Shown here in pieces: positions 1 through 64,000 of a DNA stretch of 64,000 bases. Position 1 is the stretch's first letter; every line of letters starts with the position of its first letter. The notes beneath the pieces were generated by a model that saw only the letters and a list, made by a program, of their open reading frames with translations, was not told where the DNA came from and made no database searches. Origin of the DNA: Pseudoflavonifractor sp. An184 (GTDB taxonomy: Bacteria; Bacillota; Clostridia; Oscillospirales; Oscillospiraceae); NCBI RefSeq assembly GCF_002160305.1, contig NZ_NFKI01000009.1, positions 1 to 64,000 of the forward strand, written 5' to 3'. Made by a program: the position numbers and the translations under genes.

Positions 1-676
1 CTCCACGTCTGAACCCTCCCCCGCCCCGTCCGGTTCAAACCGGCCCGCGCAGCCCGCAGCCTCCTCCTCTCCGGCGGAACCGGAGGCCGGAGCCGCCCCC
101 GACCTGTCCCTCTCCCTCTCCCAGCTGATCTTCGGCCTCTGGCTGCTGGGGGCCGCGGCGGTCCTGATTTGGAACCTGCTGTCCCACCTGCGCTTCTGCC
201 GGTACCTGAACCGCTGGGCCTCCCCCGTCCGGGACGCGGACATTCTGGCCCTCTACAACGCCCTGGGCGACCAGCTGGGGCTGGACCGCCGCCCCCGCCT
301 GCTCTCCTGCCCCGGCCTGGCCGTCCCCATGCTGGCCGGGCTGTTCCGGCCCGCCCTTCTCCTTCCGGAGAACCCGCCCGCCGGAGACGCCCTGCGGTTC
401 TCCCTCCTCCATGAGCTCACCCACTTCCGCCGCAGGGACATCTTCCGCAAGACCCTGGCCCTGTGGGTGCGGGTCCTCCACTGGTTCAACCCCCTGGTGT
501 GGCTCACCGCCCGCACCATGGACCGGGACATTGAGCTCTCCTGTGACGAGAGCGCCTTGAAACACCTCCCGCCGGCGGAGCACGCCGCCTACGGCCGCAC
601 CATTTTAAGCGCCGTGTCCGCCCTCACCGGGGCGGGCAGGCCACAGTCTGTCTCCATTTCCGATTCGGATTTTTAA
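1..676 (+). CDS. M56-family (BlaR1/MecR1-like) membrane metallopeptidase, 5' partial, short C-terminus
   Basis: The reading frame is open from the window edge (codons from base 2), so the start lies upstream; about 224 residues are visible. One membrane segment appears near visible residues 40-60, followed by a cytoplasmic peptidase domain with the zinc motif HELTH and, further on, the conserved stretches WFNPLVWL and ELSCDE. BlaR1-type proteins are membrane proteases that cleave a BlaI-type repressor when an outer sensor domain is triggered. The reading frame stops just after AYGRTILSA, where family members normally continue into a linker, a fourth membrane helix and the outer sensor. That missing part starts as a separate gene 13 bp downstream. 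A BlaI partner would be expected upstream, outside the window. Family call is firm; whether the protein is still functional is uncertain. Confidence 0.88.
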   Translation, partial: STSEPSPAPSGSNRPAQPAASSSPAEPEAGAAPDLSLSLSQLIFGLWLLGAAAVLIWNLLSHLRFCRYLNRWASPVRDADILALYNALGDQLGLDRRPRLLSCPGLAVPMLAGLFRPALLLPENPPAGDALRFSLLHELTHFRRRDIFRKTLALWVRVLHWFNPLVWLTARTMDRDIELSCDESALKHLPPAEHAAYGRTILSAVSALTGAGRPQSVSISDSDF

Positions 677-689
677 AGAGAGGTGCCCT

Positions 690-2264
690 ATGCCTACTTC
701 TATCTTTCACTCCCCCTTCACCACCGCCCTCTCTGGCTCCGCCAAAGAGACGGAGGACCGCATCCGCAACATCTTTCAATATGAAAAGAAGCGCCCGCCG
801 GTGCCGGCCCTGCTGCTGGCCTGTGCCCTGGCCCTGACCTGCGGAGGGCTGGTGTCCTGCCAGCCCGCTTCGGGCGCGGATTCCGCCCCGCCAACCGGGT
901 TGGGCATCTCTATGGACATTCAGTACTACGACACTTTGGGGAATTACATCGAAATTCCCACGCTGACTCTGCCCAGTGACACAGAACCAGACGAGGGGAT
1001 AACCGCCATCAACCAAGCTCTGGCGGAGCTGAAAGCGGAATACACTCCACTTCTCTCCGCCTTGGAGGGCGGTACGGCGGCCCATCTGGACTATATTTCC
1101 ACCTTTGAGAACCGTTGCCTGTTCTATCCCACCCAGACGACTCAACACTTGAATCTAGTGTTCTTTCGCTCCAGCTATACGACCGACCTGAACACCGGCC
1201 ATGTCCTCACCTTGGTCTATGATTTCCGTGAGGGACGACAGGTCACTCTGGAAGACGCCCTAGAGGCGGCAGGGCAGACCGAAGCCGGCCTGTATCAGGC
1301 CCTCGCGGACCAGTACGCCCCGGAGCTGGCTCAGCGCTCTCAGGAGATTACCCGAAATCAGGCTCCCGACCTCCCCCCGGCAAATCTGGCTATTCACGCT
1401 TTGGCTTTAGAAGGCTTCCGTATGAAGTCGGATGGGGAGCCCGTCTTCTACCTTACTGCCCGGGTAGATGACCAGGATGATACCGTGTCCGACGCGGTCA
1501 GCGGCTCCGATAACCTCTATATCTGGTCCGGAGGGCATTTTGAACTCTACGACCAGTACGCCCCAAATCTCCCGCCTCTGGTACCACTGGAGGAGCAGCT
1601 GGATCAGTGGTTTGGGGGTCAGCCCCTGTGGTGCCAGTGGTCTTTGCATGGCGGGGAACCGGAGGGCGGGTTTGTTACCCCCAGTTCCCCTGCCCCCGAT
1701 TCATCCGAATATCCCGGCGGCAGCTCCGCCGCTCCAGTCTCTCCAGATTCGGAGTCCGCTTCCGAGGAGGATGCTGTGTCCAGCACATCGGAAGACTACG
1801 GCCTGTGGAACCTGGAGTACTCCCTTTGGCGGGATGGATGGGATTCCCCCGCCGGTCTTGGGATGCAGACCAGCACCATCTTCTTTGATGCTCCAGGGAC
1901 CCGCATCGAGCGGCCCGGCGAGAGCCTGACCCAGAACGAGGAGGACTACTGGCTCACCTATGAGTGGGATGGTTTTTCCGCCCGCTATTACCACCTGGCC
2001 TCCAACGGCTCCGAGACTCTGCGCACCATCGACACCACCCGCACCGACGTGACCACCCAGCGGGGCGTGCGGGTGGGGGACAGCCGGGAGGACGTGCTGG
2101 CCGCCTACCCGGAGGCCAAGTCCCACTCGGACCGGAACCCCTCCCTCAACGAGGAGAGCTGCCTTTGGATTTCGGAGGACCTGGAGAACGACCAAGGATT
2201 GGCGCTTCTATTTTATCTGGACGGGGACACGGTGCGGCAGATCACCCTGACCCGTCTTCTATAA
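690..2264 (+). CDS. Detached BlaR1-like C-terminal half / putative lipoprotein, paralogue 1
   Basis: 524 aa. Residues about 8-35 (SPFTTALSGSAKETEDRIRN, then IFQYEKKRPP) match the linker that in BlaR1/M56 proteins joins the peptidase to the last membrane helix. A hydrophobic segment follows and ends in GLVSCQP, which fits a lipobox. The rest is predicted to be outside the cell, acidic, with a Ser/Glu/Pro-rich linker near residues 330-370. A C-terminal domain contains TTRTDVTTQRGVRVGDS, resembling the G-x-x-x-G-D-S segment of SmpA/OmlA-like folds. A GAGAGGTG ribosome site lies 6 bases before the ATG. It is the first of three tandem paralogues. Function is unknown; a sensor or anchored ligand-binding role is inference from the BlaR1 relation. 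Confidence 0.75.
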   Translation: MPTSIFHSPFTTALSGSAKETEDRIRNIFQYEKKRPPVPALLLACALALTCGGLVSCQPASGADSAPPTGLGISMDIQYYDTLGNYIEIPTLTLPSDTEPDEGITAINQALAELKAEYTPLLSALEGGTAAHLDYISTFENRCLFYPTQTTQHLNLVFFRSSYTTDLNTGHVLTLVYDFREGRQVTLEDALEAAGQTEAGLYQALADQYAPELAQRSQEITRNQAPDLPPANLAIHALALEGFRMKSDGEPVFYLTARVDDQDDTVSDAVSGSDNLYIWSGGHFELYDQYAPNLPPLVPLEEQLDQWFGGQPLWCQWSLHGGEPEGGFVTPSSPAPDSSEYPGGSSAAPVSPDSESASEEDAVSSTSEDYGLWNLEYSLWRDGWDSPAGLGMQTSTIFFDAPGTRIERPGESLTQNEEDYWLTYEWDGFSARYYHLASNGSETLRTIDTTRTDVTTQRGVRVGDSREDVLAAYPEAKSHSDRNPSLNEESCLWISEDLENDQGLALLFYLDGDTVRQITLTRLL

Positions 2265-2303
2265 GGGGCCAGGCGCCCCCCACTCTGCAAAGGAGTATAC
2301 GCT

Positions 2304-3947
2304 ATGAAAAACACCTCCCTCCCCCGCTCCCCCTTCTCCACTCCCCTGTCCGGCTCGGCCAGGGAGACGGAGGACCGCATTCGGAATATCTTTCAATACA
2401 AAAAGAAACGCCCGCCCCTTCTGCTTTTCATTCTGGCCTGCGCCCTGGCTCTGACCTGCGGGGGGCTGGTGTCCTGCCAGCCCCCCGCGGGCGGAAGCGC
2501 CTCAGACATAAGCGAGGATACGGCCCCCACCGCCGGGCCGGGCATCGCCATGGCCATCCAGTACTATGACACCAGCCTCAACTACATCGAGGTCCCCACC
2601 CTGGTCCCGCCGGAGGGGGAGGAGCTGGACGAGGCGGCGGCCTCCATCAACCAGGACCTGGAACAGTTGGCCCAGGAGTACGCCTGGGTCCAGGATTCCT
2701 CGGGGGAAGAGGCCGTTTACACGTCCCAGCAGTGCATCTTCTACCCCGCCGAGACGGACCGGTACCTGAACCTGGTACTCTATCAGAACGACGGCAGCTA
2801 CGGCAGCAGCGGGGATATCCACACCTGGTGCTATGACAAAGAGGAGCAAACCCTGGTGACCACCCAGCAGGCCCTGGAGCTGGCCGGGCTTACGGAGGAC
2901 CTGCTCTGCTCCGGCCTGGACCAGTATGTGACCAACAACACGAACAACACCCTTGCCTATGCGCTCACCCCTGTTCCCATTCAAGAGCCCGCTCAGATCC
3001 AGGGCTTCCGCATCGGCGGGGACGGCCATGTGGTATTTTACCTGTCTGTCACCACCGACTTCGTCCACACCGATACCGGCGGGGAGTACGACCCCTGGTG
3101 GCACATCTACCGCTGGGAAAATGGCTCTTTCACCCACTATAACCCAGCCTCCTGGGAGACCGTTCGCCTGGTTCCGGCGGAGGAAACGCTTTCGCTGGAC
3201 CCGCCTCTTTGGTGTCAGTGGAACTTTGCCGGTACAGGCCCCAAGGGGGGCTACACCAGTTCCGCCGTGGGCCCCTACGACGACTACCAGGAGGCCTATG
3301 CCGCTGTGCTGCGCAATCTGCTCCAGGACGATATCTCTCCCGAGGGCGGTAATGCCCATATGGACCCCTCCGGCGACAGCGGGATGGACCCGCCCCTCAA
3401 CTCCTTTGCCGTCTCTGATGTGGACGGAGATGGGCAGGAGGAACTGGTGCTGCTTCAGTCCTGCGAAATATACGCCGGTTACCGGGGCTATGTACTGGCC
3501 TATGATCCGGCGTCGGGGGCAGTGAAGATCGCCCTGTCCGGATTCCCTGACATGACTTTTTATGATACCGGGGCTGTGACCGTCGGTGCAAGCCACGCTC
3601 AGGGGTCGAGTGGCCGCTTCTGGCCCTACTCCATCTATACCTACAACGCCTCAACGGATACCTACCGGGATGAGGGCTGGGTGACCGCCTGGGACCGGCA
3701 GATCTGGGACAACAACCCAGACTTTGCTCCGTTTCCGGAGGAGCTGGACACCAGCGGCACCGGATTTCTCTACTATATCACGGACGCTCAAACCTCCGAG
3801 AGGGTCGGCCCAGTGGACGCGTCGGTATACGAGGCCTGGCGGGACCAGTACCTGGACGTGGACGGAGTACTCCCCCTGACCTGGCATGCCTTGAATGAAG
3901 AAAATATTCTGGCTCTGGAGAACGGGACCCTCCCCGCCAATTTCTAA
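2304..3947 (+). CDS. Detached BlaR1-like C-terminal half / putative lipoprotein, paralogue 2
   Basis: 547 aa, preceded by AAGGAG 9 bases before the ATG. The N-terminal 65 residues are nearly the same as in the preceding gene (SPFSTPLSGSARETEDRIRN, charged KKKRPP, a hydrophobic stretch, then GLVSCQP), and the first outer domain (YYDTSLNYIEVPTL) is also related. The second half differs: it has VSDVDGDGQEELVLLQS, a DVDGDG-type calcium-loop or FG-GAP/VCBS-like element, and lacks the RGVRVGDS domain of copies 1 and 3. The tandem genes therefore share a head but have exchanged tails. The stop codon lies inside a tandem heptamer array. Function unknown. Confidence 0.72.
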   Translation: MKNTSLPRSPFSTPLSGSARETEDRIRNIFQYKKKRPPLLLFILACALALTCGGLVSCQPPAGGSASDISEDTAPTAGPGIAMAIQYYDTSLNYIEVPTLVPPEGEELDEAAASINQDLEQLAQEYAWVQDSSGEEAVYTSQQCIFYPAETDRYLNLVLYQNDGSYGSSGDIHTWCYDKEEQTLVTTQQALELAGLTEDLLCSGLDQYVTNNTNNTLAYALTPVPIQEPAQIQGFRIGGDGHVVFYLSVTTDFVHTDTGGEYDPWWHIYRWENGSFTHYNPASWETVRLVPAEETLSLDPPLWCQWNFAGTGPKGGYTSSAVGPYDDYQEAYAAVLRNLLQDDISPEGGNAHMDPSGDSGMDPPLNSFAVSDVDGDGQEELVLLQSCEIYAGYRGYVLAYDPASGAVKIALSGFPDMTFYDTGAVTVGASHAQGSSGRFWPYSIYTYNASTDTYRDEGWVTAWDRQIWDNNPDFAPFPEELDTSGTGFLYYITDAQTSERVGPVDASVYEAWRDQYLDVDGVLPLTWHALNEENILALENGTLPANF

Positions 3948-3971
3948 TTCCTAACTCCTAATTCCTAATTC
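3944..3971. repeat. Tandem heptamer array, CTAATTC x4
   Basis: Four abutting 7-bp units (CTAATTC, CTAACTC, CTAATTC, CTAATTC) lie between paralogues 2 and 3, beginning over the stop codon of paralogue 2. Two other heptamer arrays with different units occur at 29177-29295 and 34676-34759. The shape resembles the short tandemly repeated heptamers known from cyanobacteria. Confidence 0.85.
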
Positions 3972-3988
3972 AATTTGAGGTGTTTGAT

Positions 3989-5869
3989 ATGCCCAAAGCC
4001 GCGCCTCCGAACACTCCCTTCTCCACCCCCCTGTCCGGCTCGGCCAGGGAGACGGAGGAGCGTATCCGAAATATCTTCCAATACCAGAAGAAGCGCCCGC
4101 CGATCCTGCTTCTGGCCCTGGCCTGCGCCCTGGCTCTGCTGTGCGGGGGGCTGGTGTCCTGTCAGCCTCAGTCCCCGGCCGTCTCCCTGTCCCAGGAGGA
4201 GGAACAGCTGCTGTCCCTGCTGGCGGCGGAGGATCAAAGCATTTGGGAGGAGGGGGATGAGCCCCGCCTTCTGGTCTGTGTGGAACAGGGGGACTACCTG
4301 CTGGGGGCGGCCGCCTACTCCCACCGGCTGGGCGATACCCTGCTCATCGGGGTGATGGACCGGGAGACCGGGGAGCTCACCGCTCCGGCATATCAGCAGG
4401 GGATCTACTATGGCACCCCGTATGTCACCACCTTCCAGCAAAATGGGGAGAACTACCTGCTGTATACCCACAACGGCATGCACCAGGGCCTTTCGGAAGG
4501 CAGCTCCGGGCTGATCCGTCTGGAGGGCGACGACTTTACCTGGACCTGGCCGGTGGAGGGCGACCTGCGGGACGAGAGTTCCCAGGCTTTTGCCGACTAT
4601 AAGAACTACTGGGAGGACCACCTGGCCCTGCTGGCCCCCGGCGGGGTGGATGTGTTTGTGGAGACGGACTACGACGTGCTCCGCGGCGTGGGGCCCCAGT
4701 GGGCGGTGGACCACAGTGAAAACTTCTACATCCCGGAGGAGGGGGACCTGCCCATCCCCATCCCCTACCAGACCCGGGTGTGGGTGGAGAACTTCACCCG
4801 GGACAGCCGCAATGCCCTGAACGCCGGCAACCGCTCCGCCCTGTACCACATCGTATCCATGAAAGCGGAGGAACCCGTCCCCGGACAGGGGGAGGGGGAC
4901 TCCCTCTACTCCCTGTTGGCCTTCTGCGATGGCCGGGCCGAAGCTGGGGAGGGCGGCTGGCTCTCCGCCGTCCTCCTCTTTGACCAGGAGACCGGACAGG
5001 TGGGCGACGTGCTGGCCTGGGCACAGGGAGACCGGGAGGAGGTGGAGCTCCCCCGGGAGACCTGGGGCGGTCTGGAGGAGCGGGACCGGCTGATTGCGGA
5101 ATATTATCAGAGCCAGGGCTACTCTCAGATCTATTTCCCGGGCGAAGCGGCCCCCGAGGTCCTTCCAGAAGCTGCGTTAGCCATCGAGTCCATTGTCTAT
5201 GGAGATGAGATGGCCAACGGAGCGACAAGGAGCATCGCCTATGAGGTGACCTTCCGAGCTTACTATACGGAAGGCGTGTCAGACTACCTCGTTTTACAGA
5301 GAGACGGAGCGGACGGCTCCTTCCTCCGGCTGCTGGGGCAGTACCCAGCTCATACAGGAAAATCCGCCCGGGATGCCGCCTTCCAGGAGACCTTTGGGCT
5401 GATGGATGTGGACGTCTCCCTGCTGTATGACAGCAGCTCCCCGCCGGTAGGGCTGGGAGATTGGCGGGAGCCCTCCTATCTGATCCAGAAGGGCGGGCCT
5501 GCGGTGGAAATTCTGGAAAACGGGGAACCGATCTATAACCCAGGGGACTACTGGGACCGTTGGAGTGTGGATGGCTTCACCGCCCTGCGATATTACCACG
5601 CTTCGGAGGACCGCTGGACTGTCCAATCTATCGAGACCACCCGCACCGACCTGCGCACCTACCGGGGAATCCAGGTGGGGGACAGCCGCTCCATGGTGCA
5701 GAACTTGTATCCGGAGCTCCGGGACAGAGACTACTGGCACCTGTACGACAGCGCGGAGGAGGATTTTCTGTGGTACTGCGACAGCTCCATAGACCTGGGT
5801 CCCGCCCTGCTGTTCTTCTTTGAAAATGACCAGGTGAGCCGGATTGTCCTCTACGACATGTTTGATTGA
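3989..5869 (+). CDS. Detached BlaR1-like C-terminal half / putative lipoprotein, paralogue 3
   Basis: 626 aa from the ATG at 3989, chosen because TTGAGG (3975-3980) lies 8 bases ahead; an in-frame GTG at 3980 overlaps that ribosome site. The head is again SPFS/TPFSTPLSGSARETEERI-like, with a KKRPP charge cluster, a hydrophobic segment and GLVSCQP lipobox. The long outer region is unlike those of copies 1 and 2 until the last about 110 residues, where TTRTDLRTYRGIQVGDS matches the C-terminal domain of copy 1. It is followed by a strong hairpin terminator. Likely an exported, lipid-anchored protein; function unknown. Confidence 0.72.
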   Translation: MPKAAPPNTPFSTPLSGSARETEERIRNIFQYQKKRPPILLLALACALALLCGGLVSCQPQSPAVSLSQEEEQLLSLLAAEDQSIWEEGDEPRLLVCVEQGDYLLGAAAYSHRLGDTLLIGVMDRETGELTAPAYQQGIYYGTPYVTTFQQNGENYLLYTHNGMHQGLSEGSSGLIRLEGDDFTWTWPVEGDLRDESSQAFADYKNYWEDHLALLAPGGVDVFVETDYDVLRGVGPQWAVDHSENFYIPEEGDLPIPIPYQTRVWVENFTRDSRNALNAGNRSALYHIVSMKAEEPVPGQGEGDSLYSLLAFCDGRAEAGEGGWLSAVLLFDQETGQVGDVLAWAQGDREEVELPRETWGGLEERDRLIAEYYQSQGYSQIYFPGEAAPEVLPEAALAIESIVYGDEMANGATRSIAYEVTFRAYYTEGVSDYLVLQRDGADGSFLRLLGQYPAHTGKSARDAAFQETFGLMDVDVSLLYDSSSPPVGLGDWREPSYLIQKGGPAVEILENGEPIYNPGDYWDRWSVDGFTALRYYHASEDRWTVQSIETTRTDLRTYRGIQVGDSRSMVQNLYPELRDRDYWHLYDSAEEDFLWYCDSSIDLGPALLFFFENDQVSRIVLYDMFD

Positions 5870-5883
5870 GAGGCCGTGATACA

Positions 5884-5919
5884 AAAAACGCGGAAGCCCA
5901 GAGGGACTTCCGCGTTTTT
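5884..5919. terminator. Bidirectional intrinsic terminator
   Basis: A 13-bp inverted repeat (AAAAACGCGGAAG at 5884-5896 with its complement at 5907-5919) has A-tract and T-tract flanks. It separates the converging BlaR1-like cluster (+) and the U32 gene (-). Confidence 0.9.
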
Positions 5920-5936
5920 CTGCATCGGATCTTATG

Positions 5937-7157
5937 TTACGGCGTCAGGTCCGCCTGCCGCCGGAGGAGGGACAGGGGCGGGGCCGCCTGGGGCAGCTTC
6001 AGGGTAAAGCGCATCTGGGGCTTGCGCACCTGCTCCAGCACATTGCCCTCCTCGTCCCGCAGCTCCCCCACCTGGAAGGACACGGGGCGCACGTCGGGGC
6101 CCACCAGCTCCAGGGTGTCCCCGGTGGAGAACTTGTTGTTCAGGGTGAGCAGGGCGTTGCCCTCCCCGTCGCAGGAGCGCACCTTGGCCACGATCTGCCA
6201 GTCCCGGATGTACCGGGAGTCCTCGGTAAACTGCCCCGGCTGTCCGTAGTAGAAGCCGGTGGAGTAGTGGCGGTGGCTGATGTGCTCCACCTCGTCCCGC
6301 CACACCGGGTCCAGGGGCTCCCCCGCCATAGCCGCGTCGATGGCGTGGCGGTAGGCCCCGGTGACAATGGCGGCGTAGTAGGCCGACTTGGCCCGGCCCT
6401 CCAACTTGAGGGAGTTGAGCCCCGCCTCCATCAGCTCCCCCACGTGGTCAATCATGCACATATCCCGGGAGTTCAGGATGTAAGTTTCCCCATTTTCCTC
6501 AAAAATGGGGAAATACTCCCCGGGGCGCTTCTCCTCCATGAGGGCATACTGGTACCGGCAGGGCTGGGCGCAGGCCCCCCGGTTGGAGTCCCGGCCCGTC
6601 ATGTAGTTGGACAGGAGGCACCGCCCGGAATAGCTTACGCACATGGCCCCGTGGGCAAAGGCCTCCAGCTCCAGCTCCTTGGGGGTCTTGGCCCGGATCT
6701 CCCGGATCTCGTCCAGGGACAGTTCCCGGGCCAGGATGACCCGCTTGGCCCCCAGGTCGTACCAGGCCCGGGCGCACTGGTAGTTGACCACGCTGGCCTG
6801 GGTGGAGATGTGCCGCTCCACATGGGGGGCGTACTTCCCGGCCAGGGAGAACACCCCCATGTCGGCCAGAATCACCGCGTCCACCCCCAGGCTGTCCAGG
6901 TACTCCAGCCACTCCGGCAGGCGGGCGGCCTCCTCGTTCCGGGGCATGGTATTGCAGGTGACGTGGACCCGGACGCTCTTGCCGTGACACAGCTCCACGG
7001 CGGCCTTCAGCTCCTCGGGGCTGAAATTGCCCGCGAAGGAGCGCATGCCAAATGTAGTACCGGCCAGATAGACCGCGTCGGCCCCATAGGCCAGGGCCAT
7101 CTCCAGCCGCTCCATGTCCCCCGCCGGGGCCAGAAGCTCAATTTTCTTCTCGTTCAA
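5937..7157 (-). CDS. Peptidase U32 family protein (YrrO/TrhP-like, tRNA hydroxylation)
   Basis: 406 aa from a TTG at 7157, chosen because GGAGGT lies 6 bases upstream; the longer frame runs into the mltG terminator. The N-terminus KIELLAPAGDMERL is the family hallmark. The U32 signature is at residues 165-180 (EAFAHGAMCVSYSGRC) with further cysteines near 196-202 (ACAQPC), typical cluster ligands. Despite the name, the studied bacterial members (TrhP/YegQ, B. subtilis YrrN/YrrO) hydroxylate tRNA U34 using prephenate, and RlhA acts on 23S rRNA. Length and the neighbouring mltG (yrrL) favour the YrrO/TrhP branch, as in the B. subtilis yrr region. The exact substrate is inferred. Confidence 0.9.
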   Translation of the reverse strand: MNEKKIELLAPAGDMERLEMALAYGADAVYLAGTTFGMRSFAGNFSPEELKAAVELCHGKSVRVHVTCNTMPRNEEAARLPEWLEYLDSLGVDAVILADMGVFSLAGKYAPHVERHISTQASVVNYQCARAWYDLGAKRVILARELSLDEIREIRAKTPKELELEAFAHGAMCVSYSGRCLLSNYMTGRDSNRGACAQPCRYQYALMEEKRPGEYFPIFEENGETYILNSRDMCMIDHVGELMEAGLNSLKLEGRAKSAYYAAIVTGAYRHAIDAAMAGEPLDPVWRDEVEHISHRHYSTGFYYGQPGQFTEDSRYIRDWQIVAKVRSCDGEGNALLTLNNKFSTGDTLELVGPDVRPVSFQVGELRDEEGNVLEQVRKPQMRFTLKLPQAAPPLSLLRRQADLTP

Positions 7158-7170
7158 GGAAATACCTCCC

Positions 7171-7200
7171 AAAAACGGGCCCCGGAACATTCCGGGGCCC
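7171..7200 (-). terminator. Intrinsic terminator after mltG
   Basis: An 11-bp GC stem (GGGCCCCGGAA, loop CAT, complement) is followed on the minus strand by TTTTT at 7175-7171, just before the U32 ribosome site. mltG and the U32 gene are thus partly uncoupled. Confidence 0.88.
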
Positions 7201-7212
7201 ATTTCCAAACTG

Positions 7213-8361
7213 TTAAGAATTGCCGTACCGCTCCTGCGAGGCCATAAAGCTCTGCATCTCGCTGTATGTGCGGAAGAAGTGGTGGGTGTTGTCGTCCCCC
7301 AGGGCGTAGTAGTAATAGGACGTGTCCGCGGGGTTCATGGCCGCCTGGATGGACTCCATGCCGGGGTTGGCAATGGGTCCGGGGGGCAGGCCGGGATAGA
7401 GGTAGGTGTTGTAGGGGGAGTCGATGGACCGGTCCGCGTCGGTGGGCACATTCCCGCCGTTGATATAGGCCAGGGTGGCGTCGATCTGCAGATAGCCGTT
7501 GGTGCCCGCGGAGGCGTTGGGGTTGTTCAGACGGTTGTAGATGACCGAGGCGATGGTCTCCCGGTCGCTGCCGTCGGTCTCCTTTTCAATCATGGAGGCC
7601 ACCGTGAGCACCTCATGGATGGACCGGCCGCTGTTCAGGATCTCCTGGCGCATCTCGTCCGTCAACTTGGCGTCAAACTGCACCAGCATCTTGTTGATGA
7701 CATACAGGGGGTTCTCCGGGGTGGTGAACTCATAGGTGTCCGGGAACAGATACCCCTCCAGCCGGTGGTAGTCCCCCAGCTCGATGTCCTGGAGGAAGGA
7801 GAAGGCGTAGTCGTGGTTGGCGGCCATATCCTGGAGGTCCTCCACACTGGCCACGTTCCGCTCCTCCAGCAGGGTGAAGATCTGGTCGATGGTATAGCCC
7901 TCCGGGATGGTGACGGAGATGGTGGCTTTGCTGGAGGAATTGGCGCTCATGCCGGTGAGCAGGGCCCGGTAGTCCATGTTGGTGTTCAAGGTGAAGGTGC
8001 CCGGCACCACCTCATCCTTGCTCCCGGTGAAGGCGGCAAACAGGTTAAACAGAAACTTGTACTCAATGAGTCCGTTCTCCTTGAGCATGTCCGCCACATC
8101 ATCGAAGCTGTCTTCACTGGAAATGGTAACGGTAACCGTTTTCTGCTCTTTGTTCAGGGCCAGCACATCGTTGGCCGCCACCCAGCCGATACAGGCCAGC
8201 AGGGCGGAAATTCCGATGACAAACACCACATAGAGCAGAGCAAAGCTCGTCGCGGCGCGGCCCTTTTTCCGTCCGCCGCGATTCTGAGTCGTCCGGGACC
8301 GGCCGGAAGCGCGGGATCGGCGCTCCGGCTGATCGCCAGTTCTGCGTTGTTCTTGTGCCAT
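7213..8361 (-). CDS. mltG: Endolytic peptidoglycan transglycosylase MltG (YceG-like)
   Basis: 382 aa from the ATG at 8361 (GGAG 8 bases ahead); upstream in-frame codons are read-through. A basic cytoplasmic head (residues 1-38) precedes a single membrane helix (about 39-61) and an outer YceG domain. Visible family motifs are PEGYTIDQIF, LEGYLFPDTYEF, the catalytic-Glu region ASMIEKETDG near residue 255, IASVIYNRLNN and YLYPGLPPGPIANPG. MltG cleaves nascent glycan strands at the membrane and sets strand length during cell-wall growth. The gene ends at its own terminator. Confidence 0.96.
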   Translation of the reverse strand: MAQEQRRTGDQPERRSRASGRSRTTQNRGGRKKGRAATSFALLYVVFVIGISALLACIGWVAANDVLALNKEQKTVTVTISSEDSFDDVADMLKENGLIEYKFLFNLFAAFTGSKDEVVPGTFTLNTNMDYRALLTGMSANSSSKATISVTIPEGYTIDQIFTLLEERNVASVEDLQDMAANHDYAFSFLQDIELGDYHRLEGYLFPDTYEFTTPENPLYVINKMLVQFDAKLTDEMRQEILNSGRSIHEVLTVASMIEKETDGSDRETIASVIYNRLNNPNASAGTNGYLQIDATLAYINGGNVPTDADRSIDSPYNTYLYPGLPPGPIANPGMESIQAAMNPADTSYYYYALGDDNTHHFFRTYSEMQSFMASQERYGNS

Positions 8362-8490
8362 AGGGTCAGCTCCTAACAAGAGAAAAATTTCCCCCCGGAA
8401 GAACCTGGGACAGGGGGGCGCCATAGACTATACCAGAACGCGCGGGAAGGAGAAAGCTCCCCCCGGCGAGGCAAGCGAGGTGAAACGAAT

Positions 8491-8652
8491 ATGTGTTGTG
8501 GGAACAACGGGTTTGGCGGCAGCGGCTGCCTGTGGATCATCCTGCTGATCATCATCCTGTGCTGCTGCTGCGGCAACGGGAACAGCTGGGGCGGCAACAA
8601 CTGCGGCTGCAACAACGGCTGCGGCGGCTGTGACAACGGCTGCGGCTGCTGA
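8491..8652 (+). CDS. 53-aa Cys/Gly/Asn-rich membrane micro-protein (chorion-like HCB13 / YjcZ-like)
   Basis: A short gene with GAGGTG 8 bases before the ATG and a perfect terminator 18 bp after the stop. It encodes MCCGNNGFGGSG, a hydrophobic stretch (residues 14-23, LWIILLIIIL), then CCCCGNGNSWGG and a tail of C-G-C and N-N-G-C units: 13 cysteines in 53 residues. Proteins of this make-up in Clostridia are commonly annotated as chorion class high-cysteine HCB protein 13, and resemble small spore-associated YjcZ-type proteins. A spore-coat or membrane role is inference. It lies alone on the plus strand among minus-strand genes. Confidence 0.8.
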   Translation: MCCGNNGFGGSGCLWIILLIIILCCCCGNGNSWGGNNCGCNNGCGGCDNGCGC

Positions 8653-8670
8653 GGTCCATCCTTGGAGGAG

Positions 8671-8695
8671 AGCGGGGCGTAAGCCCCGCTTTTTT
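8671..8695 (+). terminator. Intrinsic terminator of the Cys-rich micro-gene
   Basis: AGCGGGGC-GTAA-GCCCCGCT followed by TTTTT. It also faces the converging cyclo-ligase gene. Confidence 0.92.
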
Positions 8696-8710
8696 CCGTG
8701 TGGGCCGGCC

Positions 8711-9292
8711 TCAGCGGGAGAACCGGTGCATTTCCGTCAGCAACAGGTCCACCCGCTGGTCGTGGGCCTCCCGGGGCACTTGCGGCTGGAGGACACCCTC
8801 CCGGCACAGGCCCACGGTAAATCCAGGGAACCCGGACAGCCAGCGGTCGTAGTACCCCCCGCCAAACCCCAGGCGGTACCGCTCCCGGTCGTAACACAAG
8901 GCGGGAACCAGGGCCAGCTGGATCTCCTCCCGCGCCAGCAGAGGGGCGCTCTCCGGGGGCTCCCAAATGCCGAAGGAAACCTGTACCATGGGGACCTCCG
9001 GCTGAAACAGGCGGACCTCCATCCCCCGCTCCGGGAGCATCCGGGGCAGGCCCACCCGCTTTCCCTGGGCGGTCAAGGTCCGGACCAGCATCTCCGTCTC
9101 GGGCTCCCGGCCCGGGATTCCCCAGAACAGGAAGAGGCTGTATGCCTCCTTCACCTGGGGCAGAGCCAGGAAGGCCTCAAACAGGGCCTGGTCACTCTCC
9201 CGGAGTTCTTCCGGGGACAGGTCGGACAGCCGGTCACGGACCTGGCGGCGCAGGCGGGCCTTCTCCTCAGCGGTGGTAGAAGATGCGGTCAT
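8711..9292 (-). CDS. 5-formyltetrahydrofolate cyclo-ligase
   Basis: 193 aa. Converts 5-formyl-THF to 5,10-methenyl-THF with ATP, returning the stored folate to the one-carbon pool. Family motifs: basic N-terminus KARLRRQVRDRL, substrate/ATP region LGFGGGYYDRWL near residues 140-152, and PREAHDQRVDLLL near the end. It overlaps the 3' end of the DJ-1/PfpI gene by 26 bases, suggesting translational coupling. glyA, another one-carbon gene, lies about 42 kb away. Confidence 0.93.
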   Translation of the reverse strand: MTASSTTAEEKARLRRQVRDRLSDLSPEELRESDQALFEAFLALPQVKEAYSLFLFWGIPGREPETEMLVRTLTAQGKRVGLPRMLPERGMEVRLFQPEVPMVQVSFGIWEPPESAPLLAREEIQLALVPALCYDRERYRLGFGGGYYDRWLSGFPGFTVGLCREGVLQPQVPREAHDQRVDLLLTEMHRFSR

Positions 9293-9812
9293 TGATGATC
9301 TCAGCCGCCTCCCGGCCCCGGAGGGCCTCCACCAGCTTCAGGCCGAAGTCAAAGGAGGAGCCGCAGGCGTGACCGGTGACGAACTTTCCGTCCAGCACCG
9401 CCCGGGCCTCGGGCAGGACCTGGGCCCTGCCCAGCTGGTCCTGCCGGGTGGGGTAGGAAACCGCCTTGCGGCCGTCCAGCAATCCCCACCGGCCCAGCAG
9501 GATGGGTCCGGCGCACAGGGCGGCCAGCCAGATGTCCCGCCGGGCGGCCTCCTGAATGAGGGCGGACACCCGGCCGTCGTTCCACAGGTTCTCCACGCCG
9601 GCGCCGCCGCCGGGGAAAACCAGCATCTCCGCCTGATCCAGATCCACTTCATCCACCGTCAGATCAGCCTGGACCGTAATGTTGTGGGCCCCGGCGACGG
9701 CGTTTCCGGACAGGGATACCAGGGCCGTCTCCACCTCCGCCTGGCGGAGCAGGTCCGCAGGGACAACCGCCTCCGACTCCTCAAAGCCGGGAGCCAGGAA
9801 TAAATAGACCAT
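9267..9812 (-). CDS. DJ-1/PfpI (ThiJ) family protein
   Basis: 181 aa, strong AAGGAGG ribosome site. A flavodoxin-like alpha/beta protein: FLAPGFEESEAV carries the conserved acidic residue next to the nucleophile pocket, and the nucleophile elbow is AALCAGP (Cys near residue 100), followed by TGHACGSS. Members act in protein deglycation, chaperone or redox roles; the one here cannot be assigned from sequence. It lies between the thymidylate kinase and cyclo-ligase genes in one minus-strand run. Confidence 0.92.
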   Translation of the reverse strand: MVYLFLAPGFEESEAVVPADLLRQAEVETALVSLSGNAVAGAHNITVQADLTVDEVDLDQAEMLVFPGGGAGVENLWNDGRVSALIQEAARRDIWLAALCAGPILLGRWGLLDGRKAVSYPTRQDQLGRAQVLPEARAVLDGKFVTGHACGSSFDFGLKLVEALRGREAAEIINDRIFYHR

Positions 9813-9854
9813 TGAAAGACCTCCTTATTTTTATTCACATGGACGGCCCGGCTG

Positions 9855-10523
9855 TCACAGCAGAGGGGCCGCCAGAGACCAGACTTCTTCCTGAATGCTC
9901 TCCACCGGGCGCAGCGCCCCGGAGGCGTCCACACATGGGATCACCTTCCACCCCAGCAGATCGGCAGCCTGGAGGGCGCTTTCCCGGCAGGAAGCCAAAT
10001 AGGCGGTGTCCAACTCGTGAATATCCGCCTGGGTATGGGTGTCCGCCTCCCGCCGGCGCAGGAGGGCCGCCGCCTGGTCGGTGGGCATGTCCAGATAGAG
10101 GACCAGATCGGGCCGGGGCAGTCCCAGCTTGGTATGCTCAAAATCGTCCAGCCACCGGAGGAACTCCCCCCGCTCCTGAGGGGGGCATTTCACCGTCTGG
10201 TGGACCGCGTTGGAGGTGGTATAGCGGTCGGTGAGGATCAGGCCGCCCCGCTCATAGTACGCCCCCCATACCTTTTTGTAGGAGGCATACCGGTCCACCG
10301 CGTAAAAGGCGGAGGCGGCGTAGGGGTTGACGTCCTCCGGGCGGGGTCCGAACTCCCCATTGAGATACATGCGGATCAGGGCGGAGGAGGGCTCACTGTA
10401 CTGGGGAAAGACCAGCTTTTGAAATTCCCTTCCCGTCTGAGTGACCCGCTGGCAGAGCTTTTGAAATTGGGTGGACTTGCCGGAGCCGTCCGTTCCCTCG
10501 AATACAATCAGCGTTCCGGCCAT
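9855..10523 (-). CDS. tmk: Thymidylate (dTMP) kinase
   Basis: 222 aa from the ATG at 10523, which shares its A with the TGA of the upstream gene (TGATG), so the two are translationally coupled. Phosphorylates dTMP to dTDP. P-loop FEGTDGSGKST at residues 8-18, the DRY-type motif LTDRYTTSNAVHQ near 100, and PDLVLYLDMP near 140. The lid region (RRREADTHTQADIHELD) has the arginines expected of the family. It resembles the somewhat divergent dTMP kinases of Clostridia. Confidence 0.92.
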   Translation of the reverse strand: MAGTLIVFEGTDGSGKSTQFQKLCQRVTQTGREFQKLVFPQYSEPSSALIRMYLNGEFGPRPEDVNPYAASAFYAVDRYASYKKVWGAYYERGGLILTDRYTTSNAVHQTVKCPPQERGEFLRWLDDFEHTKLGLPRPDLVLYLDMPTDQAAALLRRREADTHTQADIHELDTAYLASCRESALQAADLLGWKVIPCVDASGALRPVESIQEEVWSLAAPLL

Positions 10524-11263
10524 CACAGGACCCCCTGGCGGCCCTTGCCGGTCACCCGCCGCCCGGCCGCCTTCACCAGCACCAGGGGCAGCTTGGCCAT
10601 GCGGCCGATGCGCTTGGGCTCCTTTTTCAGGCGGTAGGCCCACTCCAGCCCCGCCTTCTGCCACTTCTCCGGGGCGCGCTCCACGTTGCCGGCAAACACG
10701 TCCAGGGCGCCCCCCAGACCAATGGCCAGCTTGGCCCCGGTGATCAGGCCGAAGCGGGAAATCCACTTCTCCTGCTTGGGCGCCCCCAGGCACACAAACA
10801 GCAGATCAGGCTGGGCCTGTGCCACCTCCCGGGCCACCGGGTCGGAGTCCTTGAAATACCCGTCATGGGTGCCGCACAGGACGATGTTGGGATGGCTCTC
10901 CAAAATGCGGCGGCCCGCCTCCTCAGCCACGCCGGGTTTGGCCCCCAGCAGGTAGAGGCGCCCCCCCATCTCATCCAGCACATCCAGCATGTCGCAGGCA
11001 AAATCAAATCCGGCCACCCTGCCTTTTAAGGGTGTGCCCAAAATCTTGGCGGAATAGACCACCCCGATGCCGTCCGGGAGGACCAGGTCGGCCTGGTTGA
11101 GGATCTTCTGAAACTCCAGATCCTTGTCGGCCGCCAAAATAAACTCCGGGTTCGGCGTAACCGCATAGTGGAACTCCGGAGAGCGGAGCAGAACCGCCCC
11201 CGCCTCCTTGGCCTCCTCCCGGGTGAGGTTGTCAAATTGTATGCCCAAAATATCGGTTTTCAA
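10523..11263 (-). CDS. WecG/TagA/CpsF family glycosyltransferase
   Basis: 246 aa from a TTG at 11263: the ribosome site GGAGG (11272-11276) is 8 bases ahead of it and lies inside the alternative ATG-started reading frame (ATG at 11278), which is therefore unlikely. GT26 family. Motifs: VTPNPEFIL, LVLPDGIGVVY (catalytic acidic residue), LYLLGAKPG, HDGYF and VCLGAPKQEKWI. Such enzymes add ManNAc to lipid-linked GlcNAc in wall teichoic acid or related cell-surface glycans. No other glycan genes flank it; the coupling to tmk is local. Confidence 0.93.
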   Translation of the reverse strand: MKTDILGIQFDNLTREEAKEAGAVLLRSPEFHYAVTPNPEFILAADKDLEFQKILNQADLVLPDGIGVVYSAKILGTPLKGRVAGFDFACDMLDVLDEMGGRLYLLGAKPGVAEEAGRRILESHPNIVLCGTHDGYFKDSDPVAREVAQAQPDLLFVCLGAPKQEKWISRFGLITGAKLAIGLGGALDVFAGNVERAPEKWQKAGLEWAYRLKKEPKRIGRMAKLPLVLVKAAGRRVTGKGRQGVL

Positions 11264-11321
11264 TGGATGTTCCTCCATATTAAAAGTAAATGGGACAGGG
11301 TTAACCCCCTATAAGTACTTC

Positions 11322-11350
11322 ATTGTACCATGGACCACGGAAAAAGTCCA
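11322..11350 (-). promoter_or_regulatory. Sigma-A-type promoter for tagA-like/tmk operon
   Basis: On the minus strand TGGACT (11350-11345), a 17-bp spacer and TACAAT (11327-11322), about 60 bp before the TTG start. Between it and the gene is a GGGTTAACCC palindrome (11299-11308). Confidence 0.6.
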
Positions 11351-11652
11351 TGAAAAAGGTGCAAACACTCCCGGCAGGATTTGAACTTATTGTGTATAAA
11401 TTATCTAAGATGGGAGTCCGGCACAGCCGCCCCGCGCCCTGGTCCGCAGAGCGGCGCGCCGTTCGTCCGCCTCGCTCCGGCCTGCGCTCGAATTCAGCAA
11501 AAAAAGACAGGTCCGGAACCTGTCCCTTAAAACACAGAGGCGAAACGCAGTTTCGCAGAAAGTTCTTTTGCCTCCTTTTCTCCCAAGAAAAGGAGGGGAC
11601 CCGGCGCCCCCGCGCCGGGTCCGGGTCCTGATATGAAAAGGAGATAGAAATT
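11351..11652. repeat. Intergenic region with repeat family 3 copy
   Basis: No gene seen. About 11507-11608 holds a hairpin with arms GACAGGT and ACCTGTC, then GGCGAAAC-GCA-GTTTCGC and a TTCTTTTGCCTCC segment ending in CCTTTTCT...AGAAAAGG. The same three-part layout recurs at 21520-21615, in both cases directly downstream of a minus-strand gene. A GCGCCGGGTCC-type stem (GACCCGGCGCC at 11598, CGCCGGGTC after it) is nearest the ycsI stop and may end that operon. Confidence 0.6.
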
Positions 11653-12474
11653 TTATTTGTGCTTCTGAGCCTCCAGATAATCGTTGAGCTCGGTGTTGAG
11701 AATGTCGGTGATGAACATGTGGCCGGGGGCGTGGGTGATGACGATGGGGGGCTTGGCGTTTTCCACCGCCGCCTGGGGGGTGACGCCGCAGGGCCAGAAC
11801 ACGGGCACCTCGCCCTCCCGGATCTCCACCGGGTCGCCGTAGTCGGGTTTCATCACGTCCATGACGCCCACCTTCTCCGGGTCGCCGATCTGCACCGGAG
11901 CCCCGTGGACGTTGGGCATCTTCACCGTGATGTCATAGGCCACCTGGGCCTGCTCCGGGGTCATGGGGCGCATGGAGCACACCATGGGGCCCTCGAAGGG
12001 GCCGGCCTTCACGGTCTGGATGTTGGTCTTGTACATGGGCACGTTGCAGCCCATCTCAATGTGGCGTACAGGGATGCCGGCGGCCATCAGCGCCTCCTCA
12101 AAGGAAAAGGAGCAGCCGATGAGGAAACCTACGTACCCGTCCTTCCAGTATTCGGAGGCGTCGGTGAGCTCCTTGGTGAACACGCCGTTCTCATACACCC
12201 GGTAGCGGGGGATGTCGGTGACGATGTTGCCGCCCTCCCCCATGGCGTGGGTCTCCGGGGTACCCCGGATGATCTCCAGCACCGGGCAGGGGAAGGGGTT
12301 CTTCTTGGTGTACTCCTCAAAGTCGTCGGCGTACTCGGGGGGCAGAATCACCAGGTTGGCCTGGGCGTAGCCCCGGCACATGCCGGCGGTGGGGAAGTCG
12401 ATGACGCCCTGGCGGATGAGCTCCCGCACCTCAGAGGGCTTTTTGTCAATATAAGGGGTAATGTCAAATGCCAT
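11653..12474 (-). CDS. ycsI: DUF1445 / D-glutamate cyclase-type hydro-lyase (YcsI-like), last gene of 5-oxoprolinase operon
   Basis: 273 aa from the second ATG (12474), which has AGAAGGG 9 bases ahead; the upstream ATG at 12483 abuts the ribosome site. Family features: RELIRQGVIDFPTAG, GYAQANLVILP, FLIGCSFSFEEAL, RHIEMGCNVPMYKTN, FWPCGVTPQ and ITHAPGHMF. In B. subtilis ycsI lies in the same cluster as pxpA, ycsG, pxpB and pxpC. The related mammalian D-glutamate cyclase hydrates 5-oxo-D-proline to D-glutamate, which fits an operon for 5-oxoproline. A GC-rich hairpin lies between pxpC and this gene (12490-12515). Biochemical role here is inferred. Confidence 0.88.
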   Translation of the reverse strand: MAFDITPYIDKKPSEVRELIRQGVIDFPTAGMCRGYAQANLVILPPEYADDFEEYTKKNPFPCPVLEIIRGTPETHAMGEGGNIVTDIPRYRVYENGVFTKELTDASEYWKDGYVGFLIGCSFSFEEALMAAGIPVRHIEMGCNVPMYKTNIQTVKAGPFEGPMVCSMRPMTPEQAQVAYDITVKMPNVHGAPVQIGDPEKVGVMDVMKPDYGDPVEIREGEVPVFWPCGVTPQAAVENAKPPIVITHAPGHMFITDILNTELNDYLEAQKHK

Positions 12475-12531
12475 AGTTACCATCCCTTCTTATCGGATGG
12501 CCCCGCCCCGGCGGGACGGGGCCCGTGTCGG

Positions 12532-13473
12532 TTACATGTCCAGGGACCGGCGCAGAGTGCGCAGGGCGGCCCGCTGGTTGAGCAGGGCCTCCTGGGCGGC
12601 CTGGATGGACACCTTCTCGAACTTCACCTTGTCCCCGGCCTTCAGCTGGCCCAGGAGGCGGAAGTCGGCGGAGATCACGTTGGCGATCTTGGTGTAGCCG
12701 CCGGTGGTCTGCCGGTCGGCCATCATGATGATGGGCTTGCCCTCAGTGGGCACCTGGATGGCCCCGAAGGCGATGCCGTCGGAGATGATGTTGCCGTCGG
12801 TGACGTGCTCGATCACCGGGCCGTCCATGCGGCAGCCCATGCGGTCAAACTCGTTGGTGACGGAGTAGGTCTCCCCTAGGAAGGTGGCAATGCCCTTCTC
12901 GGTGAACGCGTCGTCCTGGGGCCCCATGACCACCCGGATGGTGTACACCGGGCGGGGGATGAACTCGGGGTAGATGTACCGCTCGTTCAGGTTCTTGGGG
13001 GCGCCGGGGGCCCGGAAGCCGATCACGTCGTCCTTCTGGAGCTTCCGGCCCTGGAAGCCGCCGATCTTGGCCTTCATGTAGGTGGAGCGGCTGCCCATGA
13101 CCCGGGGGATGTCCAGGCCGCCGGTGAAGGCGATGTAGGCCCGGCAGCCCGTCTTGGGGGCCTGGAACCGGAGGGTCTGCCCCGCCTGGACCGCGATGGC
13201 CCGGTAGGTGGGCACCGGCTGCCCGTCCAGGGAGGCCATCAGGTCTCCGCCGGTGAGGGCGATGGTGTTGGCCGCGTCAAAGCGCAGCTGGGGGCCCAGC
13301 ATGGTGCACTCCAGCACCGCCTCGTCCTCCGGGTTGCCCACCAGGATGTTGGCGGTGGCCGCCGCCCGGGGGTCCATGACCCCGGAGACGGACACGCCGA
13401 ACTGCTGATAGCCGATGCGGCCCATGTCCTGCACGGTGGTCAGCAGGCCGGGATTCAATACCGTGATACTCAT
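12532..13473 (-). CDS. pxpC: 5-oxoprolinase subunit PxpC (biotin-dependent-carboxyltransferase-like, KipA)
   Basis: 313 aa from the ATG at 13473 (AAAGGAGGG 7 bases ahead), overlapping the pxpB stop by 4 bases. AHS2/KipA family: LNPGLLTTVQDMGRIGYQ, GVSVSGVMDPRA, ANILVGNPEDEAVLE, TGGDLMASLDG, YIAFTGGLD, GSRSTYMKAKIGG, MGPQDDAF, SDGIAFGAIQVP and MADRQTTGGYTKI. With PxpA and PxpB it forms the ATP-dependent enzyme that opens 5-oxoproline (pyroglutamate) to glutamate. Confidence 0.96.
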   Translation of the reverse strand: MSITVLNPGLLTTVQDMGRIGYQQFGVSVSGVMDPRAAATANILVGNPEDEAVLECTMLGPQLRFDAANTIALTGGDLMASLDGQPVPTYRAIAVQAGQTLRFQAPKTGCRAYIAFTGGLDIPRVMGSRSTYMKAKIGGFQGRKLQKDDVIGFRAPGAPKNLNERYIYPEFIPRPVYTIRVVMGPQDDAFTEKGIATFLGETYSVTNEFDRMGCRMDGPVIEHVTDGNIISDGIAFGAIQVPTEGKPIIMMADRQTTGGYTKIANVISADFRLLGQLKAGDKVKFEKVSIQAAQEALLNQRAALRTLRRSLDM

Positions 13474-14207
13474 TGTCCGCCCTCCTTTCTGGGATGGCGC
13501 TTGCACTCATAGGTGCCCGCCGCCTCCTGGGCGGCGATGGCGTCAAACTCCGCCTGGGTGATGGAATAGAACTTGATGTACTCGCCCGCCTTGGGGAGGA
13601 TGGGCTCCGCCCGGTCCGGGTCGTACATGCGCACCGGGGTCTTGCCGATGAGCTGCCAGCCGCCCGGGGAGTCGATGGGGTACACGCCGGTCTGAGAGCC
13701 GGCGATGCCCACTGAGCCGGCGGGGATCTTCACCCGGGGCTGCTTCAGGCGGGGGGTGGCGATCTCGTCGCTCATGCCGCCCAGGTAGGTGAAGCCGGGG
13801 GTAAAGCCCAGCATATAAATGAGGTACTCGGTGGAGGTGTGGATCTTGATGACCTCCTCCGGGGTCTTGTGGTTGTGCTCCGCCACAAAGGCCAGGTCGG
13901 GGCCGGCCTCTCCGCCGTAGAGGACGGGGATCTCCAGCACGTCGCTGGGGGGGATCTGGATGTTGGAGAGCTGTCCCATCAGGCCCTTGAGTTCCTTCAC
14001 CAGCTCGTCATAGAGGATGACGCCGGGGTCGTAGTGGACCATGAGGGAGCGGTAGGTGGGGACCACCTCCACAATGCCGGGGAGCTTGCTCTCCTCCAGG
14101 GCGATGGTGAAGGCGCGGATCTGGGCGTTGATGGCCGGACTGATCTCGTTGCCGAACTCCACCGTCACCGAGGAGTCCCCGGAGAGGAGAAATCTTACAT
14201 CAGCCAT
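13470..14207 (-). CDS. pxpB: 5-oxoprolinase subunit PxpB (KipI family)
   Basis: 245 aa. AHS1/KipI family: FLLSGDSSVTVEFG at the start, YRSLMVHYDP, IPVLYGGEAGPDL, STEYLIYMLGFTPGF, YLGGMS, VKIPAGSVGIAGSQTGVYP and SPGGWQLIGKTP. Works with PxpA and PxpC. The B. subtilis homologue also inhibits the sporulation kinase KinA; that role cannot be read from this sequence. ATGA overlap with pxpC shows tight coupling. Confidence 0.96.
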   Translation of the reverse strand: MADVRFLLSGDSSVTVEFGNEISPAINAQIRAFTIALEESKLPGIVEVVPTYRSLMVHYDPGVILYDELVKELKGLMGQLSNIQIPPSDVLEIPVLYGGEAGPDLAFVAEHNHKTPEEVIKIHTSTEYLIYMLGFTPGFTYLGGMSDEIATPRLKQPRVKIPAGSVGIAGSQTGVYPIDSPGGWQLIGKTPVRMYDPDRAEPILPKAGEYIKFYSITQAEFDAIAAQEAAGTYECKRHPRKEGGQ

Positions 14208-14228
14208 AGAAGGCTCCTTTCTTGTGAG

Positions 14229-14260
14229 GCCCGGCAGGCCAAAGAGATGGCCTGCCGGGC
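14229..14260 (-). promoter_or_regulatory. Intercistronic 12-bp perfect hairpin between ycsG and pxpB
   Basis: GCCCGGCAGGCC (14229-14240), 8-base loop, exact complement (14249-14260), without a T-tract on the minus strand. It lies in the 78-bp gap before pxpB. Likely an mRNA stabiliser, processing site or weak attenuator separating the transporter from the enzyme genes. Confidence 0.6.
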
Positions 14261-14285
14261 GCTGGGATCAAATGTTCACCTGGGA

Positions 14286-15560
14286 TCAGCCGAACAGATT
14301 CAGGATGCCGGGGACGGCCTGGATGCCGGAGTACAGGGAGATGAGCACTACAATGGCTCCCAGAGCGATCAGGGGCATGGGATGCTTGTACTCGGTGCCC
14401 ACGATCCGCTTGCTGCGGCTGGCGATGAGCATGACTCCCAGGGTGATGGGCAGGATCAGGCCGTTGAAGGCGCCGGCGACGATGAGCAGCTGGGCGGCGT
14501 TGCCCACAATGACCATCATCAGGGTGGAGAAGGCGATGAAGCCCACCACGAACTGGCGCTCATACTTGTTGATGAAGGGGTGCAGGGTCTTCAGGAAGGA
14601 GACGGAGGTGAAAGCCGCGCCCACTACGGAGGACACGCCTGCGGAGAACAGGCACAGGCCGAACAGGCGGTAGCCAAAGTCACCGGCGGCCAGACGGAAG
14701 GCCTCGGCGGCGGGGTTGCCGCCGTTGGCGGCGTCGGTGATGATCTGGGCATTCTCAGCCAGCCACTGAGTTCCGCTCATGCAGGTGCCCAGCACCGCCA
14801 GGAACAGCAGGATACGGACAGCGCCGGAGGTGCCGCAGCCCTGGATGACGCTCTTGCGCACGTGGCCCACGTTCTCGGGGCCGGAGATGCCGGCGTCCAG
14901 CAGCCGGTGGGCGCCGGAGAAGGCGATGTAGCCGCCGCAGGAGCCGCCCAGCAGGGTGGTCAGCGCGGTGAAGGCGTTGTTCTCAGGGTTCAGCAGATAG
15001 TCCACCCGGGTCACACCCTTGGCCACCTCACCCAGAGGGGGCTGGGAGATGACGGCCACCACCAGCACGGTGATGAGGATGATGGCGGCCAGGAGGGTGG
15101 CCACCTTATCCATGATGGTCTTGGCGTTCTTGTTGATAAAGATGATGATGCCCAGGCAGCCGGCTACCACCGCACCGATGGTCTGATCCAGGCCGAACAT
15201 GGCGTTGAAGCCCAGAGCCACGCCGCCCACGTTGCCCACGTTGAAGGCCAGGCCGCCGATGGCTACCAGGATGGCGATGACATAGCCCAAGCCGGGCAGC
15301 AGCTTGTTGCACACATCCTGGGCCCGCATCTTGGAGACGGTGACCACCGACCAGATGTTCATCTGAGCGGTGATGTCCATGATAATGGCCATGACAATGA
15401 TCAGGGCCAGGGCCGCCCCGTGCTGGGCGGTGAAGGTAGAGGTCTGGGTCAGAAAGCCGGGGCCGATGGCCGAGGTGGCCATCAGGAAGGCGGCGCCGAA
15501 GAGCACCGAGCGGCTGGGTTTTGCCGCGGGCTGATTCAGGGTGTTAGGTTCCTTGCTCAT
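14286..15560 (-). CDS. ycsG: NRAMP-family transporter (YcsG-like), 5-oxoprolinase operon
   Basis: 424 aa with about 11 membrane segments. The first helix contains SAIGPGFLTQTSTF, equivalent to the NRAMP helix-1 metal-site segment, but with residues unlike the canonical DPGN motif. The YcsG branch is regularly encoded with PxpABC, so transport of 5-oxoproline or a related solute rather than a metal is a reasonable inference. It is second in the operon, 62 bp after pxpA. Confidence 0.88.
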   Translation of the reverse strand: MSKEPNTLNQPAAKPSRSVLFGAAFLMATSAIGPGFLTQTSTFTAQHGAALALIIVMAIIMDITAQMNIWSVVTVSKMRAQDVCNKLLPGLGYVIAILVAIGGLAFNVGNVGGVALGFNAMFGLDQTIGAVVAGCLGIIIFINKNAKTIMDKVATLLAAIILITVLVVAVISQPPLGEVAKGVTRVDYLLNPENNAFTALTTLLGGSCGGYIAFSGAHRLLDAGISGPENVGHVRKSVIQGCGTSGAVRILLFLAVLGTCMSGTQWLAENAQIITDAANGGNPAAEAFRLAAGDFGYRLFGLCLFSAGVSSVVGAAFTSVSFLKTLHPFINKYERQFVVGFIAFSTLMMVIVGNAAQLLIVAGAFNGLILPITLGVMLIASRSKRIVGTEYKHPMPLIALGAIVVLISLYSGIQAVPGILNLFG

Positions 15561-15622
15561 AATGTACCTCCCATGATATGAAATTCAGGGGTCTCTCCTT
15601 ATGTCTGTCTCTCAGTCACACA

Positions 15623-16390
15623 TCACACGATTGCAGACAGAGGGGCGATCTCCACGCCCTGGGCGTTCAGGGCCGCACGGATGTTCTTGACGAACTCCAC
15701 CGCGGAGGGGTTGTCGCCGTGGACGCAGATGGAGTGGGCGTCAATGGACACCTCCTCGCCGGTGATGGCGGTGACCTTGCCCTCGGTGACCATGCGGATG
15801 GTGCGGGCAATGGCCTCGTCCTTGTCGTGGATCACCGCGCCGGGCTGCTTCCGGGGCACCAGGGAGCCGTCCGCCTGATAGGCCCGGTCGGCAAAGACCT
15901 CGCTGGCCACCCGCAGGCCCACCCGCTTGCCGGCCTCCAGCATCTTGCTGCCCGCCAGGCCCATGAGGATGATGTCCTTGTCCACCTCGGCGATGGCCTC
16001 GGCGATGGCCAGGGACAGGTCCATGTCCTTGGCGGCCATGTTGTACAAGGAGCCGTGGGGCTTGCAGTGTTGCAGCTTCACCCCGTGGGCGGCGGTGAAG
16101 GCCATCAGCGCGCCCAGCTGGTACTGGATGTAGGCCTTGACCTCCTTGGGGGAGCACACCATGTTCCGGCGGCCGAAGCCCATGAGGTCGGGGTAGCCGG
16201 GGTGAGCGCCCACCGCCACGCCGGCGGCCTTGGCGGCGGCCACCGTCTTGTCCATCACCAGGGGGTCGCCGGCGTGATAGCCGCAGGCCACATTGGCGGA
16301 GGAGATGTGAGCAATGACCGCCTCATCCAAGCCGATGGTATAGGCGCCGAAGCTCTCACCCAGATCGCTGTTCAGATCTACTTTGTACAT
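15623..16390 (-). CDS. pxpA: 5-oxoprolinase subunit PxpA (LamB/YcsF family)
   Basis: 255 aa. The start [15 protein letters not shown] is the family signature, followed by [34 protein letters not shown]-type [26 protein letters not shown] and [13 protein letters not shown]. First gene of a five-gene operon, 42 bp downstream of a sigma-54 promoter's expected start site. Conserved histidine/aspartate residues of the (beta/alpha)-barrel active site are all visible. Confidence 0.96.
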
Positions 16391-16431
16391 ACGGATTGCC
16401 TCCTTGCAAATGATAGTCAGTTCTATTATAT

Positions 16432-16447
16432 TGCAAGCCCCGTGCCA
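16432..16447 (-). promoter_or_regulatory. Sigma-54 (-24/-12) promoter of the pxp operon
   Basis: On the minus strand TGGCACGGGGCTTGCA (16447 to 16432) matches the RpoN consensus TGGCACG-N4-TTGCA at every position. The start of transcription would fall near 16420, about 30 bases before the pxpA ATG. A sigma-54 activator gene lies 190 bp upstream, so the operon needs that activator plus ATP. Confidence 0.92.
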
Positions 16448-16581
16448 ACTTTTCTAATATTCATAAAAAACTGTAAAATATGTCCTGTTTTTTGTGAATT
16501 CCGCCTTTTCTCTACAAATTCTTTTCGTTCCCTTTCATCCCATTCAGTCGTGTATTCACTCTGTGCTGGTAAAGACGGCGA

Positions 16582-16607
16582 GAGGGTGTGCGAAACCGCA
16601 CACCCTC
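16582..16607. promoter_or_regulatory. Perfect 11-bp inverted repeat: activator site or terminator
   Basis: GAGGGTGTGCG-AAAC-CGCACACCCTC. It is centred about 150 bp upstream of the sigma-54 promoter, a usual distance for an enhancer site, and 25 bp downstream of the response-regulator stop codon, where a terminator would also fit. There is no clear T-tract on either side, which slightly favours a protein-binding site. Confidence 0.5.
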
Positions 16608-16632
16608 CCGTGCAAAACTGCACAGCCGCAGT

Positions 16633-18000
16633 CTATGTCTCCTCACCGCCCTGCTCCAGACGCCGTTTCAGGGTAAAGCGGGTGCAGCCCAGCAGCTGGG
16701 CCGCCCGGCTGCTGTTGCCCCCGGAGAGCTCCAGCGCCCGGTCGATGTAGGCGCGCTCAAAGGCGTCCACCTCCCGCTTCAGGTCAATCGGGCTTTGTGT
16801 CAGATCTTTCATGGGGTAGCTGGGGCCCGCGGCGGCGCCGTCCTCCCGTTTGAACTCCAGGCCGGTCTCCTCTCCGGTGAGCAGCTCCCCCTGGCTGAAC
16901 AGGACGCACCGCTCCATCACGTTGCGCAGCTCCCGCACATTTCCCTTCCAGGAGTAGCGCTCCATCTCCTCCAAAAAGGCGGGGGCGACGTCCCGGACAT
17001 GCTTGTTGAACTTCCGGTTGAAGTGCTCCAGGTAGTAACGGGCCAGCACCGGAATGTCCTCCCGCCGCTCCCGCAGGGGCGGAATGCGGATCTGCATCAC
17101 GTTCAGGCGGTAGTACAGATCCTCCCGGAAGGTGCCCTTCTGCACCTCCGCGTCCAGATCCCGGTTGGTGGCGGCGATGATGCGCACATTGACCTCAATG
17201 TCCCGCAGGCCGCCCACCCGCTTGAACCGCCGGTCCTCCAGGAAGGTGAGCAGCTTGGACTGCATGGCCAGAGGCAGCTCCCCGATCTCATCCAGAAAGA
17301 CGGTCCCCCCGTTGGCCAGCTCCATCAGGCCCTTCTTGGCCTTGTTGGCCCCGGTGAAGGCCCCCTTCTCATAGCCGAACAGCTCCGACTCCAGCAGGGA
17401 TTCGGGGATGGCCCCGCAGTTGATCTTCACCAGAGGGGTGTCCCGGCGGGGGCTGCTGTCGTGGATGGCGTTGACCACCACCCCCTTGCCGGTGCCGGTC
17501 TCCCCGCAGATGAGCAGGTCCACATTGTCGTTCTCCGCCAGGATGGCCACATTGCGGCAGATGCGCCGGATGGCCTCGCTCTCGCCCACGATCTGCCGGG
17601 GCCGCTGGCGCATGAGCTCCAGGCTCCGGCGGCGCTTCAGCTGCTCCAGGTTCCGGCGGATGATCAGGTCCACCTCCTCCAGATCAAAGGGCTTCTGGAT
17701 GTAGTGGCAGGCCCCCCGCTTCATGGCCTCCACCGCCTGAGAGACTGAGCCGTAGGCGGTGATCATAATGATCTGAATGTCCTCATCCAGCTTTTTGAAG
17801 TCCTCAATGTGCTCCAGGCCCAGCTCGCCCCCCAGCTTGTTGTCCAGCAGCACCACGTCCGGCCGCCAGGACTCCGCCAGGGCCAGCCCCTCGGAAAAGG
17901 TCTCCGCCGTCTTCACCTGGTGCCCCAGGTCGGACAGGCCGCTCTCCAGGGACATGCGGATCAGAAATTCGTCGTCCACCACCAATACCTTTGTGTTCAT
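16633..18000 (-). CDS. Sigma-54-dependent response regulator (NtrC/AtoC class)
   Basis: 455 aa from the ATG at 18000 (AAAGGAGGT 5 bases ahead; ATGA overlap with the kinase gene). Receiver domain residues 1-120 with acidic pair D9/D10, phospho-acceptor D53 and K103. AAA+ domain with Walker A GETGTGKG (166-173), the sigma-54 contact loop GAFTGA (213-218), Walker B GTVFLDEIG and the arginine-finger region FREDLYYRLN. A Fis-type helix-turn-helix ends the protein (ALELSGGNSSRAAQLLGCTR). All parts needed to drive sigma-54 open-complex formation are present. The adjacent pxp promoter is the obvious target. Confidence 0.96.
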   Translation of the reverse strand: MNTKVLVVDDEFLIRMSLESGLSDLGHQVKTAETFSEGLALAESWRPDVVLLDNKLGGELGLEHIEDFKKLDEDIQIIMITAYGSVSQAVEAMKRGACHYIQKPFDLEEVDLIIRRNLEQLKRRRSLELMRQRPRQIVGESEAIRRICRNVAILAENDNVDLLICGETGTGKGVVVNAIHDSSPRRDTPLVKINCGAIPESLLESELFGYEKGAFTGANKAKKGLMELANGGTVFLDEIGELPLAMQSKLLTFLEDRRFKRVGGLRDIEVNVRIIAATNRDLDAEVQKGTFREDLYYRLNVMQIRIPPLRERREDIPVLARYYLEHFNRKFNKHVRDVAPAFLEEMERYSWKGNVRELRNVMERCVLFSQGELLTGEETGLEFKREDGAAAGPSYPMKDLTQSPIDLKREVDAFERAYIDRALELSGGNSSRAAQLLGCTRFTLKRRLEQGGEET

Positions 18001-19658
18001 GCCGTACCTCCTTTGTGGGGAAAGCGGATCTGCGCCCGGGTCCCAGACCCGGGCGTGCTGTCCATGGACAGCACGCCGCCGTTCTGCGCCAGCAGCCGCT
18101 GGACAATGGAGAGGCCCAGGCCGCCTGTTCCCCCTTCGCCCAGCACCTTGTGCAGCTTCTCCTGCGTCATGCCCACTCCGGTGTCCACCACCGACAGGGC
18201 CACGCCGTCCTCCTCCTTCCATGCCCGGATGGCCAGCTCCCCGCCGTCCGGCATGGCTTTTACGCTGTTGTTGATGAGATTGATAAGCACCTGGCGCAGC
18301 TCCCCCTCGTCGGCGTAGAGCCATAGGCGGCCATTTACCAGGGCGTTGAACAGGATGCCCTTGTTCTCGGCCACCTTAAAATAGAGCATCTGCAATTCTT
18401 CAAACAGGGCGTTGAGGCTGACCGTTGTCTTTTCACTCTCCCGGCGGCGGGACAGGTTCAGCAGATTTTCGATGAGCAGATTGACCCGGTCCACCTCCCG
18501 CACCATGCCGCCGCACAGCTTCCGGTCCCGCTCCTCGCCCAGCTTCCGGCTCACCACCTGGATGCCCGCCCGGATGCCCGCCAGCGGGTTTCGGATCTCG
18601 TGGGCCACGTCGGCGGCCAGCTTGCCGGTGTAGGCCAGCTTCTCATCCTCGGTGAGCTTCTCCTCCATGTGCTTCTTATAGGTCACGTCGTCGATGGTGC
18701 ACAGCACCCCCCAGCGGGTGCCGTCCGGCTCCCGCAGCTGCCACACACCAAACTCGTAATCCCGAGCCTTTCCGCCCTGATCCGTCAGCCGGGCGGGCTC
18801 AGGGAGCACGTCCTCCCGCCGCTGGATGCGGGACAGGAGCATCCGCAGGTCGCGGTTCTGCCCGTCCCGCTCGTCCTCCCGCCGGAGCATGGTGGAGGCC
18901 GCGGCGTTGATCAGAATAGGGGTGCCGTCCTGGTCATAGGCCACCACTCCGAGGGGCAGGTTTTCCACAATGCTCTCGTTAAGGGTCTTGACCCGCTCCA
19001 GTTCGCCGGTGTAGCCCCGGATGCGCTCCATCATCTTCTGAAAGGCCCGGGCCAGCTGCCCTACCTCGTCCGTCTTGTTCAGATACTCCTCTCCCAGCTG
19101 GTTCTCCTTGCCGGGATCTCCGCTGATGCCCCGGCACACCTCGCTCAGCCGCCGGATGGGATCGGAGATATTGTGGGCGATGAGGACGCTGGCCTGAACG
19201 ATGGCCAGCAGCATGGCTACTGCCGCCAGAATCATATACTTCTGTTCCTCGATAAACCCGCTGCCCACCCCCTGCCGGTCCAGGTAACAGCGGATCTCCC
19301 AGCCCATCTGCGGAACGGAGACCTGCTCCAGCAGCTCCATAGACGCCGCGTCCGCCTCCGAGTCACCCAGGAGTAAGCGGCCGTCCTGGTCGTAGATAAA
19401 CAGCAGGTTTCCCCGGTAATCTCCCCGGTACTTATCCAGCAGCCGCTCCGGCTGCTGCCGGTACTCCTCCAGCTGGAGGTCCGCCTGGAGATAGCCGATC
19501 AGGGTCTGCGCCTCCTGGCGCTCCGTCTCCACCTTGACCTGGAACTCCGTAAAATATAGGATGATGCAGAAACAGAGGACGGTGGCCAGGCTGATGCAGG
19601 CAAAGGGGATCAGAATTTTATTCTCAATGTCCAGTGGCACGATACGCCGCAGCTTCAT
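17997..19658 (-). CDS. Membrane sensor histidine kinase (HAMP-PAS-HisKA-HATPase)
   Basis: 553 aa from the ATG at 19658 (GGAGGCGG ahead, ATGA overlap with the symporter). Membrane helices at about 17-37 and 141-161 bracket an outer loop of about 100 residues; HAMP 162-215; PAS about 225-325; H-box VAHEIRNPLAG with the phospho-acceptor His353; N-box LINLINNSVKAM; G-boxes VVDTGVGM and GGLGLSIVQ. Partner of the sigma-54 response regulator downstream. The short outer loop could sense a solute directly or read the state of the co-transcribed symporter. Confidence 0.95.
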   Translation of the reverse strand: MKLRRIVPLDIENKILIPFACISLATVLCFCIILYFTEFQVKVETERQEAQTLIGYLQADLQLEEYRQQPERLLDKYRGDYRGNLLFIYDQDGRLLLGDSEADAASMELLEQVSVPQMGWEIRCYLDRQGVGSGFIEEQKYMILAAVAMLLAIVQASVLIAHNISDPIRRLSEVCRGISGDPGKENQLGEEYLNKTDEVGQLARAFQKMMERIRGYTGELERVKTLNESIVENLPLGVVAYDQDGTPILINAAASTMLRREDERDGQNRDLRMLLSRIQRREDVLPEPARLTDQGGKARDYEFGVWQLREPDGTRWGVLCTIDDVTYKKHMEEKLTEDEKLAYTGKLAADVAHEIRNPLAGIRAGIQVVSRKLGEERDRKLCGGMVREVDRVNLLIENLLNLSRRRESEKTTVSLNALFEELQMLYFKVAENKGILFNALVNGRLWLYADEGELRQVLINLINNSVKAMPDGGELAIRAWKEEDGVALSVVDTGVGMTQEKLHKVLGEGGTGGLGLSIVQRLLAQNGGVLSMDSTPGSGTRAQIRFPHKGGTA

Positions 19659-21088
19659 TGTGCCGCCTCCTCTCTCCGGCTCAGTGCCGTCCCCACAAGC
19701 AGGGCGGCCGTGGACAGAATCACGCCAGGCAGGGCCGGATGCAGGGGCAGCAGGCCGCCGTAATAGGCGGGGTACAGCGTCAAAATAGCCGCGCCCCCCA
19801 CCAGAACCGAGGCCCAGACCCCCTGCCTGGTAACCCGGCGGGACAGCAGAGTGCCGTAGGTGGCAGGGAAAAGCAGGATGCTCACGCCGCCCCACACGTC
19901 GCCGCCGTAGGACAGGGTAAACTCCGGCGGGTTCAGGGCAAGCAGCATGGAGATGGTGCCGCCGCCGAACACCGCCAGCCGCCCCAGGTTCAAAACCTGC
20001 CGCTCTGAAATCTCCTTTGGGCTTACGGTGCGGATGATGTCATAGGAGAAGGACGACGCAATGAGCAGCAGCTGGGAATTGGCGGTGGACACACAGGCTC
20101 CGATCACAGAAAACAGGAAAAAGCCGCTCCATACACTGTACAGCTCGTTATTCATCAGGTGGACAATGATCTCGTCGCTGGAGGCCACGTCCGGGGACTG
20201 GGGCGCCAGAACCCGCGCCGCCAAACCGATGTGGACCAGGGCAAAGTACAAAAAGGCCAGTAGGATCAGGGACCCCAGCACCGTCCACCGGGCGCTGCGT
20301 GGATTGCGGGCGGACAGCACCCGGACCATGTACTGGGGATTGGCCGCCAGCCCCAGCCCCCAGCCCCAGAACATGGACATGCAGATCAGGGGCGTGTAGC
20401 GGTTATTGAACAGGGAGAGCAGGCTCTTGGAGGGGTCCGATCCGGTCAGCGTCCCCGCCTGGGCATAGAGCTCCGAAAAACCGCCCACCCAGCCGATCAT
20501 CAGCACCAGCAGCACCACCAGACTGAGTACCAGCAGCACCAGATTAAAGGCGTCTGTGCGCAGGACCGAGCGGTACCCGCCGAAGGTGGTGTACAACACA
20601 AACAGGTATACCATCAGCACCGCCACCGGATAGGGGATATCAAACAGGGCTGCCGCTACCGTCCCGAATCCCTTATACTGGGTGACCAGGTAGCAGACGT
20701 ACACCACCACCATAATGGCTCCGTAGGCCACCTGAAGGGCCGGCGACTGGTAGCGCTGGCTGAACAGCTCCGGGATGGTGACCACATTGTGGGCATACAG
20801 GCGGCGGCTTACAGCCGCCAGCAGAAATGCGCCAAAAAACCAGGGAAACACTGAGTAAGCCAGCACCGCCAAGCCGTCCTCATACACCCCGCCGGTGAGA
20901 CTTAAAATCGTAATGGCGGACAGCCAGGTGCCCACGAATGTACAGATGCACAGCGGCAGGCTGGCCGTCCGGTCGCAGAGAAAGTAACTGCGGGCGGTGG
21001 GGTCCTCCCGCAGACTGCTCTTTCCGATCAGAAGCAGGGCGGCGGAGTAGATGCAGAAATAGATGAGATACAGGGCGGTCTTATTCAT
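19655..21088 (-). CDS. Sodium:solute symporter (SSS/SLC5 family)
   Basis: 477 aa from the ATG at 21088 (GGAGG 9 bases ahead); the longer open frame upstream crosses a repeat and is not used. About 13 membrane helices. SSS features: YSAALLLIGKSSLRE, FVGTWLSAITILSLTGGVYEDG, YTTFGGYRSVLRTD and a helix with GACVSTANSQLLLIASSFSYD. First gene of a symporter-kinase-regulator operon with 4-base overlaps throughout. SSS proteins joined to kinases are known from CbrA-type sensors, where the two are fused; here they are separate. Substrate unknown; 5-oxoproline is a candidate from context. Confidence 0.93.
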   Translation of the reverse strand: MNKTALYLIYFCIYSAALLLIGKSSLREDPTARSYFLCDRTASLPLCICTFVGTWLSAITILSLTGGVYEDGLAVLAYSVFPWFFGAFLLAAVSRRLYAHNVVTIPELFSQRYQSPALQVAYGAIMVVVYVCYLVTQYKGFGTVAAALFDIPYPVAVLMVYLFVLYTTFGGYRSVLRTDAFNLVLLVLSLVVLLVLMIGWVGGFSELYAQAGTLTGSDPSKSLLSLFNNRYTPLICMSMFWGWGLGLAANPQYMVRVLSARNPRSARWTVLGSLILLAFLYFALVHIGLAARVLAPQSPDVASSDEIIVHLMNNELYSVWSGFFLFSVIGACVSTANSQLLLIASSFSYDIIRTVSPKEISERQVLNLGRLAVFGGGTISMLLALNPPEFTLSYGGDVWGGVSILLFPATYGTLLSRRVTRQGVWASVLVGGAAILTLYPAYYGGLLPLHPALPGVILSTAALLVGTALSRREEAAQ

Positions 21089-21615
21089 CCCATTGAGCCT
21101 CCATCCTTGGTACAAAAGCGCTTCCCATCCACATAGCGGGAAAACGCACCACAATTTTAGCACATTTTTCAAACACTGGGGAAAATTTTTTCTGCCCAGC
21201 CTCGATATCAAGACCATTGCCTTTCCCTTCGGTGCGCCGAAGGGTGTCCGCCTCTCCCCGCCCTGGGGCATTTCGCCCCTTTTATTGAAAGTGAGCCCCA
21301 CGGACATACACAGTGCTCCCATGTGCATGGAGACGGCTGAAAGCGCAAAAAGGGGGCAGGTCTGGAACCTGTCCCTTTTTTGCGCTTCGCTTGCCGGAAG
21401 CCTTGCACAGCAAGACTTCCGGGACATTTGACTCTATTCGAGGCGGGCGGCTGCCCCCTCGAGCTTCCCCGCCCTAACTCAGGCGGATTTTATTCTGTGC
21501 AGTTTTTTCGACAAATTGAAGGGACAGGTCTGAGACCCGCCCCTTCAAACGCAGAGGCGAAGCGAACGCTTCGCATAAAATTTCTTTGCTTACTTTCTTT
21601 TTCAAAGAAAGTAAG
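21089..21615. repeat. Intergenic region: repeat family 1 copy C (reverse) and family 3 copy
   Basis: No gene seen. About 21383-21519 is a reverse-orientation copy of repeat family 1 (compare 25963-26142 and 35507-35690), bounded by related hairpins at 21354-21377 (GGGGGCAGGTCT... CCTGTCCC) and 21523-21544 (GGGACAGGTCT...). From 21545 it continues as repeat family 3, whose last hairpin (21589-21615) ends the ilvD transcript. Near 21110 there is an isolated AAGCGCTT core upstream of the symporter gene. Confidence 0.8.
21589..21615 (-). terminator. Hairpin after ilvD
   Basis: 12-bp stem CTTACTTTCTTT / AAAGAAAGTAAG with a 3-base loop, starting directly at the ilvD stop codon. The T-run after it on the minus strand is imperfect (AAATTTT). 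Confidence 0.6.
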
Positions 21616-23277
21616 TTACTCCAGGATGGCGCCGCGGTCGGCGGAGGACACCATTTTGGCGTAGCGGGCCAGATAGCCGGTCTTGATTCTGGGCTCCGGG
21701 CAGACCCACTTGGCCTTCCGGGCGGCCAGCTCTTCGTCGGACACTTTCAGGGTGATAGAGTGGTTGGGGATGTCGATGGCGATCAGGTCGCCCTCCTCCA
21801 CCAGGCCGATGGGGCCGCCGGAGGCCGCCTCGGGGGACACGTGGCCGATGGAGGCCCCCCGGGTGGCGCCAGAGAACCGGCCGTCGGTGATGAGGGCCAC
21901 GTCCTTGTCCAGCCCCATGCCCGCGATGGCGGAGGTGGGGTTGAGCATCTCCCGCATGCCGGGGCCGCCCTTGGGACCCTCGTACCGGATGACCACCACG
22001 TCGCCGGCCACGATCTTGCCGGCATAAATGGCCTGGATGGCGTCGTCCTCACAGTCGAACACCCGGGCGGGTCCCTCGTGGACCATCATCTCGGAGGCCA
22101 CGGCGGACTGCTTCACCACGCAGCCGTCGGGGGCCAGGTTGCCCTTGAGCACTGCGATGCCGCCGGTTTTGGAGTAGGGGTTGCCGATGGGGTGGATGAT
22201 GTCGGGATTGCGGTTGACCACGCCCTCCAGATTCTCGGCCACCGTCTTGCCGGTGCAGGTCATCAGGCTGGTGTCCAGCAGGCCGGCCTCGGCCAGCTCG
22301 GCCATGACGGCATACACGCCGCCGGCCCGCTCCAGGTCCTCCATGTAGGTATCTCCCGCCGGGGCCAGGTGGCACAGGTTGGGGGTTTTCAGAGAGATCT
22401 CATTGGCCATGTCGAAGGACAGCTCGATGCCGCACTCATGGGCGATGGCGGGCAGGTGGAGCATGGTGTTGGTGGAACAGCCCAGGGCCATGTCCACCGT
22501 CTCCGCGTTGTGGAAGGCGGCCTCGGTCATAATGTCCCGGGGGCGGATGTTCTTCTCCACCAGATCCATGATCTGCATGCCCGCGTGCTTGGCCAGGCGC
22601 AGGCGGGCGGACCACACGGCGGGAATGGTGCCGTTGCCCCGGAGGCCCATGCCGATGGCCTCGGTGAGGCAGTTCATGGAGTTGGCGGTGTACATGCCGG
22701 AGCAGGAGCCGCAGGTGGGGCAGGCGTTGTTCTCATATTCCTCCAGACCCGCCTCGTCCAGTTTGCCGGCGTAGTAGGAGCCCACCGCCTCAAACATGTG
22801 GGAGAGGCAGGTGCGGCGGCCGTCGTTCATGGTGCCCGCCATCATGGGCCCGCCGGAGACGAAGATGGTGGGGATGTTCACCCGGGCGGCGGCCATGAGC
22901 AGTCCGGGCACGTTCTTGTCACAGTTGGGGATCATCACCAGGCCGTCAAACTGGTGGGCCATAGCCATGGCCTCGGTGGAGTCGGCGATCAAATCCCGGG
23001 TGACCAGGGAGTACTTCATGCCCACATGGCCCATGGCGATGCCGTCACACACGGCGATGGCGGGGAACTCTACCGGGGTACCGCCGGCGGCACGGACGCC
23101 GGCCTTGACGGCCTCGGCGATCTTGTCCAGGTTCATGTGGCCGGGGACGATCTCATTGTAGGAACAGACCACACCGATGAGGGGCCGCTCCAGCTCCTCC
23201 TTGGTGTAGCCCAGGGCGTAGAGCAGGGAGCGGTTGGGGGCGGCGGGGGCGCCTTTCTTAATGACATCACTGCGCAT
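21616..23277 (-). CDS. ilvD: Dihydroxy-acid dehydratase
   Basis: 553 aa from the ATG at 23277, chosen because AGGAGG lies inside the longer frame, 9 bases ahead. Dehydrates 2,3-dihydroxy-isovalerate and -methylvalerate in valine/isoleucine synthesis using an Fe-S cluster. Cluster-ligand and family motifs: [64 protein letters not shown] and [11 protein letters not shown]. It stands alone: no ilvB, ilvC or leu genes are nearby. Confidence 0.97.
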
Positions 23278-23311
23278 AAAAAATGACCTCCTCACAAATT
23301 TATAAAATAAG

Positions 23312-23338
23312 TTGTCTGATTTCTCTTGTATTGTCTGA
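23312..23338. promoter_or_regulatory. Direct repeat TTGTCTGA x2 in ilvD leader (operator candidate)
   Basis: TTGTCTGA at 23312-23319 and 23331-23338, exactly 19 bp apart (about two helical turns), between the ilvD -10 and the ribosome site. A repressor bound here would block transcription. A GntR/FadR-type regulator is encoded divergently at 24055, but the link is not shown. Confidence 0.5.
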
Positions 23339-23342
23339 CTAT

Positions 23343-23371
23343 ATAGTATAGGATAGAGGGGAGAATGTCAA
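23343..23371 (-). promoter_or_regulatory. Sigma-A promoter of ilvD
   Basis: On the minus strand TTGACA (23371-23366), 17-bp spacer, TACTAT (23348-23343); a perfect -35 with a fair -10, about 65 bases before the ATG. Confidence 0.75.
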
Positions 23372-23429
23372 GGGGCGTAGAAGTTCTTTCCGGGGGAGTT
23401 CCGCCGTCGGGGACGGCTCCGATGGACGG

Positions 23430-23960
23430 CGGGAGGGGCAAGCCCCTCCCCTACGACAAGAGTAGGACGGCTTCCGTCTTGCGTAGGGGAGTCCCTTGGA
23501 GCTCCCGCCAGGATACGTACCAGAAGCGTTGGCTCGACAAAGTCAGGCGCAGTTCTGAAAGCGCAGTAGTTAAAATTTTTATATACCCAGGCCCAGTTGG
23601 CCGGATTGAACTGCGGAAAGCCACTTAAATTTTGCGCGCCGGAAATCCAGCAGCATCAAACAGTAGGGCGTCCCCCGTAACGGGGTCCGGGGGTAAGCGG
23701 TCCTATGGACACGAAGTGCCCGTCGGCCGCGTCCCCCGGCGATCCTCAAGGTGAATTGGCCCGCAGTGCCAAGAGAAGGTGGCCTGGGCCATTGGTTTCT
23801 TTCCCATCGCTGGGAAAGAAACCCGCCGCCCGAAGGGCGGCTCTTAGCGCGGAGATAGCTGCGAAATCCCCTCTGCGTACAACGACCCCAATCCGAAACC
23901 TGCCCCCTCATCCGCCCCAGAGTGAGCACTGGGGCACCTTCCCCCCTGGGGGGAAGGCTA
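23430..23960 (-). repeat. Repeat family 2, copy R1 (about 530 bp, reverse)
   Basis: No gene in this stretch. Read on the minus strand it contains, in order, a TTTCTTTCCCAGCGATGGG hairpin (23797-23823), ATCGCCGGGGGACGCGGC, CACTTCGTGTCCATAGGACC, CCGGCGCGCAAAATTTAAG, AACTGCGCCTGACTTTG and a GAGGGGCTTGCCCCTC hairpin. The same order of blocks occurs at 44757-45190, at 45190-45773 (reverse) and at 61225-61690. About 50 bp are inserted here between the head hairpin and the next block. Confidence 0.8.
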
Positions 23961-24054
23961 AAAAAGAGCAGGCGGCGGAAACCCATGCCGATTTCCCAGA
24001 GAAAAACAATCCACAAATATCACATCAACTGTGGAAAGAAGAAGGAGAATTTTC

Positions 24055-24741
24055 ATGCCCAGACAAAACTTGTCCCAGCAGACGGCGGACCGTCTGTACA
24101 CCACCATTGTGGTGGAACAGCAGCTCCAGCCCGGTGAGAAGCTGCCCAATGAACTGGAGCTGGCCCAGCAGCTGGGGGTGAGCCGGGCCACCCTCCGGGA
24201 GGCCATCCGCACCCTGGCGGACCGGGGGGTGCTGGAGGTGCGCCGGGGCAGAGGCACCTTTGTCTCCCCCCAGGTGGAGGAGATCGGCGACTTCGGCTTC
24301 TCCAGCCTGGAGCAGGTCCGGGGACAGCTGCGGGATCTGTTTGAGCTGCGCTCCATGTTCGAGCCCCGCTGCGCCGCCCTGGCCTGCCGCCGGGCCGCCC
24401 CGGAGGAGCTCTCCGACATTCTGGAGAAGGGGGCGGCGGTGGAGCGGTGCATCCGGGCGGGCCGGGACCGCACCCAGGCGGACCAGGCCTTCCATACCGC
24501 CATCGTCCGGGCCGCCCACAACGAGTTCCTGCTCCGGCTGCTGCCCATCATCCACCAGGCGGTCTCCACCGCCGTGGAGCGGGGGGAACATCGGGAGCAG
24601 CTGGCGGAGGACACCCTCCGGGACCACGCCCTGCTGCTGGAGTTCCTGAAAAAACGGGACGGCGAGGGGGCGGAGCACGCCATGGCCATCCATATGCGCC
24701 ACAGCATGGACGTGATGGGGCTGGCGGAACCCGGCCTGTAA
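24055..24741 (+). CDS. FadR-subfamily GntR transcriptional regulator
   Basis: 228 aa from the ATG at 24055 (GAAGGAG ahead; the upstream GTG at 24031 lies before the ribosome site). N-terminal winged helix with [26 protein letters not shown] and the wing [11 protein letters not shown]-terminal FCD all-helical ligand domain with [30 protein letters not shown] and AIHMRHSMD, the His/Asp metal and ligand residues. FCD regulators usually sense small carboxylic acids. No catabolic operon is adjacent; ilvD or the following genes are possible targets. Confidence 0.94.
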
Positions 24742-24828
24742 CCGCCGGAACGGGAAGTATCTCTTGCCTTTTGGGGTAAAATCCGATACACTGGAGCAGC
24801 ACTGTCATGGAAGCCGCATTGTCTGGAG

Positions 24829-25467
24829 GTGTCTGTCATCGAACCGTTTATTTGGATTGTCAATCTCATCGGGACCGTGGCCTTTGCCGCCTCGGGGGCC
24901 CTCACGGGCCTGAAAAAGGGGATGGATCTGTTTGGGGTTTGCATTCTGGGGCTGGTCACCGCCGTGGGCGGCGGGGTGATCCGGGACCTGATTTTAGGGC
25001 TGACGCCCCCCATGGCCTTTCAGGACCCCACCAGCGCCCTGGTGGCTCTGGCGGTGTCCGCCGTCTTTTTTCTGGGACGGGTGCGGCGGCTGCTCATGTA
25101 CAAGCCCGCCCTGTTCAACCACCTGCTGTTTTGGATGGACGCCCTGGGCCTGGGGGTTTTCACGGTAGTGGGGGTCCAAATCGCCTATGAGGCGGTGGCG
25201 GAGCCCACCCTGTTCCTGCTGGTGTTTGTGGCGGTGGTCACCGGCGTGGGGGGCGGCGTCCTCCGGGACCAGCTGGCGGGGGATACCCCGTACATCTTCG
25301 TCAAGCATGTATACGCCTCCGCCTCCCTGGCCGGGGCAATTCTTTGCGCTGGGCTGTGGTCCCGGCTGGGGAGCATGGCCGCCATGCTCCTGGGACTGAC
25401 AGTGGTGGTGCTCATCCGGGGGCTGGCCGCCCACTTCCGGTGGAATCTGCCCCGGTCCAAGGTATAA
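24829..25467 (+). CDS. TRIC cation channel / YadS (UPF0126) family membrane protein
   Basis: 212 aa read from GTG at 24829, the first start in frame, although it overlaps the only ribosome-site-like sequence (GGAGG 24825-24829), so the true start is uncertain. Seven membrane helices forming two similar halves, each with a glycine-rich motif: VTAVGGGVIRDLILG and VTGVGGGVLRDQLAG. The halves FAASGALTGLKKGMD and FTVVGVQIAYE mirror one another, as in TRIC-type trimeric potassium channels and YadS. Physiological role unknown. Same strand as the regulator and GNAT genes, with short gaps. Confidence 0.9.
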   Translation: MSVIEPFIWIVNLIGTVAFAASGALTGLKKGMDLFGVCILGLVTAVGGGVIRDLILGLTPPMAFQDPTSALVALAVSAVFFLGRVRRLLMYKPALFNHLLFWMDALGLGVFTVVGVQIAYEAVAEPTLFLLVFVAVVTGVGGGVLRDQLAGDTPYIFVKHVYASASLAGAILCAGLWSRLGSMAAMLLGLTVVVLIRGLAAHFRWNLPRSKV

Positions 25468-25489
25468 AAGTATGAGGGAGGGAGCTTCC

Positions 25490-25933
25490 ATGGATTGGTT
25501 TGTCAAGCACTGGGACGAGCTCACCCGGGACGAGCTCTATGATCTGCTGGCGGTGCGCACCGCCGTCTTTGTGGTGGAGCAGCGCTGTCCCTACCAGGAG
25601 GCGGACGGCCTGGACCGCCGGGCCTGGCACGTGTTTGTCCGGGACGGCGGAGGGGCAATTCAGGCCTGCCTGCGGATTCTGGAGCCGGAGCGCGGAACCG
25701 CCCAGATCGGCCGGGTGCTCACAGTGGACCGGGGGACCGGCCTGGGCCGGGTACTGATGGAGCGGGGAATCCGGGCCGCCTGGGAAAAAACAGGCGCCCG
25801 GCGTATCCGTCTGGAGGCCCAGTCCCACGCCCAGGGCTTTTATGAGAAGCTGGGCTTCCGCCGCACGGAGGCCCCGGAGTTTCTGGAGGACGGCATTCCC
25901 CACGTGGAGATGGTGCTGGAGCGGAAGCAATAA
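25490..25933 (+). CDS. GNAT family N-acetyltransferase (ElaA-like)
   Basis: 147 aa from the ATG at 25490 (GAGGGAGG ahead, inside a slightly longer frame). ElaA-type layout: WDELTRDELYDLLAVRTAVFVVEQRCPYQEADG, then acetyl-CoA site IGRVLTVDRGTGLGRVLM (the R/Q-x-x-G-x-G/A loop) and HAQGFYEKLGFRRT. Substrate unknown. Ends at a strong terminator. Confidence 0.9.
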   Translation: MDWFVKHWDELTRDELYDLLAVRTAVFVVEQRCPYQEADGLDRRAWHVFVRDGGGAIQACLRILEPERGTAQIGRVLTVDRGTGLGRVLMERGIRAAWEKTGARRIRLEAQSHAQGFYEKLGFRRTEAPEFLEDGIPHVEMVLERKQ

Positions 25934-25961
25934 AAAGAGGCGGCCTTGGCCGCCTCTTTTT
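25934..25961 (+). terminator. Intrinsic terminator after GNAT gene
   Basis: AAAAGAGGCGGCC-TT-GGCCGCCTCTTTT with T-tract. Its 18-bp core is repeated exactly at 26143-26160 on the other side of repeat copy A. Confidence 0.92.
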
Positions 25962-26160
25962 CAGCTTGTCAAAAAACCTTTGTTGAGATGAATCCGCTCG
26001 AGTTGGGGCGGGGGAGCTCGAGGGGCAGCCGCCCGCCTCGAATGGAATCAAATGCCCCGGAAGCCTTGCTGTGCAAGGATTCCGGCAAGCGAAGCGAGGA
26101 CTTTTGCGCCGCGCAGCGGCGCAAAAGTAACGGCATTTTTACAGGCGGCCTTGGCCGCCT
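25938..26160 (+). repeat. Repeat family 1, copy A, flanked by an exact 18-bp hairpin duplication
   Basis: About 187 bp from TTGTCAAAAAACC (25967) through TGAATCCGCTCGAG, GGGGAGCTCGAGGGG, GCCGCCCGCCTCG, AATCAAATG, CTTGCTGTGCAAG and AAAGTAACGGCATTTTT. Copies: 35507-35690 (+) and 21383-21519 (-); left ends alone at 52750-52795 and 59190-59231. AGGCGGCCTTGGCCGCCT occurs on both sides (25938-25955 and 26143-26160). Confidence 0.85.
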
Positions 26161-26171
26161 TTTTTTCATAT

Positions 26172-26925
26172 TCAGTTCATGGCATACAGCCGCTTGTAGG
26201 GGCTGGCGGTGTTGGGGGTGAGGGCGTAGAACCGGTGGGGCAGGATAGCCGAACATCTCAATAAAGCGCCGGTTGGCGTCATAGGAGGAGATCTCCCCGT
26301 TGTGCACCACCGAGTAGTCCAGCAGGGCGAAGGGGTGGGCGCCCCCCCACCAGCCGGGGGTGTTGGTGGGGTAGCGGCCGTGGGCGGTCCAGGCGTACCC
26401 CTCGTACTCCTCCAGGCGGTAGAACTCTCCCACGTCCTCCGGGTAGCCCACCGCCTTAAAGACCCCCATGTTCTTTCCGCTGGAGAACACATGGGCCCCC
26501 TTCATCTGGGTGTTCACCCGGGTGACGCAGCGGCGGACATACTCCCGCTCGTCCAGCTGGCTCTGCTCCAGCTTGTTGGGCAGGGGCGCCATAAAATACC
26601 GCCAGATCAGGGGCGCGTCGGTCACTCTTGGATGGGGCCTGGTGGGGATTTTGGACAGGTTCACAATGTCAAAATGGCGCTCCAGAAACCGCTCGCACGT
26701 CTCTTTTGCACTGCTGTCCTCGTAGAACAAGTGAAAGGCATAGAGCTCCTTGTACTGAGGATAGATCCCATATCCTGCGAAGCCGCCTCCCAGGCCGTTG
26801 GACCGGTCATGCATCACCGCAATGGCCCGGATCAGCTCTTCCCCGCAGATGGGGCCGCCCGCCCGGTCGATGGCGCCTACAATCGCGCAGCCGGAGGGAA
26901 TCCGCACCTGGCCCTCTTTTTGCAT
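26172..26925 (-). pseudogene. Class II glutamine amidotransferase (GltB N-terminal-like), internal deletion with frameshift
   Basis: Starts at ATG 26925 with GGAGGTG ahead. Frame 1 gives RIPSGCAIVGAIDRAG (nucleophile Cys), AVMHDRSNGLGGGFAGYGIYP, TAHGRYPTNTPGWWGGAHPF and LDYSVVHNGEISSYDANRRF, all strong Ntn-amidotransferase motifs, then after IEMFGY turns to nonsense. In the next frame the sequence reads PHRFYALTPNTASPYKRLYAMN followed by a stop, which looks like a native C-terminus. The remaining 250 codons are about 120 short of the usual 370. The simplest reading is an out-of-frame deletion near 26240. Promoter and ribosome site are intact, so decay may be recent. Confidence 0.78.
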
Positions 26926-26978
26926 AAACACGCACCTCCTCAATTTTCCAAACGCGTCTCTCACACGTTGTGCAACAA

Positions 26979-27007
26979 ATTTTAGGACGACTTGCGCGAC
27001 TTGTCAA
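26979..27007 (-). promoter_or_regulatory. Consensus sigma-A promoter of the amidotransferase pseudogene
   Basis: TTGACA (27007-27002), 17 bp, TAAAAT (26984-26979) on the minus strand, about 55 bases before the ATG. The remaining 27008-27228 is AT-rich with no gene seen. Confidence 0.8.
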
Positions 27008-27228
27008 TTATGAAATTACAAAAAATCATGTACATCATTCTATTTCAGAATATATTACAAAATTTTCCTGTCAGACCAGGGGTTTTGTTAATTTTTTCCG
27101 CAAATATAGCCGTGTGTCATTCCGCACTATGTGGAGAAGGAAAAGCGCAGCTCCACCACTCCATTCCGATATTGCAAGATCGCTTCGAATTTCATTCGTT
27201 TTTAGCGGATTGAAACGTCCTCATAAAT

Positions 27229-27278
27229 GGAAAAACGCGGAGAGGCGCGGCCATCTTTTGGCCACGCCTCTCCGCGTT
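27229..27278 (-). terminator. Intrinsic terminator after SLH protein 1
   Basis: 19-bp stem AACGCGGAGAGGCGCGGCC (27234-27252) with near-complement 27260-27278; TTTTT follows on the minus strand (27233-27229). Confidence 0.92.
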
Positions 27279-27295
27279 GAATTTACAGTGTAACT

Positions 27296-29158
27296 TTACC
27301 GCGCCACGATGACCCGGATGCGGCCGCCCTGGTTCTCCGGCCGGTCGTACCAGCCGGTGAGGGACAGGCCCAGCTCCTGGACCCGGTCCAGGGTGGAGGG
27401 GAAATACTGCCGGTCCCGGTACTCGTAGACCACCACCTGGTCGGAGATGGTGTAGCTCCGGCTCCCGGCCCGCAGGGTGCTGCCGCTGACGCCGTCGGCC
27501 TTCACCTCGTTGAGGGAGTACAGCCGGTCGGGGTCGGCGGGATCGCCCACCACGCGGATGCCGCCCAGGCTCACCGGGAAACGGGTGGTGCTGGCGGGCA
27601 GGGTGTAGACGCTGCCGCCCAGATCGTACTCATAGGAGTAGAGGGAACTCCAGTCGTCTCCCGTGTCGTCCATGCGGATGAGGATGCCGAACTGACCCGC
27701 GTCGCCGGTGGCGTCGTTCAGGATCAGCCGGTCGATCTCCCCGCTGCCGTTGAGGGAGTAGTAGGTGACATTGTCCCGGGTCAGGTTCAAGCCCGCCAGA
27801 CGGCTGGGGAAGATTTTTACCGCGCTGCTCCCGGTGACGTCCAGGATCTCCGCCCCATCGGCGAAACGGCGGTCACCCACCCGGGTCCCGTCCTGGGACA
27901 CGGTCCCGCTGAGGCCGGAAGAGCTCAGATGCGTCAAGGTGACTGAGCCGCCGGCGTCAAAGCTGACGCCCACCGGGTCGCCGGCCTCCAGGTAGTTGGC
28001 GGTCCACTGGTACTGATAGGTACTGCCGTCGGTGGCCAGGATGGTCACCATATCGGCGGTATAGGTGCCGCCGTGGCCGTCGTCGTAGGTGCTGCGCTGG
28101 GTCTCGGTGACCACGCCGCACAGCTCATTTTTGACGGCGCTGGGGCCGGCCACCGCCGCCACGCCGCCGCTGCGGCCCAGGAGGAGGGTCACCGTGTCCC
28201 CCACCCCGTAGGTCCCCAGGTCGGACAGGGCCAGAGCGGCCTGGGCGCTCTCGATCTCATAGGTGCGGCCCAGCACCTGCACCGAGGTGGGGCTGGAGGC
28301 GGAGGGCTCCAGGGACTGGATGATCCCCATCACCTTCTCCGAGGACACCCACAGGGTGCGCATGGACTGGTTCCAGTAGATCACGTCATTCTCCTGGATG
28401 GCCCCCAGGTTGGAGATGGTCCCGTTCCGGTTCACCGTCACCCCCTCCAGGGAGAAGGGGATGGAGCTGCGCCAGTCGCCGGAGGCCACCAGGGGCCCCT
28501 CCATCTCCCCGTTGATGAGGCCCACCAGGTCCAGCTCCCCGGCGGCGTTGAGGGAGTAACCCAGCTGGCTCACATAGACGCTCCCCTCCCTGGTGTCTGC
28601 GGTCATCAGGTTATAGAAGAGGTACATGGCGTCCTGCCGGGTGAGGGAGTCCGACGCCCGCTGGGCGGACACCCCCTGGTCCAGCCCCTTGCTCCGGTAC
28701 AGGGCCAGCTGGGGGGTGGGGTAGGCCCCGGAGTAGTCCTCCGCTGTGTAGCCCAGCAGCCCCAGGGCGATGGTGGCCCCCTCCGCCAGGGTGATGGGGT
28801 TGTCCGGGCGGAAGGTGCCGTCGGAGTAGGCGGTCACCAGCCCGGCGGCCACGGCGGCCTCCACATAGCCCGCCGCCCAGTGGGTGTAGGGCACGTCCGG
28901 GTAGGGGGAGGTGGAGGCCTCCCCCACCTGGTCCCCGTTGGGGGAGGCCTTCAGGGCCATGGTGATAAACTCCGCCCGGGTCACGTTCCGGGACAGCTCC
29001 AGGTCTCCGCCGGAGCCCCCGTCCAGGACGCCCAGGGCGGTGACCACCTGGGACACCTCCCCGGGGGAGGGGATGGCCCCCGCCGCGAAGCCGGGCAGGG
29101 CCAGGGAGAGGGAGAGACAGCAGGCCAGCAGGCCGGTCAATATGCGTCGTTTCATCAT
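27296..29158 (-). CDS. SLH-domain secreted protein, module 1 (export-module associated)
   Basis: 620 aa; two adjacent ATGs, the second (29155) equally well placed for AAAGGTG. Signal peptide residues 1-26 (MMKRRILTGLLACCLSLSLA..., cleavage after GFAAG). SLH repeats span about 30-195: VTRAEFITMALKA, YPDVPYTHWAAGYVEAAVAAGLV, YSDGTFRPDNPITLAEGATIA and SLTRQDAMYLFYNLM. The rest is predicted beta-rich, ending RIRVIVAR. SLH repeats bind pyruvylated secondary wall polymer, so the protein should sit in the outer wall layer. It lies 142 bp downstream of an adaptor-ATPase-permease set; a paralogue (791 aa) holds the same place in module 2. Role in export is inferred. Confidence 0.88.
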   Translation of the reverse strand: MMKRRILTGLLACCLSLSLALPGFAAGAIPSPGEVSQVVTALGVLDGGSGGDLELSRNVTRAEFITMALKASPNGDQVGEASTSPYPDVPYTHWAAGYVEAAVAAGLVTAYSDGTFRPDNPITLAEGATIALGLLGYTAEDYSGAYPTPQLALYRSKGLDQGVSAQRASDSLTRQDAMYLFYNLMTADTREGSVYVSQLGYSLNAAGELDLVGLINGEMEGPLVASGDWRSSIPFSLEGVTVNRNGTISNLGAIQENDVIYWNQSMRTLWVSSEKVMGIIQSLEPSASSPTSVQVLGRTYEIESAQAALALSDLGTYGVGDTVTLLLGRSGGVAAVAGPSAVKNELCGVVTETQRSTYDDGHGGTYTADMVTILATDGSTYQYQWTANYLEAGDPVGVSFDAGGSVTLTHLSSSGLSGTVSQDGTRVGDRRFADGAEILDVTGSSAVKIFPSRLAGLNLTRDNVTYYSLNGSGEIDRLILNDATGDAGQFGILIRMDDTGDDWSSLYSYEYDLGGSVYTLPASTTRFPVSLGGIRVVGDPADPDRLYSLNEVKADGVSGSTLRAGSRSYTISDQVVVYEYRDRQYFPSTLDRVQELGLSLTGWYDRPENQGGRIRVIVAR

Positions 29159-29176
29159 AAAACACCTTTCTTGAAA

Positions 29177-29295
29177 GAGTGTAGAGTTGAGAGTGAAGAG
29201 TGAAGATATGGTGTCCGGCGAAGCCGGACATTTAAAAAATCATTCGCCTCCGGCGAATTCCATATCTCCACTCTCTACTCTTCACTCTCCACTCT
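29177..29295. repeat. Heptamer-armed cruciform-like element
   Basis: Left arm of 7-bp units GAGTGTA, GAGTTGA, GAGTGAA, GAGTGAA, GATATGG (29177-29211). Right arm CATATCT, CCACTCT, CTACTCT, TCACTCT, CCACTCT (29261-29295), largely complementary. Inside are two further hairpins, TGTCCGGC-GAA-GCCGGACA and ATTCGCC-TCC-GGCGAAT. It separates the permease from the SLH gene of module 1 and could weaken or fine-tune downstream expression. Confidence 0.88.
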
Positions 29296-29300
29296 CAAAT

Positions 29301-30557
29301 TTAGTCGTACCGCAGCGCGTCAATGGGATTGAGTTTCGCCGCCTTATTGGCGGGCAGGTATCCGAACAGCACCCCGATGCCCACGGACACCCCGAAGCTG
29401 ACGGCCACCGCCCCGACGGTGGGAGTGGCGGAGAAGGTGGCCCCGCCCCCCATCTGGGAGGTGAGCATGGCCCCCAGGATGGAGCCCACCCCCATGGCCA
29501 GCAGGCAGCCCAGGGCGATGCCCAGCAGCCCGCCGATGGCGGAGGTGGTCCCCGCCTCGATGACGAACTGGCTGCGGATGTCCCGCCGCTTGGCCCCCAG
29601 GGACTTTCGGATGCCGATCTCCCGGGTGCGCTCGGTGACCGACACCAGCATGATGTTCATGATGCCGATGCCGCCCACCAGCAGGGAGATGGCGGCGATG
29701 GCCACCAGCACCCCCATGACCACCCCCATCATGGCGTTGATGAGGTTGGCCTGCTCCTCCATGGTCGTGGTATAGTAGGCGTCCTCGTCCCCCTGGAAGT
29801 GGTCGTAGAGCATGCCGTCGATGATGGCTTTGGCCTGGGCGGCGGTCTCCCCCGAGGTGCTGGTGAACACATAGAGGGTCACATACCGGGCCCCCATAAT
29901 CTGCAGGGCGTTCTCATAGGGGATGTAGATCTGGTCGTCCGAGCCCCCCGCGGCCATTTCGGTTGTCGTATTCAGCCGGTCCAGCACCCCAATGACCGTA
30001 TAGGAAGTGCCGTTGATGGACAGGGTCTGCCCCAGGGCCTGTTCGCCGCCCCCGAAGGCCTCCTGGGCCAGGTAGGCCCCGATGACGCACACGTTCTGCC
30101 GCCGGGCCACGTCTAAGTAGGAGAGGAACCGCCCCTGAGTCAGCTTCTGGCCCCCATCCATGGTGGACTGGGTGTCGCTGTTAAACATAACCTCGCTGAC
30201 GCCGTAGAGCTGGGTCTGGTCAAATTTCTGGTCTCTGTGGCGCAGGGTGGCCTGGAAGGAGACATAGGGGGACACGCCGGTGAGCACATCCGGGTTGGCC
30301 TCCACCAGGTCGTACATATCCGAGGGGTCCAGATCCATGGTGGAGCCGTCTCCCCGGCCCCACACGTAGGTCTGCATCATATTGATGCCCAGCTTATCCA
30401 CCTGCTCGTCGATCATCCCCTGGACCCCGTTGCCCAGGGCCAGGATGACGATGACCGAGGCCACGCCGATGATGATGCCCAGCATGGTGAGCAGGGAGCG
30501 CATCTTGCTGGTGGTCAGGGCCTTGAGGGCCAGACGGAAGGACTGTCCCGCGTTCAT
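29301..30557 (-). CDS. MacB/FtsX-type ABC transporter permease, module 1
   Basis: 418 aa. Helix near 20-40 (LLTMLGIIIGVASVIVILA), an outer MacB-PCD-type domain (about 45-285) and three C-terminal helices with the family signature GIGIMNIMLVSVTERTREIG (about residue 310) and the ending NPIDALRYD. Such permeases do not form a channel; they transmit ATP-driven motion to extracellular domains (mechanotransmission), typically driving a MacA-like adaptor. Start overlaps the ATPase stop by 4 bases. Closely related to the permease at 55491. Confidence 0.95.
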   Translation of the reverse strand: MNAGQSFRLALKALTTSKMRSLLTMLGIIIGVASVIVILALGNGVQGMIDEQVDKLGINMMQTYVWGRGDGSTMDLDPSDMYDLVEANPDVLTGVSPYVSFQATLRHRDQKFDQTQLYGVSEVMFNSDTQSTMDGGQKLTQGRFLSYLDVARRQNVCVIGAYLAQEAFGGGEQALGQTLSINGTSYTVIGVLDRLNTTTEMAAGGSDDQIYIPYENALQIMGARYVTLYVFTSTSGETAAQAKAIIDGMLYDHFQGDEDAYYTTTMEEQANLINAMMGVVMGVLVAIAAISLLVGGIGIMNIMLVSVTERTREIGIRKSLGAKRRDIRSQFVIEAGTTSAIGGLLGIALGCLLAMGVGSILGAMLTSQMGGGATFSATPTVGAVAVSFGVSVGIGVLFGYLPANKAAKLNPIDALRYD

Positions 30558-31312
30558 GCGCCCACCTCCTGTTCCTGCGTCTCATCCGCTTCTCCGGCCT
30601 CGCCGGGCTGGACCACCGCCCGGGGGTCGCGGGCGTCCCCGTCGTAGATGATTTTCCCGTCCTGGAGGCGGATGATCCGGTCGGCCTTCACCGCGATAGA
30701 GTTGTCGTGGGTGATGAGGACCACTGTGTCCCCCTCCCGGTTGAGCTTCTTCAAAAATCCCAGCACCTCCCGGCCGGTGCGGGAGTCCAGGGCCCCGGTG
30801 GGCTCGTCGGCCAGGATCACCGAGGGGTTCCCCGCCAGGGCCCGGGCGATGGACACCCGCTGCTGCTGGCCGCCGGAGAGCTGGGAGGGCAGGTTCTTCT
30901 GCTTGCTCTCCAGCCCCACCCGGCCCAGGGCCCGGACCGCCCGCTCTTTCCGCTCCGCCGCGGGCACCCCGGCGTACAGCAGGGGGAGCTCCACGTTCTC
31001 CAGCACGGTGAGCTTGGGGATCAGGTTGTACTGCTGGAAGATGAACCCCAGCATTTTGTTGCGGATCTCCGCCTGCTGGTCGTCGTCCATGGTGGACACA
31101 TCTACGCCCCCCAGGTGGTAGGTGCCCGAGGTGGGCACGTCCAGACAGCCGATGATGTTCATGGCGGTGGACTTGCCGGAGCCGGAGGAGCCCACAATGG
31201 CCACGAACTCCCCCTGGTCGATGGTGAGGCTCACCCCGTCCAGGGCGTGGACCGCCTCGTCCCCCATGGGGTAGATCTTATACACGTTCCGTAATTCAAT
31301 CAGATGGGCCAT
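30554..31312 (-). CDS. MacB/LolD-type ABC transporter ATP-binding protein, module 1
   Basis: 252 aa from the ATG at 31312 (GAGGG directly ahead). Walker A GSSGSGKST (about 41-49), Q-loop FIFQQYNLIP, signature LSGGQQQRV, Walker B VILADEPTGALDS, H-loop LITHD. The insert between Walker A and signature and the EPTGALDS motif place it in the LolD/MacB subfamily. The C-terminal 25 residues are an acidic tail (GEAGEADETQEQEVGA) missing from its paralogue at 54799. Confidence 0.96.
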   Translation of the reverse strand: MAHLIELRNVYKIYPMGDEAVHALDGVSLTIDQGEFVAIVGSSGSGKSTAMNIIGCLDVPTSGTYHLGGVDVSTMDDDQQAEIRNKMLGFIFQQYNLIPKLTVLENVELPLLYAGVPAAERKERAVRALGRVGLESKQKNLPSQLSGGQQQRVSIARALAGNPSVILADEPTGALDSRTGREVLGFLKKLNREGDTVVLITHDNSIAVKADRIIRLQDGKIIYDGDARDPRAVVQPGEAGEADETQEQEVGA

Positions 31313-31316
31313 ACCC

Positions 31317-32960
31317 TCACCCCGCTGTTGTGACCGCGGCGGAGCCGGCGGTGGCCATGCCGCTCTGGGACTGGATGGGCAGGAGGACGGTCTCCCCCTC
31401 CTCCAGGCCGGAGGTGATCTCCACAAAATCCTGGCTGCCCCGGCCCAGGGTCACCGGGCGGCTCTCGATTTTGGAGGGGTCGGCGATGGTCACGCCGTCC
31501 TCGGCAAAGGCCCCCTCCCCGGCCACCAGGACGGTGCCGTCGCTGTTCACCGCTTCGGCGGGCACACACAGGGCGTTCTCCGAGCGCTCCACGATGATGT
31601 CGGCGGACACATTCATGCCCGGGTTCAGGTCCCCGTACTCCGACAGGAGGATGGTCACCGGGTAGGTGGTAAAGCCGTCGGTGGTGGTGCCGTTGACGCT
31701 CACCTTCTCCACCACGCCGGTAAAGGTCTGGCCGGGCAGGGCCTCGGCGGTGATCTCCACCGTCTGTCCCGGCTGGATCTGGCCGATGTCCAGCTCGCTC
31801 ACGTCCATCTGCAGCTCCAGCTGGCTCAGGTCGTAGATGACCGCCATGGCCCCCGAATCGCCCCCGTTGAGCTGGTCCCCGGCCTTCAGGTTCTTCTCAA
31901 TGACGGTGCCCGAGATGGGGGAGGTGATGGTGTAGCTGTCCAGGGCCTCCTGGGCGCTCTGGAGGGAGAGCTGGGCGTTCTGGACGGCCAGGGCGGCGTC
32001 GGCCAGGGAATTCTCCGCGGACTCGCCCCCGATGGCGGCCAGCACCGCCCCGGCGGACACCCGGCTGCCCACGGACACGTTCAGGTCGGTGATCTCCCCG
32101 CTGGCGGCGGCGGTGATGGTCTGCCGCAGCCGGGGGGAGAGGGTGCCGCCGGAGGCGCAGGCGTATGTACCCACCCGGGCGGTGGCGCTGGTTGTTTCGG
32201 TGAGGGCCCCGGGATTGGCGAGGCGGATCTTCACCTGCCGCACCAGAGCGCCCCCGTTCCCCACCTGGTCGGCGGGGGCCACCGACTCCACCGTGCCGGT
32301 CAGGGTCTCCAGGGTGCCGGACAGGGTGACCTGGGCCGTCTGGCCCGCCGAGATGTGGGCGGCGTCACCGGCCTGGAAGGGCACCGTGAGGGTCATGGTG
32401 GAGGTGTCGGTGATGTCGGCAACGGCCGTCCCGGCGGAGACCAGGTCCCCCTCCTGGACATGGAGGGTCTGGACCACCCCGCCGCCGATGGCCTTCACCT
32501 GGAGGCTGCTGGCCAGGGTGTCGTAGTTCATCTGGGCCTGCTGCACCGACAGCTGGGCCTGCTGGAGGGCGGTCTGGGCGCTGCCCGGGTCGATGCGGTA
32601 GAGGAGCTGGTCCTGCTCCACCTGGTCCCCGTCCTCAAAGGGGGACTCCAGGATCTCCCCGGTGACCAGGGCGGACACCTGGTAGGACTCGATGGGGGTG
32701 ACCGTGCCCGAGCCGGACACAGACACCGTCAGGTCCTGGCGCTGGACCTGGGCGGTCTGATAGGCCCCCACGGCGGGTGCCCCGCCGCTGAGCATGGGCC
32801 GGACCACGATCCAGAACAGCAGGACCAGAACGGCCGCAATCACAAGGACGCGCTTGATCCATTTGCGCCGCTTCTTGGGACCCGTCCACAGGGGGGCGGG
32901 CTCCGTCTCCGGGCCCGCCGGGGTGAGATTGCTCTCCGGGACAGTTTGTGTGGTTTCCAT
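31317..32960 (-). CDS. HlyD/MacA-like membrane-fusion adaptor, module 1
   Basis: 547 aa. Basic cytoplasmic head, one membrane helix (about 36-54, VLVIAAVLVLLFWIVV), then lipoyl half-motifs (GSGTVTPIESYQV... and SPISGTVIEKNLKAGD), short coiled-coil stretches rich in Ala/Gln (about 120-150 and 330-355), and beta-barrel/membrane-proximal domains. MacA-like adaptors couple a MacB permease to the exit route. In a monoderm there is no TolC, so the outer partner is unknown; the co-encoded SLH protein is a candidate. Paralogue at 53092. Confidence 0.93.
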   Translation of the reverse strand: METTQTVPESNLTPAGPETEPAPLWTGPKKRRKWIKRVLVIAAVLVLLFWIVVRPMLSGGAPAVGAYQTAQVQRQDLTVSVSGSGTVTPIESYQVSALVTGEILESPFEDGDQVEQDQLLYRIDPGSAQTALQQAQLSVQQAQMNYDTLASSLQVKAIGGGVVQTLHVQEGDLVSAGTAVADITDTSTMTLTVPFQAGDAAHISAGQTAQVTLSGTLETLTGTVESVAPADQVGNGGALVRQVKIRLANPGALTETTSATARVGTYACASGGTLSPRLRQTITAAASGEITDLNVSVGSRVSAGAVLAAIGGESAENSLADAALAVQNAQLSLQSAQEALDSYTITSPISGTVIEKNLKAGDQLNGGDSGAMAVIYDLSQLELQMDVSELDIGQIQPGQTVEITAEALPGQTFTGVVEKVSVNGTTTDGFTTYPVTILLSEYGDLNPGMNVSADIIVERSENALCVPAEAVNSDGTVLVAGEGAFAEDGVTIADPSKIESRPVTLGRGSQDFVEITSGLEEGETVLLPIQSQSGMATAGSAAVTTAG

Positions 32961-33202
32961 GGCATTGACTCCTTTATGTACCGAGTTGAAACGTTTCTCC
33001 CGCCCACTCCAGGTCCGGACGGCGGTCTGGGACAGACGGCCGGACCCTCCCGGGCTTTTGTTCCATCTTACCGCCAGACCATTAGCTTTCCCAAAAGAAA
33101 AGCTAAAAAATTCATTAAATTTTTCCGGCTCCTGTGTACCTTACACCTTCCACCAGGGAGAAGGTCAAGGGAATTCCGGCGAATGGGCCGGCTGTATTCT
33201 GC

Positions 33203-33256
33203 AAAAAACAAGCCGCCCACGGGATCAGAAGCATTCTGTTCCCGTGGGCGGCTTGT
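33203..33256 (-). terminator. Intrinsic terminator of the 37-aa micro-ORF
   Basis: 17-bp stem ACAAGCCGCCCACGGGA (33208-33224) with exact complement 33240-33256, then TTTTTT on the minus strand. A second perfect hairpin (AGGTCCGTCTCCC arms, 33287-33314) overlaps the micro-ORF stop. Confidence 0.85.
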
Positions 33257-33313
33257 CCCATGTCCGGCGCCTGGGCAGACGCTCCAAGGTCCGTCTCCCG
33301 AGGGAGACGGACC

Positions 33314-33427
33314 TCAGCGGTCGCTGGCGAACCAATACTCCCCCTGGAAAATCAGATCGTCCAGGTCCAGGGGCGCGGGGCTGGGCTGCTGTGAGCCGGT
33401 ACCATAAACAACAGTGGTTTCCTCCAT
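33314..33427 (-). CDS. 37-aa acidic micro-ORF with folded leader and terminator
   Basis: ATG at 33427 with GGAGGG 9 bases ahead (the ATG at 33436 abuts the ribosome site). Encodes MEETTVVYGTGSQQPSPAPL followed by DLDDLIFQGEYWFASDR; no hydrophobic segment, net acidic, aromatic-rich C-terminus. The strong ribosome site, a structured leader (33463-33520) and a dedicated terminator argue that it is expressed. No family recognised. It lies just upstream of export module 1 on the same strand. It could be a small substrate or signal peptide precursor, or a leader peptide; no function is claimed. Confidence 0.5.
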   Translation of the reverse strand: MEETTVVYGTGSQQPSPAPLDLDDLIFQGEYWFASDR

Positions 33428-33462
33428 GGAATTCATCCCTCCGTATGTTAAAAATTCATCCG

Positions 33463-33520
33463 CCGGCACAAGGCCGGCATACAGACTACTATATGCCGGA
33501 CGGGCCGCGTTATGTGCCGG
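33463..33520 (-). promoter_or_regulatory. Two-tier RNA hairpin upstream of the micro-ORF
   Basis: Outer stem CCGGCAC (33463-33469) / GTGCCGG (33514-33520) and inner stem CCGGCATA (33474-33481) / TATGCCGG (33492-33499) enclose a 10-base loop with asymmetric internal loops. It ends 20 bases before the ribosome site. It fits a cis-regulatory RNA or protein-binding leader; no known riboswitch class recognised. Confidence 0.5.
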
Positions 33521-33588
33521 TTTTTGTACACCGAAGGAGAAAATTTTTTCCTTCTATTTTTAAGTCCGCTTTTTACTGAGACAAACGG

Positions 33589-33614
33589 AGGCTCCCGCCC
33601 ATAGGCGGGAGCCT
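33589..33614. terminator. Hairpin after DUF4340 remnant
   Basis: AGGCTCCCGCC (33589-33599) with complement GGCGGGAGCCT (33604-33614). T-tract is weak on the minus strand. Confidence 0.55.
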
Positions 33615-33620
33615 TGTCTG

Positions 33621-34465
33621 TTAAGAGGTACTGCTGGAGCTGGCGTCCGAGGCCGTCTCCGTCTCGTCCTCCTCCGCCGCGGTGAGCTCCTGGGCGGAGA
33701 GGGAGATAAGGGAATCCACCGAGTCGGCGGACAGCAGGTACACCGCCGGGTCGCCCGAGAGCTGGGCGTAGTAGGAATCCCCGGCGCCGTCCAGGGCTCC
33801 GATGGTGAGGGTGAGGGTCTCGCCCTCGCCGTAGATGACGGTGAGCACCCCCACAGGGGTATCCAGGCCGCAGGCGGCCAGGGTATCCGCCTCCCCCTTG
33901 TAGTCATAGCAGGCGTCGAAGGCCAGGGAGGAGAGCTGGGCCATCAGGCTGGTGAAGGCGCTGTTGTCCGAGGGGATGGCCGTCCCGTTCACGTCCCAGG
34001 CGGGCTCCGTCTCCTCCGCGCTCTCCGAGGAGGAACTGTCCCCGCTCTCCGCGCCGGCCGTCTCAGTTTCTGTCTTGGTCAGGGTGAGGGTGGTCCCGCC
34101 GCTCTCCCAGGTGAGGGAGGAGATGGTGTCCGTCCCCAGGTCGGGGAAGCCGGGAATGGCGGCCAGGTCCAGCAGCTCCAGGGACTCCAGGTTCTCCGAC
34201 AGGTCGGTGGAGACGGTGTAGACCGTATCCGAGTCCGTCCGCTTGGCGTAGCAGTAGCTGTCGGACATGTCCCCCAGCAGAAGGGTGACGGCGGTCCCGT
34301 CTCCGGCGGTCACCGACGCCTGGAGGGCGGGCTCATCCAGGCCGTAGGCGGACAGGTCCTCCGGATCGTTGATGACCCGGATGGCGGCCAGGGAGCCTAT
34401 CTGCTCCGCCAGATCCTCCACCGCCTCCTGGCCGGCGGGGAAGGCGTCATCCCCGTCGTACAGGA
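33621..34465 (-). pseudogene. DUF4340 protein, C-terminal remnant
   Basis: About 280 codons resembling DUF4340: VEDLAEQIGSLAAIRVINDP, DLSAYGLDEPALQASV, LLLGDMSDSYCYAKR and VYTVSTDLSENL, then a Ser/Glu-rich insert and ACGLDTPVGVLTVIYGEGE. The usual N-terminal membrane helix and first third are absent, and no ribosome site or start fits the frame. DUF4340 proteins normally accompany Gld-type ABC transporters, and the DNA immediately upstream is the start of just such an ATPase gene in another frame. I read this as the tail of a deleted operon. Confidence 0.72.
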
Positions 34466-34525
34466 CAGGTGGTCCACCGCCAGATGGCGGCCGTACCGCT
34501 TGACCAGGTCGCGTACTTCGATCAC
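34463..34525 (-). pseudogene. First 21 codons of an ABC-transporter ATPase gene, truncated by deletion
   Basis: GTG start at 34525 with an excellent GAGGAGG ribosome site. Encodes MIEVRDLVKRYGRHLAVDHL, a typical NatA/Gld-type ATPase N-terminus, then breaks off at about 34463 and runs into the DUF4340 remnant out of frame. AGGACAGG-type short repeats lie at the junction, which could have promoted the deletion. Confidence 0.75.
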
Positions 34526-34620
34526 AGGACAGGACCTCCTCGTATTCAGTCACGGGTCTATCCTACCCCAGTGAACTGAAAGCTCCCTGAAAAAGCAGTA
34601 AACATTTTATGAAGGCCGTC

Positions 34621-34650
34621 TTGTCAGAGGGGGGAGCCATCCGCTATACT
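34621..34650 (+). promoter_or_regulatory. Sigma-A promoter of the AIM24-family gene
   Basis: TTGTCA (34621-34626), 18-bp spacer, TATACT (34645-34650). The 5' leader of about 130 bases contains the heptamer element at 34676-34759. Confidence 0.65.
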
Positions 34651-34675
34651 GAAAGCACAGAGGGCGAGAGAGATA

Positions 34676-34759
34676 GGAATTATGAGATAGGAGATAGGAG
34701 ATGCCGGGGCCCGGCGCACGTTCTCCAACTTCTATCTCCTATCTCCTCACTCCTATCTG
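34676..34759. repeat. Heptamer-armed inverted repeat in an mRNA leader
   Basis: Left arm AGGAATT, ATGAGAT, AGGAGAT, AGGAGAT (34676-34703); right arm CTATCTC, CTATCTC, CTCACTC, CTATCTG (34732-34759); GC-rich centre with GCCGGGGCCCGGC. The arms are complementary, so the leader can fold into a long hairpin ending 25 bases before the start codon. Confidence 0.85.
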
Positions 34760-34784
34760 AAATAAGGAAGGGTTGTGACGCAGG

Positions 34785-35462
34785 ATGAAATATGAGATTC
34801 AGGGCGAGCCCACGCCGGTGGTCATCTGCGACCTGGAGAGCGGAGAGCCGATGATTACGGAGAAGGGCTCCATGGTATGGATGTCCCCCAATATGGAGAT
34901 GGAGACCTCCGCCGGCGGCCTGGGCAGGGCCTTTGGCCGGATGTTCTCCGGGGAGTCCATTTTCCAGAACATCTATACGCCCCGGGGCGGCCCGGGCATG
35001 ATCGCCTTTGCCTCCACCTTCCCCGGCTCCATCCGGGCGGTACAGATCGACCCCAGCCACCCCATTGCGGTGCAGAAGTCCGCCTTTCTGGCCTCGGAGG
35101 CCGGGGTGGAGCTGTCCGTCTTCTTCCAGAAGAAGGCCATGGGCGGCTTCTTCGGCGGCGAGGGTTTTATCATGCAGAAGCTCTCCGGCCGCGGCACCGC
35201 CTTCCTGGAGATCGACGGCCACGCGGTGGAATATAACCTGGCTCCGGGGCAGAGCATCGTGGTGGACACCGGAAACCTGGCCATGATGGACGCCACCTGC
35301 ACCCTGGAGGTGCGGGCGGTCAAAGGGGTAAAGAACATGTTCTTCGGCGGGGAAGGCGTGTTCAACACGGTGGTCACCGGACCGGGCCGGGTGGTCCTCC
35401 AGACCATGCCCCTCACCGCCTTTGCAGGCGCGATTGCTTCCGTGCTGCCCAATAAACAGTAA
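34785..35462 (+). CDS. TIGR00266 / AIM24 family protein
   Basis: 225 aa, soluble, beta-helix-like with many glycines. Family features: the PMITEKGSMVWMSPNMEMET opening, GGPGMIAFASTFPGSIRA, SGRGTAFLEIDG, LAPGQSIVVDTGNLAMMD and the C-terminal LTAFAGAIASVLP. AIM24 homologues are widespread in bacteria with no settled biochemical function; the yeast homologue acts in mitochondrial membrane organisation. Stand-alone gene with its own promoter; ribosome site is weak (AAGGAAGGG) and somewhat distant. Confidence 0.93.
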   Translation: MKYEIQGEPTPVVICDLESGEPMITEKGSMVWMSPNMEMETSAGGLGRAFGRMFSGESIFQNIYTPRGGPGMIAFASTFPGSIRAVQIDPSHPIAVQKSAFLASEAGVELSVFFQKKAMGGFFGGEGFIMQKLSGRGTAFLEIDGHAVEYNLAPGQSIVVDTGNLAMMDATCTLEVRAVKGVKNMFFGGEGVFNTVVTGPGRVVLQTMPLTAFAGAIASVLPNKQ

Positions 35463-35479
35463 TGACGTCCTGAAATGCA

Positions 35480-35754
35480 GAGCGGGACCGCATCGGCGGT
35501 TCCGCTCTGCTTGTCGAAAAACCTCTGTTTAGACGAATCCGCCCGAGTATTGACGGGGGAGCTCGAGGGGGCGGCAGCCCGCCTCGCGTGGGATCAAATG
35601 CCCTGAATGCCTTGCTTGGCAAGGCGTTCAGCGAGCGCAGCGAGAACTTTTCCGCCGCGCAGCGGTGGGAAAGTAACGGCATTTTTCAGGCTGTCGGAAA
35701 AGTCCTTGGACTTTTTTGACAGCCTGAGCGGGACCGCAGTGCGGTCCCCCGCTC
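35480..35754 (+). repeat. Repeat family 1, copy B, between related hairpins
   Basis: Body about 35507-35690, aligned with copy A. Left hairpin 35478-35510 and right hairpin 35725-35754 share GAGCGGGACCGCA (35480-35492 and 35726-35738). A further hairpin (35688-35725) with AAAAGTCC-TT-GGACTTTT core resembles the one at 59151-59188. No gene in this stretch. Confidence 0.82.
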
Positions 35755-35760
35755 CCTGTC

Positions 35761-35789
35761 TTGACAGGATTCGCTTTCCAGTATACAAT
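35761..35789 (+). promoter_or_regulatory. Sigma-A promoter of thiT
   Basis: TTGACA (35761-35766), 17-bp spacer, TACAAT (35784-35789), about 20 bases before the riboswitch. Confidence 0.85.
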
Positions 35790-35811
35790 AGGACAAACCG
35801 CAGAAAACTCC

Positions 35812-35915
35812 AACACAGGGGCGCTGGGAGCCATTCCCGGCTGAGATGCAGAGGCAAAGCGCAGCCTCCGGTCCCTTAAACCTGATCCGGGTAATGCCGG
35901 CGTAGGAAGTGAATG
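35812..35915 (+). promoter_or_regulatory. TPP riboswitch (THI element)
   Basis: The conserved blocks are present in order: AGGGGCGC, GGCTGAGATG, then ACCTGATCCGGGTAATGCCG and GCGTAGGAAG. It binds thiamine pyrophosphate and lowers expression of downstream thiamine genes when TPP is plentiful. The downstream gene is the thiamine transporter thiT, consistent with this. Variable arm P3 carries CAGAGGCAAAGCGCAGCCTC. Confidence 0.96.
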
Positions 35916-35944
35916 GATGTGCGTTGTCATGTTCCTTCTTTTCG

Positions 35945-35985
35945 TACCGCAAGACCCGTTGGGCTGTCCTGCGGTATTCTACATT
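35945..35985 (+). terminator. Riboswitch expression-platform terminator
   Basis: TACCGCA (35945-35951) pairs with TGCGGTA (35970-35976) around a partly paired GACCC/GGGCT loop, followed by a T-rich run ending in TTTTT (35984-35988), ahead of the thiT ribosome site. Confidence 0.65.
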
Positions 35986-36005
35986 TTTAGGAGGAATTGA
36001 CAACT

Positions 36006-36563
36006 ATGACACGATCTCATCTCGGTACACGCATGCTGTGCGAGGGAGCCCTGTTCGTGGCGGCCGCCCTTGTCCTGGACCTGCTCCCCCTGTGGGAAAT
36101 GCCTTGGGGCGGCTCCATCTCTCTGTGCATGGCTCCATTTTTCTTCTTTGCCTGCCGCTGGGGTGTAGGCCCCGGCCTGCTGGCAGGTTTTGTACTGGGT
36201 GTGCTGGAGTTTATGTTTGACGGCGGCTTTGCCCTGGGGTGGCAGTCCATCATCGGCGACTATCTGGTCGCCTTCACCGTTCTGGGATTGGCCGGACTTT
36301 TCCGGGGCAAGAACTGGAGCATTTTCGCCGGTACTGTAGTTGGCTGCGCGGCCCGGTTCCTGGTCCACTATGTGGTGGGGGCCACGATATGGGCGGAGTA
36401 TATGCCCGATGTCTTCTTCGGCATGACGATGACCACACCCTGGTTCTACTCTCTGCTGTATAACGGCTTCTACATGGGCATCGACATGGTGGTGTGCCTG
36501 GTCATTTTTGCGCTGCTGCTCAAGCCGATGAAGAAATACTTCCTGGCCCAGGATCTGCGCTGA
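36006..36563 (+). CDS. thiT: Energy-coupled thiamine transporter ThiT (ECF S component)
   Basis: 185 aa from the ATG at 36006 (AGGAGG 11 bases ahead; the TTG at 35997 is too close to it). Six membrane helices. ThiT features: CEGALFVAAALVLDLLPLW early, GGSISLCMAPFFFFACRWG (conserved loop near the binding site), FMFDGGFALGWQSIIGDYLVAF and HYVVGATIWAEYMP, with the tryptophans, Glu and Tyr that form the thiamine pocket in the family. Works with a shared EcfAA'T module encoded elsewhere. Controlled by the TPP riboswitch. Confidence 0.96.
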   Translation: MTRSHLGTRMLCEGALFVAAALVLDLLPLWEMPWGGSISLCMAPFFFFACRWGVGPGLLAGFVLGVLEFMFDGGFALGWQSIIGDYLVAFTVLGLAGLFRGKNWSIFAGTVVGCAARFLVHYVVGATIWAEYMPDVFFGMTMTTPWFYSLLYNGFYMGIDMVVCLVIFALLLKPMKKYFLAQDLR

Positions 36564-36594
36564 TCTCGCCCCTTGGGGGCAGAAAGGAGTCCCC

Positions 36595-37404
36595 ATGGGG
36601 AAATTTGACGGTCTGCTGCTGGTCAGCGACTTTGACGACACTTTATACGATTTTCAGCACCGGGTGCCGCCCCGGAATATAGAGGCCATCCGGTACTGGA
36701 TTCAGGAGGGCGGGCGCTTCACAGTGGCCACCGGGCGGGCCCACCGCACCTTCGCTCCATATGCGCACCTGGCCCCCATCAACGCCCCGGTGGTGCTGTC
36801 CAACGGCTCCGCCATCTACGATTTTCAGCGGGAGGAGATGCTGGTACAGACCCTGCTGGACCCCAGGGCTCCAAAGGATTTCGCCGCCCTCATGGAGGCC
36901 ATCCCCTCCCTGGGGCTGGAGGCCTACCACGGGGAGGATATTTACGTCTGCCGCCCCAACGCCGTCACCGACGCCCACATGAAGAAGGTGGGCACCGACT
37001 ATGAGGAGCGGGCCATTCCGGACATGCCCTCCCCCTGGACCAAGGCCATCGTCCAGCAGGAGTACGACGAGCTGCTGAAGGCCCGGTCCTGGCTGGAGGA
37101 GCACTGTCCCGGCCGGTATGAGGCCATTTTCTCCAACCGCTACTACCTGGAGATCACTCACCGGGGCTGCAACAAGGGGGGCATGGTGGCCCAGCTGCTG
37201 GAGCTGCTCCACATCCCCCGGGAGAATCTCTACTGCGTGGGGGATAACCAGAACGACATCCCCATGCTGGAGCTGTCCGCCACTCCCTTCGCCCCCGCTA
37301 ACTGCGCCCAGGAGGTCAAGGACTGGGGAGCCCAGATCCTGTGCCACTGTGACGATGGCGTCATCGGGGACATCGTCGAACGGCTGGACCGAAAATATTC
37401 CTAA
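36595..37404 (+). CDS. Cof-type HAD-IIB phosphatase
   Basis: 269 aa. HAD motif I VSDFDDTLYD (residues 10-19; a DFD variant of DxD), motif II VLSNGS, motif III Lys near K190 (NKGGMVAQLL), motif IV VGDNQNDIPML. The large type-IIB cap fits Cof/YbeM-like sugar- or cofactor-phosphatases. It follows thiT by 31 bp with its own AGGAG site and may share its transcript; dephosphorylation of a thiamine-pathway intermediate is possible but not shown. Confidence 0.93.
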   Translation: MGKFDGLLLVSDFDDTLYDFQHRVPPRNIEAIRYWIQEGGRFTVATGRAHRTFAPYAHLAPINAPVVLSNGSAIYDFQREEMLVQTLLDPRAPKDFAALMEAIPSLGLEAYHGEDIYVCRPNAVTDAHMKKVGTDYEERAIPDMPSPWTKAIVQQEYDELLKARSWLEEHCPGRYEAIFSNRYYLEITHRGCNKGGMVAQLLELLHIPRENLYCVGDNQNDIPMLELSATPFAPANCAQEVKDWGAQILCHCDDGVIGDIVERLDRKYS

Positions 37405-37420
37405 CTCAAGTAAAAATCCC

Positions 37421-37448
37421 AGCCGGCCGCATTTGAATGCGGCCGGCT
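37421..37448 (+). terminator. Hairpin after HAD gene
   Basis: 13-bp stem AGCCGGCCGCATT / AATGCGGCCGGCT with a 2-base loop; T-tract weak (CTTTC). Confidence 0.7.
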
Positions 37449-37557
37449 CTTTCAGTTTACACATTTTTTCTGTTCGGTGCAATAAACAGCCCCTCTGCCG
37501 CATTTCTAAAATAGAAGGGCCGCCGGCCTGAATCTTGACATACAGGGGGAACCGACA

Positions 37558-37905
37558 ATGACGAAGGAATTGCAGCTGCGCGGGACGCGGCTGGACGGGA
37601 AGAAGAAAAAGATCCTGCTGGCAGCAGGCGCGGCGGCGTTAGGAATTTTAGGAATCGCATTCCTGGCGTCCCTGTTGCTGCGGGTGGATATGGATCAGGC
37701 CCGGGAGATCGCACTCTCCGCCGCCGGAGGGGGCGACATCGTGGGTCAGAGCGTGGATCGGGAGGGCTTTTGGAACGAGTACAGCTTCCAGATCTCCAAC
37801 AATGGGACCTGGTACGAAGTGGAGCTGGACAGTTTCGGCCAGGTGACAGAGCTGGAGAGCGACTGGGATCGGGACTGGAGCCATGGCCGTTGGGACTGGG
37901 ATTAA
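37558..37905 (+). CDS. Single-pass membrane PepSY-domain protein
   Basis: 115 aa. Basic head (LDGKKKK), one membrane helix (about 20-40), then one PepSY-like unit of about 65 residues: MDQAREIALSAAGGG, WNEYSFQISNNGTWYEVELD and GQVTELESDWD, ending in WSHGRWDWD. PepSY domains often inhibit or chaperone exported proteases, or bind small ligands; no partner protease is adjacent. Ends at a strong terminator. Confidence 0.82.
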   Translation: MTKELQLRGTRLDGKKKKILLAAGAAALGILGIAFLASLLLRVDMDQAREIALSAAGGGDIVGQSVDREGFWNEYSFQISNNGTWYEVELDSFGQVTELESDWDRDWSHGRWDWD

Positions 37906-37947
37906 GCCCGGCCCGCCCGCCTTTTTGGCCTGTCAGCCGCCTGCCAT

Positions 37948-37978
37948 GGGGAAAAACCTGAGGTTTTTCCCCTTTTTT
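37948..37978 (+). terminator. Intrinsic terminator after PepSY gene
   Basis: GGGGAAAAACCT-G-AGGTTTTTCCCC followed by TTTTTT. Confidence 0.93.
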
Positions 37979-38363
37979 GCGTCTTGACCCCGTTTCAGGG
38001 CGCCAAGGGACACTATGCGGAAGGAAAGCGAACCGCGGCGCTCGCTGCAATCCAGAAACCCGCGCCCGTTGGGACGGTTTCAGAAACGCCGCTTGAGGCA
38101 ATTTTGGAAACTTTGTCCCGGCGCGTCTCGCCCAGGTCCTCTCAGGACTGGTTCCCGCGCTGAAAAGATTCCAACGGGGGAAAATTCCCACAAAAAACGT
38201 CTTGCTTTCCCTCTCTCACGGCAAATTTGATACGAAAATGTAAATTTTCGTTCCGCAGGCTGGACATAGCCCCCTCGGGTGAGTATCATAGGAATGATAC
38301 GAACCTATGACAAAATACGGGCCGGCGGGTCATTTTCACGCCCGGGGCCCGGGGAGGTCTGCC
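37979..38363 (+). promoter_or_regulatory. Leader region of the rnf cluster with two inverted repeats
   Basis: No gene seen. CGAAAAT-GTA-ATTTTCG lies at 38233-38250, and GTATCAT-AGGA-ATGATAC at 38283-38300, 64 bp before rnfC. The second is a good candidate for a repressor or redox-regulator site. No confident -35/-10 pair was identified. Confidence 0.45.
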
Positions 38364-39689
38364 ATGCGGCGAAGATTTTTAGGCGGGGTCCACCCCGCTT
38401 CTTATAAGGAGAGCACCCGGCGCAAGCCCATCATGCCTCTGGAGGAGTCCCCCAAGCAGGTAGCCATCCCCCTGACCATGTGCACCGGCGGCGGGGCTGT
38501 CCCGGTGGTGAAGCCGGGGGACAAGGTGACCGTGGGCCAGGTGATCGCCAAGCCGGAGGAGGGGGGCGTGTACGTCCACTCCAGCGTCTCCGGCCGGGTG
38601 CGGGCCATCGAGCCCCGTCCCCACCCCTGGGGCGGCCGGTGGGACGCCATCGTCATCGACAATGACGGCCAGGACACCCCCTGTCCCGATCTGCCCGAGC
38701 CCATGGACTGGTCCCGGATGGATCGGGCCCAGGTGCTGGAGCGCATCTGTCAGGCGGGCATCACCAGCATGGGCGGGGGCGCCAGCCCCACCCACCTGCG
38801 CATCGCCCGGTCGGTGGGCCGGGTGGACACCCTGATCGTCAGCGCCGCGGAGTGCGAACCCTATCTGACGGCAGACCACCGGCTGCTGCTGGAACACGGA
38901 GATCAGGTGCTCCAGTCGGTCCAGATGCTCTCCCAGCTTCTGCGGGCGGACCGGGCGGTGCTGGTGGTGGCGGGCGACAAGCTCAACGCCGTGGAGTTTC
39001 TGGAGCGCCGCCTTCGCCGGAAGCGCCGGTCGGTGGAACTGGTCACCATTGAGACCCGCTATCCCCTGGGGATGGAAAAACAGCTGGTGCGCACCATCAC
39101 CGGCCGGGAGGTGCCCCCGGGCCAGTCGGCCGTGGACGTGAAGTGCGCCGTGTTCAATGTGGCCACCGCCTATATGGTCCGCGCCGCCCTTCTGGAGGGG
39201 CAGCCCGTCACCCACCGGGCGGTCACAGTGAGCGGCGGGGCCGTAGCCCGGCCCCGGAACCTGTGGGTGCCCATCGGGACCCCTCTGCGCTGCCTGCTGG
39301 AGTCGGCGGGGGGCCTGAAGGAGGAGCCGGCCATCATCCTCACCGGCGGGCCCATGACCGGGACGGTCCAGACGGATCTGGAGGCCCCGGTGGTGAAAAA
39401 CACCAACGCCCTGTTGTGCCTGACCAAACAGGAGCACGGCGGCGCGGATCAGCCGGAGACGGTGTGCGTCCGGTGCGGGCACTGCGTCTCCTCCTGCCCC
39501 ATGAATCTGAACCCAGCCTTTGTCTACCGGGCGGTGCGGATGGGGGAGACCGACCGGCTTCCTCAGCTCCATCTGGAGGACTGCATGGAGTGCGGCTGCT
39601 GCAGCTATATCTGCCCGTCCCATATCCCCCTGGCGGATCTGGTGCGGCAGGCACGGACCATTTTGGCGGAAGGAGGGGAACAGGCATGA
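38364..39689 (+). CDS. rnfC: Rnf electron-transport complex subunit C
   Basis: 441 aa from the ATG at 38364 (GGGGAGG 7 bases ahead; the earlier ATG at 38307 is not preceded by one). Starts FLGGVHPASYK, has GKPGDKVTVGQ-like VKPGDKVTVGQVI (lipoyl-like fold), the NADH/FMN region GGGASPTHLR and SAAECEPYLTADHRLL, and two 4Fe-4S sites CVRCGHCVSSCP and CMECGCCSYICP near residues 370-425. RnfC is the NAD(H)-oxidoreductase subunit of the ferredoxin:NAD+ ion pump. Overlaps the next gene by 4 bases. Confidence 0.95.
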   Translation: MRRRFLGGVHPASYKESTRRKPIMPLEESPKQVAIPLTMCTGGGAVPVVKPGDKVTVGQVIAKPEEGGVYVHSSVSGRVRAIEPRPHPWGGRWDAIVIDNDGQDTPCPDLPEPMDWSRMDRAQVLERICQAGITSMGGGASPTHLRIARSVGRVDTLIVSAAECEPYLTADHRLLLEHGDQVLQSVQMLSQLLRADRAVLVVAGDKLNAVEFLERRLRRKRRSVELVTIETRYPLGMEKQLVRTITGREVPPGQSAVDVKCAVFNVATAYMVRAALLEGQPVTHRAVTVSGGAVARPRNLWVPIGTPLRCLLESAGGLKEEPAIILTGGPMTGTVQTDLEAPVVKNTNALLCLTKQEHGGADQPETVCVRCGHCVSSCPMNLNPAFVYRAVRMGETDRLPQLHLEDCMECGCCSYICPSHIPLADLVRQARTILAEGGEQA

Positions 39690-41341
39690 ACGGACCCACC
39701 ATTCACCGGACCTCCCCCCAGATTGCCCAGCCGGCCACCATCTCCTCCACCATGCTGGACGTGATCATCGCCCTGATCCCCGCCCTGGCCATGGCGGTCT
39801 TTCTGTTCGGCGTCCGGGTACTGGCTCTGACCGCGGTATCCGTGGGCACCTGTGTGCTGGCCGAGTACGGCTACCGCCGCCTGCGGGGACAGAGCAATAC
39901 CATCGGCGACCTGTCCGCCTGCGTCACCGGCCTGCTGCTGGCTATGAGCCTTCCGGTCACCGCTCCCTACTGGGCCCCTGTCCTGGGCGGCCTGTTTGCC
40001 ATTGTCATCGTCAAGCAGTTTTATGGAGGGCTGGGCCGCAACTTTCTCAATCCAGCCCTGGCGGGGCGGACCCTGCTGTGTACCTTCCCCGGTCTGATGA
40101 CCAGCTGGGTGGACGCGTTCCAGCGGCCCGGGCTGATCCAGGGCGTAGACGCCGCCTCCGCCGCCACTCCCATGGCCATCCTCCACACCGGAGCGGTGCC
40201 GGACCTGACCCTGGGGCAGATGCTGCTGGGCCAGCACGGCGGCGCCATGGGCGGCGTCCCCGTGCTCATGCTGCTGCTGGGCGGACTGTATCTGGTCTCC
40301 CGGCGGGTCATCACCCCCCGGATTCCGCTGGCCTATCTGGGGACAGTGGCCCTGCTTACCCTCCTGTTCCCCCGGGGGGACGAGGGGGCGTTAGCCTGGA
40401 TGACCGCCCAGCTGTGCTGCGGCGGACTGGTGATGGGGGCTGTCTTTATGGCCTCTGACTACACCACCACCCCGGTCACCCCTCTGGGGCAGACCATCTT
40501 TGGCGTGGGCTGCGGCGTGCTCACCGTACTGCTCCGCTATTTCGGCTCCTACCCCGACGGAGTGGGCTGGGCCATTCTGACCATGAACTGCTGTGTGTGG
40601 CTCATGGACCGGGCCGCCATCCCCCGGCGCTTCGGCATGGGGCGCTTCGCTCTGGTCCGCTCCTGGGGACAGCAGCTGAAGGAGAGCCTTTCCGCCATCC
40701 ATTTTGTCCCGCCTAAGCTGAAATTCTTGGCCCGGGCCGGGGACGGCACCATGCCCGGCGAGGGCTATCTGGACGAGCTCAAGGGCAAGGTGCGCCAGTG
40801 GGCGGCCCTGGGCGGCGTGTTCCTGGCCGTGTGCCTGATGATCTTCGGCGTCCACCGGGCCACCGACTATGCCGCCGTCCGGGCCGAGACCGAGGCCCAG
40901 GAGGCCCTGCTGGATCAGGTCATGCCCCAGGCTACCATGCGCACGGAGACCCCCTACTATGCCTCCGGGGCTCTGAGCATTACGGCGGGCTACAACGACA
41001 GCGGCCTGGTGGGCTACTGTGTGGAGGTCCAGGCCCACGGCTTTGGCGGCCTGATGACCGCCGTGGTGGGCGTCAACACCAACGGCGAGGTCACCGGCGT
41101 GGCCGTCACCAGCCATCAGGAGACCGAGGGCGTGGGAACCGACGCCATGACGCAGGAATATCTGGACCAGTATGTGGGCAAATCGGGCACCATCCGCACT
41201 GCGGGGAACAACTCTGTGGACGCGGCCTCGGGCGCCACTGCCACCTCGGAGGCGGTGACCGCCTGTGTGAACCAGGCCCTGGCCATCGTGGCCAATTTGG
41301 ATACGGAAGGGGGCGTCGATTATGTGGACGGCGAAGTTTGA
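39686..41341 (+). CDS. Fused RnfD-RnfG subunit
   Basis: 551 aa from the ATG at 39686. Residues 1-355 are RnfD: about nine membrane helices, GRNFLNPALAGR, and DAASAATPMA (155-164) with Thr161 at the covalent-FMN position; FMASDYTTTPVTPLG follows. Residues about 375-551 are RnfG: one helix (VFLAVCLMIFGVHRATDY), an FMN-binding domain with GFGGLMTAVVGVN, SHQETEGVGTDAMT and DAASGATATS (512-521), where Thr518 is the expected flavin-attachment residue. Both subunits are normally separate genes. The reading frame is continuous with a charged linker (GEGYLDELKGKVRQ), so the fusion looks genuine. Confidence 0.93.
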   Translation: MNGPTIHRTSPQIAQPATISSTMLDVIIALIPALAMAVFLFGVRVLALTAVSVGTCVLAEYGYRRLRGQSNTIGDLSACVTGLLLAMSLPVTAPYWAPVLGGLFAIVIVKQFYGGLGRNFLNPALAGRTLLCTFPGLMTSWVDAFQRPGLIQGVDAASAATPMAILHTGAVPDLTLGQMLLGQHGGAMGGVPVLMLLLGGLYLVSRRVITPRIPLAYLGTVALLTLLFPRGDEGALAWMTAQLCCGGLVMGAVFMASDYTTTPVTPLGQTIFGVGCGVLTVLLRYFGSYPDGVGWAILTMNCCVWLMDRAAIPRRFGMGRFALVRSWGQQLKESLSAIHFVPPKLKFLARAGDGTMPGEGYLDELKGKVRQWAALGGVFLAVCLMIFGVHRATDYAAVRAETEAQEALLDQVMPQATMRTETPYYASGALSITAGYNDSGLVGYCVEVQAHGFGGLMTAVVGVNTNGEVTGVAVTSHQETEGVGTDAMTQEYLDQYVGKSGTIRTAGNNSVDAASGATATSEAVTACVNQALAIVANLDTEGGVDYVDGEV

Positions 41342-41374
41342 CCGCTCCCGGCGTGGGAAAGGAGGCGGCAGGGA

Positions 41375-41959
41375 ATGACCGCATTTCAGCTGGCAGGCGT
41401 GGCGGTGGCCGCCCTGCTGTCGGAGAATTTTATTCTGGTCAACTGTCTGGGCATTGGCACCCGGACCAAGGCCTTTCAGGACCCGCTGGATGCCTGGCGC
41501 ACCGGCGTCAGTTTAACGGCGGTGACGACCCTCACGGCGCTGCTGTCCTGGCTGCTGGACCAGCTGCTCCAGCACTTTGCGCTGGGCTACTTTCAAACCC
41601 TGGTTTTTGCCCTGGTGGGACCGGCTGTGGTAGCCGGCCTGCGGTACTTTTTGAAAAACTGTGTGCCGGAGCTCTCCCGGCGAATGGATGAGAATCTGGC
41701 CAGCATCACCTCCAACTGCGCGGCCATGGGCGCGGCGCTGCTCATCGCCCAGCGGGGGTACGGTCTGGGGGCCGCCCTTCTCTTTGGTTTCTTCGGCGGC
41801 GCAGGGGCAACGGTGGCTCTGATGTGTCTGGCCGGCCTGCGCCGGGAAGTCAGTCTCACCAGCTGCCCCAAGAGTTTCCAGGGCATCCCCATCGAACTTG
41901 TGACCATCGGCCTGATGGCCCTCTCCCTGGTGGGATTTTACGGACTGCACCTGTCTTGA
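41375..41959 (+). CDS. rnfA: Rnf complex subunit A (RnfA/RsxA-like)
   Basis: 194 aa, six membrane helices, AAAGGAGG 8 bases ahead. ENFILVNCLGIGT in helix 1 and ASITSNCAAMGAALL in helix 4 hold the paired cysteines that, in RnfA/RnfE, bind a 2Fe-2S cluster in the membrane. The C-terminus FQGIPIELVTIGLMALSLVGF is typical of RnfA rather than RnfE. It is more divergent than usual for the family. No rnfE or rnfB follows: a terminator ends the cluster. Confidence 0.88.
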   Translation: MTAFQLAGVAVAALLSENFILVNCLGIGTRTKAFQDPLDAWRTGVSLTAVTTLTALLSWLLDQLLQHFALGYFQTLVFALVGPAVVAGLRYFLKNCVPELSRRMDENLASITSNCAAMGAALLIAQRGYGLGAALLFGFFGGAGATVALMCLAGLRREVSLTSCPKSFQGIPIELVTIGLMALSLVGFYGLHLS

Positions 41960-41975
41960 AATCATCACGTTCCTC

Positions 41976-42014
41976 TTTGCCCTGCCGGTGAAAACCGGCG
42001 GGGCAAATTTTTTT
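41976..42014 (+). terminator. Intrinsic terminator of the rnf cluster
   Basis: TTTGCCCTGCCGGT-GAAA-ACCGGCGGGGCAAA followed by seven T. Confidence 0.93.
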
Positions 42015-42023
42015 GCAGAAATA

Positions 42024-42085
42024 CGTAAAGCTGGCTTGACATATATGTAAAGTGTGCTATACTAAAATTGTAAAGCGAGCTTTAC
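42024..42085 (+). promoter_or_regulatory. Promoter with three phased GTAAAG operators (autoregulation)
   Basis: TTGACA (42036-42041), 16-bp spacer, TATACT (42058-42063). GTAAAGC at 42025, GTAAAGT at 42047 and the perfect palindrome GTAAAGC-GA-GCTTTAC at 42070-42085; the half-sites are 22-23 bp apart (two helical turns). The encoded HTH protein is the probable ligand. Confidence 0.82.
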
Positions 42086-42107
42086 CAGTCTTAAAGGAGG
42101 CGAGAGC

Positions 42108-42311
42108 TTGACCAACCGGATTGCAGAACTGAGGAAGGAGCGGCGCATCTCCCAGGCGGAGCTGGCCGAGGCGGTGGACGTCACCCGCCAGACCATCATC
42201 TCCCTGGAGAACGGGCGGTATAACGCCTCCCTGCTCCTGGCCTACAAGATCGCCCGGTATTTCGGGCTTACCATTGAGGAAGTATTTCTGTTTGAGGAGG
42301 AGTCCACATGA
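42108..42311 (+). CDS. Small XRE-family HTH regulator
   Basis: 67 aa, TTG start with AAAGGAGGCG 6 bases ahead. The entire protein is a Cro/C1-type HTH: IAELRKERRISQAELAEAVDVTRQTIISLENGRYNASLLLAYKIARYF, then an acidic tail. Members of this group are typically encoded just before a membrane protein and repress their own operon; the phased GTAAAG sites in the promoter fit this. Overlaps the next gene by 4 bases. Confidence 0.95.
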   Translation: MTNRIAELRKERRISQAELAEAVDVTRQTIISLENGRYNASLLLAYKIARYFGLTIEEVFLFEEEST

Positions 42312-42724
42312 AAAAGAATTTGATCGTACCGGCCGCCGCTGTGGTGCTGGGTCTGGTCCTGTTTGGAATCGTATTTGTTATGGACGAACAACTGCCCGCG
42401 GGGGGTGTGGGCCTGTGCGCCGGCCTGGGCGGGGCGCTGATCGGTCTGGGAGGCGGCAGTTTGTTTCTCCCCCTGGCCATGGCGGCTATGAAACCCGAGG
42501 ACCGGCGGGAGGTAGAGCGGGCCGAGCGGGATGAGCGGAGCATTGCCATCCGCACCCACGCCGCCTATGACAGCTGGTACTGGACGCTGTGGCTGCTGTG
42601 GGTCCCCTTTGTGATTGCTCTGGTGTTGGGAGAACTCGTTTGGATGGTGATCACTCCCGTTGTGCTGGTACTCCACTGCGCCTTCTATATGTTCCACCTG
42701 TACCGCTGGTCCAAAAAGCTATGA
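42308..42724 (+). CDS. Four-helix membrane protein partnered with XRE regulator
   Basis: 138 aa; helices about 5-25, 32-55, 88-105 and 108-128. The central cytoplasmic loop MKPEDRREVERAERDERSIAIRTHAAY contains the ERDER-x-x-x-I motif seen in DUF2178/DUF3796-like proteins that travel with such regulators. Function unknown. Coupled by ATGA overlaps to the regulator before it and the RluA gene after it. Confidence 0.8.
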   Translation: MKKNLIVPAAAVVLGLVLFGIVFVMDEQLPAGGVGLCAGLGGALIGLGGGSLFLPLAMAAMKPEDRREVERAERDERSIAIRTHAAYDSWYWTLWLLWVPFVIALVLGELVWMVITPVVLVLHCAFYMFHLYRWSKKL

Positions 42725-43635
42725 GCCGCCGTCTGGAGCTGCCCATTGGGCCGGAACTGGCCGGGATCAAGGTGGACACCCTGCTCAAACGCCATCTGGG
42801 CCTGTCCGGCACCGTGGTGCGGAGAATCAAGTGGTTGGAAGATGGAATTTTGGTGGACGGCCGCCGGGTCAATACCCGGTACATCCCCAAAGCAGGGGAG
42901 GTGCTGTCTGTCCGCCTCTCCGATCCGGAGCGGCGCAGCGGCATCGTTCCCGCCCCTGGCCCTCTGGACATTGTGTACGAGGACCAGGACCTGCTGGTAC
43001 TCAATAAGGCGCCGGGGGTGGCGGTCCACCCCGGACCAGGCCACTTTGATGATACAATAGGCAATTTTCTGCTTAATTATTACGATCAGGAGGGTGAAGA
43101 GGGGGACTTTCACCCCGTCCACCGCCTGGACCGGGGGACCTCCGGCCTGTTGGTGGTGGCCCGCCATCCCCACGCCCAGGAGGTGCTGAAGCGTCAGCTC
43201 CACACGCCCGACTTTCAGCGGACCTACCTGGCTGTCTGTGCCGGAACCCCCACCCCGCCCTCCGGCACCATTGACGCTCCTCTTGGCCCTTGTGAGGGAT
43301 CGCTGGTAGAACAGATGGTCCGGCCGGATGGAAAATACGCATGTACCCACTATGAGGCCTTGCGGCAGGCCGGGCCCTACGCCTTGCTCCGACTTCAACT
43401 GGAGACCGGACGTACTCACCAGATCCGGGTCCACATGGCATATCTAGGCCACCCCCTGGTGGGAGACTTTCTCTACGGAACAGAATCCAGTTTGATCTCC
43501 AGACCAGCGCTCCACTCGGCCCGCCTTGCCTTCCTGCATCCCATCACCGGAATCCGGCTGGAATTTACTCAGCCTCTCCCCCAGGATATGAGGCGCCTGT
43601 TGGTTTCCCACAGTGCGGAATCGACGCAAAGGTAA
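42721..43635 (+). CDS. RluA-family pseudouridine synthase
   Basis: 304 aa. S4-like N-terminus (GIKVDTLLKRHLGLSGTVVRRIKWLEDGILVDGRRV), catalytic block HPVHRLDRGTSGLLVVAR with the active-site Asp, then RTYLAVCAG, LETGRTHQIRVHMAYLGHPLVGDFLYG and ALHSARLAFLHP. Isomerises specific uridines in rRNA or tRNA; which ones cannot be told (RluD/YtzG-like). Last gene of the XRE operon by overlap, though probably functionally unrelated. Confidence 0.94.
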   Translation: MSRRLELPIGPELAGIKVDTLLKRHLGLSGTVVRRIKWLEDGILVDGRRVNTRYIPKAGEVLSVRLSDPERRSGIVPAPGPLDIVYEDQDLLVLNKAPGVAVHPGPGHFDDTIGNFLLNYYDQEGEEGDFHPVHRLDRGTSGLLVVARHPHAQEVLKRQLHTPDFQRTYLAVCAGTPTPPSGTIDAPLGPCEGSLVEQMVRPDGKYACTHYEALRQAGPYALLRLQLETGRTHQIRVHMAYLGHPLVGDFLYGTESSLISRPALHSARLAFLHPITGIRLEFTQPLPQDMRRLLVSHSAESTQR

Positions 43636-43840
43636 AGGACTTGCCGCCTGCCATTCACAGACAACAAGCCCCTTCGGCCGCTTGAACCATTTATCAAGAA
43701 AATATTGTTTAACTTTTCGGGGCCGCCTTAAAACGCGAATGCCCGCCAATGCATCGGCTTGCAGATGCAGTTTTATTTTTCCCGTCAGAGGGCGCTTTAC
43801 CGCGGCCCGCTCGTCCCGGCCCCGCTCAGTCCTCTTCCGC

Positions 43841-44719
43841 TCAAATACCCCGATTCAAGGTCTTGCGCAGGCGGATCTTGCCCGCCAGGGCCTCATCCAG
43901 CAACTTCAGGAACTTCTCTTTGTCCTCCGGCAGGCCGCCCTTCAGAGGCAGGTAGTTGGAGGCATGGTTGCTGGTGAAATGCAGCGGGTCCACATCCAGG
44001 TGCTCAATGAGCAGATGGCACTCCTCCAGGATCTGGTCCGGGGTGCACACCTTGAAGCGGCCCGCCAGCACATCCTCCCCCAGTGGGGTGCCCTTGGCGG
44101 GGGCGAAGGTCATGGCGGACAGGTGCCGGGGCTTCATGGCGTTGATCATCTTGGCGGTGGACAGGATGTGCTCCTCCCAGTCCCCGTCCTGGCCGGTGAG
44201 GCCCATGATGATAATGGCCCACAGGTCAAAGCCGGCGGCCACCAATTTCTGTCCCGCCTCCAGCATCTGGGCGGCGGTGACCCCCTTGTTGATGGCCTTC
44301 AGCACCGCGTCGCTGCCGCTCTCCACCCCCAGGTAGGCCCGGTTGAGGCCCGCCTCCCGAATAGCTTTCAGCTCCTCCGGACTCTTGGCCAGGGTGCTCC
44401 GGGGGCCGGCGTAGGTGGTCACCTTCTCCAGGGCGGGGAAGGTGTCGTACAGCTTGCGCAGCACCCGGATCAGGTCGTCCGTCTTCATGATGACGGCGTC
44501 CCCGTCCATGAGGAACACCCGCTTGAGCCCCGGGCCGTAGTAATCCCGGGCCATGTCGATGTCCTCCAAAATCTCCTCCACCGGGCGGATGCGGAACTTC
44601 TTCTCCTTGTACATGGCGCAGAAGGTGCACTTGTTGTAGGAGCACCCGATGGTGCACTGGAGCAGGTAGCTCTTCCACTCCCCGGGGGGACGGTATAAAA
44701 TGTCGCTGTCGTAACGCAT
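43841..44719 (-). CDS. Radical SAM protein (Elp3/MiaB-like fold)
   Basis: 292 aa. The cluster-binding stretch is LLQCTIGCSYNKCTFCAMYK near residues 19-38, with CTIGCSYNKCTFC providing a Cys-x4-Cys-x2-Cys arrangement rather than the standard x3-x2. Other features: VFLMDGDAVIM, AYLGVESGSDAVLKAINKG (SAM-binding Glu/Gly region) and IIIMGLTGQDGDWEEHI. Stand-alone conserved anaerobe protein; substrate unknown. AAAGGAAAT lies ahead of the ATG. Confidence 0.9.
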   Translation of the reverse strand: MRYDSDILYRPPGEWKSYLLQCTIGCSYNKCTFCAMYKEKKFRIRPVEEILEDIDMARDYYGPGLKRVFLMDGDAVIMKTDDLIRVLRKLYDTFPALEKVTTYAGPRSTLAKSPEELKAIREAGLNRAYLGVESGSDAVLKAINKGVTAAQMLEAGQKLVAAGFDLWAIIIMGLTGQDGDWEEHILSTAKMINAMKPRHLSAMTFAPAKGTPLGEDVLAGRFKVCTPDQILEECHLLIEHLDVDPLHFTSNHASNYLPLKGGLPEDKEKFLKLLDEALAGKIRLRKTLNRGI

Positions 44720-44756
44720 AGTTCTATATTTCCTTTCTGATTTTTCAGGTTTCGCC

Positions 44757-45190
44757 CTAATGGGCGAGTTTCTTTCCCAGCGATGGGAAAGAAACCAAAG
44801 GATCGCCGGGGGACGGCTCAGGATGAGCGCTCCGCGCTCATATTCGCCTTACCCCCGGTCCCCCATTACGGGGGTTACCCCTTGGGCTGGGCAAATAATT
44901 TTCGGCGCGCAAAATCTGAGTGGGTGTCTAAATTCCCGCCGGGCCACTGGGCCCTAGGTCTGCAAAAATTGCCGCTGGTGCGGTTTCACGACTGCGCCTG
45001 GGTTTGCCGAGCTAACGCTCACGGTTTGTTTTCCGCCGTAGGGGCGGCCTTTGACCGCCTGAAAGCCTTCCTCCTTGAAGGGGGAATCGTCCCGGAGGGG
45101 CAAAAGGGGTAGGGGGGCCCGAAGCGTGACGGATGAGGGTGGCCTCTTGGCATACCCCCCGGAGGGAGGCCCAAGGGCCTCCCCTACCTA
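44757..45190 (+). repeat. Repeat family 2, copy R2 (forward)
   Basis: Starts with the hairpin GTTTCTTTCCCAGCGATGGG..., followed by GGATCGCCGGGGGACGG, a GAGCGC palindrome, CGGCGCGCAAAA (44910), CGGGCCACTGGGCCCTAGG (44939), TGCAAAAATTGCCGC and ACTGCGCCTGGGTTTG. No gene. It meets copy R3 head-out, tail-to-tail. Confidence 0.85.
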
Positions 45191-45773
45191 AACCTGAACC
45201 ACTTTCTTGTTATGTGTAGGGGAGGGGCTTGCCCCTCCCGCCGTATCCCGAAAAGCGATCCGTGAACCGTCGGGCCGGTCTGGGACCGGCCCCTACGGAG
45301 ATCCGGAAGCATCTTGGGATACGCCGTCCCTCTGAGCCGAACTTGAGCCCCACCAGCCCAAAAGGCGCGCTTCCAACCGGTATGGGTACCACCCAAAGGT
45401 TACCGGAAACTCAGCGGCAGCGGTCATAGACCGGAAGCCAATCCTCTGTCCACCCGCGCCTTTGCGATGACCGCCAAGGCTGCCTAATTGGCGGCCCCCG
45501 TAAAATGGGGGTCCAGGGGGCGGGCGAATATGGGCACGTGAGTGCCCATCCTGAGCCCACCCCTTGGCGGTTCTTTGGTTCCTTTCTGCCCGGGCAGAAA
45601 GGAACCCGCCCCGCAGGGCGGAACCCTGCTCGCCATCACAGCGGAGAAACTCCTCCTGCGACGAACGAAACAATCCGATCATCGCCCCCTCATCCGTCTG
45701 GCCTTCGGCCAGCCACCTTCCCCCCAGGGGGAAGGCTTATAAAGAGCGGGCGGCGAAACTCCCCTGCAAAAAT
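45190..45773 (-). repeat. Repeat family 2, copy R3 (reverse)
   Basis: Minus-strand order: CCTTCCCCC hairpin (45716-45739), GTTCCTTTCTGCCCGGGCAG head hairpin (45582-45602), CCGCCAAGGGGTGGGCTC, GGGCACTCACGTGCCCATAT, then a tail with CGGGAGGGGCAAGCCCCTCC (45221-45240). No gene. Together R2 and R3 fill the 1,054-bp gap between the radical SAM and DUF951 genes. Confidence 0.8.
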
Positions 45774-45971
45774 CTAAACCTCCACCGGCGCTCCATCCCG
45801 GAACACCTTCCGGATACTCTTCTCCGCCTTGCTCCGTGGGAGCATCACCTCCCGGCCACAGCCCTGGCAGCGGAGCTTGAAGTCCATGCCCACCCGGAGG
45901 ACGAGCCACTCCTGGCTCCCACAGGGGTGGGCCTTTTTCATCTTCAGCACGTCGTTCACATGGATATCCAT
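45774..45971 (-). CDS. DUF951 family small zinc-ribbon-like protein
   Basis: 65 aa from the ATG at 45971 (GGAGGTG 8 bases ahead). DUF951 signature: DVLKMKKAHPCGSQEW, VLRVGMDFKLRCQGCGREVMLPRSKAEKSIRK. Cys in HPCGS and CQGCG suggest metal binding. Function unknown; widespread in Firmicutes. It lies 5 bp after the response-regulator stop. Confidence 0.92.
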   Translation of the reverse strand: MDIHVNDVLKMKKAHPCGSQEWLVLRVGMDFKLRCQGCGREVMLPRSKAEKSIRKVFRDGAPVEV

Positions 45972-45976
45972 GAAAC

Positions 45977-46669
45977 TCACACCTCCGCCATTTTAAAGCC
46001 GATGCCCCAGACGGTTTTGATATACTCCCGGTCGCTGGCCTTGCCCAGCTTGGAGCGCAGGTTGCTGATGTGGACGTTGACGGTGTTGTCGTCCCCGAAG
46101 TAGTCCTCCCCCCACACATGCTGGTAGATCTGCTCCCGGGTGAACACCTTCTTGGGGTACTCCATCAGCAGGGCCAGGATCTCAAACTCCCGGGCGGTGA
46201 GGGTGACGGGCTTTTCCCCGGCGGTGACGGTGAACTCGTCCCGGTCCAGCACCAAGTCCCCGCAGGAGAGCTGCTGCTTCTGGGCGGGGGGCGCGGAGAA
46301 CTTCTTCACCCGCCGCAGCTGGGCCTCCACCCGGGCCAGCACCTCCAGATTGTCGAAGGGCTTGGGGATAAAGTCGTCCGCCCCCATGCGCAGCACATTC
46401 ACTTTGTCCTCCAGCCCCGCCTTGGCGGACAGGACGATGATGGGCATGGTGCGCAAGGGCCGGATCTTCTGAATAAACTGCTCGCCGGTGAGGCCGGGGA
46501 GCATCAAATCCAGCAGCACCAGGTCGAAGCTCTCCCGCTCCGCCCACAAGAGACCCTCGCTGCCGGAGAAGGCCGCCTGGCTCTCATAGCCCCCGTCCCG
46601 CAGGATGGTGCACAGCAGATTGTTGATGTCCTGGTCGTCCTCCACCACCAGGACGCGAATGGATTCCAT
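45977..46669 (-). CDS. OmpR/PhoB-family response regulator without adjacent kinase
   Basis: 230 aa. Receiver domain with VVEDDQD, phospho-acceptor Asp in LVLLDLMLPG (D53), and K in FIPKPFD; winged-helix effector domain about 130-228 with LTAREFEILALLMEYPKKVFTREQIYQHVWG and NTVNVHISNLRSKLG. No histidine kinase is next to it. The only unpaired kinase in the window is at 60298-61191. Some Bce/lantibiotic-type kinases have remote partners, so pairing is possible but unproven. Confidence 0.94.
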   Translation of the reverse strand: MESIRVLVVEDDQDINNLLCTILRDGGYESQAAFSGSEGLLWAERESFDLVLLDLMLPGLTGEQFIQKIRPLRTMPIIVLSAKAGLEDKVNVLRMGADDFIPKPFDNLEVLARVEAQLRRVKKFSAPPAQKQQLSCGDLVLDRDEFTVTAGEKPVTLTAREFEILALLMEYPKKVFTREQIYQHVWGEDYFGDDNTVNVHISNLRSKLGKASDREYIKTVWGIGFKMAEV

Positions 46670-46711
46670 GGGTTTGATTCCTTCCTTTCTCGGTTTTCGC
46701 TGTCTCCAGCC

Positions 46712-46736
46712 TTCCCCCCAGCGGGGGGGAAGGCAG
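46712..46736. terminator. GC hairpin between rarA and response-regulator genes
   Basis: CCTTCCCCCC...GGGGGGAAGG palindrome without T-tract. The same module ends repeat copies R1 (23938) and R3 (45717) and recurs at 62668-62694. Confidence 0.5.
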
Positions 46737-46744
46737 TTCAGCCT

Positions 46745-48007
46745 CTACTTCTTGATCTCCTCCCAGTACCGCCGGGCGGCCTGCTCGGTCTTGTTGTCCC
46801 CGTACTGGTAGTATTTCCGGTTTTTCAGCTCGTTGGGCAGATACTGCTGGCGTACCCAGTGGCCGGGAAAGTCGTGGGGGTACAGGTACCCCTGCTCCCG
46901 CTCCATCCCCGCCGAGTCGGCGTGGACGTTCTGGAGCTCCCGGGGGATGTCCCCGGTGCGGCCCGCCCGCACGTCCGCCATGGCCGCGTCAATGGCCATG
47001 CAGGCGGAGTTGGACTTGGGCCAGGTGGCCAGGAGAATGGCCGCCTCGGACAGGGGGAGCTTGGCCTCGGGCAGGCCCAGCTGCAACGCGCTGTCCACAC
47101 AGGCCTTCACGATGGGCACCGCCTGGGGGTAGGCCAGCCCCACGTCCTCGCTGGCGGAGCACAGCAGCCGCCGGATGGCGGTGATCAGGTCCCCCGCCTC
47201 CAGCAGCCGGGCCAGGTAGTGGACCGCCGCGTCCGGGTCGGACCCCCGTAACGACTTCATCAGGGCGGAGGCGATGTCGTAGTGGTTGTCCCCCTCCCGG
47301 TCGTAGCGCATGGCGGATTTTTGTGCTGCGGTCTGGGCGTCCTCTAAGGAAATCAGCAGCTTTCCGTCCTCCCGCCGGGCGGCGGAGGAGAGCAGCTCCA
47401 GGGCGTTCATGGCCTTGCGGATGTCCCCGCCGCAGGCGGAGGCGATGTGCTCCCGCACCCCGTCCTCCAGAACAAGGTTCCCGCCCAGCCGCTCATTGAG
47501 CAGGTCCACTCCCCGGTCAATGGCGGGGAGGGCGTCCTCGGCGGTAATCTGCTTGAACTCAAACACGGTGGATCGGGACAGCACCGCCCCGAACACGTAG
47601 AAGAAGGGGTTCTCGGTGGTGGAGGCGATGAGGGTGATCTTCCCGTTCTCCATGAACTCCAGCAGGGACTGCTGCTGCTTTTTGTTAAAGTACTGGATCT
47701 CGTCCAGGTACAGCAGCACCCCGTCCGGGGCCAGGAGGGTCCCGATATCTGCGATAATGTCCTTAATATCAGAAATGGAGGCGGTGGTGGCGTTGAGCCG
47801 GTGGAGGGGGCGGTTGGTGCGCTGGGCGATGATGTTGGCCACCGTGGTCTTCCCCGTCCCAGAGGGGCCGTAGAAGATCAGGTTGGGGATGTCGCCCCCC
47901 TCGATGATCCGGCGCAGCAGGCCGTCCTTTCCTAAGATATGCTTCTGGCCCACCACCTCATCCAGGGTTTTGGGCCGTATTTCGTCGGCGAGAGGCCGGT
48001 AGGCCAT
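46745..48007 (-). CDS. rarA: Replication-associated recombination protein A (AAA+ ATPase)
   Basis: 420 aa. RarA/MgsA/WRNIP family: PLADEIRPKTLDEVVGQKHIL, Walker A FYGPSGTGKTT (about 47-57), Walker B VLLYLDEIQYFNKKQQ, sensor 1 IASTTENPFF, ASEDVGLAYPQA and the C-terminal YLYPHDFPGHWVRQQYLP. Acts at stalled replication forks. Part of a minus-strand run of unrelated housekeeping genes. Confidence 0.96.
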   Translation of the reverse strand: MAYRPLADEIRPKTLDEVVGQKHILGKDGLLRRIIEGGDIPNLIFYGPSGTGKTTVANIIAQRTNRPLHRLNATTASISDIKDIIADIGTLLAPDGVLLYLDEIQYFNKKQQQSLLEFMENGKITLIASTTENPFFYVFGAVLSRSTVFEFKQITAEDALPAIDRGVDLLNERLGGNLVLEDGVREHIASACGGDIRKAMNALELLSSAARREDGKLLISLEDAQTAAQKSAMRYDREGDNHYDIASALMKSLRGSDPDAAVHYLARLLEAGDLITAIRRLLCSASEDVGLAYPQAVPIVKACVDSALQLGLPEAKLPLSEAAILLATWPKSNSACMAIDAAMADVRAGRTGDIPRELQNVHADSAGMEREQGYLYPHDFPGHWVRQQYLPNELKNRKYYQYGDNKTEQAARRYWEEIKK

Positions 48008-48034
48008 GGCGCGTCCTTCCTTTCCTGCGAAAAA

Positions 48035-48499
48035 TCAGGTGAGCTCCTTTTTCATGCACAGGCACAGCTTGTCCCCGGCAAAGGGCCCCCAGGGCTCGGT
48101 CTCTTGATACCCCAGCTTGGTGTACAGGGCGGCGGCCTCGGGCATGGCCCGGCCCGTCTCCAGGGCCAGGAACCGATACCCGTGAAACAGGGCCTGGAGC
48201 TCCAGCTGCTCGATCACCTGCCGGGCCAGGCCCCGGCGGCGGAACTCCGGGAGGACATAGATCCGCTTGAGCTCGGCGGCGTCCCCGTCCAGGGGCTGGA
48301 TGGCCCCGCAGGCCGCGGGCGTGCCGTCCACAAGCAGCAGACAGGCCGCCTCGATCTTCTCCAAGGTGTTGTAGGGCTGGTATTGAAGGGCGGTCTCTCC
48401 AAACCGGTCCACATACTCCCGGTCCAGCTTGCGGACCAGGGCGCGGAACTTGGGGTCGTCCCCGCCGGTGAGGCGGAGCTCCCGCCTGCCGCCCCTCAT
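48035..48499 (-). CDS. GNAT family N-acetyltransferase
   Basis: 154 aa; start overlaps the PhzF stop by 4 bases. GNAT core: ACLLLVDGTPAACGAIQPL, AELKRIYVLPEFRRRGLARQVIEQLE (acetyl-CoA loop R-R-R-G-L-A) and ALYTKLGYQETEPWGPFAGD. Substrate unknown; an amino acid or amine is likely. Confidence 0.9.
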   Translation of the reverse strand: MRGGRRELRLTGGDDPKFRALVRKLDREYVDRFGETALQYQPYNTLEKIEAACLLLVDGTPAACGAIQPLDGDAAELKRIYVLPEFRRRGLARQVIEQLELQALFHGYRFLALETGRAMPEAAALYTKLGYQETEPWGPFAGDKLCLCMKKELT

Positions 48500-49404
48500 G
48501 CGTCCAGCTCCAGGGTGGTCTGGAAGGCCACCACCGCGTCGCCCACAATTTGGATTTCACCGGGCTGTCCGTTCTCCAGTGCCACCCGCACCTCCATGGA
48601 GCCGGGGCGGCCCATGGCCTCCCCCTGGACGGCGGTGAACCGCACCTCGTCTCCCTCCGCGGGGATCAGCCCGTTCCGGACCAGATAGGCCCCCATGGGG
48701 CCGTTGGCGATCCCCGTCACCGGGTCCTCCGCCACCCCGTTTGCGGGGCCGAACATCCGGGCGTGGACCAGGGGCTCCTCCCCCGGGTGGAGGGTAAAGA
48801 CCAGATAGCCGTTACAGCCGATCTCGCCGCTCAGCTCCTTCAGGGCCTCCAGGTCGGGGGTCAGGCTGTGCAGCTTGTCCAGGCTTCTGAGCACCACCAT
48901 CAGCTTGGGGGACCCCACGGAGGCCGAGGCCATGGGACAGCCCGGCCGCAGGTCGTCATGGGTCACGCCCAGGGCCGCCAGCACCCGGTCCTGATGCTCC
49001 CGGGACAGGGGCTCCCCCAGAACGGCCCTGCCCTGGGACATGACCACCCGGCAGTCCCCGTTCTCCTTACACACGTCTACCGCGAAAATACCCGCTCCAC
49101 ACTTTTGAACCACCCGGGCGCTGTCCAGCCCCAGCTCCCTGGCCCGGACATAGTGCGAGGCGATGGTGGCGTGGCCGCAGACGGGGACCTCCTTGGCGGG
49201 GGTGAAGAAGCGCACCTGCACGTCATACTCCCCAGGTTTTCCCGGAAAGAGAAACGCCGTCTCCGAGTTGTTCAGCTCCCGGGCGATGCGCCGCATCTCC
49301 TCATCGGTGAGGCCCCGGGCGTCCAGCACCACCCCGGCGGGATTGCCCGAGAGCTTTTCCTTGGTGAAGGCGTCCACCTGATAGACCGCATAGCTTCGCT
49401 TCAT
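48496..49404 (-). CDS. PhzF-family isomerase (YddE/YHI9-like)
   Basis: 302 aa from the ATG at 49404 (AAAGGAGGAAAC ahead). Two-lobed diaminopimelate-epimerase fold: VYQVDAFTKEKLSGNPAGVVLD, catalytic Glu in LNNSETAFLF, VRFFTPAKEVPVCGHATIAS, and in the second lobe ARMFGPANGVAEDPVTGIANGP. Reaction in this host unknown; PhzF itself isomerises a phenazine precursor, but no phenazine genes are present. Confidence 0.94.
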   Translation of the reverse strand: MKRSYAVYQVDAFTKEKLSGNPAGVVLDARGLTDEEMRRIARELNNSETAFLFPGKPGEYDVQVRFFTPAKEVPVCGHATIASHYVRARELGLDSARVVQKCGAGIFAVDVCKENGDCRVVMSQGRAVLGEPLSREHQDRVLAALGVTHDDLRPGCPMASASVGSPKLMVVLRSLDKLHSLTPDLEALKELSGEIGCNGYLVFTLHPGEEPLVHARMFGPANGVAEDPVTGIANGPMGAYLVRNGLIPAEGDEVRFTAVQGEAMGRPGSMEVRVALENGQPGEIQIVGDAVVAFQTTLELDA

Positions 49405-49418
49405 GGATGTTTCCTCCT

Positions 49419-50126
49419 TTATGCCTCCTGGCCGGCGGGGGCCTCCTCCTGGAGCAGCCCCGCCGCCAGACACATCTTCTGTTTTCCCAAATAGTTTACC
49501 AGGGCGATGGAGCGGCCCACCCCGATCATGGCCGCGATGGTCCCCACGCCGATGCCCACGATCCGGCCCGCCGCCAGCAGGCCCAGCACGCAGGTGACCG
49601 CCACGCAGCCCACGTCAAACACATTCTTGGCAAAGCCCTGGTCCCGGCCCAGCCTCTCCGCCACCGCGGCCACGATGCCGTCGCCGGGGTTGGGGACCAG
49701 CTTCATATTCACTGTGATGGCCGCCCCCGCTCCAGTGAAGAAGATGGCCGCCAGCAACAGGCCGAAGTTGGCCAAAAACCCGTGTTCCGCCGCCTCATAG
49801 GGGATGAGGGCGCTGTACAGGTTCAGCACCCGGCTGAACGCCAGGCTCAGGGGCAGCTGGAGCAGGTCGGTGAGCCGGCTGTTTTTCCCCCGGAGCACAA
49901 ACTGCCCCGCCACAAAGAGGGAGTACAGCAGGAAGGTCATGTCCCCGAAGTTCCAGCCCCAGATCTCCGACACCGCAAAGGCGATGGAGATGATGGGGGA
50001 CACCCCCAGCCCCGCCTTGGTGTTCAGGGTCAGCCCCAGGGCCAGCACCAGCATGCCCAGAATGTAAAAGGTCCACCGATATACTGCTTTCAAAAAAAGG
50101 TCGCGCTCCTTATCCATAATTAACAT
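49419..50126 (-). CDS. YczE/YitT-like integral membrane protein
   Basis: 235 aa (or 232 from the second ATG at 50117). Five to six membrane helices: YILGMLVLALGLTLNTKAGLG, ISIAFAVSEIWGWNFGD, FLLYSLFVAGQFVL, AAIFFTGAGAAITVNMKLVPNPGDG and GIGVGTIAAMIGVGRS. The LNTKAGLGVSP and PNPGDG motifs are characteristic of this family, whose function is unsettled. No ribosome site is visible; TATAAT sits directly before the first ATG. Confidence 0.85.
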   Translation of the reverse strand: MLIMDKERDLFLKAVYRWTFYILGMLVLALGLTLNTKAGLGVSPIISIAFAVSEIWGWNFGDMTFLLYSLFVAGQFVLRGKNSRLTDLLQLPLSLAFSRVLNLYSALIPYEAAEHGFLANFGLLLAAIFFTGAGAAITVNMKLVPNPGDGIVAAVAERLGRDQGFAKNVFDVGCVAVTCVLGLLAAGRIVGIGVGTIAAMIGVGRSIALVNYLGKQKMCLAAGLLQEEAPAGQEA

Positions 50127-50138
50127 TATAAGCGGCGA

Positions 50139-50537
50139 TTACTGCCGCCGGAACCCCTGGTAGCGGGTGCCCTGAAAGGTCAGCTTTCCCCGGTCCCCCT
50201 CCACCAGAAGGCCGTATTCCGTGTCGGGGACCTGGAACTCCATCCGGTCCCCACTCTCCACCTGGAAGGTGGCGTAGTAGTAGGTCCGGCTGGAGGTGTG
50301 CCCCATGTGATGCTCGTCCCCGGCGTGGCGCCAGGTCTGCACGTCCAGCCGCTTGGCCACCACCTCCGCCTCCACTGTCAGCACCGGTGAGTCGTTGTTC
50401 TTCTTCCACTGGGCGGCCCCCTGGACCCCTCGGACCAGGATGGCGCCAAAGACGATGATAAAGCCGATGACAACGATCACAGGGACAATGGTGAACATGG
50501 CGTCAAAGGCGCCGAAGCCCGTGTAGTATCCCATCAT
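50139..50537 (-). CDS. DUF2500 domain membrane protein
   Basis: 132 aa. One N-terminal helix (about 14-36, MFTIVPVIVVIGFIIVFGAIL) then a small beta-domain: NNDSPVLTVEAEVVAKRLDV, YYYATFQVESGDRMEFQVPDTEYG and EGDRGKLTFQGTRYQGF, the DUF2500 signature. Function unknown. Encoded between nth and the YczE-like gene with gaps under 20 bp. Confidence 0.92.
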   Translation of the reverse strand: MMGYYTGFGAFDAMFTIVPVIVVIGFIIVFGAILVRGVQGAAQWKKNNDSPVLTVEAEVVAKRLDVQTWRHAGDEHHMGHTSSRTYYYATFQVESGDRMEFQVPDTEYGLLVEGDRGKLTFQGTRYQGFRRQ

Positions 50538-50555
50538 GGTCAGGCGCTCCTTTCC

Positions 50556-51212
50556 TCACTCAGAAGGCGGCTGGCTGTTTTTTGCGAAGTGGTCGCACCA
50601 GGGCCGCAGGGTACAGCTCTCACACTGGGGCCGGCGGGCGATGCACACCGCCCGGCCGTGGAGGACCATCCGGTGGCAGAAGTCGTTGGACTCCTCCGGG
50701 GGGAGCACCTGCCGCAGCTGCATCTCCACCTTCACCGGGTCCTTGGAGCCGTCGGTAAGGCCCAGCAGACCGGTGATCCGGATGCAGTGGGTGTCGGCCA
50801 CCACCACCCCGGGCACGTGGAACACGTCCCCCAGCATCAGGTTGGCTGTCTTGCGGCCCACGCCGGGCAGCTTCAGGAGCTCCTCCATGGTGCCCGGCAC
50901 CTTGCCGCCGTAGTCCCGCAGGAGCATCTGGGAGGACAGGACGATGTCCCGGGCCTTGGCCCGGAAAAATCCGGTGGAGTGTATGTACTGCTCCACCTCG
51001 GCCACGTCGGCCTGGGCCAAGGACTCCAGGGTGGGGAACCGGGCAAACAGGGCGGGGGTGACTTTGTTCACCCGCTCGTCGGTGCACTGGGCCGCCAGGC
51101 GCACGGAGAACAGCAGCTCATAGTCCTTCTCATATTCCAGGGAGCACAGGCTGTCGGGGTAGAGCGCTTTCAGCGCGTTGACAATGCTCCAGACTTCCTC
51201 GTTGGTTTTCAT
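50556..51212 (-). CDS. nth: Endonuclease III (DNA glycosylase/AP lyase)
   Basis: 218 aa from the ATG at 51212 (GAGGTG 9-10 bases ahead). Helix-hairpin-helix LLKLPGVGRKTANLML with catalytic Lys, the Asp in VVVADTHCIRI, and the 4Fe-4S loop CIARRPQCESCTLRPWC (Cys-x7-Cys-x2-Cys-x5-Cys; one residue longer than the usual first gap of six). Removes oxidised pyrimidines. First gene of the eight-gene minus-strand block, divergent from glyA. Confidence 0.96.
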   Translation of the reverse strand: MKTNEEVWSIVNALKALYPDSLCSLEYEKDYELLFSVRLAAQCTDERVNKVTPALFARFPTLESLAQADVAEVEQYIHSTGFFRAKARDIVLSSQMLLRDYGGKVPGTMEELLKLPGVGRKTANLMLGDVFHVPGVVVADTHCIRITGLLGLTDGSKDPVKVEMQLRQVLPPEESNDFCHRMVLHGRAVCIARRPQCESCTLRPWCDHFAKNSQPPSE

Positions 51213-51403
51213 AGACTGTCCCACCTCACGGGTCAGAGTTTAGATGCGCCCACAGGGCGAACAAAGTTATTATATCACATCAGAAAAAGAAATTCGACAG
51301 GATTTTGGACGTTTTCCGGAAACGGATCCATTTTGTTCCCACCCTGCGTCAAAACGATCTGTTTCCCCCAGCCCTGCTTTCAAAAAACTGTGGAAACAAT
51401 TCG

Positions 51404-51431
51404 TTGTAATTTCCGCCCGGTCTGTTATAAT
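51404..51431 (+). promoter_or_regulatory. Promoter of glyA
   Basis: TTGTAA (51404-51409), 16 bp, extended -10 TGTTATAAT (TATAAT 51426-51431), 55 bases before the start. No purine or glycine riboswitch is visible in the short leader. Confidence 0.7.
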
Positions 51432-51486
51432 AGGGAATATCACCGCCCGGATGCCGGGCTGAATCAGAGAAAAAGGAGTGTTCCCA

Positions 51487-52740
51487 TTGGTCACAGAAGT
51501 CATGGACTTTATCACCGCCGCCGACCCTGAGGTGGGGCAGGCCATCCGTGCCGAGTATGACCGGCAGCAGCAGAACATTGAGCTCATCGCCTCGGAGAAC
51601 ATCGTCAGCGCCGCCGTCCTGGCCGCCGCCGGCACCGTCCTCACCAACAAGTACGCCGAGGGCTACCCCGGCAAGCGCTACTACGGCGGCTGCCAGTGCG
51701 TGGACGTGGTGGAGACTATCGCCATCGAGCGGGCAAAGAAACTCTTCGGCGCCAATTACGCCAATGTGCAGCCCCACTCCGGCGCCCAGGCCAACTTCGC
51801 CGTGTACCAGGCCCTGTGCCAGCACGGGGACACGGTGCTGGGCATGAGCCTGGACCAGGGCGGCCACCTGACCCACGGCTCCCCGGTGAATTTTTCGGGC
51901 AAGAACTACAACATGGTGGCCTACGGCCTGGGCGAGGACGGCCGCATCGACTACGACCAGGTGCGGGATCTGGCCCGAAAGCACAAGCCCCGCATGATCC
52001 TGGCCGGCGCCTCCGCCTACCCCCGGATCATCGACTTCAAGACCTTCGCCGACATCGCCCACGAGGTGGGCGCCTATCTGTTTGTGGACATGGCCCACAT
52101 CGCCGGCCTGGTGGCCGCCGGGTGCCACCCCTCCCCCATTCCCTACGCCGACGTGGTGTCCACCACCACCCACAAGACCCTTCGGGGCCCCCGGGGCGGC
52201 ATGCTCCTGTGCAACGATGAGGCCATCGCCAAGAAGCTCAACTCCGCCATCTTCCCCGGATCCCAGGGCGGCCCCCTGGAGCACATCATCGCCGCCAAGG
52301 CGGTGGCCCTGGGCAAGGCCCTCAAGCCCGAGTTCAAGACCTATCAGCAGCAGATCGTCAAGAACGCCGCCGTTCTGGCCCAGACCATCATGGAGGGCGG
52401 GCTGGATCTGGTGTCGGGCGGCACGGACAACCACCTGATGCTGGTGGACCTGCGCCCTGCCCATCTCACCGGCAAGGAGATGGAGCACCGCCTGGACGAG
52501 GTGTATATCACCGTCAACAAGAACGCCATCCCCAACGACCCGGAGAAGCCCTTCGTCACCTCCGGCATCCGGGTGGGCACCCCCGCCGTCACCTCCCGGG
52601 GCTTCACTGAGGAGGACATGAAGGTGGTTGGCCGCCTGATCTGCCAGGCCGCCCAGGACGACTTCGCCTCCAAGGCGGACGACCTGCGCGCCCAGGTAAA
52701 GGCGCTCACCGGCCGCTACCCCCTCTATCAGAACGTCTGA
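51487..52740 (+). CDS. glyA: Serine hydroxymethyltransferase
   Basis: 417 aa from a TTG at 51487, placed 8 bases after AAGGAG; the GTG at 51478 overlaps the ribosome site. Converts serine and THF to glycine and 5,10-methylene-THF. Motifs: [46 protein letters not shown], the PLP-lysine segment [16 protein letters not shown] and [15 protein letters not shown]. Stand-alone gene with its own promoter and terminator. Confidence 0.97.
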
Positions 52741-52749
52741 TCCCCTGCC

Positions 52750-52795
52750 CCAGCTTGAGCGGATTCATCTCAACAGAGGTTTTTTGACAATCTGC
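52750..52795 (-). repeat. Repeat family 1, partial copy D (left end only)
   Basis: On the minus strand: ATTGTCAAAAAACCTCTGTT, GAGATGAATCCGCTC, AGCTGGGGC, matching the first about 45 bp of copies A and B. It abuts the glyA terminator hairpin. Confidence 0.75.
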
Positions 52796-52797
52796 CT

Positions 52798-52830
52798 TCC
52801 GGCGGTCCTCACGGACCGCCGGAGTTTTTT
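52798..52830 (+). terminator. Intrinsic terminator of glyA
   Basis: TCCGGCGGTCC-TCAC-GGACCGCCGGA then TTTTTT. Confidence 0.93.
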
Positions 52831-52951
52831 GTGCCGGGGCGGTTTCCGCAATTTTTCCACGCTTTCGCCGGAACAAACACGTATAGTGGCATGTGAAAAA
52901 AGTCCCAAGCAAACCTTAATCGTTTCTTAAACATTTGTAATTACCTTGTAA

Positions 52952-52981
52952 TTGCTTTTCCCGGAAAAAGCAACCTATAAT
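52952..52981 (+). promoter_or_regulatory. Promoter of export module 2 with a palindrome in the spacer
   Basis: TATAAT at 52976-52981 with a weak TTGCTT -35 (52952-52957, 18-bp spacer). The spacer is occupied by TTGCTTTT-CCCGG-AAAAAGCAA (52952-52973). Upstream are CTTAA-type repeats (52916-52931) and two TTGTAATT copies (52935, 52946), possibly activator sites. A weak -35 with flanking repeats suggests regulated, activator-dependent expression. Confidence 0.6.
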
Positions 52982-53091
52982 GGAACAGGAGAATACACGG
53001 TTCTGCAAATGCGGCCCCGCATGGCTGTGCCGCGTGGGTAGACCGCTTTGTGCTTTACCCGGCAGACATTATGTTAGGAGGACTTGATACT

Positions 53092-54783
53092 ATGCCAGAA
53101 GTGACTGTTCCCCAGTCCGCTCCAGCCGCGTCTCCGGCCTCTCCGCCGGGCCGGCCCAAGCCGAAGTTCAACAAGCGCAAGGTGCGCCAGGCGGCCATTG
53201 CCGGCGCGGTTGTGGTGGCTTTGGCGGCGGGCGGCTTTCTGCTCTATCGCTTTCTGACCAAACAGGACAGCGCCAGCAGCGAGATCCAGACCCAGCCCGT
53301 CCAGTACGGCACCATCCAGAGCAAGGTTACCGGCAGCGGCAACGCCAAGGCCAAGGAATCCGCCGCCATCACCCTCACCGCCGGCGGCACGGTGCAGGAG
53401 GTCTTTGTCTCCCCCGGCGACACGGTCACCGCGGGACAGCCCCTGTACACCATCTTCAGCCAGGAGGCCCAGGACCAGGTGACCCAGGCCCAGACCCAGG
53501 TGGACAACCTGAACAAGGAGATGTCCGCCCTGCTGGAGGACGCCAACAACCTCACCGTCCGGGCCCCCTTCGCCGGCAAGCTCATCAACGTGAAGGAGTT
53601 CCAGCCCGACCAGGAGGTGGCCAAGGAGACCGCGGTGGCCACCCTGGTCAACGACAAGAAGCTGAAGCTCTCCCTGTATTTCAGCTACGCCTATGAAAAT
53701 CAGATCCACACCGGCCAGTCCGTCCAGGTGTCCATCCCCACCGTCATGGGCACCTACACCGGCACCGTAGAGAAAATCAACAAGGTCCGCTTCATCTCCC
53801 CCGAGGGGGCGGTACACTTCGAGGCGGTCCTCGTCTTTGACAACCCGGGCACCCTCACCGCCGGGATGGACGCCTCGGCCACCCTCGCCGCCTCGGACGG
53901 CTCCGCCATCTACCCCTATGAGAACGGCAAGACGGAGTACTACGAGACCCGGGAGATCGTCACCAAGGCCGCCGGGCCGGTGGTGTCCCAGGGCAACCTG
54001 ATGGACTACGCCGACGTGTCCGCCGGGGAGGCCCTGCTCACCCTGGGCTCCAGCACCATCAACGAGACTATCATGTCCAAACAGAAGGAGATCGACGAGG
54101 CCCAAAAGAAGCTGGCCGACGCCCAGAAGGGCCTGGCCGACTTCAATGCCGTCTCCCCCATCGACGGCTCGGTCACCTCCTGTACCCTCACCCCCGGCGC
54201 AGAGGTGAAGAGCGGCGACACCGTGGTCACCATCTCCAACACCACCAACATGGTGGTGGACATCACCGTGGACGACCGGAACATCGCCTTTGTCCAGCCC
54301 GGCCTGACGGTGGAGCTGAGCGACTGGAACGGCAACACCTTCATCGGCACGGTCACCGCCATCAACATGGGGGCCGCTGAGAGCCAGAACGGCATGACCA
54401 ACTACCCCGTCACCCTGACGGTGGACAACCAGGACGGCTCTCTGCTGGCGGGCATGTATCTGGACTACTCCTTTGTGGCCAGCCAGTCGGACGACTGTAT
54501 GATGGTCCCCATGCAGAGCGTGAAGAACATCCCCGGCGAGGACGGCAGCACAGACAGCGTGGTCTTTATCCGGGCGGACAAGCGCCCCGAGAACGCGGTG
54601 GATCTGGAGATCCCGGAGCCGGAGCCCGGCCAGCCCCCCATGTACCCCTCTCCCGAGGACGGCTTCTATCCCGTGAAGGTGGAGACCGGCCTGAACGACG
54701 ACTACAACGTGGAGATCAAGAGCGGCCTCAACGGGGACGAGGAGGTCTTTGTCAACTACCTGGTCGAATCGGCCTATGGATGA
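53092..54783 (+). CDS. HlyD/MacA-like membrane-fusion adaptor, module 2
   Basis: 563 aa from the ATG at 53092 (AGGAGGA 9 bases ahead). Pro/Lys-rich cytoplasmic head, membrane helix about 34-52, then VTGSGNAKAKESAAITLTAGG and AVSPIDGSVTSCTLTPGAEV (lipoyl halves), coiled coils near 130-155 and 325-350, and beta-domains. Relative to its module 1 paralogue it carries an extra 25-residue Pro/Glu-rich insertion near the C-terminus (LEIPEPEPGQPPMYPSPEDG). First gene of module 2. Confidence 0.93.
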   Translation: MPEVTVPQSAPAASPASPPGRPKPKFNKRKVRQAAIAGAVVVALAAGGFLLYRFLTKQDSASSEIQTQPVQYGTIQSKVTGSGNAKAKESAAITLTAGGTVQEVFVSPGDTVTAGQPLYTIFSQEAQDQVTQAQTQVDNLNKEMSALLEDANNLTVRAPFAGKLINVKEFQPDQEVAKETAVATLVNDKKLKLSLYFSYAYENQIHTGQSVQVSIPTVMGTYTGTVEKINKVRFISPEGAVHFEAVLVFDNPGTLTAGMDASATLAASDGSAIYPYENGKTEYYETREIVTKAAGPVVSQGNLMDYADVSAGEALLTLGSSTINETIMSKQKEIDEAQKKLADAQKGLADFNAVSPIDGSVTSCTLTPGAEVKSGDTVVTISNTTNMVVDITVDDRNIAFVQPGLTVELSDWNGNTFIGTVTAINMGAAESQNGMTNYPVTLTVDNQDGSLLAGMYLDYSFVASQSDDCMMVPMQSVKNIPGEDGSTDSVVFIRADKRPENAVDLEIPEPEPGQPPMYPSPEDGFYPVKVETGLNDDYNVEIKSGLNGDEEVFVNYLVESAYG

Positions 54784-54798
54784 GCGGGGTGAACTGCC

Positions 54799-55494
54799 AT
54801 GCTCATTGACGTGAAAGACCTCTATAAAATCTACAACGAGGGGAAGGAGAGCGAGGTCCGGGCCCTGGACGGGGTCACCCTGTCCATTGACCGCGGAGAG
54901 TTCGTGGCCATCATCGGGGCCTCCGGCTCGGGCAAATCCACCCTCATGAACATCCTGGGCTGCCTGGACATCCCCACCTACGGGGATTACATCCTCAACG
55001 GCACCCACATCAACGACCGCTCCGACCGGCAGCTGGCCCACATCCGCAACAAGGAGATTGGCTTTATCTTCCAGGGCTACAACCTGATTCCCGCCCTCAC
55101 CGCTTACGAAAACGTGGAGCTGCCCCTCATCTATCAGGGGGTGTCCATCTTCCAGCGGGAGGAGCGGGTGATGGAGGCCCTGAAGAAGGTGGGCATGGAC
55201 TCCCGCTGGAAGCACAAGCCCGCCGAGATGTCCGGCGGCCAGCAGCAGCGGGTGGCCATCGCCCGGGCCATCGCCACCCATCCCCCCATCATCATGGCCG
55301 ACGAGCCCACCGGAGCCCTGGACTCCAAGACGGGCCGGCATGTGCTGGAGATCCTCCACACCCTGAACCAGGAGGGCTCCACCATCATTCTCATCACCCA
55401 CGACAACGGCATCGCCGCCACCGCCCACCGGGTGGTCCGCATCTCCGACGGACGCATCGTGGCCGACGGCACCCGAGAGGAGGTGGGTCTATGA
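54799..55494 (+). CDS. MacB/LolD-type ABC transporter ATP-binding protein, module 2
   Basis: 231 aa. Walker A GASGSGKST, Q-loop FIFQGYNLIP, signature MSGGQQQRVAI, Walker B IIMADEPTGALDS, H-loop LITHD. Same subfamily as the protein at 30554 but without its acidic C-terminal tail. Stop and next start overlap by 4 bases. Confidence 0.96.
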   Translation: MLIDVKDLYKIYNEGKESEVRALDGVTLSIDRGEFVAIIGASGSGKSTLMNILGCLDIPTYGDYILNGTHINDRSDRQLAHIRNKEIGFIFQGYNLIPALTAYENVELPLIYQGVSIFQREERVMEALKKVGMDSRWKHKPAEMSGGQQQRVAIARAIATHPPIIMADEPTGALDSKTGRHVLEILHTLNQEGSTIILITHDNGIAATAHRVVRISDGRIVADGTREEVGL

Positions 55495-56738
55495 AGCTGG
55501 GCCAGGCATTCAAAATGGCCGCCAAGTCCATCTTTTCCAACATCGGGCGCTCCGCCCTCACCATGCTGGGCATCATCATCGGCCTGGCGGCGGTGATCAT
55601 CCTGGTGTCCTACGCCCAGGGGCAGAACGCCGCCATGCGGGCCTACTACGAGAGCATGGGCACCAATACGGTCGAGGTCTACGCCTATACCTGGGATTCC
55701 TCCCTGGATGTATCCAAGTCCCTGTACAACTACTGTCTGGGCCTGGACAATCTGGTGATGGGGTTCACCCCCAGCGGGCAGGTATACACCGACGCCAAGA
55801 TCTCCTACGGCTCCAAGACCCTGCCCACCGACGACTACCAGACCGCCACCACCCTCTATCTGGGCAACGACCAGTACGGCCTGTGCAACGACTATCAGAT
55901 TGCCCGGGGACGGGAGCTGTCCTTCCTGGACATGGAAAAGCTCAATCAGGTGTGCGTGCTGGGCTCCGCTACGGCGGAGGAGCTGTTCTCCTTCGCCGAC
56001 CCCCTGGACAAGACCATCACCATCAACGGCATCCCCTTCCGGGTGGTGGGCGTCTATGAGAGCAAGTCCAAGGGGGTGAAGGTCGGGACCAAGGAGGAGG
56101 ACCAGTACCTGCTGGACGAGATCAAGCGCAAGGACCGGATGATCCTCATCCCCTATACCATGACCCGCTACTTCAACAGCAACCAACCCATCGACCAGTT
56201 TGTGGTCAAGGTGAAAAACTCGGACGCCATCGCCCCCACGGTCACCAGCCTGAACGGCTTTCTCTCCGGACTCATCGGCGAGCAGAACGGCAGCTACGGC
56301 GTCACCTCCCCCCAGACGTACCAGAAGGAGCAGAACCAGGCCGACGCCATGCAGCAGCGGTTTTTGGGAGGAATCGCCGCCATCTCCCTGCTGGTGGGCG
56401 GTATCGGCATCATGAACATCATGCTGGTCACCGTCACCGAGCGCACCCGGGAGATCGGCATCCGCAAGGCCATCGGCGCCGAGCGGAGGAGCATTATTGT
56501 CCAATTTTTGATTGAAGCAGCCATGATCTGCGGCATCGGCGGACTGTTCGGCATTGTCGTAGGCTATATCGGGACTCTGATCGTGGGCAAGCTGTCCTTC
56601 AATATGATCCTGATTCCCAGCCCCGGGGTGACCCTGGGGGCGGCCGCCATCTCGGTGGCGCTGGGCATTATCTTCGGCATGTACCCCGCCATCAAGGCCT
56701 CCGGCCTCCAGCCGGTGGTGGCCCTGCGGGCAGATTAA
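55491..56738 (+). CDS. MacB/FtsX-type ABC transporter permease, module 2
   Basis: 415 aa. N-terminal helix SALTMLGIIIGLAAVIILVS, outer domain about 45-280 unlike that of the module 1 permease (tyrosine-rich, KSKGVKVGTKEEDQYLLDEI insert), and three C-terminal helices with GGIGIMNIMLVTVTERTREI and the ending QPVVALRAD. The transmembrane core matches the paralogue while the outer domains have diverged, as expected if the modules handle different substrates. Confidence 0.95.
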   Translation: MKLGQAFKMAAKSIFSNIGRSALTMLGIIIGLAAVIILVSYAQGQNAAMRAYYESMGTNTVEVYAYTWDSSLDVSKSLYNYCLGLDNLVMGFTPSGQVYTDAKISYGSKTLPTDDYQTATTLYLGNDQYGLCNDYQIARGRELSFLDMEKLNQVCVLGSATAEELFSFADPLDKTITINGIPFRVVGVYESKSKGVKVGTKEEDQYLLDEIKRKDRMILIPYTMTRYFNSNQPIDQFVVKVKNSDAIAPTVTSLNGFLSGLIGEQNGSYGVTSPQTYQKEQNQADAMQQRFLGGIAAISLLVGGIGIMNIMLVTVTERTREIGIRKAIGAERRSIIVQFLIEAAMICGIGGLFGIVVGYIGTLIVGKLSFNMILIPSPGVTLGAAAISVALGIIFGMYPAIKASGLQPVVALRAD

Positions 56739-56760
56739 CGCTGTAAGGGAGAACATATCT

Positions 56761-59136
56761 ATGAGAAAACAACATCGAATGATCCACGCCCTGCTGGCGG
56801 CCGCCCTGGCCGCCGGGCTGGTGATCCCCCTCCCGGCGGGAGCGGCCGGTGCCTCCTCCTTTCAGGATGTGAGCGACCCCGCCACGGCGGTGAACGCCGA
56901 TATCCTGCGCCTGATGGGAGTGGTCTCCGGCGCGGGGGGCAACACCTTCCGCCCCAATGACAAGCTGACCCGGGCTCAGTTCTGCACCATGGCGGTGAAC
57001 TTCATGGGGCTGGGAGACCAGGTGGTCCTCCACTCCACCCGCACCATTTTCACCGACGTGCCCTCCAGCCACTGGGCCAGGGGATACATCAACCTGGCCG
57101 CCTCCACCATAGTGGACCCGGGCTCCGGGTCCGGCTCGGGGGGCTCCTCTTCCGGCGAGGGGACCACCCCCTCCCCCGGCACCCCTCTGATCGCCGGGGT
57201 GGGCGACGGCCGGTTCCTGCCGGAGCAGGAACTCTCTTTCGCCCAGGCGGTTACCATCCTCATCCGGGTACTGGGGTACTCCGGAGACAAGGTGGGCGCG
57301 GTGTGGCCGGACGGCTACCTGAACCTGGCAGAGTCCATCGGACTCACAAACGGGATCAGCGCCAAGGCGGGGGATTCCCTCACCCGGGCTCAAGCCGCCC
57401 AGCTGTTTGTCAACGCCCTCTCCTGCAAAACCGGGGACGGGAAAGATTATTACACCACCCTGGGCAGCGAGTCCAAGCAGGACACCGTCCTGCTGGCGGT
57501 GAACACCGAGACCGACGACGGCTCCGCCATGGGGGCGGTGCGCACTTCAGAGGGCACCTATCTCCCCGACGCGGAGAACGTGGCTCCCACCGCTCTGGTG
57601 GGCCGCCGGGGCGTGCTGGTTCTCAACGACCAGAGTGAGATCGTCACCTTCGTCCCCGACGACAGCACTTCGGTGACCATCTCCCTGCTGGACAGCGCGG
57701 AACCCAGCTATCTCACCGCCGTGGGCGGCGAGCGCTATACCATCGCCGCCGACACCCCCATCTACACCTCCAGCTCCAGCGATGGGAAATCCTACTCAGA
57801 GGGATACGGCTCCCTCACCGCCGGCAGCCGTCTGACCCTGTTCACCCTGCGGGGCAAGGTGACCGCCATCTATGCGGCCACAGCGGCCACAGCGGCGGAC
57901 GCGGACGCGGTGGTGGTCATGGACCGGGTGAGTTCCGCCGACTTCCACCGGCTCACCGGCGGCGCGACCGGCTACACCATTTTGAAGAATCAGCAGACCA
58001 TCAGCCTGTCTCAGATTCAGCCTTACGACGTGATCACCTACGACAGCATGTCCAACACCCTGCTGGTGTCCGACCTGCGTCTCACCTGTAAATATCAGAA
58101 CCCCTCTCCCAGCCCCAAGGCGCCCACGTCCATCACGCTGCTGGGCCACACCTTCCCGGTGCTGGAAAGTGCCTGGAACTTTACCGATCAGGTGTCGGCG
58201 GGCGAGCAGGTGTCCCTGCTCATGACGGTGGACGGCCAGGTGGCCGCCATCCTCCCCGCCACCAACGAGACTCGCTCCACCGCGCTGGGGTTCGTCACTG
58301 GCGAAACCACGGCGGAGCTGTTCCTGCCCAACGGCGGCGTCCTGGAGCTGACGGGCTCGGCCAGCAAGCTGAAGAATCTGAATCAGGTGTGCTTCCTCTC
58401 CTCCAGCGATGAAAATACGCTGACCGCCTCCCGCCTCACCGCCCAGAGAGCCCCGGGCGACTTCGATCCCAGCGCCATGACGGTGGGCGGATACAAGGTG
58501 GCCCCCGGCGTGCGGGTGTATGAACAGTTCCGGGAGGGCGCTCAGGTGGCGGTCCCCCTGTCCAGCCTGGACTACGGCCTCATCGCCCAGGACCAGATCT
58601 CCGCCGCCCACCGCAACAGTTCCGACATCGTGGACGTCATCGTCCTCAACAACGTCACCGGCGACGCCTATACCTACGGCTGGATGTCGGGCCATACCAC
58701 CGTCACCGAGGAGCCCATTTATGACGACGAGGGCAACCAGACCGGTACCGAGAAAAATTATAGGACCTCCTGGTCCCTGGAAAACCGGAACGTGCTCAAG
58801 TTCAATGAGCGCTCCGGCTACGGCGGAAAGAACGGCCAGTTCATCGGCGCGGTGGCCGGTAAGAACAACATGATTATCAGCACCGTTCAGCTCAATGAAT
58901 TCCAGCAGGTCTCCCCCTCCGACTTCTTCGAGCGTGAGGGCCGCTACTATATCACCCTCAAGGGCCGCACCTACGCCGTGGCCGACAGCGTGGAGTGCTA
59001 TAAGACGGCTACCGAGAGCTGGTTCAGCCAGGAAACCGGCATGGACCGCCTGCGGGCCTGCCTGGCCTTCTCCAGCAAGCTGACGGTCTACATCGACCCC
59101 ATCGGCGACAAGGTCCGCATCGTTACCGCAAATTGA
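56761..59136 (+). CDS. SLH-domain secreted protein, module 2
   Basis: 791 aa. Signal peptide 1-27 (ending PLPAGAAGA). Three SLH repeats, about 30-85, 90-190 (interrupted by a Gly/Ser linker GSGSGSGGSSSGEGTTPSPG) and 195-240: FRPNDKLTRAQFCTMAV, TDVPSSHWARGYINLAAS, FLPEQELSFAQAVTILI and DSLTRAQAAQLFVNAL. The remaining 550 residues are beta-rich and end DKVRIVTAN, like the RIRVIVAR end of its module 1 counterpart. It lies 22 bp after the permease, so it is clearly co-transcribed with the exporter. Confidence 0.92.
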   Translation: MRKQHRMIHALLAAALAAGLVIPLPAGAAGASSFQDVSDPATAVNADILRLMGVVSGAGGNTFRPNDKLTRAQFCTMAVNFMGLGDQVVLHSTRTIFTDVPSSHWARGYINLAASTIVDPGSGSGSGGSSSGEGTTPSPGTPLIAGVGDGRFLPEQELSFAQAVTILIRVLGYSGDKVGAVWPDGYLNLAESIGLTNGISAKAGDSLTRAQAAQLFVNALSCKTGDGKDYYTTLGSESKQDTVLLAVNTETDDGSAMGAVRTSEGTYLPDAENVAPTALVGRRGVLVLNDQSEIVTFVPDDSTSVTISLLDSAEPSYLTAVGGERYTIAADTPIYTSSSSDGKSYSEGYGSLTAGSRLTLFTLRGKVTAIYAATAATAADADAVVVMDRVSSADFHRLTGGATGYTILKNQQTISLSQIQPYDVITYDSMSNTLLVSDLRLTCKYQNPSPSPKAPTSITLLGHTFPVLESAWNFTDQVSAGEQVSLLMTVDGQVAAILPATNETRSTALGFVTGETTAELFLPNGGVLELTGSASKLKNLNQVCFLSSSDENTLTASRLTAQRAPGDFDPSAMTVGGYKVAPGVRVYEQFREGAQVAVPLSSLDYGLIAQDQISAAHRNSSDIVDVIVLNNVTGDAYTYGWMSGHTTVTEEPIYDDEGNQTGTEKNYRTSWSLENRNVLKFNERSGYGGKNGQFIGAVAGKNNMIISTVQLNEFQQVSPSDFFEREGRYYITLKGRTYAVADSVECYKTATESWFSQETGMDRLRACLAFSSKLTVYIDPIGDKVRIVTAN

Positions 59137-59150
59137 TCCCAGCGTTCTTA

Positions 59151-59188
59151 AGGGCGTCAGAAAAGTCCAAGGACTTTTCTGACGCCCT
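59151..59188 (+). terminator. 18-bp perfect hairpin after module 2
   Basis: AGGGCGTCAGAAAAGTCC-AA-complement; no T-tract of its own. The AAAAGTCC/GGACTTTT core also occurs at 35697-35714 next to repeat copy B. Confidence 0.7.
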
Positions 59189-59189
59189 G

Positions 59190-59231
59190 TCTCAGGCGGA
59201 TTTTATTCTGCGTAGGTTTTCGACAAACTGA
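59190..59231 (-). repeat. Repeat family 1, partial copy E (left end only)
   Basis: On the minus strand: TTTGTCGAAAACCTACGCAG, AATAAAATCCGCCTGAGA, closest to copy C. As in copies A, B, C and D, this end abuts a hairpin terminator. Confidence 0.75.
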
Positions 59232-59261
59232 AGGGCGCGGCTCCGGCCGCGCCCTCTTTTT
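59232..59261 (+). terminator. Intrinsic terminator downstream of module 2
   Basis: AGGGCGCGGC-TCCG-GCCGCGCCCT then CTTTTT. Confidence 0.92.
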
Positions 59262-59305
59262 ATATACTCGCCGTTTCGAACGCAAAATTAAATTTTATTT
59301 TCCTC

Positions 59306-59337
59306 TTGACTTTAATATTATTTAGTATATACTAAAT
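59306..59337 (+). promoter_or_regulatory. Promoter with perfect palindrome ATTTAGTATATACTAAAT
   Basis: TTGACT (59306-59311), 16 bp, TATACT (59328-59333). The 18-bp palindrome (59320-59337) covers the -10, so the bound protein must repress. The DUF2089 HTH protein encoded next is the natural candidate. Confidence 0.82.
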
Positions 59338-59369
59338 ATAGTTAAATCGTTTGTGAAAGGAGTCTTGAG

Positions 59370-59705
59370 ATGGACCTAGATAAGATTCCCGCCTGGATTT
59401 TGGATCTAGAGCCGGAGGACGCCGGGTTTTTAAAGAATTTTGTTCTCAAATCCGGTTCCCTCAAGGAAATCGCCAAGCTGTACTCCGTGTCCTATCCAAC
59501 CGTCCGGCTGCGGCTGGACAAGCTCATCCAGAAGATCGAGCTCAGCGACCAGAAGGAGGAGGAACCCTTCTCCGCCTTCATCAAGGGGCTGGCCGTGGAC
59601 GCCCGCATCGACCTGGAGACCGCCAAGCTGATTCTGGACCGGTACCAGCAAGAGGAGCACCGCAGACCCAGTAATATCACACCATTAAAGCAAGATCGGA
59701 GGTAA
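59370..59705 (+). CDS. DUF2089 family DNA-binding protein
   Basis: 111 aa, AAAGGAG 8 bases ahead. Strong DUF2089 match: PAWILDLEPEDAGFLKNFVLKSGSLKEIAKLYSVSYPTVRLRLDKLIQKI, a helix-turn-helix of sigma-factor region-4 type (SLKEIAKLYSVSYPTVRLRL). The second half is helical and ends in a basic tail. Presumed regulator of its own operon with the two small membrane proteins that follow. Confidence 0.92.
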   Translation: MDLDKIPAWILDLEPEDAGFLKNFVLKSGSLKEIAKLYSVSYPTVRLRLDKLIQKIELSDQKEEEPFSAFIKGLAVDARIDLETAKLILDRYQQEEHRRPSNITPLKQDRR

Positions 59706-59710
59706 ATGGC

Positions 59711-59986
59711 ATGAATCCCGCTCTCACCCTTGTCATCGCGTTTCTCGTCCTCGCATTCCACATCTGGGCCAGCCGCCGGAGCCCCCGGTTCTGGTTTCTG
59801 GGAGGCATTGTCCCTCTGGTCTGGTTCGGCCTTCTGGCCTTTCTCTGGTCCCGCGGTCAGATCTCCCTGCCCGCAGACTGGAAGATATTGGTGTTTCCTA
59901 CGCTGATTCTTCTCCTGCTTTGGCTCAAGGGAAATCTGGCGGCCAAGAAAAGGGAACTGGAGCAGATGAAAGCAAAAGATCTGTGA
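59711..59986 (+). CDS. Small three-helix membrane protein with QMKAKDL tail (1)
   Basis: 91 aa, GGAGG ahead. Hydrophobic segments about 3-20, 28-46 and 58-73, then a basic-acidic cytoplasmic tail AKKRELEQMKAKDL. No named family recognised. Its last seven residues are identical to those of the next protein. Confidence 0.82.
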   Translation: MNPALTLVIAFLVLAFHIWASRRSPRFWFLGGIVPLVWFGLLAFLWSRGQISLPADWKILVFPTLILLLLWLKGNLAAKKRELEQMKAKDL

Positions 59987-59998
59987 GGAGGTTTTGCT

Positions 59999-60271
59999 AT
60001 GAAGGAAATCATTGTCTTATCGCTCACCTTTGCCATCCTGGCCGTCCAGTATCACCTGGGACTGATGCGCAAACCGGGGTTTGGCGCAGTACTGCCCGCC
60101 GCCCTGGCCGCCCTGTTTTTGGCTGTCAGCTTCTTGGAGCAGACAACGGAGTACGGGATCACCGGGCTTCTGTGCGTGCTGGCCGTGGCTGCGGCCTGGG
60201 GAGCGGGCCGGCTGAAGGCTGGTAAGCACGAAAAGGCGCAACTGGACCAAATGAAAGCCAAAGACCTATGA
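59999..60271 (+). CDS. Small three-helix membrane protein with QMKAKDL tail (2)
   Basis: 90 aa, GAGGAGG ahead, 12 bp after the previous gene. Hydrophobic segments about 4-20, 30-46 and 54-70, then KHEKAQLDQMKAKDL. Same size and layout as the preceding protein, with the membrane part diverged. Together they look like subunits of one small membrane complex or tandem duplicates under DUF2089 control. Confidence 0.82.
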   Translation: MKEIIVLSLTFAILAVQYHLGLMRKPGFGAVLPAALAALFLAVSFLEQTTEYGITGLLCVLAVAAAWGAGRLKAGKHEKAQLDQMKAKDL

Positions 60272-60299
60272 AAAGAGCAGGGCGTACGCCCTGCTTTTC
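60272..60299. terminator. Bidirectional terminator
   Basis: AAAAGAGCAGGGC-GTAC-GCCCTGCTTTT between converging genes. Confidence 0.85.
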
Positions 60300-61191
60300 A
60301 TAACTTCCACCGCACGCCTACGGTGAAGACCCCGTCCTTCAATTCCGCGAAGGCGGTGTGGCCCATCTGCTCCGAGAGGTCCTTGACGATGGCCAGCCCC
60401 AGGCCGGTGTTCTGGCCGGTGCGCATCTGGTCTGCGGTGTAGAACCGCTCGAACACCCGGGGCAGGTCCTCCTGAGTCAGCTCCGGCGCGTCGTTGGAGA
60501 AGGAGGTGACCAGCGTCTGCCCCTCCTGATACAGCCGGATGTCCAGGGTTTTGGAGCCGTGCTTCAGGGCGTTGCCGATGAGGTTGGTCAAGATCCGGGT
60601 CACCGCCCCCGGGTCGGCGGAGACGGCCGGCGGACTCTCCATCAGCTCCACCGTCACCTGGAACCCCGCCTGTTCGAAGTCCTCGTAAAAGCCCGCCAGC
60701 AGGGGCTCCAGGCGGCGGCGCAGGTCCACGCTCTGGAGCTCCAGGGGGTACTCGCCCCCCTCGATGCGGGACAGGTCGTAGAAGGAGGTGATCAGGTCCT
60801 GGAGCACCTTGGCCCGCCCCTCCACGATCTCCAGGCAGTGGCGGTACTCCTCCGGGGAGATGTCCTCCCGCCCCATCAGCTGGAGGTAGCCCAGAATGGA
60901 GGTCAGCGGGGTACGCAGGTCGTGGGAGACGTTGGCGATCTGCCTGCGCAAACTCTCCTCCCGGCTGCGCAGGACGCGGGTCTCCCGCTCCTTGTCCTCC
61001 AGCAGGCCGTTGATCTGGGACAGCAGCTCCTCCAGCCTGTCGTCCGGACTGTACAGCCGCAGGCGGGTGCCTGGAACCATGCGGGCCTCTTTCAGGTCTC
61101 GGGCCGCCCGGCGCAGAGCGCGGCTTCGGCGGTACTGGGCATACAGTACCGCCGTGAGCAGGATGAGAGAGAGGATGAGGAGAATCAGCAT
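60298..61191 (-). CDS. Membrane histidine kinase without adjacent response regulator
   Basis: 297 aa. One N-terminal helix (2-18) and almost no outer loop, a short linker, H-box IANVSHDLRTPLTSILGYL (His near 88), N-box RILTNLIGNALKHGS, and G-boxes including GQNTGLGLAIVKDL. Such intramembrane-sensing kinases usually sit with a regulator and a peptide-antibiotic ABC transporter. Here the transporter lies upstream on the same strand but a repeat separates them, and the regulator is absent. The unpaired regulator at 45977 is a possible partner. Confidence 0.93.
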   Translation of the reverse strand: MLILLILSLILLTAVLYAQYRRSRALRRAARDLKEARMVPGTRLRLYSPDDRLEELLSQINGLLEDKERETRVLRSREESLRRQIANVSHDLRTPLTSILGYLQLMGREDISPEEYRHCLEIVEGRAKVLQDLITSFYDLSRIEGGEYPLELQSVDLRRRLEPLLAGFYEDFEQAGFQVTVELMESPPAVSADPGAVTRILTNLIGNALKHGSKTLDIRLYQEGQTLVTSFSNDAPELTQEDLPRVFERFYTADQMRTGQNTGLGLAIVKDLSEQMGHTAFAELKDGVFTVGVRWKL

Positions 61192-61224
61192 TGGAGAGAC
61201 CTCCTATGGAATTAAAGTGTGGAC

Positions 61225-61690
61225 GGAGGAGTTTCGCCGCCTGCGGGCGGCGAGTTACTTTGCCCATGGCGGCAAAGTAACCAAAACGCCACCGGGGACG
61301 CGGCCGTTGGACACTTCGTGCCCATAGGACCGCTTTCCCCGGACCCCATTACGGTGGACGCGTATCTGTTAGGTTTTGCAATATTTCCGGCGCGCAAAAA
61401 TGGAGTGGTCTCCGCGATTTCTTCCGGGCCACTGGGCCCTGGGTTTGCAAAAATTGCGGCGACTGCGATTTCACAACTGCGCCTGAGTTTACCGAACCAA
61501 CGCTCCCGGTCCGTTTTTCCTCGTAGGGGCGACCCTTGCGGTCGCCCGGAACATGGCTCGGCCGGTGTCCGGCCCTTACGAAAAAAGACACCTTGCGGAT
61601 ACCCCGTAGGGGCGGCACACCGGGCCGCCTGCCGTTCCCCACCGCACAACTTGAGCCCCGCCGCAGCAAAGGCGCTGTCAAAAAATGAAG
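61225..61690 (+). repeat. Repeat family 2, copy R4 (forward)
   Basis: Head hairpin GTTACTTTGCCCATGGCGGC..., then CCACCGGGGACGCGGCCG, GACACTTCGTGCCCATAGG, ACCCCATTACGGTGGACGC, CCGGCGCGCAAAAATGG, CGGGCCACTGGGCCCTGGG, TTGCAAAAATTGCGGC, CACAACTGCGCCTGAG, AACCAACGCTC and GTAGGGGCGACC units. No gene. It lies between the kinase and the transporter genes that would normally adjoin it. Confidence 0.85.
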
Positions 61691-61722
61691 TGCCATGCTC
61701 CCGGTCGTCCCCCTGCCGAATC

Positions 61723-62544
61723 TCACCGCAGCTCCCGCCTCTGGAGAAAGGTGATCGCCACAAGCGAGGTTCCAATGAGCCACAGCAGTCCCAGCGCCCA
61801 GCAGTACAGCATGGGCGGCGGCGAATCCACAAAGGCCTCCGGGGTCAGCTGAATAGAGATGCCGGTATCGATGCCCTCAACGACCATATCCCCGTTCCAG
61901 AAGGGGGTCATGGGGTGGAGGGCATAGAGCAGGGTGCTGATGAGTCCGGGCTCTCCCGTATCGGTGGAGACTACCGTGGCCGCCGCCCCCGCAATGGGGA
62001 ATCCCACCAGATAGTAGAGCGCCACCAGAATCCCCGCAGCGGCCCCGGAGCGGAAGATAAATTTCAGGCACAGGAACAGTCCGGCGGAGGCCATCCACAG
62101 GGGGAGGGCAGTCAGCATCAGCAGGGCATACTGGGACAGGATCTGGGGCAGCTGATCGATCCCCGGGAGGAAGATCCCCGCCAAAAGCAGGGCGAACAGG
62201 CTCATGGCCGCCACCAGCCCCACTCCCAGCAGGAGGGCGGTGAACAGCCGGGACAGATACATCTGCCACCGGGGGATGCCGAACACCGCCTCGTTTTTCA
62301 GCAGGACCTGCCTGCCGTCCACTCGGGCGCTGGCCAGGTCGGCGCAGGGGACAGCCAGCACCATGCCCACAATGGCGGAATACTCGATGGTCTGAAAGAG
62401 CAGGGCGGCGTCCCCGCTTTGCGGGGGAAAGGCGCACAGCAGGGTCAGCAGGACCACACCCCCCAGCACGGAGCCGGTCAGGCCGTAGAAGCCCCAGCGC
62501 TGACAGCGGATGCGGTAGAACTCCGCCCGGATCAGGTTTCCCAT
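61723..62544 (-). CDS. Lantibiotic-immunity-type ABC transporter permease (distal)
   Basis: 273 aa from the ATG at 62544; its start is coupled to the small peptide gene that overlaps it by 13 bases. Six membrane helices: start MGNLIRAEFYRIRCQRWGFYGLTG, conserved ALLKNEAVFGIPRWQMYLSR-like VLLKNEAVFGIPRWQMYLSR, and the C-terminal VAITFLQRRELR. Resembles ABC-2-type permeases of the NatB/MutE-G immunity group. Works with the permease at 62701 and the ATPase at 63504. Confidence 0.88.
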   Translation of the reverse strand: MGNLIRAEFYRIRCQRWGFYGLTGSVLGGVVLLTLLCAFPPQSGDAALLFQTIEYSAIVGMVLAVPCADLASARVDGRQVLLKNEAVFGIPRWQMYLSRLFTALLLGVGLVAAMSLFALLLAGIFLPGIDQLPQILSQYALLMLTALPLWMASAGLFLCLKFIFRSGAAAGILVALYYLVGFPIAGAAATVVSTDTGEPGLISTLLYALHPMTPFWNGDMVVEGIDTGISIQLTPEAFVDSPPPMLYCWALGLLWLIGTSLVAITFLQRRELR

Positions 62545-62627
62545 GACCCACGCCCCTTGGGGCAGAAGCGGAGGGCCAGCGCGGCCAGCAGAGCCAGGGC
62601 CGCGGCGATGCAGAGCAGTTTTTTCAT
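62532..62627 (-). CDS. 31-aa membrane peptide coupled to permease
   Basis: ATG at 62627 with a perfect AGGAGG 9 bases ahead. It encodes MKKLLCIAAALALLAALALR followed by FCPKGRGSWET: one hydrophobic helix and a short charged tail. Its stop codon lies inside the permease gene, so ribosomes finishing here can restart on the permease, which has no good site of its own. It could be a small subunit of the transporter or simply a coupling leader. Confidence 0.68.
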   Translation of the reverse strand: MKKLLCIAAALALLAALALRFCPKGRGSWET

Positions 62628-62700
62628 GGAACATAACCTCCTGAAATGGGAATCGGGATTTCAGCCAGCCTTCCCCCCTCAGGGGGAAGGCTTTCCTGTC

Positions 62701-63504
62701 TTACTTGATCTCCTTCCGGGCGAACAGGGCCGCCCCAAGGGCGGTGGACACTGCGGTCCAGCCCAGGCCGATGAGCCAGCACTGGCCGATCTTGGACCAG
62801 GGCAGGTCCCCCACGAGCAGCTGGTCCATGTGGTAGTTGAGGGTCAGGTGGTAGAGGGAGGTGAACAAAGGGTTCACATACTGTCCCAGGTTATCCAGGG
62901 CCATGGAGAGCACCATTAGAATCCCGATGTAGGAGAAGGCCGCGACGGTGGAGCTGGCAATCAGGAAATAGCAGGCCAAAGACAGGGACATGCCCCCCAG
63001 CCACAGTGGAAAAGCCCCCAGGGTGTAGAAGCCCAGCGCCCGGAAGGCGTTGAGGACGCTCCGGCCCGCATCCACTCCGTACATCGCCTGGGCGTCCGCC
63101 TGACTGGGCAGGCCCAGGAGAATCAGGCTGGCCAGGGCGTACACAAGCACCAGAACCAGATAGAGCGCCGCCAGGACCAGCAGGGAGACCACCCACCGGG
63201 AGGCGTAGATGCGGAAGCGCCCGACGCCGAAGGAAACCTCGTTTTTCAAGGTGTTGTACTTATACTGCTCGGAGAACACCATGTCCACCCCCAGGACGAC
63301 CAGGTAGATGCCCGCGGGCAGGCCGAACAGCAGGGAGGCGACGGCAAAGGGCATATTGACCGGGTTGACGCCGCTGGCCTCGGTTTTGATCAGATACAGG
63401 CAGAAGATGACCCCCACAGAAAAGAGGGCGCACAGAATGGTGGTGATCCAGAAATAGGGCCGGTGAACCACCTTAAAGCACTCGGCCTGGATAGAGCGCA
63501 GCAT
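62701..63504 (-). CDS. Lantibiotic-immunity-type ABC transporter permease (proximal)
   Basis: 267 aa from the ATG at 63504, one base shared with the ATPase stop. Six helices: MLRSIQAECFKVVHRPYFWI, VFSEQYKYNTLKNEVSFGVGRFRIYASR (the conserved cytoplasmic loop), and the C-terminal ALFARKEIK. Shares the loop motif with the permease at 61723, so the two form a heterodimer. Confidence 0.9.
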   Translation of the reverse strand: MLRSIQAECFKVVHRPYFWITTILCALFSVGVIFCLYLIKTEASGVNPVNMPFAVASLLFGLPAGIYLVVLGVDMVFSEQYKYNTLKNEVSFGVGRFRIYASRWVVSLLVLAALYLVLVLVYALASLILLGLPSQADAQAMYGVDAGRSVLNAFRALGFYTLGAFPLWLGGMSLSLACYFLIASSTVAAFSYIGILMVLSMALDNLGQYVNPLFTSLYHLTLNYHMDQLLVGDLPWSKIGQCWLIGLGWTAVSTALGAALFARKEIK

Positions 63505-64000
63505 CAGAATCCCTCCTTTCCGGCGGCGTGGCGGCCTCCAATGAGGGAGAGGAAGTAGTCCTCCAGGTCGCTGCTGCGCTGCTGGGCGGAGATGAGGCCC
63601 ACGCCGTTTTCCAGCAGCACCCGGTTCACTGTCTGGGGCTGATCCAGGAAGGTGTACAGGCGCAGCTTGTTGTGGGGGAGCACCTCGAAGTCCCGGGTGC
63701 CCAGCTGCTCCTCCAGCACCCGGGCGGCCCGGGCCGCGTCGTCCACGGTGAGCTCCAGGCACTCCCGGCACTTCTCCCGCAGGCGGTCGGCGGAGACGCT
63801 CTCCAGCACCCGGCCCTTCTCAATAAAGGCGTAGTGGGTGGCCAGGGTGGACAGCTCGGAGAGAATGTGGCTGGAGATCAAAATGGTGGTCTGCCGCTCC
63901 CGGTTCAGCTGAAGGAGCAGCTCCCGGAACTCCACGATGCCCTCCGGGTCCAGGCCGTTGATGGGCTCGTCCAGGAGGAGAAACTCCGGGTGGTTCATCA
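63504..64000 (-). CDS. ABC transporter ATP-binding protein, C-terminal part (runs off window)
   Basis: About 165 codons are visible; the N-terminal Walker A lies beyond the window. Walker B FLLLDEPINGLDPEGI, then TTILISSHILSELSTLATH (H-loop) and a C-terminal domain. The LDEPINGLDP form is typical of bacitracin/lantibiotic-resistance ATPases (BcrA/MutF-like). Drives the two permeases that follow. Confidence 0.93.
   Translation of the reverse strand, partial: MNHPEFLLLDEPINGLDPEGIVEFRELLLQLNRERQTTILISSHILSELSTLATHYAFIEKGRVLESVSADRLREKCRECLELTVDDAARAARVLEEQLGTRDFEVLPHNKLRLYTFLDQPQTVNRVLLENGVGLISAQQRSSDLEDYFLSLIGGRHAAGKEGF

Follow-up and report, generated by a model that had tools for sequence, protein, structure and literature searches.

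A MacAB-like transporter gene set linked to an SLH-domain protein in Clostridia: a candidate wall-anchored outer partner

Two four-gene modules in Pseudoflavonifractor sp. An184

The sequence examined, hereafter the window, comprises positions 1-64,000 of contig NZ_NFKI01000009.1 from Pseudoflavonifractor sp. An184. It carries two sets of four genes, each encoding an adaptor (membrane-fusion protein), an ATPase, a permease of the MacB/FtsX type and a protein with SLH repeats (Table 1). Two such paralogous modules had been described in an earlier note on this DNA, and both domain matches and pairwise identities bear the description out. In module 2, the ATPase and permease genes overlap by 4 bp and the SLH gene begins 22 bp after the permease gene, exactly the spacing that the note had claimed; the corresponding gap in module 1 is 142 bp. 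Terminator-like hairpins flank the four genes of module 2, which are thus likely to form a single operon.

Table 1. Features of the two modules in the window
Feature	Length	Position	Strand	Basis
Terminator-like hairpin upstream of module 2 adaptor		52797-52824	+	Consensus scan only
Module 2 adaptor (membrane-fusion protein)	563 aa	53092-54783	+	Pfam HlyD_3/HlyD_D23, NCBIfam RND_mfp
Module 2 ATPase, MacB/LolD type	231 aa	54799-55494	+	ABC_tran
Module 2 permease, MacB_PCD + FtsX	415 aa	55491-56738	+	Pfam; permease tree
Module 2 SLH protein	791 aa	56761-59136	+	Pfam SLH above cut-off; alignments A1, A2, A4
Terminator-like hairpin after module 2 SLH gene		59232-59255	+	Consensus scan only
Module 1 adaptor, tandem units	547 aa	31317-32960	-	Pfam, NCBIfam
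Module 1 ATPase		about 30554-31312	-	Start 31312 read from frame; longer in-frame ORF begins further upstream
Module 1 permease	418 aa	29301-30557	-	Pfam
Module 1 SLH protein	620 aa	27296-29158	-	Pfam SLH; tail homologous to module 2 tail

Both permeases combine a MacB_PCD outer domain with an FtsX core, above the Pfam cut-offs. Both ATPases match ABC_tran and score best with the MacB model, which for module 2 is the top NCBIfam match at a score below cut-off, and both adaptors exceed the cut-off of TIGR01730 (RND_mfp; 148.3 and 178.1 vs 94.9 bits). By these matches, the two modules are MacAB-like (type VII ABC) transporters, each with a permease, an ATPase and an adjoining MacA/RND_mfp adaptor. 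The MacB equivalog NF007826, which models a fused ATPase-permease, gave 172-299 bits with the separate subunits against a cut-off of 966. FtsEX and LolCDE share the permease superfamily, but their family models fell below cut-off here: FtsX_Gpos scored 28.7 (module 2) and 22.8 (module 1) vs 225 bits, FtsX_actino 22.1 (module 2) and 29.7 (module 1) vs 250 bits, and the LolC/E model TIGR02212 32.6 and 77.2 vs 362 bits; FtsEX is not known to have an adaptor. A plus-strand terminator-like match, weaker than those of Table 1, was seen at 56651 within the module 2 permease gene (consensus scan).

The fourth-gene proteins both match SLH above the Pfam cut-off, and three repeats are seen in alignment. 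The genome encodes CsaB (292.8 bits vs a cut-off of 213.1); csaB is the gene for SLH anchoring. Repeats and csaB together identify both as predicted SLH wall-anchored proteins. None of the module proteins matched OEP/TolC in Pfam, and in that search the modules lack the outer-membrane factor of a tripartite efflux pump.

Between the modules, identity amounts to 61% over 223 aa for the ATPases, 32% for the permeases and 27% for the adaptors, values on which modules 1 and 2 are paralogous. Within the permeases, identity is 45% and 53% in the transmembrane segments vs 22% in the outer domain. The C-terminal tails of the SLH proteins also align (25% over 258 aa, E 2e-12) and are, by this match, diverged homologues within one family. 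The note had set conserved membrane cores against differing permease outer domains and SLH tails; the contrast stands for the permease but not for the tails, which are homologous.

Linkage of the SLH gene to the transporter

The genome contains about 36 SLH genes (78 domain matches, grouped by hand) and three MacB_PCD genes; the two strong ones both lie in the window, and each is followed by an SLH gene. Among relatives of the permease (the best 79 of 145), the SLH gene lies directly downstream in 77, while the other two stop at contig edges, where 319 and 2 bp remain. In a tree of 56 permeases, it accompanies 41 of the 43 module-type permeases and 0 of the 13 others (11 of these 13 being assessable). 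When 51 loci were instead picked class-wide by the SLH C-terminal tail, 48 adjoined a MacB-type permease; linkage was seen in 21 of the 22 families examined and in two gene orders, the SLH gene standing first rather than last in three loci. The SLH gene was called present by phmmer or by custom profiles built from window and locus sequences, with Pfam applied to part of the rows, and the permease, tree and tail-picked samples overlap, some contigs occurring in two of them. The linkage is far above chance and near-obligatory, which answers in the affirmative the note's question of whether the SLH gene accompanies such transporters more often than expected.

Other neighbors are rarely held in common: a DUF2089-like gene flanks 6/62 loci (those with at least 1 kb past the SLH gene) and glyA 4/55 (those with enough flank). 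Neither this DUF2089-like gene nor the small membrane genes beside the modules were accepted as module parts, being present at only 6, 1 and 1 of 79 loci.

Exceptions occur in both directions. Two module-type loci, L093 and L095, have no SLH gene and retain short-insert tandem adaptors; in L093, an M23 peptidase gene takes the SLH gene's place. Conversely, SLH-tail genes stand without an adjacent transporter on contig C100 of the same genome and at L117, L118, L331 and L340, as does that of L374, which is near a contig end. At L085, a module-1-type transporter is combined with a module-2-type tail, so the pairing of transporter and tail is not strictly type-specific. The SLH protein is nonetheless very probably a functional subunit of the same machine as the transporter.

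The tandem adaptor, the SLH tail and their covariation

The module 2 adaptor begins with a cytosolic tail and one transmembrane helix (by eye), continues with two tandem lipoyl plus beta-barrel units (about residues 66-275 and 278-490) and has its membrane-proximal part at the C-terminal end. Profile-profile alignment of the units (probability 99.4, E 1.7e-21) identifies the protein as a tandem duplication, and its closest solved structure is MacA (5nik, E 4.7e-22). The inserts between the lipoyl halves are 34 and 33 residues long. Insert lengths, counted from alignments, range from 26 to 88 aa in module adaptors vs 85 to 283 in TolC-linked ones. Alignment A3 joins the window adaptor with 43 of 64 adaptors, hand-chosen for clean starts. 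Short inserts were considered as a mark of SLH modules alone, a proposal weakened by the touching of these ranges and by the short inserts of the SLH-less L093 and L095; class-wide, L362 and L372 have inserts that look longer by eye. A restriction of tandem adaptors to SLH modules was also considered but dropped, as the SLH-free L097 and L102 are also two-unit; the SLH-first loci L332 and L333 have a single-unit adaptor.

The module 2 SLH protein consists of a signal peptide (by eye), three SLH repeats (about residues 30-225, from alignment), a variable middle (226-400) and a conserved C-terminal tail (401-791). To the window SLH protein, alignment A2 adds 45 others, again chosen by hand for clean starts, from a set of 67 complete sequences. 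The tail has no Pfam domain, and no hydrolase domain was found in it by this route; it has no relative in the PDB, and its internal repeats are weak (best probability 86). Judged from these comparisons, the tail represents a family of its own, unnamed and widespread.

With the ATPase and transmembrane core removed as background, which corrects for species phylogeny only that far, divergence of the tail correlates with that of the two adaptor units (partial r 0.54 and 0.55) and of the permease outer domain (0.47), and less with the membrane-proximal part (0.25) and cytosolic tail (0.17) of the adaptor. An equal-window scan located the highest covariation with the tail in the lipoyl/hairpin parts of the adaptor. 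The SLH repeats likewise covary with the adaptor (0.31 and 0.30), and adaptor unit 1 reaches only 0.30 with the permease outer domain.

At one further locus, L119 (one genome, n=1), an SLH protein and a tandem short-insert adaptor lie beside an RND pump. Among 22 RND loci (L116, L119, L151-L161 and L257-L265, some of them fragments), 12 have a TolC-like gene; L119 is the only one with an SLH protein, and its gene occupies that slot. The L119 SLH protein had no match at E 1e-40 or better in any of the 15 other genomes of its genus. When the L119 adaptor was compared with 400 genomes of the family, scoring being limited to three candidates per genome, 40 other matches of 31% identity or less emerged, and the five inspected (L373, L081, L098, L107 and L110) were all ABC modules.

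Possible roles of the SLH protein

On balance, the locus would encode a MacAB-type machine that in monoderm Clostridia has four subunits. Its ATPase and MacB/FtsX permease would constitute the motor in the membrane, and the tandem adaptor a ring or tube above it, possibly a pseudo-hexamer made from three chains. As the fixed fourth subunit, the Sec-secreted SLH protein would hold the wall polymer through its three repeats, while its C-terminal tail would dock on the adaptor at its membrane-distal lipoyl/hairpin face, the docking place of TolC in diderms. ATP-driven motion of the permease outer domain would then take up substrate in the membrane/inner-wall zone and pass it beyond the wall and S-layer. 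From these sequence comparisons, direct docking of the tail on the adaptor is slightly more probable than not; that the SLH protein serves as the exit or outer partner in export is a little short of an even prospect. The outer-partner role had been suggested in the earlier note, and both the covariation with the adaptor and the slot at L119 point to it indirectly. The note's contrast with diderm TolC needs qualifying: no OEP match was found in the module proteins, but the genome has OEP (TolC-like) matches in an RND operon on contig C93; moreover, TolC-like proteins of monoderms have been published (PMC8809574; articles given by PMC number are cited from the available parts of their text).

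A wall-anchored outer partner is the reading with the best support. Of its rivals, a role in wall remodelling, with permease and ATPase acting as an FtsEX-like mechanotransmitter and the SLH protein as a wall-side effector or scaffold with no export duct, is unlikely. The permease family includes FtsX, MacB does work outside the membrane (PMC5985334, in part), and the sole module in which another secreted protein replaces the SLH protein has the M23 peptidase of L093; that case, however, is confined to one locus, where the gap measures about 225 bp. The FtsX models fall far under their cut-offs, the gene set includes a pump-type adaptor, no hydrolase domain was found in the tail by Pfam, and at L119 the SLH protein accompanies an RND pump. 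Less likely still, the SLH protein is a client, which a LolCDE-like transporter releases, folds or inserts into the wall after Sec secretion. MacB-type machines do handle substrates already outside the membrane (PMC5985334, in part), each module has one dedicated SLH gene, and covariation of the tail with the adaptor and permease outer domain would likewise be expected of a client; yet about 34 further SLH genes of this genome lack a strong MacB_PCD counterpart, the LolCE model is under its cut-off, SLH-tail genes occur without an adjoining transporter, and the neighbor at L119 is an RND pump. An ordinary detoxification pump of the YknXYZ/Spr0693 type, with an SLH protein that is co-regulated but makes no contact, is improbable: SLH-less MacAB-like pumps of monoderms do exist (the 13 other tree permeases; PMC5768738, in part), but the linkage holds for 21 families and in both gene orders while flanking genes scatter, and the covariation is specific to the tail.

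As a wall-anchored outer partner, the SLH protein would set these modules apart from known systems. With MacAB-TolC of Escherichia coli they share a MacB-type permease and ATPase and a MacA-type adaptor, but the ATPase and permease are separate genes, the adaptor is tandem with mostly short inserts, and the module includes an SLH protein but not TolC. Two other monoderm MacAB-like pumps with an adaptor are those of Streptococcus pneumoniae (Spr0693-0694-0695; PMC5768738) and Bacillus (YknWXYZ; PMC5985334), and the Spr0693 hexamer was proposed to span the inner-wall space (PMC5768738); in contrast, no SLH partner is described in the available text of either article, the term "SLH" being absent from that of PMC5985334, and YknW is a membrane protein. 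Closest in concept are the TolC-like partners lodged in the S-layer of monoderm Firmicutes and encoded in operons with an adaptor and pump (PMC8809574, in part), and the surface proteome of Desulfotomaculum reducens contains HlyD- and OEP-family proteins (PMC4137172, in part). Those partners belong to the OEP family, whereas here the protein is SLH-anchored, has a tail of an unnamed family and is combined with a MacB-type ABC motor. The available parts of PMC5768738, PMC5985334, PMC8809574, PMC4082486, PMC4137172, PMC8277102 and PMC13125312 describe no SLH protein with a MacAB-like transporter, nor was a description found in the titles and abstracts of the literature searched, where subscription journals lay mostly outside and absence is thus unproven. 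More tentatively than the exit role, the SLH family may have evolved in monoderm Clostridia as the wall's equivalent of the outer-membrane factor, replacing TolC on the tandem adaptor and movable from an ABC (MacB) motor to one of the RND type; pumps so built would reach from the cytoplasmic membrane to the S-layer.

The role of adaptors in monoderms has been posed as a question (PMC5985334, in part), these adaptors having no obvious outer partner. A conserved wall-anchored fourth subunit, if true, would supply one, tie S-layers to transport and provide a role for a widespread SLH protein family with a Pfam-less tail. Bacteria with a single membrane may possess a three-part pump of their own, based on the wall.

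Two copies of a four-gene set

A four-gene set is present in the window as two divergent copies, and their common gene order, as asserted by the earlier note, agrees with both the Pfam/NCBIfam families and the coordinates. The earlier observation is thus correct, and better founded than its author was in a position to know.

Gene sets of modules 1 and 2, with window positions and family assignments
Feature	Position	Strand	Family (source)
Module 2 adaptor	53092-54783	+	HlyD/RND_mfp (Pfam, NCBIfam)
Module 2 ATPase	54799-55494	+	ABC_tran (Pfam, NCBIfam search)
Module 2 permease	55491-56738	+	MacB_PCD + FtsX (Pfam, NCBIfam search)
Module 2 SLH protein	56761-59136	+	SLH (Pfam, NCBIfam search)
Module 1, identical gene order and same family assignments	32960 down to 27296	-	Pfam, NCBIfam

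Successive genes of module 2 are separated by 15 bp, a 4 bp overlap and 22 bp; given the terminator-like hairpins that flank the four genes on the coding strand (5' of the adaptor and 3' of the SLH gene), the module looks like a single operon. Its permease is 98% identical to the counterpart in Pseudoflavonifractor capillosus An827. Window positions 59370-60271, after module 2, hold a gene resembling DUF2089 and two small membrane proteins, rarely found with the module elsewhere. In module 1, the gap that separates the permease gene from the SLH gene contains a weak terminator-like hairpin (29242-29258, minus strand), which could set the ratio of permease to SLH protein.

In the module SLH proteins, a signal peptide (by eye) precedes three SLH repeats; a variable middle then leads into a conserved C-terminal tail of approximately 390 residues, some positions of which were invariant in alignments. 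The SLH part matched solved S-layer proteins in a PDB search; for the tail, neither a Pfam domain nor a PDB relative (best E 0.083) was found. CsaB, which serves in anchoring SLH proteins to pyruvylated wall polymer, is encoded in the genome, and hence such anchoring is plausible here. Three tail-bearing SLH genes were detected in this genome, two in the window and one on contig C100 (L117:109-2001, beginning near the contig end), with no transporter in view; a tail gene at another locus (L118:5786-8116) also has no adjoining transporter.

Linkage of SLH genes to MacB-type transporters

The genome encodes approximately 36 SLH genes (78 domain matches, grouped by hand), or about 1 per 100 genes assuming a 1 kb average gene, and two strong and one weak MacB_PCD genes. 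Linkage was assessed in three partly overlapping samples, and the earlier expectation that SLH genes adjoin such transporters above chance was borne out. In the first, 61 genomes of the family Oscillospiraceae gave 57 permease matches in 37 genomes, with a tail match downstream (by coordinates) in 40 of the 57. A permease tree of 56 rows (54 of the 55 matches outside the An184 genome plus the two window permeases, the short fragment G046:C54 being omitted) placed an SLH gene with 20/20 members of the module 2 clade and 21/23 module 1 permeases (including L088, whose tree position is not settled), thus 41/43, versus 0/13 of the remaining permeases, 11 of them assessable because the contigs of L105 and L113 stop 139 and 256 bp past the permease. 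One module-1-clade transporter has a Peptidase_M23 gene in place of the SLH gene (L093:4792-5823); L095 is a second module without an SLH gene.

The second sample consisted of titled genome contigs retrieved by permease sequence alone, mostly Oscillospiraceae by title, with permease identities of 46-99% and some contigs shared with the first. An SLH gene was found within 500 bp downstream in 77 of the best 79 of 145 relatives, and the contigs of both exceptions (L164 and L181) stop 319 and 2 bp past the permease. As a control, genes flanking module 2 were common to few of these loci (6, 1, 1 and 5 of 79); where at least 1 kb of flank was available, the DUF2089-like gene was found in 6/62 and glyA in 4/55.

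For the third, 391 genomes of the class Clostridia were searched with a profile built from only the SLH tail, scoring no more than four candidates in each genome; 95 of them, in 23 families by our own count, matched with an E of at most 1e-15. Among 51 tail loci chosen non-randomly to span 22 families (a further locus, L373, was chosen by its adaptor), a MacB-type permease adjoined the tail gene in 48 and a complete adaptor-ATPase-permease set in 44, linkage being seen in 21/22 families. No MacB-type permease adjoined the tail gene in L331, in L340 or in L374, which lies close to the end of its contig. The SLH gene is first rather than last in L332, L333 and L370 (tail match short in L370), indicating that the linkage outlasted rearrangement. 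The SLH protein encoded at L340:5230-8829 (1199 aa) matches the tail profile more than once, and the stretch shows no recognised transporter; at L359:5069-10519 and L378:374-5941 the adaptor is followed directly by permease and SLH gene, with no ATPase match between.

Adaptor architecture and covariation

The two halves of the module 2 adaptor align with each other (probability 99.4, E 1.7e-21), and the protein thus reads as a tandem duplication of a lipoyl and barrel unit. Two barrels were found in 38/38 module adaptors longer than 300 aa in the family set, and by eye the class-wide SLH-last loci also have two-unit adaptors, that of L355 being split across two ORFs; among SLH-first loci, the L370 adaptor has two units and those of L332 and L333 one (by eye). 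SLH-free modules have mostly single-unit, long-insert adaptors, L097 and L102 being two-unit. In these two, the SLH-free MacB module is followed by a second adaptor-like protein with HlyD domains, of 955 or 1047 aa (L097:7628-10495, L102:3756-6899). Between the lipoyl halves of 44 module 2 adaptors lies an insert of 26-62 aa, with medians of 34 and 33. Twenty further adaptors, namely that of L119 and 19 from module 1 (two of these from loci that lack an SLH gene), have inserts of 31-88 aa, and in 12 RND adaptors adjoining a TolC-like gene the insert spans 85-283 aa (median 108).

A TolC-like gene directly precedes the adaptor in 12 of 22 RND loci examined in the family, and 4/4 such proteins checked by Pfam were OEP. 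On contig C93 of the An184 genome (L116:2572-8250), an OEP-family protein of 439 aa that looks secreted by eye lies beside an RND adaptor and pump; this operon, with its long-insert adaptor, occurs in a monoderm-type genome, and 11 other family loci carry the same set. TolC-like proteins of S-layered monoderm Firmicutes have been described earlier and assigned to the S-layer (PMC8809574), and the surface proteome of Desulfotomaculum reducens includes HlyD- and OEP-family proteins (PMC4137172). At L119 (genome G044), the TolC-like slot is filled by an SLH protein bearing the module tail, next to an RND pump and an adaptor that is tandem and has short inserts. Five of the pump's six closest relatives (36-39%) have a TolC-like partner, with none shown in L257. 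It seems that adaptor and partner were replaced together in L119, a case seen in one genome.

Covariation was examined in 47 dereplicated module 2 sequences, from 55 complete loci and the window, after removal of the ATPase and TM-core distances; low values for the permease core, which belongs to this background, are built in. Tail distances correlated with adaptor units 1 (0.54) and 2 (0.55) and the permease outer domain (0.47); correlations were lower for the adaptor's cytosolic tail (0.17) and for its membrane-proximal part (0.25). For the two adaptor units, the SLH repeats gave 0.31 and 0.30 and the variable middle 0.13 and 0.09; for comparison, the permease outer domain gave 0.50 with unit 2 and 0.30 with unit 1. 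With equal 70-residue windows, the signal peaked in the lipoyl/hairpin parts of the adaptor (residues 71-140 and 281-420) and was weak at 1-70 and 421-560. Since the permutations disregard phylogeny, the covariation is no more than suggestive.

Proposed role of the SLH protein

ATP turnover would move the permease outer domain and the adaptor would lead substrate off the membrane, both steps as in MacAB and Spr0693-0695 (PMC5768738, PMC5985334). The wall-fixed SLH protein may then hold the distal face of the adaptor or make its exit, as linkage, covariation and the L119 locus suggest. The outer-partner role claimed for it earlier is plausible and partly supported; counting against it are the modules without an SLH gene (L093, L095), the tail genes without a transporter, and L085:1845-7981, where a module-1-type transporter is accompanied by an SLH tail of module 2 type, so that the fourth gene has been exchanged in nature. 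The presence of two modules suggests two putative substrates, as the earlier note proposed. The window modules are a variant of the MacAB-like kind, a monoderm system with a near-obligatory wall-anchored subunit.
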